A stretch of 22,897 nucleotides of DNA from the IMG/VR virus record IMGVR_UViG_3300031162_000935, positions 1-22,897 of that record. One strand, written 5' to 3'. Position 1 is the stretch's first letter. Each line of letters opens with the position of its first letter. The position numbers were made by a program, and so were the translations under genes. Below, piece after piece: positions 1 to 22,897 of this stretch. Source of the DNA: a virus. The notes beneath the pieces were generated by a model that saw nothing but the letters and a program-made list of their open reading frames with translations, did no database searches and was not told the DNA's origin.

Positions 1-92
1 ACATCAGCATTTGTAAGTACAACATCAGCATGAGTTAAAACAACGTCAGCATTAGTAATCACAACATCTGCATGAGTCAATACAACATCAGC
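1..92 (-). repeat. 21-bp tandem coding repeats (heptads)
   Basis: Four to five imperfect 21-bp units encode the heptad ADVV(L/I)T(N/H) in the fibre gene. Each unit starts acatcagcat or a one-base variant on the plus strand. The array continues beyond the left edge. Repeats of this kind expand and contract by recombination. Confidence 0.85.
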
Positions 93-638
93 TATTGTTT
101 GATTAGCATTTGTAAGAGCATTTAATATAGCTGAGTCAGTTGGTTGATTAGTACCAATACCTTTAGCTAAGTCATCTGCAACTAAATTTAATGCAACAGT
201 ATCATCAGCTACAACATTTAAAGCTATAGTATCTCCGGCAACAATATTAATAGCTATAGTATCACCAGCAACAGTTGTTATCACAGCACTGTCACCAGCT
301 ACAGTAATTACTTCAGCTTCAATACCAGCTACAATAACTATCTCATCAGCTATACTTGCAACGATAGCAATATCTGTTGGAGAAGTTACAAGCTCATTCG
401 GCTCATCAGCAACACGAACTTCAAGTTGTTGATATAGAGTTTGACTAAGTAACTGATTTAACACACATGAGTTATTAATCAGTTGATAATCATTAATATC
501 CATTTGAACCCATAAATCACTAGGTGAAACTTCTTGTCTCCAAACAGCCATGTGGTGTTTGGTTGCTATATGTTTAGTTGATGGAAAAGTTCTACCATCT
601 AACGCTGTCCCACTATAAAAACTTGATTGAATTGCCAT
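1..638 (-). CDS. Tail fibre protein, N-terminal 212 residues (partial)
   Basis: This is the first part of a fibre-type protein that runs off the left window edge. The start ATG (638-636) lies one base after the stop of the tail tubular B gene and has a strong upstream AAGGAGA site. Residues 1-90 look like a virion-attachment domain (VWRQEVSPSDLWVQMDINDY is the most distinctive stretch). Residues 91-160 form seven 10-residue repeats of the type xxVAGDTxAI. Residues 183-212 form heptads of the type ADVVLTN/ADVVLTH. Short-period repeats like these are typical of trimeric phage fibre shafts. The location directly downstream of the gp12 homologue supports a fibre or fibre-adaptor role at the tail. 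The receptor-binding part is outside the window. A tail spike or another repeat-rich virion protein is the alternative. Confidence 0.8.
   Translation of the reverse strand, partial: MAIQSSFYSGTALDGRTFPSTKHIATKHHMAVWRQEVSPSDLWVQMDINDYQLINNSCVLNQLLSQTLYQQLEVRVADEPNELVTSPTDIAIVASIADEIVIVAGIEAEVITVAGDSAVITTVAGDTIAINIVAGDTIALNVVADDTVALNLVADDLAKGIGTNQPTDSAILNALTNANQTIADVVLTHADVVITNADVVLTHADVVLTNAD
168..368 (-). repeat. 30-bp tandem coding repeats (10-residue periodicity)
   Basis: Seven 10-residue units (residues 91-160 of the fibre protein) share a VA(G/D)(D)xx pattern, with consecutive tenmers such as NIVAGDTIAL and NVVADDTVAL. The DNA is diverged between units, so the array is older than the heptad array next to it. 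It probably forms a beta-rich or coiled shaft segment. Confidence 0.75.
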
Positions 639-639
639 A

Positions 640-2859
640 TTATCTCCTTGAGTCTCGTTTAGTTAATGCGCCTTCATAACTAACCGTATTAATTCTAAAA
701 CCTACTATATCAGAGTTTGTAATACTTATTCTGATGTTCTTAGCGTCGCCATATACCATCGGTTTACGCTTAACGGTATATTTTGATTTAATAATTCTAC
801 TTGTTGCTCTTGCAACATCTTCAACTAATATGTTAAACATACTACCATCTTCACTTGAAATCTGAATTGTTTTAAATTTCAAGTGTCCACGAATATCTTT
901 ACCAGTTCTACCACCTTGTACCCATTCACCAATTTTAACTACTGTTGGAATTATAGTCTCATTATCAACAGTTGTAAAGTCATCAAGAAAATCTCCAAGA
1001 TAATCTTGTGGGAATATAGGACTTATTTCAAATTGGTCCTGGGAAACAAGACTTGCTGGTGCCATAACCCATACTTGAGAATTATCCCAAAGTTTTGAAT
1101 TATCCCAAATACCATCACCAACAACCCAATTGGTAGCTGCAACAGCTTTATTACGATTGATAAGTATGTTTAAATTACGACCTAAACTGAACGCATGATA
1201 GATACTACCATTATAAGTCCATTTGAACCATGCAGATTGCACTCTATCCGCACCATTATCATAATATTTATAAACCCATATAGTATCATCACTGACACTA
1301 CTTGTTAAAAATAACATATTGTTGATAGGGCTACCAGTTAACTTAGTAATCGTATTTGGAATATACGTTTGAACATGTGCTGAAACATCTATAGCTTCAG
1401 ACGATGTACTTGCAGCTCTAACTTCATATTGCATTACAGCTGTATACTCACCTCTAATTGCACAAAAGAAAATCTTATCATTCATAAACAACGGTCTAAC
1501 ATTAATGTTAATCTCATACGCTGATGTTTGAGAAATTTGAATATCTTTAGGGCTTAGAACTTTACCACCTTCTAACTTGAACTGAGCCTTGTCAGAGAAT
1601 AACATCATTGCATCTTCAAGATACGTAGCGTACTCTAATGATATAACTTTAGTTGTATCAACTGTTGCATCAATATAATCTGAGTCAAGTACGGCAGCCG
1701 TAGTCGTTCTCCAAAAGTTACCATATTCTCCAACTTCAGATAAGATAACTGTTCTTTCAGTAATAAACCCAAGTCTATTTTTAAAGAAGAATATATCTTT
1801 AATAGTTGGGTCTACATTATCAAGTGTCTCAATAAAACTTGGTGGTGGATTACTATCAGTATCACCAACTAAACCTTCGACCCAACCATCAAATACTTTA
1901 AATGTAAATGTATCATTAGCATTCCTAACTAGAATATGAGGCATTGTTTCCTCATCAATAAGATTAGAAATAGCTGGGTCCTTAGTCTCTTGCCATTGGC
2001 TACCAGCATAAGTTAACCAATATGTTGCAAAGTTATTTGTACCTGAACCAGTTATTTTAACTATAGCGTCAGCGAACCCTAGATTTTTAGGTAAGTCTGT
2101 ATTGAATTGAACCTTATAAGCCCAACCAAATGAAGCTTGATTACCCCAACTATCACTAGCATCAACAGTATCTATATTAGCAGTTACAGCTATTATTTTA
2201 ATAACACTACCTACAGCTGTAGCTGTGAAGTTAGCATTAGCATTAATTGTTGCAGCTAAAGCTGTTGCAGCTGCTGTAGTTGTAGTTTGAGACGTACTGG
2301 CTGTTACAGTGTTTGCATTTATATCTGTGACAGTTACATTGTATGTATACGCATTAGCCGCATTAGCAGACTTAATCCATACATATCCTTCTTTTAAATA
2401 TGTTGTACTTGTAGAACCAGCAGCTAATTGAGGAGATACTAATTTATTTGTAACAAATGTTGTATCTTTAACTGTTGTAGAAGCATAGCCATTACTACCA
2501 CCAAAAGGTGTTAAGTAAGCTTTAGCATTAACCTCATAAGTTAATCCAGCACCATCTTTATATACAGCACCAGTTAGTACATTTATAATCTCCATATCAC
2601 CATCAATAATATTAACACTATACTTTTCTTCTACTCCACCACCCGTACCTCTATCATAAGCATAAGAGTACATTGTTTGGTTAAGAGTTATTGCAGCATC
2701 TAATGCAAGTTTTTGAGTAGGGTTACGTTTAAGTAGTCCTCGGTCAAGTGTAGGATAGGCGTTAACCATTTCCTCTACTTGTGTATTCAATCTTTGCTCA
2801 GCTGATTGCTCGTTTACACCACCATAAAGTCCATCTAATTGATTTGATATTAAAGGCAT
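640..2859 (-). CDS. Tail tubular protein B (T7 gp12-like)
   Basis: This 739-aa protein is the T7 gp12-type nozzle protein that extends the portal-adaptor complex and closes the short tail. The N-terminus (MPLISNQLDGLYGGVNEQ) has the pattern expected of this family, in which a short run ending in GGVS/NEQ opens the protein. A central signature (FFFKNRLGFITERTVILSE, about residue 370) matches the family's conserved beta-propeller segment. Its length is close to the T7 protein (about 790 aa). A Thr/Ala-rich insertion near residues 150-250 accounts for divergence. The ATG follows the tubular A stop by one base. The stop (TAA at 642-640) sits one base from the fibre start, so the three tail genes are probably translated from one message. 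Confidence 0.93.
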   Translation of the reverse strand: MPLISNQLDGLYGGVNEQSAEQRLNTQVEEMVNAYPTLDRGLLKRNPTQKLALDAAITLNQTMYSYAYDRGTGGGVEEKYSVNIIDGDMEIINVLTGAVYKDGAGLTYEVNAKAYLTPFGGSNGYASTTVKDTTFVTNKLVSPQLAAGSTSTTYLKEGYVWIKSANAANAYTYNVTVTDINANTVTASTSQTTTTAAATALAATINANANFTATAVGSVIKIIAVTANIDTVDASDSWGNQASFGWAYKVQFNTDLPKNLGFADAIVKITGSGTNNFATYWLTYAGSQWQETKDPAISNLIDEETMPHILVRNANDTFTFKVFDGWVEGLVGDTDSNPPPSFIETLDNVDPTIKDIFFFKNRLGFITERTVILSEVGEYGNFWRTTTAAVLDSDYIDATVDTTKVISLEYATYLEDAMMLFSDKAQFKLEGGKVLSPKDIQISQTSAYEININVRPLFMNDKIFFCAIRGEYTAVMQYEVRAASTSSEAIDVSAHVQTYIPNTITKLTGSPINNMLFLTSSVSDDTIWVYKYYDNGADRVQSAWFKWTYNGSIYHAFSLGRNLNILINRNKAVAATNWVVGDGIWDNSKLWDNSQVWVMAPASLVSQDQFEISPIFPQDYLGDFLDDFTTVDNETIIPTVVKIGEWVQGGRTGKDIRGHLKFKTIQISSEDGSMFNILVEDVARATSRIIKSKYTVKRKPMVYGDAKNIRISITNSDIVGFRINTVSYEGALTKRDSRR

Positions 2860-2860
2860 A

Positions 2861-3451
2861 TTAGCTCATCACCAGGTTATCTGTACCGTATGTAGCTGTA
2901 AGCATATTATATTTACCAGTAAAACCTTCACTCCTACGAGCAATGATGTGTGCATCTTCTTCATCTGCTTGTGAATAACCATATACATTTGTATCCATAA
3001 CAGTACGCGCTTGAAATTTTCTAGCTGCTCTAATTGTGATGAAGTTTCTAATTGGGTGTGTTAAAGTATTGAAATCTAAATCCCAAATAACGTCCACACT
3101 TTGTGGTTCTTCAAATATTGCTGTCTGATTAGACTTGTCATATAGGTTCCAATTACGCATAATTAAATTACCATCGCTTGAAGATATATCTAATACGTTA
3201 GCTGGAATAGCTATAAAACCTTCGCTATCTTGAGGGAACGAATAAGCTGCATCAGAATTAAAATCCCAACCTTCAGCTAAAATTTCTTTTTTTGTTTCAA
3301 TAAGAACGCTTGATGCAACTTGAGCTTCTAATAATTCAGCTAATTCTACATCGTCTGCTACTGGTAATTCGTTAATCATCTGTAACATAACATTAATTGC
3401 TGCTAAAAAGAATTTACTTGAGTCGTATTGTGGGTCCAATGTTGTAGGCAT
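2861..3451 (-). CDS. Tail tubular protein A (T7 gp11-like adaptor)
   Basis: This 196-aa protein has the length and features of gp11, which forms the 12-fold ring between portal and gp12 nozzle. The segment ETKKEILAEGWDFNSD (about residues 52-67) is the family's conserved helix followed by GW-x-FN. The later TIRAARKFQARTV helix also fits. The start ATG has a TAGGAG site 6-7 bases upstream. It lies directly before the gp12-like gene and after a hairpin, in the position of T7 gene 11. Identification rests on motifs plus gene order. Confidence 0.92.
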   Translation of the reverse strand: MPTTLDPQYDSSKFFLAAINVMLQMINELPVADDVELAELLEAQVASSVLIETKKEILAEGWDFNSDAAYSFPQDSEGFIAIPANVLDISSSDGNLIMRNWNLYDKSNQTAIFEEPQSVDVIWDLDFNTLTHPIRNFITIRAARKFQARTVMDTNVYGYSQADEEDAHIIARRSEGFTGKYNMLTATYGTDNLVMS

Positions 3452-3468
3452 AACGCTCTCCTATAAAT

Positions 3469-3517
3469 AGATTTTGGCATCCCCACCGAGAGGAGGCTGG
3501 ATGGGGATTGAAAATCT
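3469..3517 (-). other. Long intercistronic hairpin before the tail tubular A gene
   Basis: Outer arms agatttt (3469-3475) and aaaatct (3511-3517) pair perfectly. Inner arms atcccca (3479-3485) and tggggat (3502-3508) pair as well, with extra C-C/G-G pairs near the loop. On the minus transcript no U-run follows; the next bases lead into the tubular A ribosome-binding site. The position matches the T7 Tphi terminator between head and tail genes. Without a U-run, partial attenuation or RNA processing is equally possible. Confidence 0.6.
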
Positions 3518-3528
3518 ACGTTAATAGA

Positions 3529-3981
3529 TTAAGATAATATAACATTCTGTAAAGCAGTTGATGACACGCTATCACACGGACCACCAATAGTAAAAGCTTC
3601 ACCAACTATCATATCAACAACTTTAGTTACAGCGTCATTACTTACGTAATCTGCTGTAATTGCAAGTGTGTCTAATGGAGCCGTTGTAAATGTAATCACA
3701 CCAGTAGATAGTACAACAGTGTAATCAGTCTTTGGAACTTCTACACCGTCTACATATACTACTAAGTCTTTTTCAGTTACCAATGGAATGTTGTTTACAG
3801 TGAAAGCAACTAAGATACCGTTACCGGTACCAATACTATCAGCTGTATGTGCTGTAAGTAACGTATAGTTAAAAGTGACAGCACCAGCGTCAATAGCTCT
3901 AATCTGTTTTTTAGGTCCAAGCGGAGTAGTTGCTGCTACTCCAATAAAACTTCCACCATGTATTTCAAATAACTCTGCCAT
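3529..3981 (-). CDS. Probable virion protein next to the capsid gene
   Basis: This is a 150-aa protein of unknown function. Residues about 55-110 carry a beta-rich module with the pattern VYVDGVEVP, then Y-x-V, then VITFTTAPLD and ITADY. That pattern recurs in many phage fibre, decoration and tail proteins as a small Ig-like or beta-sandwich unit. The gene sits between major capsid and tail tubular A, where head decoration proteins are common. I place the start at ATG 3981, which has AAGGGAT at good spacing, and not at the GTG directly before it. A capsid decoration or head-fibre role is inferred. Confidence 0.8.
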   Translation of the reverse strand: MAELFEIHGGSFIGVAATTPLGPKKQIRAIDAGAVTFNYTLLTAHTADSIGTGNGILVAFTVNNIPLVTEKDLVVYVDGVEVPKTDYTVVLSTGVITFTTAPLDTLAITADYVSNDAVTKVVDMIVGEAFTIGGPCDSVSSTALQNVILS

Positions 3982-3991
3982 CACTTATCCC

Positions 3992-4918
3992 TTATACGTT
4001 CTTAATAGAAACAGAACACTGAGGTCTAAGAGCACCCATACCATTTGAGAAGTAAGCATTGATAAGCTTCGCGTTAAGGAAGTCAGGTTGCTCGTTGATG
4101 TCAACTTGCACGTCCCATAGCTTAACGATACCAGCAGCTTCTTCACAGAATGCTTGAGCGATAAGTCCAGCTGTTGCCGGAATGTTGTTTGTTTGGAATA
4201 CCGTAGCACCACCAACCATTTTAACATCACCAATATCAAGACCACCATTGTTAGCTGTGTAATCAGCTGAAACAATTGTCAATGCTTGAGGTAAGTATTG
4301 AAAGTTTGTTGGAGAAATACCAACATAAATATCATCTTGAACATCAGCTGAACGAATAGCTGCAACTGCTGCATAAATAGACTCGACAATTTCTTGACCA
4401 AGTAATGTAGCTGTAGCTGCTGCCGCTGCTCCACCAGGAAGTGCTGTATTTGTAACAGTTGAACCATTACCATTTGAAACAAGACCAGTTGCTAAAGACG
4501 ATGCTTCAACTGCTGCTGATGCTTTACGGTCAATAGCATTTGCTAAACGTGTACCAAGTTGACGTACATTCATTGCGATTGTATCGTAACGAGCTACAGC
4601 TTGTTCCCATTTGTCAATTCTACGTGACTCATATTGAGGTCTGTCAAGTGGAATAGAAACCTCATCTTGTGTACCGTTGTTCACATTAACTTGTGTACCA
4701 CGTGGGTATTCAGCTAAGTTACCATCAGTAATATCTTCTTTACCTTCGATAATGAATGAACCAGCAGAAGCTCCGCCGTCAATAACATCAGTTCTAAGTA
4801 AATCCATATAACGTGTTGCACGTTCCTTAGCTTCAAGAACGTCTAATGTAACGTCTCTTTCTAAGTCTGCTGCCGAGTCTGTACCAGTGTTTACGGGAGT
4901 TGCTCCAGTGTAAGCCAT
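3992..4918 (-). CDS. Major capsid protein (T7 gp10A-like)
   Basis: This 308-aa protein forms the icosahedral shell. It is identified by position (downstream of portal and scaffold, upstream of tubular proteins), by a length typical of T7-group capsids and by its N-terminal layout: DVLEAKERATRYMDLLRTDV (residues about 25-44), then a Gly/Ser loop and a GKED segment, corresponding to the helix and E-loop of HK97-fold gp10 proteins. Residues 90-130 (DKWEQAVARYD...RQLGTRLANAIDRKASAA) form the spine-like helices. Ile/Leu-rich beta segments and Ala-rich helices make up the rest. The ATG has an AAAGGAC site, which is itself part of a long inverted repeat (see 4921-5000). The gene has its own upstream promoter candidate, as expected for the most abundant virion protein. 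Confidence 0.9.
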   Translation of the reverse strand: MAYTGATPVNTGTDSAADLERDVTLDVLEAKERATRYMDLLRTDVIDGGASAGSFIIEGKEDITDGNLAEYPRGTQVNVNNGTQDEVSIPLDRPQYESRRIDKWEQAVARYDTIAMNVRQLGTRLANAIDRKASAAVEASSLATGLVSNGNGSTVTNTALPGGAAAAATATLLGQEIVESIYAAVAAIRSADVQDDIYVGISPTNFQYLPQALTIVSADYTANNGGLDIGDVKMVGGATVFQTNNIPATAGLIAQAFCEEAAGIVKLWDVQVDINEQPDFLNAKLINAYFSNGMGALRPQCSVSIKNV

Positions 4919-4920
4919 GA

Positions 4921-5000
4921 TTTGTCCTTTGCTCTTTCGAGTCTTTTTAATTTGTTGATTAGTTAGTGTTAAACCAAGTCACAAATTCGCAAAGGACAAA
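4921..5000 (-). promoter_or_regulatory. Capsid mRNA leader that can sequester the ribosome-binding site
   Basis: Positions 4921-4932 and 4989-5000 are perfect 12-base inverted repeats. In the minus-strand message this pairs TTTGTCCTTTGC with GCAAAGGACAAA. The latter contains the capsid Shine-Dalgarno AAAGGAC and ends two bases before the ATG. Inside lie a second perfect 7-bp pairing (4949-4955 with 4981-4987) and a 3-bp hairpin with GAAA loop (4932-4941). Together they predict a branched fold that hides the ribosome site. The pairing is seen in sequence; the regulatory role is inferred. Confidence 0.65.
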
Positions 5001-5037
5001 ACCACGCAATTGTAGAGTTGTTTTTGAAGATGTTTTA

Positions 5038-5061
5038 ATGTTAGGTTGTGAAATCTAACAT
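5038..5061 (-). other. Small hairpin in the capsid leader
   Basis: Seven perfect base pairs (ATGTTAG with CTAACAT) enclose a 10-base loop. It lies just downstream of the promoter-like 11-mer at 5075-5085, so it would be near the 5' end of a capsid transcript and could protect it. Confidence 0.4.
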
Positions 5062-5074
5062 AATCGATAAGAAA

Positions 5075-5085
5075 AGTATATCATA
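5075..5085 (-). promoter_or_regulatory. Extended -10 promoter candidate for the capsid gene
   Basis: The minus strand reads TATGATATACT, an extended -10 element (TGn plus TATACT). A TTGGAG hexamer lies 17 bases upstream as a weak -35. The same 11-mer recurs before the late operon (8981-8991) and before the primase (13275-13285). Here it also lies inside a perfect 9-bp inverted repeat (5071-5079 with 5083-5091), which could be an operator or a weak hairpin after the scaffold stop. It is in the place of the T7 phi10 promoter. Confidence 0.5.
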
Positions 5086-5093
5086 CTTTTCTT

Positions 5094-5930
5094 TTATCTC
5101 CAAACTTTATCAGGAGTTAGAGCTAATCTTTGTCTATATTTAGCTTTATCAGCACTAGAAGCAGTGCGACTATCAGCATATCTTTTGTCTTTAAGTAACT
5201 CAGATTTACTTTCATAAGGCTTGATACTGTTGACAGATGCTGGTCCATTACCACGAACTCTGTCCGTAGGTTGAGTATTCCCACCCTCGCCAATACCCTT
5301 CTCATACATAACTTGAAGACCAACCATTAATGCTTGACTATGGTTAGGGTCCTGAATACTGTGATTAAATTGTACCTTCTCTTCAGGGCTCATGTTTTGA
5401 GCATGGTAATCCATTATGATGTCATAGTTTTCTTGACCACCAACGTATGAAGCATTTTTATCAAGAGACTCTTTGAGTTCATAAGCTCCAACTTTAATCT
5501 CCATTTCTGTAAGACCAGCTTCAACTAATGCAGCTTTAATATCATCAGTTACAACCATGCCACCTTCAATAAATGCTGGTGCTAACTCACGCATCACATC
5601 TTCTTGCTTCTGTTTAGCTTGTTGTTCAGCAACTGTTGTAGCTATATCAGCATCAGTTTGCTTAGTAGTGTCAGCAACTTCTCTTTTCAGATTAGCGTAC
5701 TTATCTTCAATAGCTTTAATATGGTCAGCCATTTGTGTAGGTGTATCCCACTTACCACCAAACTTACCATCAGTTAAGTCTTCAGGTTTAACTTCAAAAG
5801 CTACTGGTGCTGGGTCACTAGGTAAATTTGTTGCTGGTACTACTGGTGGTTCTCCAGCTGGTGCGCCACCTCCGACTGGTGGTTCTCCACCAGTTTCAGG
5901 GTCCATAAATGTATGTGTATTAAATTTCAT
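5094..5930 (-). CDS. Capsid assembly scaffolding protein (T7 gp9-like)
   Basis: This 278-aa acidic protein is the internal scaffold for procapsid assembly. Its N-terminal 45 residues are Pro/Gly-rich and disordered. A helical charged segment follows (residues about 65-125). The segment VGGQENYDIIMDYHAQNMSP (about residues 163-182) matches the conserved GG-x-E-x-YD...W/YA-x-xxL/MS block of the gp9 family. A basic C-terminus (SSADKAKYRQRLALTPDKVW) is typical of the capsid-binding end of scaffolds. The ATG at 5930 has a strong AGAGGAGG site. The preceding gene's frame is continuous with this one apart from three amber codons (see the findings). The gene ends in TAA just before the capsid promoter region. 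Confidence 0.88.
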   Translation of the reverse strand: MKFNTHTFMDPETGGEPPVGGGAPAGEPPVVPATNLPSDPAPVAFEVKPEDLTDGKFGGKWDTPTQMADHIKAIEDKYANLKREVADTTKQTDADIATTVAEQQAKQKQEDVMRELAPAFIEGGMVVTDDIKAALVEAGLTEMEIKVGAYELKESLDKNASYVGGQENYDIIMDYHAQNMSPEEKVQFNHSIQDPNHSQALMVGLQVMYEKGIGEGGNTQPTDRVRGNGPASVNSIKPYESKSELLKDKRYADSRTASSADKAKYRQRLALTPDKVWR

Positions 5931-5954
5931 AATATTTCCTCCTCTCTACTACGA

Positions 5955-6494
5955 CTATCTAAAGAAGTCGTTTTTAAAATTGACCTTGATAGGTCTGTCA
6001 CGAAGCTCAGCTTTACTTAGTTTCCACACAAGTTGCGTCATTTCTTTCTCAGTCATTTGCCATTTCTCCATCAACATAGATGGTGTCCAATGTGAATTGA
6101 TGTAAGCTCTAAGCTCTTCAATAGTTGCTACAACTTTAACACCTTTCTCACCACCGTATCTAGTACGACCAGCTGCAAGTGAGTATTCTTCATACTCAGG
6201 TTGTGTCATTGTTGCCATAAACTTCTCAGGTTTAGTAATCACTTCACCTTCAAGAGCTTTCTTTTTAACAGTTTTAGTTTTTGGCTTAGTGTCATCAAAC
6301 TCATCGTCTCCACCATCTTCACCATCATTAGCCGTTTGAGCCAGGTCATATTCTTTAGCAAGTTTAACAACTTCCTGATACTTAACCGGCTCTTCCTCTG
6401 TACTGATATGTTCAGCAATTGCTTTAGGTTTTAAACCCTCAGTCCTTAGACGTATAATCGTCTCTATTTTAGTTTCGTCTTCTATATTTGGCAT
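5955..6494 (-). CDS. Unknown 179-aa protein between portal and scaffold
   Basis: I do not recognise this protein. Residues 8-50 (IETIIRLRTEGLKPKAIAEH and following) look like a helix-turn-helix of the kind seen in terminase small subunits and regulators. An acidic disordered linker follows (residues 55-70), then a Lys-rich stretch. The C-terminal domain has Trp-containing helices (HWTPSMLMEKWQMTEKEM) and ends in a basic tail. The start has an AAGGAGG site. It ends in TAG followed by two more in-frame TAG codons. Its place next to portal and scaffold suggests a role in head assembly or DNA packaging. A small terminase-like function is possible but not shown. Confidence 0.8.
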   Translation of the reverse strand: MPNIEDETKIETIIRLRTEGLKPKAIAEHISTEEEPVKYQEVVKLAKEYDLAQTANDGEDGGDDEFDDTKPKTKTVKKKALEGEVITKPEKFMATMTQPEYEEYSLAAGRTRYGGEKGVKVVATIEELRAYINSHWTPSMLMEKWQMTEKEMTQLVWKLSKAELRDRPIKVNFKNDFFR

Positions 6495-6528
6495 AATAGC
6501 CTCCTTAATTATGTGTCATAAACACTAG

Positions 6529-6552
6529 ACAACCATCGGTTAGGATGGTTGT
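6529..6552. other. 9-bp perfect hairpin between head genes
   Basis: Arms acaaccatc (6529-6537) and gatggttgt (6544-6552) pair perfectly around a 6-base loop. No U-run follows on the minus strand, so it is more likely an RNA-processing or stability element than a complete terminator. Confidence 0.5.
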
Positions 6553-6558
6553 AAGTAT

Positions 6559-6627
6559 TTACTTTTTCTTAACTTTTTTTCTCTGAGGTATTTTACCCTG
6601 AGTTACTTTAATTTCTTTCTCAGCCAT
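6559..6627 (-). CDS. 22-aa lysine-rich peptide downstream of portal
   Basis: The frame encodes MAEKEIKVTQGKIPQRKKVK plus two more lysines and a TAA. Its ATG overlaps the portal stop (TAATG), and GGGAGG lies about ten bases upstream, so translation is plausible. The tail is strongly basic (nine lysines and one arginine in 22 residues), which would allow nucleic-acid or capsid contact. It is far below normal gene-finding cutoffs, and no homologue is known to me. Conservation of this frame in relatives would decide whether it is real. Confidence 0.45.
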   Translation of the reverse strand: MAEKEIKVTQGKIPQRKKVKKK

Positions 6628-8144
6628 TACTGTGGTCCTCCCGCTTGTGGATTTGCTACATTTTTACCAGCCTCTTGACCAGCTGACTTAGCACCCTCTT
6701 CAACTAATGTGCGTTCAGCAGCAGCTTCTTGAGCTGCCTTTTGTTCAGTCTGAACCTCTTGAGAAGTTTTGATAAGTCCAACAGTATTGATACCATCGAA
6801 TGATGCGTAACGTTGTAGAACCTCATTCTCTTTAATCCAATGATTAAGTTGTAACGATGTAACACGTTGCATAAAGTTGTCTTGTTTTTGAGCTTCTTGT
6901 GAACGACCAAGTGCGTCAAGTCCAGTAAGGACATCAACATCAACTGCATCAAAAGTAATATTCAACTCATCCATTACTTTAGTAACAATCCACTTTGACC
7001 ATTTTAAAGCCATCTTAGAATAGACACCAGCAAGAGTTGAAGCCTCAAGTTGTTGAGCCATAACTCTAATCTCTTCTGCTGTAACACGCTCAGCATCACG
7101 TTGAACAGAACCAGTGTCAAGGAAGTTAGCTTGTAACTCTCTTTTAATAACACCTTCTCTATTATTAGACACCTCAAAGTCAAAGTTCTTTTGTAGTTGG
7201 AACGATGTAACGTCATCAGCATGACCATCAATAACTGCACCATTGGCAGCCTCAGTTAAATCTTTCTTGCGTGTACGACCACCACGTTGATTAACTAATA
7301 GAACTGACTTAGCTGCGATAACCGCACCCTCAGTATTCAGTTTAGCTAGTTTATCAACTTGTTGCATATCAGGATAGTAGTCTTCTGCGAATGGTCTGTG
7401 GTATGCGTCACCTTGTACCCAGTTCCAACCGAAGTATCTGAATGGAAGAGCGTCATAGTCAGCATAAGTTTTCTCTATACCAACCGCATCGCCATCAATA
7501 TCTTGTTTCATTATCCACTTGTTAGTATCTTTATCGAGAGCAAGTAATGTATACAGTTCATATTCGTCCTTTTCTTCTTTAGCTTCAATACCATCAGGTA
7601 ACTTTTGTAGCTTCTCTACTATACACATAGCTAAAGGCTCTCCACGAGAGTCGAGTTTAACTACAAATGTACGAAGTGGGAATATCGTCATCCCGGCACG
7701 GTCATTCTTCTCAACGATGACTGAACCTACAACTATTTGTTGAAGTAACATATCAAATAATGATGAACGAATTTGCTGGTTCTCTATCTCACTAGAGATA
7801 GCATCTGTATTAAGAGATAGGTTTTGACGTACACGCTCTATAGCTGTCTCGTTGCCTTGAAACAACTGAACCATAGCTATTGCATCAGGTTTAAGTCTAA
7901 AGCTAGAAGTAGCTGGTGGCAACAACGCCATACCCATTTTAGCTTTTAGGTTATTAATCTGTCTACCATTGAATGATTGTGACACAGACTTGAACAACTC
8001 TGTACCACCATCACTACCATCAGCTCTAAACACATAAGGTAAAGAGACTTCAGCGATAGCTTGTGCTCTACTCTCATAAGGTAAACGGTCACTTGTGTTA
8101 CTATTATAGAATGCACTAGGAACTGTGTTGGCTATATCAATCAT
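6627..8144 (-). CDS. Portal / head-tail connector protein (T7 gp8-like)
   Basis: This 505-aa protein forms the dodecameric portal through which DNA is packaged and ejected. It has the length of gp8 (about 535 aa). The N-terminal region shows the family layout: SRAQAIAEVSLPYVF (residues 25-39), then the NNLKAKMGMALLPPATSSFR stretch (about residues 63-82), where T7-type portals have a conserved L-x-x-K/M-x-x-x-LFPP-x-xx-FF. A long Gln-rich helix (about residues 350-375, TAEEIRVMAQQLEASTLAGV) fits the clip/stem helix. The C-terminus is Ala/Glu/Gln-rich. The start ATG overlaps the preceding 58-aa gene's TGA (ATGA) and has AAGGTGG upstream. Confidence 0.93.
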   Translation of the reverse strand: MIDIANTVPSAFYNSNTSDRLPYESRAQAIAEVSLPYVFRADGSDGGTELFKSVSQSFNGRQINNLKAKMGMALLPPATSSFRLKPDAIAMVQLFQGNETAIERVRQNLSLNTDAISSEIENQQIRSSLFDMLLQQIVVGSVIVEKNDRAGMTIFPLRTFVVKLDSRGEPLAMCIVEKLQKLPDGIEAKEEKDEYELYTLLALDKDTNKWIMKQDIDGDAVGIEKTYADYDALPFRYFGWNWVQGDAYHRPFAEDYYPDMQQVDKLAKLNTEGAVIAAKSVLLVNQRGGRTRKKDLTEAANGAVIDGHADDVTSFQLQKNFDFEVSNNREGVIKRELQANFLDTGSVQRDAERVTAEEIRVMAQQLEASTLAGVYSKMALKWSKWIVTKVMDELNITFDAVDVDVLTGLDALGRSQEAQKQDNFMQRVTSLQLNHWIKENEVLQRYASFDGINTVGLIKTSQEVQTEQKAAQEAAAERTLVEEGAKSAGQEAGKNVANPQAGGPQ

Positions 8145-8317
8145 TTCTTAACCACCTTTTTAGTATCTTCATCAGGATAACCATGCTCAGCTATCTCTTT
8201 CATTTGCTCAAGCATATCTATTTGACCAATCAATATTTGACGGTCATCGTGGTTAAGCAATAGGTCAGCTGGTGTTAATGTTAACTTCTTCTCAAAGTAT
8301 TGGATTAGCTTCTCCAT
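8141..8317 (-). CDS. 58-aa small protein coupled to portal
   Basis: The frame starts at ATG 8317, inside the stop of the upstream gene (TAATG), and ends in a TGA that overlaps the portal start (ATGA). It reads MEKLIQYFEKKLTLTPADLL and continues through a short amphipathic helix (GQIDMLEQMKEIAEHGYP) to a basic end (KKVVKK). Tight overlap on both sides is good evidence for a real gene, although it has no strong ribosome site of its own and would rely on coupling. I do not recognise a family. A small head protein or a packaging accessory is conceivable from position only. Confidence 0.7.
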   Translation of the reverse strand: MEKLIQYFEKKLTLTPADLLLNHDDRQILIGQIDMLEQMKEIAEHGYPDEDTKKVVKK

Positions 8318-8625
8318 TATACTGTGAACCCTAGCCCTGAGCGACCAGTGCCTCCACCTAATGCTGAAGTTTTCGGTACAAGAAAGTCACTAGCTGAACC
8401 ACCAGGTCCAGGACCTTTATCTACACCAAACTTAGTATCTCCAAGAGCCTCCTCATCAGGTCTAGTCTCACTAGCGATAAGGTCAGCTCTCTCTTGCTCT
8501 TCTTTAGCTGCTGCGTCACGTCTATTTCTATCTGCTTCAGCTGCCTTCTCTTGTTTCTCACCAGCTATGTACGCTGAACCAGCACCAATAACTGCCGCTG
8601 CTATAATCGCCGCTCCTACACCCAT
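8317..8625 (-). CDS. 102-aa protein with N-terminal membrane segment
   Basis: Residues 3-22 (VGAAIIAAAVIGAGSAYIAG) form one Ala/Gly-rich hydrophobic segment. A highly charged helix follows (EKQEKAAEADRNRRDAAAKE, about residues 23-42), then a Gly/Pro/Ser-rich tail ending SGLGFTV. Small proteins with this layout lie in the head-tail modules of many podoviruses and may be virion components that enter the membrane during ejection. No enzymatic motif is present. The start has AAGGGG; the stop is shared with the next gene. A holin is less likely because only one membrane segment is present and no lysis gene is adjacent. Confidence 0.75.
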   Translation of the reverse strand: MGVGAAIIAAAVIGAGSAYIAGEKQEKAAEADRNRRDAAAKEEQERADLIASETRPDEEALGDTKFGVDKGPGPGGSASDFLVPKTSALGGGTGRSGLGFTV

Positions 8626-8626
8626 C

Positions 8627-8974
8627 TTAGACCCCTTTTGTATAAATTTGCTTATCTATATCGTACTCAAATCCATATTTCAAGAGCATGTGTTGAGCAA
8701 TTTCTTGAACTGTTGATGCTATTATAACCTTATCGTGAGAAATAATCAACTTGCGTATATCAAGCAACATCGATTTGGGGAACTTATGGTTGTCTTTAGC
8801 CATAGAATTGATAACTAATGTGCCATCTGCGACATAATAATTGAGTATAGCCGTATCATCTGCATAAAATTTACTACCACCATGCTTCAATGCGAACCAC
8901 CACTCATAAGGTGGAGGCATTGTCTCAAAGATGTTGCTGAGTTTATCTTGATGAGGTATGCTATAATTATTCAT
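8627..8974 (-). CDS. 115-aa unknown protein, first gene of the leftward operon
   Basis: The function is not recognised. The C-terminal part (MLLKYGFEYDIDKQIYTKGV) resembles the end of GNAT-type acetyltransferases, where a YGF motif is followed by a strand, but the acetyl-CoA loop is not evident. The N-terminus contains MPPPYEWWFALKHGG. The ATG at 8974 has no Shine-Dalgarno, unlike almost every other gene here. The promoter candidate at 8981-8991 would start transcription at or within one base of this ATG, so the message may be leaderless. It is followed one base after its stop by the 102-aa gene. Confidence 0.75.
   Translation of the reverse strand: MNNYSIPHQDKLSNIFETMPPPYEWWFALKHGGSKFYADDTAILNYYVADGTLVINSMAKDNHKFPKSMLLDIRKLIISHDKVIIASTVQEIAQHMLLKYGFEYDIDKQIYTKGV
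8959..8967 (+). promoter_or_regulatory. Rightward extended -10 promoter candidate
   Basis: TGCTATAAT is a perfect extended -10 element. A start near 8974 would give a short leader with AAAAGGAA before the ATG at 9004. No good -35 is present at 16-18 bases. It faces the leftward candidate at 8981-8991. Confidence 0.45.
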
Positions 8975-8980
8975 ATCAAC

Positions 8981-8991
8981 AGTATATCATA
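8981..8991 (-). promoter_or_regulatory. Leftward extended -10 promoter candidate for the structural operon
   Basis: The minus strand reads TATGATATACT, identical to 5075-5085 (minus) and 13275-13285 (plus). The hexamer TATACT ends six bases before the ATG at 8974. Since initiation usually falls about seven bases after the -10, the first gene would have almost no leader. Confidence 0.5.
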
Positions 8992-9003
8992 AAAGGAATA
9001 CCT

Positions 9004-9573
9004 ATGACTGACCACTTGGCTTATCTCGTACCATTTAATGAGGATTTAGACGTACCTTATCGTGCAAAGAACGAGTTGAAAGATAAGATACGCTACATCT
9101 TCTCGCACCCAACAGTACCATCAAAGCAGAGACATCTGTTTATAGACGTATCGACATCAGGTAGTAGAGGACTTGTCAACGATATGGCGGTTAGAGCTAT
9201 TGCGATGGTGCGATACTTTGTCGCTCATCCTCAACAGTTCTGTGGGTCAATGGAGAATATCTACTTTCAAGTGTTGCGTCGTATGTGGGTGCAGACTTTT
9301 AATCACATGTTCAAGCAACAACGTACTGAACACACCGATGCTGAGTGGGTTTATCTTGGTATCACGTATAAGATGTTGGCTATAGAGAATGGTTTATGGG
9401 ATGAGTTGCTTCGCTGTGTGAGAGAAGAGGATTATCATCAAACAAGTGAGACGATGATAAAGCAACGTGATGGATTAGAGTTGCGTGAAACTAGAAAACC
9501 TAAACAAGAAGGTGGTCGTGCTTCGTTGCGTGAAGGCAATAAGCAGTTTGAATACTTGTGCTCTTTAAGTTAG
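9004..9573 (+). CDS. 189-aa unknown protein, orphan rightward gene
   Basis: This gene is alone between the leftward structural operon and the long non-coding region. I do not recognise it. The protein is soluble, with helical predicted content (RAKNELKDKIRYIFSHP, about residues 19-35, and NDMAVRAIAMVRYFVAHPQQ, about 58-77), aromatic-rich central helices and a basic, Glu/Arg-rich disordered tail (about 145-180). It ends in TAG with a TAA two codons later. The start has AAAAGGAA. Its isolation and its own candidate promoter suggest an early or regulatory role, but nothing in the sequence proves this. Confidence 0.75.
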   Translation: MTDHLAYLVPFNEDLDVPYRAKNELKDKIRYIFSHPTVPSKQRHLFIDVSTSGSRGLVNDMAVRAIAMVRYFVAHPQQFCGSMENIYFQVLRRMWVQTFNHMFKQQRTEHTDAEWVYLGITYKMLAIENGLWDELLRCVREEDYHQTSETMIKQRDGLELRETRKPKQEGGRASLREGNKQFEYLCSLS

Positions 9574-9880
9574 GATTAAAAACTTTGATTTTGCTATGGA
9601 AATCGATTTTGGGCTACCCCACCCCATAACGATTTTCGATTTACCCCGTAGCCCTCCAACAAAACACGATTTAATGCAACACGATATTAACTTTTATGCT
9701 TACATTATAATAGGATGGGCTTAGTTATGGGCTGAAATGGGTATAAATGTACTGATTTGAGGGTATTTAAGAGGCTGTAAGGCAAAAGGAGATAGAAGCC
9801 CAACCAAGACCACAACAACACGTGCCACGCATACATGATAATATTATGTTAACCAAAAACTAAACTGAATGTGTCCAACA

Positions 9881-9936
9881 TGTGAATAACTATGTGAATA
9901 ACTACACACTTATGTGAATAACTATGTGAATAACTA
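9881..9936 (+). repeat. Four 12-bp repeats containing DnaA-box-like nonamers
   Basis: The unit TGTGAATAACTA occurs at 9881, 9893, 9913 and 9925: two head-to-tail pairs separated by 8 bp. Its reverse complement contains TTATTCACA, which fits the general DnaA-box consensus TTATNCACA. Host DnaA binding or a phage initiator or repressor is inferred. Confidence 0.75.
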
Positions 9937-9937
9937 T

Positions 9938-10081
9938 CACTCAACAGCTGAAAGGCTACAGCGTACACCAACAGCCGACCACTCAACAGCTGAAAGGCTA
10001 TCATATAATCTAATAAAAAATAAAATACTTAAAGCAAAACTTTTTCAGCTGACAGCCTGACCACTCAACAGCTGAACGGCT
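9938..10081 (+). repeat. Three 20-21-bp direct repeats
   Basis: Two exact 21-bp copies (9938-9958 and 9980-10000) and one copy with a single change (10062-10081) share the core CAACAGCTGAAAGG. CAGCTG is itself a palindrome. The repeats directly follow the DnaA-box-like array and belong to the same control region. Confidence 0.8.
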
Positions 10082-10216
10082 CCAACCGCTGAAAGGATAT
10101 TAAGAAATAAAAATATAATACTTAATGCAACAGATTTTTAACTGTTATGTTTCAACACCTGGAGCCGTTCACATGCTGAAAGAATATAAAATAATAAATA
10201 AAATACTTAATGCAAT
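9989..10216 (+). repeat. Three GCTGAAAG ... TTAATGCAA modules
   Basis: GCTGAAAG occurs at 9989, 10088 and 10175. Each is followed after 25-35 AT-rich bases by a relative of AATACTTAATGCAA (ends near 10036, 10130 and 10215). An extra TTAATGCAACA lies at 9671-9681. TAAAAT or TATAAT precedes the second element, so tandem promoters are possible. A 12-bp inverted repeat (10073-10084 with 10160-10171) brackets the second module. Confidence 0.6.
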
Positions 10217-10377
10217 GAGTAAAATATACTAAATTCTTTTGCTTTTATATGTAAATTAAATCAAAACTAAATGAATTTAACAATTTATTAACATGCTGCA
10301 AACACCCGTAATCACGAGCTTTAAAGGGTATCATTATTTATCTGTTTACTTTCTGTTTACTTTTCTTTCTGTTTTTG

Positions 10378-10393
10378 TGCCATAATTTTGGCA
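10378..10393. promoter_or_regulatory. Palindromic operator-like site before the small-gene operon
   Basis: TGCCA and TGGCA arms flank a 6-bp AT core. It lies about 70 bp upstream of the first rightward small gene, after three copies of a TTTCTGTTT word (10341-10375). The site could bind a regulator or form a small hairpin. Confidence 0.35.
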
Positions 10394-10433
10394 TCAGTTA
10401 ATTAAACACTAACTAAAAAATTAAATGTGAAAA

Positions 10434-10463
10434 CAACACTATAAAATTAAAGGCTATATTATG
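10434..10463 (+). promoter_or_regulatory. Repeated translation leader, copy 1
   Basis: The 27 bases before ATG 10461 match the 27 bases before ATG 11029 at 24 positions, with the same spacing (CAACACTATAAAA, then AAAGG, then TATATT and ATG). It defines both starts. Confidence 0.65.
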
Positions 10464-10721
10464 AGTAACTTATACAACAAAGCGGAACATATTAATGAAG
10501 ATGAAGGCATTTATACAATAGGCGATGATATACTAGATACTTTTATGAATGGTAACTTTAGTCAGGGTGTTAGTGACATGACTGACAATATTATTAATGC
10601 TGTAGAATTGAGTGACTATTTAAACGATAAAGCTGAAGAGTACGGGATGGATAGCGAAGAGATGTACTACGGACATTTTACAAGTGATTTTTGGATAGCT
10701 TTAGGAAGAGAGGGTTTATAA
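10461..10721 (+). CDS. 86-aa acidic small protein
   Basis: This is the first gene of the rightward early-type block. The protein is soluble and very acidic (for example INEDEGIYTIGDDILDTF, residues 11-28, and DKAEEYGMDSEEMYYGHF, about 56-73). There is no membrane segment and no recognised domain. Small acidic proteins at the start of a phage operon often target host enzymes or mimic DNA, which is inference only. The start is preceded by AAAGG within a leader that is repeated at 11002-11031. The stop is one base before the next gene. Confidence 0.75.
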   Translation: MSNLYNKAEHINEDEGIYTIGDDILDTFMNGNFSQGVSDMTDNIINAVELSDYLNDKAEEYGMDSEEMYYGHFTSDFWIALGREGL

Positions 10722-10722
10722 G

Positions 10723-10938
10723 ATGAAAAATTTTAAAGATGAATTGTATAAGGGCTTAGAGGTAATTGTTGATTATGAACTTACTAATGATATAGATTTA
10801 ATCGATTGGTTTGAAGAACAGTCATTATTTGAAGGCTTTGGAAGGGTTAAAAGTTTTGATGATAGTTATACATGGATAGAAGGGTGTGATTATGCTGTAC
10901 AACATGAATATATAATATTGTTAGATGAAGAGGATTAG
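10723..10938 (+). CDS. 71-aa acidic small protein
   Basis: No family is recognised. The protein is acidic, with several aromatic residues (IDLIDWFEEQSLFEGFGRVK, residues about 22-41), and ends LLDEED. It starts two bases after the previous stop, in the junction GAGGGTTTATAAGATG, which is repeated exactly at 11314-11329. It ends TAG-TAA, a double stop. Confidence 0.75.
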   Translation: MKNFKDELYKGLEVIVDYELTNDIDLIDWFEEQSLFEGFGRVKSFDDSYTWIEGCDYAVQHEYIILLDEED

Positions 10939-10949
10939 TAATCTATTAG

Positions 10950-10967
10950 TGCATCTTTAGAGGTGCA
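10950..10967 (+). terminator. Small intrinsic terminator candidate
   Basis: TGCATCT pairs with AGGTGCA (one G-U pair) around a TTAG loop, followed by TTTTAT. It lies 12 bases after the previous stop and before the second copy of the repeated leader. The stem is short, so termination would be partial. Confidence 0.5.
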
Positions 10968-11001
10968 TTTTATAGCTTATGAAGCTAAATTTTATGTGAG
11001 C

Positions 11002-11031
11002 CAACACTATAAAACAAAAGGGTATATTATG
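11002..11031 (+). promoter_or_regulatory. Repeated translation leader, copy 2
   Basis: This is the second copy of the leader at 10434-10463, 24 of 27 bases identical and at the same distance from the ATG. It selects ATG 11029 over an upstream in-frame ATG at 10963. Confidence 0.65.
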
Positions 11032-11325
11032 AAAGATATTACAAAAGCACTAAAAGCAAATATCAGAGTGGAAAACATGACGAGTAATGCTGGTAATGAT
11101 GTTCCAAATCAGTTTATTATTTACACTGAATACGGAAAAATGTTTCGTAGTTATTCAAGCAATATAGCTTTTATTCCTTATGATGAAAATACTATTTACC
11201 TTGGTTCTGACTGGGAGTATTCACGAACTACGACAAAATATAGAAATGAATTTTTAAGATGTAACACTGCTGAGCTGCGAACAATGATAAAAAATGGTCG
11301 TGCTGTTATAAATGAGGGTTTATAA
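11029..11325 (+). CDS. 98-aa small phage protein with NQF...FxSY...W-x-YSRTT pattern
   Basis: The protein contains VPNQFIIYTEYGKMFRSYSSN (residues about 25-45; key residues N-Q-F and F-R-S-Y) and DWEYSRTTTKYRNEFL (about 62-77). From memory, short proteins combining these motifs are widespread in phages and prophages of diverse bacteria and have no known function. The start is chosen by the repeated leader. The C-terminus (GRAVINEGL) runs into the same junction as the first cassette. Family membership is fairly likely; function is unknown. Confidence 0.8.
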   Translation: MKDITKALKANIRVENMTSNAGNDVPNQFIIYTEYGKMFRSYSSNIAFIPYDENTIYLGSDWEYSRTTTKYRNEFLRCNTAELRTMIKNGRAVINEGL

Positions 11326-11326
11326 G

Positions 11327-11596
11327 ATGGAAAATGAAATAGAAAAAATTAATAATGTAATGCAAAATTTAGTTTTATTCAGAGGTACTAAAGAATGGAT
11401 AATTAATAGATTATCCACAATCGGCACCAGGACAGACATATTTTTAGAGCCGTTTGAAGAGCCTTTACCAAATAATGATTTTGGCTTTAATACTAATTTG
11501 GGAATGATTGGAAGTCATTACCTGGATTATGAAATTTATATGCTTCCAACTAATGCAAAAGATGTTTTTGTCATTACTGAAGTAAGCGAGTTTTAA
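11327..11596 (+). CDS. 89-aa unknown protein
   Basis: I place the start at ATG 11327, two bases after the previous stop and within the repeated GAGGGTTTATAAGATG junction. An in-frame ATG at 11312 lies inside the upstream gene. The protein has an N-terminal helix, then a mixed acidic region (FLEPFEEPLPNNDFGFNTN) and a C-terminal strand-rich end (KDVFVITEVSEF). No domain is recognised. It is directly followed by the 25-aa cysteine-rich frame. Confidence 0.7.
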   Translation: MENEIEKINNVMQNLVLFRGTKEWIINRLSTIGTRTDIFLEPFEEPLPNNDFGFNTNLGMIGSHYLDYEIYMLPTNAKDVFVITEVSEF

Positions 11597-11597
11597 A

Positions 11598-11675
11598 ATG
11601 TGGAAATGTAAGCACTGTGGACAAGGCAACAACATAAATTATAGCTGCTGTAAGTGGTGCGGCTGTTCACGATAA
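11598..11675 (+). CDS. 25-aa zinc-ribbon-like microprotein
   Basis: The frame encodes MWKCKHCGQGNNINYSCCKW and then CGCSR, ending in TAA. Cysteines at 4 and 7 (CxxCG) and at 18 and 21 (CxxCG), with extra Cys17 and Cys23, form the two knuckles of a minimal zinc ribbon with a Trp before each (W2, W20). The ATG comes one base after the previous stop. The ribosome site is weak (AAGCGAG), so translation may depend on coupling. Metal binding is inferred from the motif. A possible role in nucleic-acid or protein binding is not shown. Confidence 0.55.
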   Translation: MWKCKHCGQGNNINYSCCKWCGCSR

Positions 11676-11893
11676 AATTGATAGAGTTTATCTCGATAGG
11701 CTCTATTCAGTTTTTAACTGAGTTCTTTTAACTTATCATTGTTACATAATCTTAATCCCAATTGAAACTGCAAGAAGCTGGTGCGGATAGTGCGAACTAT
11801 TCAAGGATTTATAATATATTTTTATTAAGCTGTAAAGTTGTGGGTTCGTGGGAGCTATGCAAAAATCTGTTTACAGTTTAAAGAGGTATAAAA
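11676..11893 (+). ncRNA. Structured untranslated leader or small RNA region
   Basis: No gene is seen in 218 bp, but several hairpins are. TCAGTT-TTT-AACTGA lies at 11707-11721. A 7-bp stem with a GCGA tetraloop lies at 11785-11802 (GGATAGT with ACTATTC, one G-U). A 10-bp outer stem (11827-11836 with 11870-11879, one G-U) closes just before the AAGAGG site of the next gene. The fold could control the downstream gene or be a separate RNA. It does not fit a tRNA cloverleaf. Confidence 0.4.
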
Positions 11894-12100
11894 ATGTTTA
11901 CTTATGTAGTAGATTATAATAATGGTAATTTGTTGATTATAAAAACATCAGCACCGAAAGAGGTCTTTGATAAATTTATCAATGAATGTAAAAAGGATGA
12001 AACATCAGCTTATGAGGCACTGTTAACTTTACTTTTTGAAAATAATTATGAGTATAAAATAGTTATAGATACTTATGATATACCAACATACGAGATATAA
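11894..12100 (+). CDS. 68-aa unknown small protein
   Basis: The ATG has AAGAGG at good spacing. The protein starts with a beta-rich segment (MFTYVVDYNNGNLLIIKTSA), has a central acidic helix (PKEVFDKFINECKKDETSAY) and ends in a strand (YEYKIVIDTYDIPTYEI). Alternating strands and helices suggest a small alpha/beta fold. No family is recognised. It is the first of six closely packed small genes. Confidence 0.7.
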   Translation: MFTYVVDYNNGNLLIIKTSAPKEVFDKFINECKKDETSAYEALLTLLFENNYEYKIVIDTYDIPTYEI

Positions 12101-12102
12101 AA

Positions 12103-12222
12103 ATGAAAATTAAATATATGCAAAATAATCATTTACGAACTATTAATGTAGGGCTTAAAAAAGTGGGGGAAGTGATACAACTTCTAAACAGATTAAATTA
12201 TACCATAGTAAGGGTGGCATAA
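12103..12222 (+). CDS. 39-aa basic small protein
   Basis: The frame begins two bases after the previous stop and its TAA overlaps the next ATG (TAATG). It reads MKIKYMQNNHLRTINVGLKK, then a Val/Ile/Leu-rich helix and the end NYTIVRVA. It is basic and has no recognised domain. The ribosome site is weak. The overlap with a better-supported downstream frame is the main evidence that it is translated. Confidence 0.5.
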   Translation: MKIKYMQNNHLRTINVGLKKVGEVIQLLNRLNYTIVRVA

Positions 12223-12362
12223 TGGATGAAGAGAAAATCATAGCCATTATAAGGGCATACGATGACGGTGTAACTTTAGCAGCGATAACTCAACTATTCA
12301 AAGTTGAGCAACACGATTTAATTAGCATTATACATGCTTACAAAATAGGGAGAAAAAGATGA
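12222..12362 (+). CDS. 46-aa helix-turn-helix-like small protein
   Basis: The protein (MDEEKIIAIIRAYDDGVTLA, then AITQLFKVEQHDLISIIHAY and KIGRKR) has the length and hydrophobic spacing of one homeodomain-like helix-turn-helix, with 'TLAAITQLFKVEQHDLISI' as the turn and recognition helix and a basic end. AAGGG lies before the ATG. Its start overlaps the previous stop, and its TGA overlaps the next start (ATGA). DNA binding is inferred. It could regulate this operon or resemble a sigma-region-4 or terminase-type motif. Confidence 0.6.
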   Translation: MDEEKIIAIIRAYDDGVTLAAITQLFKVEQHDLISIIHAYKIGRKR

Positions 12363-12433
12363 AATATAAAACCATTGAACCATATTTATTTGGTATATCA
12401 TTCTTGTTTCTCATCTATATTTTTATAAAATGA
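12359..12433 (+). CDS. 24-aa single-membrane-segment peptide
   Basis: The frame reads MKYKTIEPYLFGISFLFLIY and then IFIK, ending in TGA. Residues 9-23 form one hydrophobic membrane segment flanked by lysines. GGGAG lies about seven bases before the ATG, and the start overlaps the preceding gene's stop (ATGA). The same bases that end this frame lead into the AAAGGAG site of the next gene. Tiny phage membrane peptides can act on host envelope proteins, but no function can be assigned here. Confidence 0.5.
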   Translation: MKYKTIEPYLFGISFLFLIYIFIK

Positions 12434-12444
12434 AAGGAGTACAA

Positions 12445-12678
12445 ATGGCTAAATTAATTTACAGTACAAGTGCTACGATATTTTATCTTATGCACATTGA
12501 GAAATTAACCATGAGAGAGGTTCGTGCATTAATACATGAACGGTTGACCATTGTTAGAAAGCTGAAGAGTGGTAAACAAAAGTTTACTAAACAAAATTAT
12601 TTAGACATTATTGCTAAGTATCCTCAATTAGAGGGTTCTATCGAAATGTTTGAAAACGTAAAATTAAAGGATAAATAA
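12445..12678 (+). CDS. 77-aa unknown, possibly DNA-binding small protein
   Basis: The ATG at 12445 has a clear AAAGGAG site, which would be inside the coding region if the in-frame ATG at 12430 were used. The protein is basic and helical (LTMREVRALIHERLTIVRKL and KSGKQKFTKQNYLDIIAKYP). The spacing resembles small lambda-Cro-like or XRE-like helix-turn-helix proteins, though this is uncertain. Its TAA overlaps the next start (TAATG). Confidence 0.75.
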   Translation: MAKLIYSTSATIFYLMHIEKLTMREVRALIHERLTIVRKLKSGKQKFTKQNYLDIIAKYPQLEGSIEMFENVKLKDK

Positions 12679-12992
12679 TGACAGTACAATATCAAGGTAA
12701 TGATGTATACAAAGTATTTATCGGTGAACAAGAATTATTGTTGTCTCAAGATGAGGTAAATGAGATACAATGTTGGGATTTTGTCAATAGAAAAGATATA
12801 AGCGATGAGGTTGAAGAGTTGGAAGATGAGCTTGAAAAAACTCAAACATCTACTTCAGAACTTTATCAAAAGTTGGCTGAAGTTATCAGTGAAATAGATA
12901 AAATTGGATTTACTGACAAAGAAAACTTTGAAGCGATGAAAGCAATTCGTGAGAAAATTTCAGTCATAAGTCAGAAATTAGGGGAAATTTGA
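12678..12992 (+). CDS. 104-aa coiled-coil protein
   Basis: An N-terminal beta-rich part (residues 1-35, VQYQGNDVYKVFIGEQELLL) is followed by a long heptad-type helix (about residues 40-75, SDEVEELEDELEKTQTSTSE) and a second helix (FEAMKAIREKISVISQKLGE). It is acidic in the coil and probably oligomeric. AAAGGA precedes the ATG. It is the last gene before the iteron region and primase, so it may be a replication accessory. No family is recognised. Confidence 0.75.
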   Translation: MTVQYQGNDVYKVFIGEQELLLSQDEVNEIQCWDFVNRKDISDEVEELEDELEKTQTSTSELYQKLAEVISEIDKIGFTDKENFEAMKAIREKISVISQKLGEI

Positions 12993-13009
12993 GCTAAAAG
13001 GTAGAAAAG

Positions 13010-13256
13010 TGACCACCGAGTGACTACCACTTTGACCACCTATTAAACCCCTATATTTAGGTACCTATCCCTATAGGTGGTCAAGTAGACAGTACATACT
13101 ATACCTTATACATATAATATTTTTTTTTCAGTAAATAAAAAAATAGTAAATATAGTTCCGCCATGTAAAAATCGTGACTACTTTGACCACCGAAGCTATC
13201 AAACTCCCAACCACACGAGGTTTAAGGCGGTGGTCAAGTGGTCAAAGCGGTGGTCA
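13010..13256. other. Candidate replication origin: TGACCACC/GGTGGTCA repeats around an AT-rich tract
   Basis: Exact TGACCACC occurs at 13010, 13033 and 13184. Its reverse complement GGTGGTCA occurs at 13076, 13229 and 13249. Near copies lie at 13021, 13175 and 13237. The arms TTGACCACCTAT (13032-13043) and ATAGGTGGTCAA (13073-13084) are a perfect 12-bp inverted repeat. Between the left and right clusters lies an almost pure A/T stretch (about 13098-13160). Repeats plus an unwinding-type tract directly before a primase-helicase gene are what a phage origin looks like (compare P4 alpha and its iterons). The region has no gene. Confidence 0.65.
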
Positions 13257-13274
13257 CTGCATTATTTACCAAAT

Positions 13275-13285
13275 TATGATATACT
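13275..13285 (+). promoter_or_regulatory. Extended -10 promoter candidate for the primase operon
   Basis: TATGATATACT is the same 11-mer as at 5075-5085 and 8981-8991 (both on the minus strand). It would start RNA near 13292, about six bases before a 20-bp hairpin. No good -35 is seen, as is common for extended -10 promoters. Confidence 0.5.
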
Positions 13286-13297
13286 TCTAACCTAAGA

Positions 13298-13405
13298 ACG
13301 ATTAATCTCGTGTCTCCCATGACACAACTTTTCCATCTTCGGATGGAGACACGAGATTAGTCGTAACTTTTAACTAAGTCCAAAGAGAATTGTTGTGGGA
13401 GACAC
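13298..13405 (+). promoter_or_regulatory. Primase mRNA leader with two mutually exclusive helices
   Basis: Helix I: 13298-13317 pairs with 13345-13364 (20 bp, one G-U). Its loop side carries CCATC-TTCG-GATGG, a canonical cUUCGg hairpin (13333-13346). Helix II: 13310-13319 plus 13325-13328 pair with 13392-13405 (14 bp with a 5-base bulge). Both helices need 13310-13317, and GGAGACAC occurs twice (13345 and 13398) as the competing partner. This is the layout of an attenuator or riboswitch-like leader, or of a stabilising 5' hairpin. Helix I is clearly stronger. Confidence 0.6.
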
Positions 13406-13448
13406 TCTTTTTGTAGGCTATACAAAACTATACCCAAAAGGAGAACTA

Positions 13449-15812
13449 ATGAACAACACTCTCAAAGATGCTTATGAGCAATATCGTTCACAAGGATTTA
13501 TATTACAAAAATCCGCAAGAAATAAGAAACATGCTTTTCGAGAGGGTGCGTACGTTGACCGTGAAAATGAAAAATGGGTCGATAGTGCAACCGGTTACGT
13601 TGGAATTATTCCACCTAACTTAATCATTGTCGATAATGACAAGTATGAGGACGACAACGAGTTTGACAAATTACTCAAAGACCTCAACTTAGATTATACA
13701 CCTGAGCCGTTTGCATTGACACCTAGTGGTGGAGAACATTATGCTTTTGAAAATCCTAATACTGATTTAGTTATTGGTAATCACGGATACAAATCTATTG
13801 ACATCTATGCTGGTTATCAATCAGTAATTCCTATCGTTGGGACAACTGTTAAAAACAAGCAAGACACTCTAGCCTCTTACGAATGGGCTGACGACATCAC
13901 TGAAAGTTTTATTGTCAACAAATTCGATGAGTCAATGGTTGAAGTTTTACAGATGCGAGAGCGTGGTAACAACGGAGACAACGATTATGACGATACGGGT
14001 CTAACCCTAGCAATCAAAGTTGAAGATATGTCTGACGATGAAGCCATCAAGCTTTGTGAACAAATACCCATCGAAACTTACGGTTATGATACTGGGTGGT
14101 TAAAATTTGCAATGGCACTCTATGATAGATTTGAAGGTAATCAGGAAGGTCTTAAACTATTTCAAAGCACTTGCGAGAGATATGCTGATAACAGTCCTGA
14201 GTTTAATTCACAAAAATGGAACGCTGGTCACTTTAAACCTACCGGTAGAATAACTTACAAAACTTTGCGCTCACTAGCAAATGAAGGTGTTGGTCAAACT
14301 TCAACATCTAAAATCGCTAATGCTAAAACTGTTGAAGAGCTTGAAGAAGTTGCTGACGCAATGACTAAGAGTAGACTCAACACAACATCGAAACTTGATG
14401 AGATTGTCAGAGAAGAACTGCTTGAACAGATTTGTGAAAAGTCTAAAGAGCTTGTTGGTAAACCTGACAAAGTTAAGTGGAAAAATGCTGTTAAGTTTGT
14501 TGAGCCTGAAAAAGACGTGGAAATACCTGAAGGTTTTAACGTGTATCGTCTTGATAACAAATATCTTATTCGCTACAAGAACAAGATACTTCAAGAAGTT
14601 ACATCGACAATGCTCAAAGAACAACTTGCGTCACTTGGTATATTTTTTGGCAAAGATGAGTTGCCTAAATTCAAAAATACAATTCAAACTGTCTCGTCTT
14701 ATAGACAAATACCTGATTACACACTCAACAGTATTACATCGTTCAACACTGAAGAGCAAGGTGGCATAACTGTCCCAGCTTTTGTTGTTAGATTTAATCC
14801 GCTGTTTGAGTTGGAAGAGATTGAGTTAGATGAAGACATTATCACTGACTTTTTTGATGAGGTTTGGGGTGGTAAGCTTTACGACATCGTAAGGTTAATC
14901 GCTTTAACAATCAAACTAGGCGAACAAAAACTTAATCGTCTAATGGTCGTTGCACCGTCTAATGCTGGTAAGTCTGAAATCTTTACGATGATGAACTTTC
15001 AGAAGATTACAATGCAACGTTTACTCAACGGTATGCGTGGAGATAAGGGTATTGGTAGTGACATAGTTGATGGTGTTCGTAAAAGCGGATTACTGTTAAT
15101 CGATGAAGCTAACAAGTCTTTAGAAGCTGAGATTAAAGATATGGACAAAGAGTTACACATTGACCAATTTGGAAAGGGTGGAACACAAGTTTTACCTCTA
15201 CACTTTACAGCTTTAACCTCGACACACTCGAATGCAACGCGTAACAATTCAGATGAGCTTTACAATCGTTTCTTACAAGTTGAGCTCCACAAATCTGATA
15301 TGAAACACACCATCATGGACAGTAAATTATTCCTGGAAGATAGCGGTAAATATACGGACACTGTTCGTGGTAAACTATTGCAAATGTTCAAAGAAATATT
15401 ATTTGGAAATGAAGGTAAAGATGAGTTGCACGAGCTACAAGAAAAGTATCGTCTGCCAATTAACAACGACCTTAACGAACTGCTTTATGAAGTAGGAGAA
15501 GACTTCATACGTGAGACAAAAGCAAACGCTAAGGACCACGGTGACACGGTAGTTAGAGCTGGTGAATATTTCTGTAAACGTAAAACAGATGTTATGAAAT
15601 ATTTTGAAAACAGACTAGGTGAAATTGAAAGCCTTGACGTTGGTAAGTATTCAGAACTACTCACTAAACACTTTGTAAGTGAAGATAGAAAATCTGTAAA
15701 AGTTGACGGTAAAGCTGCAAAATATTACGGTTTATCTTTACGACCTTACAGTGAAGATGAAGAAACATTGGTTATGTCTGAGTTTGATGACTTAGATATT
15801 GAGGATTTATAA
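13449..15812 (+). CDS. Bifunctional primase-polymerase / superfamily 3-type helicase
   Basis: This 787-aa replication initiator primes and unwinds phage DNA. Residues 1-150 form a prim-pol domain: VDND (61-64) is the metal-binding pair, SGGEH (93-97) the conserved SGG-x-H and DIYAGYQSVIP (118-128) the following strand. Residues about 195-280 look like a PriCT-type helical domain (GWLKFAMALYD, then TYKTLRSLANEG). The helicase core has Walker A APSNAGKS (502-509), Walker B GLLLIDEANK (547-556), a sensor strand (FTALTSTH, 586-593) and an arginine in LYNRFLQVEL (604-613), as in D5/SF3 helicases. I choose ATG 13449, which has AAAGGAG, over a GTG at 13395 in the leader. The adjacent repeat cluster is its likely target. 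Confidence 0.9.
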   Translation: MNNTLKDAYEQYRSQGFILQKSARNKKHAFREGAYVDRENEKWVDSATGYVGIIPPNLIIVDNDKYEDDNEFDKLLKDLNLDYTPEPFALTPSGGEHYAFENPNTDLVIGNHGYKSIDIYAGYQSVIPIVGTTVKNKQDTLASYEWADDITESFIVNKFDESMVEVLQMRERGNNGDNDYDDTGLTLAIKVEDMSDDEAIKLCEQIPIETYGYDTGWLKFAMALYDRFEGNQEGLKLFQSTCERYADNSPEFNSQKWNAGHFKPTGRITYKTLRSLANEGVGQTSTSKIANAKTVEELEEVADAMTKSRLNTTSKLDEIVREELLEQICEKSKELVGKPDKVKWKNAVKFVEPEKDVEIPEGFNVYRLDNKYLIRYKNKILQEVTSTMLKEQLASLGIFFGKDELPKFKNTIQTVSSYRQIPDYTLNSITSFNTEEQGGITVPAFVVRFNPLFELEEIELDEDIITDFFDEVWGGKLYDIVRLIALTIKLGEQKLNRLMVVAPSNAGKSEIFTMMNFQKITMQRLLNGMRGDKGIGSDIVDGVRKSGLLLIDEANKSLEAEIKDMDKELHIDQFGKGGTQVLPLHFTALTSTHSNATRNNSDELYNRFLQVELHKSDMKHTIMDSKLFLEDSGKYTDTVRGKLLQMFKEILFGNEGKDELHELQEKYRLPINNDLNELLYEVGEDFIRETKANAKDHGDTVVRAGEYFCKRKTDVMKYFENRLGEIESLDVGKYSELLTKHFVSEDRKSVKVDGKAAKYYGLSLRPYSEDEETLVMSEFDDLDIEDL

Positions 15813-15838
15813 TAACTTAAGGAAACTTAAGTTATTAT
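15809..15838 (+). other. 13-bp hairpin with GAAA tetraloop over the primase stop
   Basis: A perfect 13-bp stem closes on a GAAA (GNRA) loop. The core CTTAAGGAAACTTAAG recurs exactly at 17913-17934. It includes the primase stop codon. No clear U-run follows, so RNA processing or 3'-end protection is more likely than termination. Confidence 0.7.
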
Positions 15839-15872
15839 TTCAAAGTACACAATAAAAATAAAAGGATAGACA

Positions 15873-16238
15873 ATGTTAGTAACATTTAATACGAAAGACG
15901 AGAACGAAGTACAAGAAGTTGTAACTTTATTGGAAAATATGGGAATGAGTAAAGTTGGTAGACTAGAAGAGGTTGACGTTACACCTGAGAGTAAACCTAA
16001 GGTAGATACAAGCCCTAAAGAAGATAAAACAATACCTGAGTCAACCCCTAAGTCTAAAAAGACACCTAAGCCTGAAAAAGAAGCTGTTATCACTTTAGCT
16101 GATTTAAAAGAATTAGCTAAAAATAAGGTTGCAACATCAAGTCGTGATGAAGTAAAAAAAATTATCTCAGAATTTGCTGAAAAACTTGCTGAGGTTAAAC
16201 CTGAAGATTATGTTAAATTAGCTGAAAAGTTATCGTAG
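15873..16238 (+). CDS. 121-aa replication-module accessory protein
   Basis: Residues 1-38 form a small alpha/beta part (FNTKDENEVQEVVTLLENMG). A Pro/Lys/Thr-rich flexible linker follows (about 40-70). The C-terminal domain (ITLADLKELAKNKVATSSRD, then VKKIISEFAEKLAEVKPEDY and KLAEKL) resembles a short helical domain found at the end of several phage proteins near recombination and single-strand-binding genes, with the pattern LkeLa...VkkiI.eFa...L.evkPEdY.kL. Function is unknown. AAAAGGAT precedes the ATG. It ends in TAG overlapping a GTG start (TAGTG). Confidence 0.8.
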   Translation: MLVTFNTKDENEVQEVVTLLENMGMSKVGRLEEVDVTPESKPKVDTSPKEDKTIPESTPKSKKTPKPEKEAVITLADLKELAKNKVATSSRDEVKKIISEFAEKLAEVKPEDYVKLAEKLS

Positions 16239-16582
16239 TGGCTGAAGGACATTTATATGTTCTTCAATCGTCTCCTCCAAATACCAAATGGATGAAGGTT
16301 GGTAGGACTAGTAATCCCGCTAGACGATAGCGAGAATATAATTCTAGTTACCCATTTGATATTTTATATTATTCTTATGTGTCAGACACTCTGAGTAACA
16401 TTGATGAGTGTGAGGAATTATTGTTAGAACACCTACGAAAAAGTAGATTTACTTTAAGTTCACAAGAAAGATTTGAATGGTTTAAACCAGCTAGAGGTAA
16501 TAAAGGTCACGGCATCGTGTCATTGGCTACACGATTTATTAAAAAGATAGAAGAAAAACAATATGGAAAGGATTTATCATGA
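16238..16582 (+). pseudogene. GIY-YIG-like (T5orf172-type) gene interrupted by an amber codon
   Basis: Read from GTG 16238, the frame gives VAEGHLYVLQSSPPNTKWMK, VGRTSNPARR, a TAG (16328-16330, codon 31), then REYNSSYPFDILYYSYVSD and on to DECEELLLEHLRKSRF and ERFEWFK, with no other stop until TGA 16582. The pattern YVL...KVGRT...R...YNSSYP, a conserved Glu and a C-terminal EWF is that of the T5orf172 branch of GIY-YIG nucleases. The missing residue is normally hydrophobic such as Leu, and TTG to TAG is one change. A separate start at GTG 16379 would yield only the second half. Nonsense mutation, suppression or a sequence error are the choices. Its TGA overlaps the next ATG (ATGA). Confidence 0.75.
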
Positions 16583-17700
16583 AACATGCCCGTTTAAGCC
16601 CAAGTTCATCAAGTAGATGGTTATCGTGCACAGCGAGTGTTGAAGCTTCTGAGAAATATGAGAACAAAGGTAACTCCGCTAGTGTGTGGGGTACAAACGT
16701 TCACTATCTTGGAGAGCAATTACTTATAGGTAATGACATAGCTGTTGGTCAAGAACATACTGAACAAGGCGTTGACTTTATAGTTGACGAGGAAATGTTG
16801 CAATGTGCTGAAGAGTATGCTGATTATGTTAACTCATTTATCAACAAAGATAGTGTTGTTTTAATTGAAGAGCAATTTAACTTAGGTTTTATATCGCCCA
16901 ATCAATTTGGAACATCTGATGCTACAGTGCTTAATGACACTCACTTACATGTGATGGACCTGAAGACTGGTCACAACATAGTAATGGCTGAACAAAATAC
17001 GCAACTAATGTTATACGCACTTGGAGCAATCCATGAGTTAGAAGCTATTTATGACATTGAGACTGTAACTTTACATATTGTTCAAACACGTGCCGGTCAT
17101 ATTGATAGTTGGGAAATAGATGTTAAAACTCTTAAGCTGTTCCAAATGATAGCTCAAGCTCAAGCTCAAGCCATCATTACGGGTACTACTGAGTTCATGC
17201 CATCTGAGAAAGCTTGTAAGTGGTGTGCACACTCTGTAAATTGTGAAGCACTTAAAGCTCATGTTGATAGTGTTGTAACTGGTGCATTTGATAATATAGA
17301 AGATATTGATGGTCAAGCTGACTTGATAGATGTTGCTCATGTCAAGATGATACTTGACAACGAAGAGTTGATAACTTCTTTTATCAAAGCAGTGAAAGCT
17401 AGGAGTCTTGAACTATTGGAAGCTGGTACAGCAATTGATGGTTACAAATTAGTGGAAGCTAAGACTAATCGTAAATGGGCTGATGAAGAAGCTGTTGGAA
17501 AATATCTTAACCGTAAGATTAAATCTGATGAGCTATGGGTTAAGAAGATGATACCTATGACTAAGATTTTAAAGCTTAGACCTAATGATAAAAAGTTGGA
17601 GGCAATGTTGATTAAGCCGGAAGGTAAACCTACTATTGCACCTATGAGTGACAAGCGTCCACCGATTAACGGTGTTGCTGACAGTTTTGAGGAATGTTAA
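16579..17700 (+). CDS. Cas4/RecB-like nuclease, DUF2800 family
   Basis: This 373-aa protein starts HARLSPSSSSRWLSCTASVE (residues 3-22), the typical LSPS...RWL-x-C opening of DUF2800. The PD-(D/E)XK core is visible as GTSDA (Asp114), HVMDLKTG (Asp127, Lys129) and QNTQLMLYALGA (Gln139 to Tyr146). Cys17 together with Cys213, Cys216 and Cys222 (ACKWCAHSVNC) would bind an iron-sulphur cluster, as in Cas4 and AddB. The enzyme probably makes single-stranded ends for replication or recombination. It lies in an operon with a DUF2815-type SSB, as is usual for this pair. AAAGGA precedes the ATG. Confidence 0.9.
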   Translation: MKHARLSPSSSSRWLSCTASVEASEKYENKGNSASVWGTNVHYLGEQLLIGNDIAVGQEHTEQGVDFIVDEEMLQCAEEYADYVNSFINKDSVVLIEEQFNLGFISPNQFGTSDATVLNDTHLHVMDLKTGHNIVMAEQNTQLMLYALGAIHELEAIYDIETVTLHIVQTRAGHIDSWEIDVKTLKLFQMIAQAQAQAIITGTTEFMPSEKACKWCAHSVNCEALKAHVDSVVTGAFDNIEDIDGQADLIDVAHVKMILDNEELITSFIKAVKARSLELLEAGTAIDGYKLVEAKTNRKWADEEAVGKYLNRKIKSDELWVKKMIPMTKILKLRPNDKKLEAMLIKPEGKPTIAPMSDKRPPINGVADSFEEC

Positions 17701-17701
17701 G

Positions 17702-17920
17702 ATGAATAGAAGAAGCACAATGTTAACAATGGTAGCCGGTGCATTAGCATCGGTTGGTGGTTCAATGTTACCGTCAATGAGCAAGACTTACGGTCAAACA
17801 TCAGTGAGACATAATAACTACAAAACTGGTGGTAAACCTTTTACTAGAGGTAAGCGAGATAAATCTCTTAAAGTTAGAGCTAATAGACGAAAAGCTAAAA
17901 GCCGAAAAAGATTAGCTTAA
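17702..17920 (+). CDS. 72-aa basic protein with hydrophobic N-terminus
   Basis: Residues 8-26 are mildly hydrophobic (LTMVAGALASVGGSMLPSM). The rest is strongly basic, ending KVRANRRKAKSRKRLA. GAGGAA precedes ATG 17702. An in-frame ATG further upstream would lie deep inside the nuclease gene and is rejected. The protein could bind nucleic acid or the inner face of the membrane. No family is recognised. The stop codon lies inside a hairpin that repeats the one after the primase. Confidence 0.7.
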   Translation: MNRRSTMLTMVAGALASVGGSMLPSMSKTYGQTSVRHNNYKTGGKPFTRGKRDKSLKVRANRRKAKSRKRLA

Positions 17921-17934
17921 GGAAACTTAAGCTA
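17913..17934 (+). other. 9-bp hairpin with GAAA tetraloop over a stop codon
   Basis: This is the second copy of CTTAAGGAAACTTAAG, here with TAG/CTA outer pairs. Like the copy at 15809-15838 it covers a TAA stop. A sigma70-type promoter starts 20 bases further on. Confidence 0.7.
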
Positions 17935-17953
17935 CAATCATAACTTACATGTG

Positions 17954-17982
17954 TTGACTGAAATGTTATCTAAAAATATAAA
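17954..17982 (+). promoter_or_regulatory. Sigma70-type promoter before the ssDNA-binding protein gene
   Basis: TTGACT (17954-17959) and TATAAA (17977-17982) are separated by exactly 17 bases. Initiation near 17989 would give a short leader with AAAAGGAT before the ATG at 18012. This is the best -35/-10 pair seen in the window and implies use of host RNA polymerase. Confidence 0.6.
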
Positions 17983-18011
17983 TAAAACTAAAACGGCTAA
18001 AAGGATATAAC

Positions 18012-18527
18012 ATGCCAAACATTCAAATTAAAAACGCGACACTTTCATTCCCAAATCTATTCAAAAAAGCAGTGTTCCAAGGTAAAGAAGGTAAGTATGA
18101 GGCAACTTTAATGTTCCCTAAAACTGACACAAAAACTTATGAAACTATTAATGCTGCAATTGAAGCTATCAAAAAAGATAATAAAACTCCAAAAATTAGT
18201 GCAGATAAACTTTGTATTAAAGATGGTGATGACTCTGAGTATGATGGTTGTGCGGGTATGTGGATGGTTAAAGCTAGTAATAGCAAAAGACCTACTGTAA
18301 TCAATCGTGATAAAACACCAGTTACAGAAGAAGATGAAGTTATGTACGCTGGTTGTGTTGTTAACGGTATCATCGATTTATGGTTCCAAAACAACTCTTA
18401 CGGTAAACGTGTTAATGCCAACTTGCTTGGTGTTCAGTTCGTTAAAGATGGTACACCTCTTGGTGACGGTGCTAAAGTTGCTGACACTGATGAGTTCGAT
18501 GACATCGAAGATGACGAAGAGCTTTAA
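18012..18527 (+). CDS. DUF2815-type single-stranded DNA-binding protein
   Basis: This 171-aa protein matches the DUF2815 pattern: NATLSFPNLFKKAVFQGKEG near the start, KYEATLMFPKTD (residues 28-39), a middle CIKDGDDSEYDG segment, an aromatic LWFQNNSYGKRVNANLLGVQ stretch and a very acidic C-terminal tail (DEFDDIEDDEEL). The acidic tail is characteristic of phage SSBs such as T7 gp2.5 and recruits partner enzymes. The protein would coat single-stranded DNA made by the helicase and nuclease. It has its own promoter candidate and a clear AAAAGGAT site. Confidence 0.88.
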   Translation: MPNIQIKNATLSFPNLFKKAVFQGKEGKYEATLMFPKTDTKTYETINAAIEAIKKDNKTPKISADKLCIKDGDDSEYDGCAGMWMVKASNSKRPTVINRDKTPVTEEDEVMYAGCVVNGIIDLWFQNNSYGKRVNANLLGVQFVKDGTPLGDGAKVADTDEFDDIEDDEEL

Positions 18528-18529
18528 TC

Positions 18530-18976
18530 ATGGGCTGGGAAAATAACTTAGAAAAAGAAATGGACTCAATGTCTATTGGTAAGTTGTTCAAATGGGGTGT
18601 CATAATCATGGCACTCCTAACAGCACTCGGTTTAGTTGGTTCATTCTTTGGTATGTTCAGCGAAGCTGCAACAGTTGCCAAACAAGAATTCGGTGCTAAA
18701 GCTTCACTCAAAAAATATGAGTGGTTTAAAGACGCTTCAGAGCAAATCTCAAAACTCAACAGTGATATTCAGATTTATGAAGACAAATCAAAAATGTTAT
18801 GTGTTCAAGGTATGGATAGAATTGGTAGAGAACAGTGTATGTTATGGTCACAAGAAGTGGCTGGTATAAAATCTGCACATAACGATGTTGTTGCTGAGTA
18901 TAACGCTCAGTCAAGAAAATTTAACTGGTCATTCTACAACGTAGATAATATTCCAGTTTCTTACAAGGATAGATAA
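18530..18976 (+). CDS. 148-aa membrane-anchored protein of a two-gene cassette
   Basis: Residues 17-43 (IGKLFKWGVIIMALLTALGL and beyond) form one membrane segment. The remainder is a soluble helical domain with KKYEWFKDASEQISKLNSDI (about residues 61-80), an REQCMLWSQEVAG block (about 100-112) and YNAQSRKFNWSFYNVDNIPV. I recall proteins with a YEWFKDAS motif and an NW-x-F-x-N-V end in phages and prophages of Gram-negative bacteria, usually beside a lipoprotein, but cannot name a function. Two cysteines are in the soluble part. Topology probably places the helical domain outside the cytoplasm, since the flanking Lys residues precede the membrane segment. Confidence 0.75.
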   Translation: MGWENNLEKEMDSMSIGKLFKWGVIIMALLTALGLVGSFFGMFSEAATVAKQEFGAKASLKKYEWFKDASEQISKLNSDIQIYEDKSKMLCVQGMDRIGREQCMLWSQEVAGIKSAHNDVVAEYNAQSRKFNWSFYNVDNIPVSYKDR

Positions 18977-19560
18977 TGAAAAAAGTATTATTTTTATTAA
19001 TGGTCGGTCTAATCGCTTTAGTGGTTAGTGGGTGTAATGTTGAGAGCGGTGCTCCGGTTTCTGCAAGTGGTGTTAAACAAGCTAAAGCTGTAGTTAAAGT
19101 TCAAGCTAATGGTTTGACTATGGAGCAAAGCAACATCAAAAAGAGAATTGAGTTTGAAAATAAAACTGGTTCAATCAAACACTTATATGTGATTAGTCCT
19201 TACACTGGTCAAACATTGCTTTATAGTACGGTAAAAGGTAAAGTTACTTCATCAGGTAAGAGACTTAGCCCTAAACATTCAACAGCTAATGATGGGGATT
19301 TCAGAAGAAGTGATGATGCCACAATGGTTAATGGTAAGTGGACTGATGAGATAATCAACGACACTGGAACTTATGGTAGTTCAATTCCTTATATTTATTG
19401 GTGGGATGTAAACAATCGCTACCATCAACACTTTATAAGTGGTGGTCAGATATTGCATATTTCAAATAAACCTATCGCTGTTAAGCAAATCGTAATTAAC
19501 ATGGAGCTTTCTCAAAGCAATGAAGATGACGATGCTAAATTTAGAAAGGTAACAAAATGA
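18976..19560 (+). CDS. 194-aa phage-encoded lipoprotein
   Basis: The protein opens with a lipoprotein signal: KK at residues 2-3, a hydrophobic stretch and lipobox VVSGC with Cys20. The mature part has a conserved-looking block (KHLYVISPYTGQTLLYSTVK, about residues 68-87, then SSGKRLSP) and IYWWDVNNRYHQHFISGGQI (about 133-152). It overlaps the membrane protein stop (TAATG) with AAGGAT upstream, so the two are translated together. A lipoprotein in a phage replication operon suggests superinfection exclusion or another envelope effect. This is inference. Confidence 0.82.
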   Translation: MKKVLFLLMVGLIALVVSGCNVESGAPVSASGVKQAKAVVKVQANGLTMEQSNIKKRIEFENKTGSIKHLYVISPYTGQTLLYSTVKGKVTSSGKRLSPKHSTANDGDFRRSDDATMVNGKWTDEIINDTGTYGSSIPYIYWWDVNNRYHQHFISGGQILHISNKPIAVKQIVINMELSQSNEDDDAKFRKVTK

Positions 19561-19991
19561 AGTCCCTAATTGAATTTCAAACTGATAGAGGTTTGGATAA
19601 AAAAGAATATGACGGTATAAATGAGCATGGTAATATTCTTGAAGAACTGTTGGAAAGTATGGGTCTTGATGTTCCAAAAGAAAACAGACCAGCATTAAAA
19701 GCTGCATGGATAGAGTTCTTCCATGAGCTAGTGATTGATGGTATTGCTACTGACAATGATGCAGAGGATATGACCAACGAAGATTGCGTTGATGCGTACT
19801 GTGACATCATTACTTTTGCTACTGGTGCACTACTTAAACTTGGTCACAATCCTGAGATAGCTATTGCCGAATGTGGTAAAGAGATTAACTCAAGAGTTGG
19901 TTCGATGGTTGATGGTAAATTTGAAAAAGATTTATCAGATGAAGCTAAAGCCAATTGGTACAAAGCTGATTACTCAAAATCTAAACTATAG
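19557..19991 (+). CDS. MazG-like nucleotide pyrophosphohydrolase
   Basis: This 144-aa all-alpha protein shows the metal-binding pattern of the MazG/HisE/dUTPase-2 superfamily: NILEELLESMG (Glu29, Glu30, Glu33) and NEDCVDAYCDIITFATG (Glu75, Asp79, Asp83), followed by EIAIAECGKEINSRVGS and a DGKFEKD motif. Such enzymes hydrolyse nucleoside triphosphates and in phages shift the host nucleotide pool or alarmone level. The exact substrate cannot be read from sequence. It overlaps the lipoprotein stop (ATGA), with AAAGG upstream, and is followed by a GC-rich hairpin before the polymerase. Confidence 0.8.
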   Translation: MKSLIEFQTDRGLDKKEYDGINEHGNILEELLESMGLDVPKENRPALKAAWIEFFHELVIDGIATDNDAEDMTNEDCVDAYCDIITFATGALLKLGHNPEIAIAECGKEINSRVGSMVDGKFEKDLSDEAKANWYKADYSKSKL

Positions 19992-20001
19992 CTAGTTGCT
20001 A

Positions 20002-20027
20002 GACCAGCCGATTATTTTCGGCTGGTC
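20002..20027 (+). terminator. GC-rich 10-bp hairpin between MazG-like and polymerase genes
   Basis: GACCAGCCGA pairs perfectly with TCGGCTGGTC around a 6-base loop. It is the strongest GC-rich hairpin in the right arm. The following AATGGAGC has no U-run, so full intrinsic termination is doubtful; attenuation or RNA cleavage is possible. It lies 11 bases after the upstream stop. Confidence 0.4.
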
Positions 20028-20079
20028 AATGGAGCTAACTCCTGGAATAAAGAAAAGACCCATAGGGCAAAGGAATAAG

Positions 20080-21906
20080 ATGAATAAGTTAATCTGCCTA
20101 GATATAGAAGTCCTCCCCAATTACTTCCTAATTGTTATCAAAGGTTTACAGTCAGGTAAATATGTAAAGATAGATATGTATGGAGCTGATACTAAACTTA
20201 CAAGAGAACAAAGAAGTAAGTTAAACTCTCTGCTTTCTAAGTACACATCATTTGGTTACAACTCAGTTAAATATGATATGCCTCTAATAAACTACGCGCT
20301 TACTGGTGCAACTTGTAAAGATATTTACGAAGGCTCAAAAGGTATCATAGACAATAATCAACCGGATTGGTTAACTTATCGTACTTTAGATATTGAACAA
20401 AGACGCTACGACCACTTCGATGTGAGTGAACCGTCACCAGCTGTAATGATTTCACTTAAGAATTATGGTACTCGTGTTGGCTCAAAGAAGTTACAAGAGT
20501 TTTATCTTGACCCACATCTTGCAATTACTGAGGAACAAGTGCAAGGTCTTACAGATTATTGTGAAAATGATGTTGAGGTTACTATTGATTTATATAGAGC
20601 TATTGAGTCACGCATTAATCTACGTGTTAATATGGGTAAACAATATGGTCTTGACCTTAGAAGTAAGTCTGATGCACAGATAGCTGAGACAGTTATTGCT
20701 TCTGAGTTGCAGAAGCAAGGTGTGACAGCTAAGAAGCCTACATTACCTAGTGGATTTAAAGCACATTACCAAGCACCTGATTACGTTAAGTTTAAAGATA
20801 AAAAACTTAATGAACTTGTTGAAATGATAGAAGATATTAAATTTGATATAGCTACTAACGGCGCTGTCAAGCTTCCAAAGATTTTATCTAATCATAAGAT
20901 TATAATTGGTAACACAACATACAAAATGGGTATTGGTGGATTGCATTCCCAAGAGAAATCTATCTCTGTTGTATCAAATGAAACACACGTTATGCGTAAT
21001 GCTGACTTTGCCTCATATTATCCATTCATAATTTTAAATCAAGGTTTATATCCTAAACATTTAGGTACAAAATTTTTATCTGTTTATAGGAGTATTGTTG
21101 AGACAAGACTTAGAGCGAAGGCTGATGGGAATAAGTTGATAGCTGAGTCATTAAAAATTACCATCAATGGGTCGTTTGGGAAACTGGGTTCAAAATATTC
21201 AAAATTATATTCTCCTAATCTAATGTTGGCTACAACAATTACTGGTCAATTAACTTTACTAATGTTGATAGAGCAACTCGAAATGTATAATATCCCAGTT
21301 GTGTCTGCTAACACGGACGGTCTTGAATATTATTGTCCTAGAGATAAAATAGATTTAGCTGAGACTTTAGTATTTGACTTAGAACTTGTGACTGGTTTTA
21401 ACATGGAACACGGAGAGTATAGAGCTTTACATGCAAAAGATGTAAATAATTACGTGGCTGTTTACGATGGTTATACTAAATCAAAAGGTCTTTATGCTGA
21501 AACATGGTGGGAAGAAAAGAATGACCCAAATGTAGCTTTAAAAAAAGGTATGCAAACAGCTATTGTTTATGTTGCTATTCGTAAATACTTGCTTGATGGT
21601 TGTAATATGTCTGAAACGATTAATGATTGTAAAGACATGAACATGTTTGTATCCGCTAGAACTGTTAAAAGTGGTGGTGTTTACAAGGGTCAGTACCTTG
21701 GTAAGATGTGTCGTTGGTATTATTCAACTGAAGGTAGTTCTATAAATTATAGTAACAACGGAAACCTCGTACCAAAAACGGCTGAGGGAAATGGTGTTAA
21801 ACCTATGATGGATTTAACAGATACGTTACCTGATGATTTAGATTACGATTGGTATTTCAATGAAGCAGTATCAAAATTAAAAGACTTAGGAGTTACTTAT
21901 GAATGA
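20080..21906 (+). CDS. DNA polymerase with 3'-5' exonuclease, family B-like
   Basis: This 608-aa enzyme copies phage DNA. Exonuclease motifs are CLDIEVLPN (Asp8, Glu10; Exo I), FGYNSVKYD (Asn61 to Asp66; Exo II) and YCENDVEVTIDLY (Tyr160, Asp164; Exo III). Polymerase motifs are NADFASYYPF (motif A, D309-x-x-SYYP), SLKITINGSFGKLG (motif B, Lys359 to Gly367) and SANTDGLEYY (motif C, NTDG in place of the usual DTDS). The SYYP and K-x3-NG-x-FG patterns are family B, not the family A of T7. I choose ATG 20080, which has AAAGGA, over an upstream TTG in the hairpin region. It overlaps the next gene by eight bases. Confidence 0.9.
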   Translation: MNKLICLDIEVLPNYFLIVIKGLQSGKYVKIDMYGADTKLTREQRSKLNSLLSKYTSFGYNSVKYDMPLINYALTGATCKDIYEGSKGIIDNNQPDWLTYRTLDIEQRRYDHFDVSEPSPAVMISLKNYGTRVGSKKLQEFYLDPHLAITEEQVQGLTDYCENDVEVTIDLYRAIESRINLRVNMGKQYGLDLRSKSDAQIAETVIASELQKQGVTAKKPTLPSGFKAHYQAPDYVKFKDKKLNELVEMIEDIKFDIATNGAVKLPKILSNHKIIIGNTTYKMGIGGLHSQEKSISVVSNETHVMRNADFASYYPFIILNQGLYPKHLGTKFLSVYRSIVETRLRAKADGNKLIAESLKITINGSFGKLGSKYSKLYSPNLMLATTITGQLTLLMLIEQLEMYNIPVVSANTDGLEYYCPRDKIDLAETLVFDLELVTGFNMEHGEYRALHAKDVNNYVAVYDGYTKSKGLYAETWWEEKNDPNVALKKGMQTAIVYVAIRKYLLDGCNMSETINDCKDMNMFVSARTVKSGGVYKGQYLGKMCRWYYSTEGSSINYSNNGNLVPKTAEGNGVKPMMDLTDTLPDDLDYDWYFNEAVSKLKDLGVTYE

Positions 21907-22261
21907 TTATGAATTTTATTGGACAATATTCCACGGGGTTTTAGGTTTGGTGTCATTGATGGGTATCGTTTATCTCTCAGCAAAATCTGAAAAGATAATC
22001 AAAATATATCCTATGCCAACCGAGTGTGTCGTTAATGTTATAGAACATGGATATAGAATGCAGCGTTATCAAATGGAACACCGTGTACCAAGAGAATATG
22101 AAGATAAAAGATATGCTGTTGACCATATTCGTGTAGCTAGAGATAGATTTGCTAGAGACTTAGCTGAGTTAGCTACGATGGAAGAGTACGATGATAGGTA
22201 TCAGTTTAGGGATGAGAAAATAATATTATTATATTTAGACTTAGCTATAAGGACATCATAA
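21899..22261 (+). CDS. 120-aa membrane protein between polymerase and helicase
   Basis: An N-terminal segment (residues about 6-27, FYWTIFHGVLGLVSLMGIVY) is one membrane helix. A basic and acidic helical cytoplasmic domain follows (REYEDKRYAVDHIRVARDRF, about 65-84). No enzyme motif is seen and the function is unknown. TAGGAG lies before the ATG, which is inside the polymerase gene. The stop overlaps the helicase start (TAATG). Tethering of replication proteins to the membrane is a possibility. Confidence 0.75.
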   Translation: MNDYEFYWTIFHGVLGLVSLMGIVYLSAKSEKIIKIYPMPTECVVNVIEHGYRMQRYQMEHRVPREYEDKRYAVDHIRVARDRFARDLAELATMEEYDDRYQFRDEKIILLYLDLAIRTS

Positions 22262-22897
22262 TGTTAAGAAAAGACCAACTACATAAGTATCAGGACCGTG
22301 CTGTTAATCATATCTTAGATATTCCTAAGAGCGCGTTGTTCTTAGATATGGGTTTAGGTAAGACAGTATCAACTCTGACAGCTGTAGAAGACTTAATGTA
22401 CGACAGCTTCCAAGTTGATAAGGTTTTAATCATTGCACCATTGCGTGTTTGTAACACTGTATGGATGCAAGAAGCTAAGAAGTGGGAACATACAAGTAAC
22501 TTGACATTCTCAAACCTAGCTGGTGGTAAATCAAACATGATGGTAGGTCTTCAACGTAAGGCTGACATCTATATTATCAACAGAGAAAATATTAAAGCTC
22601 TTGTCATGCACTTGGGTAAGAAGTGGAACTTTGATATGGTCGTCATTGATGAAAGTTCTTCATTCAAATCCCCATCTTCACAACGTTTCAAAGCCCTTAA
22701 GAAAGTTCTTCCTTTAATAACTCGTACTGTTTTATTAACTGGTACACCAGCTTCAAATGGTTATGGGGATTTATATTCCCAGTTCTTTTTGCTTGATGGT
22801 GGATTTAGATTAGGTAGAACGCAAACAATGTTTAGGACTAGATACTTTGATAAAGACTTCATGGGTTGGAACTATACGTTACGTGATGGTGCTGTTA
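22261..22897 (+). CDS. SNF2-type DNA helicase, N-terminal 212 residues (partial)
   Basis: The gene runs off the right edge. The N-terminus (YQDRAVNHIL) is the Q-motif-like entry. Walker A/motif I is LDMGLGKT (28-35), motif Ia VLIIAPLRV (55-63), Walker B/motif II VVIDESSSFKSPSS (127-140, the SNF2 form of the DExx box) and motif III LLTGTPASNG (158-167), followed by LYSQFFLLDGG. This is the SNF2-like helicase usually found next to polymerase, DUF2800 and DUF2815 in phage replication modules. The second RecA-like lobe should lie just outside. AAGGA precedes the ATG. Confidence 0.9.
   Translation, partial: MLRKDQLHKYQDRAVNHILDIPKSALFLDMGLGKTVSTLTAVEDLMYDSFQVDKVLIIAPLRVCNTVWMQEAKKWEHTSNLTFSNLAGGKSNMMVGLQRKADIYIINRENIKALVMHLGKKWNFDMVVIDESSSFKSPSSQRFKALKKVLPLITRTVLLTGTPASNGYGDLYSQFFLLDGGFRLGRTQTMFRTRYFDKDFMGWNYTLRDGAV

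Follow-up and report, generated by a model that had tools for sequence, protein, structure and literature searches.

A conserved primase leader with two alternative folds and a predicted Shine-Dalgarno output in metagenome-derived phages

The primase gene of a phage known from a metagenome is preceded by a 5′ leader with two alternative folds, and comparison with related phages suggests that this leader is probably a cis-acting two-state translational switch of the primase mRNA. Its predicted output is a strand, D′, that would serve both as the partner of an upstream strand (D) and as an anti-Shine-Dalgarno, an element missed by the first-pass annotation of this DNA. By prediction, all seven distinct leaders compared here have an anti-Shine-Dalgarno that can pair either with D or with the Shine-Dalgarno sequence (SD).

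The window (the whole stretch of DNA analyzed) is the 22.9-kb virus record IMGVR_UViG_3300031162_000935. Podovirus-type structural genes (nozzle, capsid, head-tail connector) all lie on one strand, and a replication module lies on the other, comprising the primase, a DUF2800 exonuclease, an Enc34-type single-strand binding protein, and a DNA polymerase. The gene behind the leader (13449–15812, + strand) encodes a 787-aa PriCT-2/PrimPol-type primase with a helicase-like C-terminal part, an assignment that draws on domain matches and motifs: the window protein has a PriCT_2 domain match, the primases of L012 and L003 have a Prim-Pol domain above the cut-off, the PHROG match is phrog_1156 (DNA primase), and the helicase-like part was read from conserved motifs. 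Elsewhere in the window, the same palindromic hairpin (TAACTTAAGGAAACTTAAGTTA type, possibly a bidirectional terminator) occurs after the primase gene (15813–15849) and before the single-strand binding gene (17913–17949), two translation-start regions in front of different small genes (10434–10464 and 11002–11032) are 90% identical, direct repeats of 21 nt lie at the window edge (1–97), and a second repeat-rich intergenic region (9880–10215) holds TGTGAATAACTA repeats together with AATAAAATACTTAATGCAA-like and CCACTCAACAGCTGAAAGGCT-like repeats in three copies each.

Architecture of the leader

The leader follows a promoter region at 13262–13297 (+ strand, as are all leader parts below) with a −10-like TATGAT/TATACT at 13275–13285 and a predicted start near 13291. 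The first-pass annotation had placed the leader about six bases after a predicted transcription start. Initiation near 13291 is plausible, although the promoter match is weak (9/12 in a scan of the window, about as frequent as in shuffles, 0.6). The equivalent site in L002 reads TTGACA-17-TACAAT (11/12).

Both long helices described in that annotation are present. The 20-bp hairpin, with one G·U pair, has a 5′ arm (13298–13317) made of strand A (13298–13309) plus an extension (13310–13317) and a 3′ arm (13345–13364) made of strand A′ (13353–13364) plus a GGAGACAC extension (13345–13352); it encloses the UUCG hairpin C (CCATC-UUCG-GATGG, 13333–13346), which grows to 13330–13349 in the OFF fold defined below. 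The second helix joins strand B (13310–13324) to strand B′ (TGTTGTGGGAGACAC, 13391–13405) with 15 positions paired, two of them as G·U; the 14-bp version originally reported corresponds to 13310–13319 and 13325–13328 paired with 13392–13405 around a 5-nt bulge. As claimed, both helices need 13310–13317: these first 8 nt of B also pair with 13345–13352, and the partner word GGAGACAC occurs twice (13345–13352 and 13398–13405). Competition with the second helix is limited to these 8 of the 20 bp of the A:A′ hairpin, so the lower 12 bp (13298–13309 with 13353–13364) could coexist with it as a pseudoknot. The 20-bp hairpin was reached by 0/300 dinucleotide shuffles, and the leader region folds with z = −4.3 to −5.6.

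Three further elements connect these helices to the start codon; several strand boundaries in the leader were set by eye. Strand D (CAAAGAG, 13381–13387) is a predicted anti-anti-SD that pairs with 13407–13413 and thereby closes a loop containing B′; strand D′ (CTCTTTTTG, 13405–13413) would have D as its partner in the ON fold and the SD in the OFF fold; and the SD region (CAAAAGGAG, 13435–13443, with AAGGAG at 13438–13443) is predicted to be sequestered by D′ through 9 bp, including one G·U. A small hairpin E (ACTT...AAGT, 13366–13379) lies inside B:B′ in the OFF fold. The 44-nt spacing to the replication initiator given earlier is that from the end of the second helix to the primase ATG (13449).

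Conservation, covariation, and distribution

In IMG/VR, primase and exonuclease profiles found 12 further records of the primase clade, and the profiles of the primase and of its helicase-like part both returned these same twelve. Seven of the 12 carry the leader (L001, L002, L003, L008, L009, L012, and L091). The L008 leader equals that of the window, leaving seven distinct leaders, the window's and six in relatives; three of the seven (window, L009, L091) are close kin. The strand order is A, B, hairpin C, A′, D, B′, D′, SD in all seven, and A:A′, B:B′, and D:D′ are complementary in every one despite differing sequences; the second pairing is thus conserved throughout. The longest helix of each leader was matched by 0/300 shuffles, as against 9/300 and 79/300 for the regions upstream of two leaderless primases, which are ordinary in helix length. 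Hairpin C has a TTCG loop in the window, L001, L002, L003, and L091, TTTG in L009, and GTAA in L012, and hairpin E has counterparts in L009 and L091 (ACTGTTAATTCAGT), L001 (TCTTGATTATTTAAGA), and L002 (TCTTGTAATTACAAGA). B:B′ spans 14–19 bp in most leaders and, in L003, 9 bp with a further, incomplete extension; D:D′ spans 5–9 bp with B′ inside it, with some overlap in L091 and L002.

Covariation in homologous leaders, which the first-pass annotation had proposed as a check, is stronger for A:A′ + D:D′ than for B:B′ + D′:SD. When the window, L008, L009, and L091 are aligned by sequence only, A:A′ + D:D′ has 94.3% paired cells (slid controls 40–47%) and seven pairs changed on both sides, compared with 2.3 in shuffles, of which 1/500 scored as high. 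D:D′ alone (7 bp) has three pairs changed on both sides and is 100% paired in the four sequences. B:B′ + D′:SD is 87% paired (slid controls 49–66%) with three two-sided pairs against 0.8 in shuffles, a weaker signal that is partly due to the aligner's shift of L091. An extra helix (13358–13362 with 13416–13420) is paired in all four rows and mostly invariant. In L009, C stands in place of the T at 13313, and each of the two partner-word copies has G instead of the opposing A, a double compensation that is as expected if both pairings matter. Exchanging strands between phages lowers B:B′ pairing from 100% to 51% and A:A′ pairing to 65%, an illustrative comparison only, with strands chosen by eye. 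In every leader D′ can pair with D as well as with the SD (joint shuffle P ≤ 0.012); D′:SD is short (4–5 bp) in L012, L003, L001, and L091 and taken alone is not significant in L012 and L003. More divergent relatives also have a shorter displacing word (CACT in L001), which would make their displacement less complete. Together, these data leave the structure of the leader and its conservation well supported.

The leader forms part of a cassette that runs from promoter to SD and is common to the window and L008. The window and L008 are 96% identical over 13262–13443 and identical over 13300–13419, and their similarity ends on both sides, at 13262 on the left, upstream of which the iteron words of the two phages differ. 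Downstream of the leader, L008 has a 64-aa ORF and then the primase; this ORF (L008:4984–5178) has no PHROG match and overlaps the primase start codon. A shared promoter-to-SD block with unlike flanks links the leader to transcription and translation initiation and not to the origin. The region upstream of the cassette (13008–13258) contains direct and inverted GGTGGTCA repeats, iteron-like, around an AT-rich stretch (13100–13155), and is perhaps a replication origin; the last GGTGGTCA copy overlaps a possible −35, and relatives have another repeat word (GGTAGTAA in L001, L008, L009, L012, and L013). Directly upstream of this region is a gene for a 104-aa protein (12678–12992) with a weak Rz-like spanin match (E 0.0044), which is matched in five leader-bearing phages and at 0/3 leaderless loci.

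Leaderless primases form two lineages, one comprising the near-duplicates L093, L094, and L095 and the other L013 and L096. On the primase tree, rooted at its midpoint, the leader label changes twice. With that root, and since the leader is present in L003, whose primase is the most divergent, we infer an ancestral leader that was lost twice. The start of the window primase gene (13449–14260) has about 78–79% DNA identity to L008 and L009 (79% to L008 over the first 600 bases), and the tree places the whole protein with L001, which suggests recombination within the gene.

Searches beyond this clade returned little. The window primase had no match among 50,697 phage records, and that of L012 had weak and partial matches only, several of them to Vibrio phage primase/polymerases; a search of solved structures with the primase profile found none. 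Genome contigs contained neither a primase relative nor a copy of the conserved leader stretch, a DNA-pattern search for further carriers returned only three already known records, and primases on the opposite strand (L015–L026) showed no such leader by eye. A geometric search for the A-B-A′-B′ order returned known leaders and chance matches, many in GC-rich loci or iterons; it did not cover L091 and failed to recover the leaders of L003, L009, and L012, so its silence elsewhere says little.

Predicted SD accessibility and state energies

Thermodynamic models predict that the SD is hidden behind the leader. When the RNA is folded through to the start codon, the SD lies in a helix with D′ in all seven leaders, and the probability that it is unpaired is 0.00 in the window, 0.02 in L002, 0.07 in L009, 0.09 in L091, 0.10 in L003, 0.16 in L001, and 0.34 in L012 (0.26 in the L008 cassette). 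Among 101 other genes of these phages, the median SD accessibility is 0.60 and 9% fall below 0.2. Primases of leaderless phages have predicted accessibilities of 0.73 and 0.78, and the L008 primase, which is not directly behind its leader, 0.48. A rank test gave P = 0.0001 with L008 included; this comparison took six primases (window, L008, L009, L001, L002, L012) and left out L003 and L091.

The energies of the two states, likewise from thermodynamic models only, differ among leaders. For the leader alone, folding predicts B:B′ as the minimum in 6/7 cases and A:A′ in the window, so the concern raised initially, that the second helix might never be populated, was not borne out. With the SD included, the predicted minimum is B:B′ + D′:SD in five leaders (L009, L091, L001, L002, L012) and A:A′ + D′:SD in the window and L003; the ON state is the minimum in none, and in the window, given its A:A′ + D′:SD minimum, D:D′ may be rarely populated. 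Competing folds of the window are 2 to 8 kcal/mol more stable than B:B′. The OFF state lies 2.2 kcal/mol above the ON state in the window and 2.2 to 15.3 kcal/mol below it in the other leaders. In separate constrained folding, two runs labelled OFF (window and L003) gave the A:A′ fold, and these labels carry no weight. When growing prefixes are folded, A:A′ is the minimum until B′ has been transcribed, after which B:B′ takes over. Barriers along nested paths are 19–36 kcal/mol, as upper bounds that pseudoknotted paths could lower.

Candidate mechanism, alternatives, and significance

These properties suggest a model in which A:A′ + D:D′ would leave the SD free (ON) and B:B′ + D′:SD would hide it (OFF). 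Because B′ lies in the loop of the D hairpin, formation of B:B′ is expected to open D:D′, and the freed D′ would then turn to the SD. B′ carries the word of the strand that it would replace (GGAGACAC), which fits strand displacement: the duplicated word would let B′ displace the top of A:A′ by branch migration, starting at the unpaired part of B within the hairpin loop. Since B′ would be transcribed only after A:A′ had formed, and the barriers between the states are predicted to be high, each transcript may commit to one fold while it is being made and not by equilibration. Translation of new transcripts may then last for a limited time; alternatively, the balance between the folds may be tipped by a protein or RNase III. 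The trigger and any effect on the amount of primase are conjectural. A more specific and distinctly tentative version is a toehold strand-displacement timer, in which A:A′ keeps the young RNA ON until the later strand bearing the A′ word invades and shuts translation off; the high nested barriers imply that a passive timer would be slow.

Several alternatives are less probable. Control by a ligand or through termination finds little in these data: the first-pass annotation had likened the leader to an attenuator or a riboswitch, but no terminator-like site was found within or just after it on the coding strand, and no run of unpaired nucleotides is conserved across divergent leaders. A two-state design with an SD output is standard in translational riboswitches, yet the divergent leaders keep base pairing only, with no conserved ligand-binding core or long invariant run of columns (in alignments that are themselves uncertain), and no Rfam family matches at gathering scores; a metabolite riboswitch of unknown class is the least probable reading. 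Only slightly less remote is a role of the inverted repeats in DNA, as hairpins of a replication origin onto which the primase would load. An AT-rich stretch among iteron-like repeats does lie directly upstream of the leader, and the gene behind it encodes a primase, but the shared cassette begins at the promoter region, ends at the SD, and leaves the iterons outside, L013 and L096 retain iteron-like repeats and the primase without any leader, and the recurring G·U pairs and cUUCGg loop suit RNA rather than DNA. A leader peptide of the erm type is not apparent either, no conserved short ORF with an SD being found by eye: no SD precedes the ATG at 13319, L091 lacks this ATG, and in L009 the frame is a different one.

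Regulators acting in trans on the mRNA deserve somewhat more weight and are still unlikely. The primase or another phage protein might bind one fold and repress translation, much as T4 gp32 represses its own mRNA through a leader pseudoknot. The gene does encode a nucleic-acid-binding enzyme, and the leader and primase start of the window both resemble L008 and L009 while the whole protein groups with L001; against such an operator, divergent leaders share no conserved unpaired block, and in L008 the same cassette precedes a different ORF. A low-power comparison of gene content between leader-bearing and leaderless phages gave no clear candidate effector. A little less probable again is a trans antisense of the phage P4 kind, in which B from an excised A:A′ hairpin would pair with B′ of new transcripts and limit primase synthesis in proportion to phage copy number. 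B:B′ is complementary in every leader, so intermolecular pairing is possible by construction, and one word of the window has two partner copies, like P4 seqB with seqA and seqC (PMC4825925). P4, however, works via transcription termination, no terminator-like site was found here, and the logic of D, D′, and SD is already complete in cis. The cis-acting two-state switch is therefore the reading we prefer.

The leader matches no catalogued Rfam family. In agreement with the first-pass annotation, which recognized no family, searches of Rfam 15 with the leaders of the window, L001, L002, L003, L009, L012, and L091 gave no match at the gathering cut-off, and the weak matches at the leader were far below it. 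The DUF2800 RNA motif, a possible relative, was compared through Rfam only. The leader pseudoknot of IncI/IncB plasmid repZ (Rfam PK-repZ) is likewise a structured leader that controls a replication initiator, but its only match (13.8 bits, cut-off 44) lies upstream at 13075–13164 and not at the leader. A limited literature search, covering few subscription journals, found no publication on this leader. Among the closest functional parallels is the maturation-gene leader of MS2, where a transient fold admits the ribosome before a stabler fold closes the start (PMC6733600). An open fold followed by a closed one may be common to both, the timer being our conjecture here; MS2, however, is an RNA phage whose closed form is a cloverleaf, whereas the primase leader belongs to a DNA phage and has two complete alternative helix sets and a duplicated displacing word. 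Toxin mRNAs of the hok and AapA types share sequential folding, metastable hairpins, and SD/anti-SD pairing (PMC6733600), but their early hairpins lead to or keep the closed state and processing removes a 5′–3′ interaction; the primase leader involves no toxin and no 3′ partner, and its early fold is the predicted ON state. In lambda cIII mRNA, conformation controls translation and RNase III binding shifts the conformation (PMC2777011), another phage mRNA under the type of control predicted here. The CI RNA of P4 arises by processing of a leader and shuts off the expression of replication genes (PMC4825925); the P4 leader resembles the primase leader in preceding replication genes and in having one sequence that can pair with two others, and differs in its use of termination and a processed RNA.

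The leader is thus a candidate conserved RNA element, absent from Rfam, placed before the first replication enzyme of a phage group seen here solely as metagenome-derived virus records, and its two-state design has been kept by compensating changes. If the timer is real, each mRNA of the replication initiator would be translated for a set time only, and if the choice of fold during transcription sets the dosage of the initiator, replication of these phages would be controlled by RNA folding alone.
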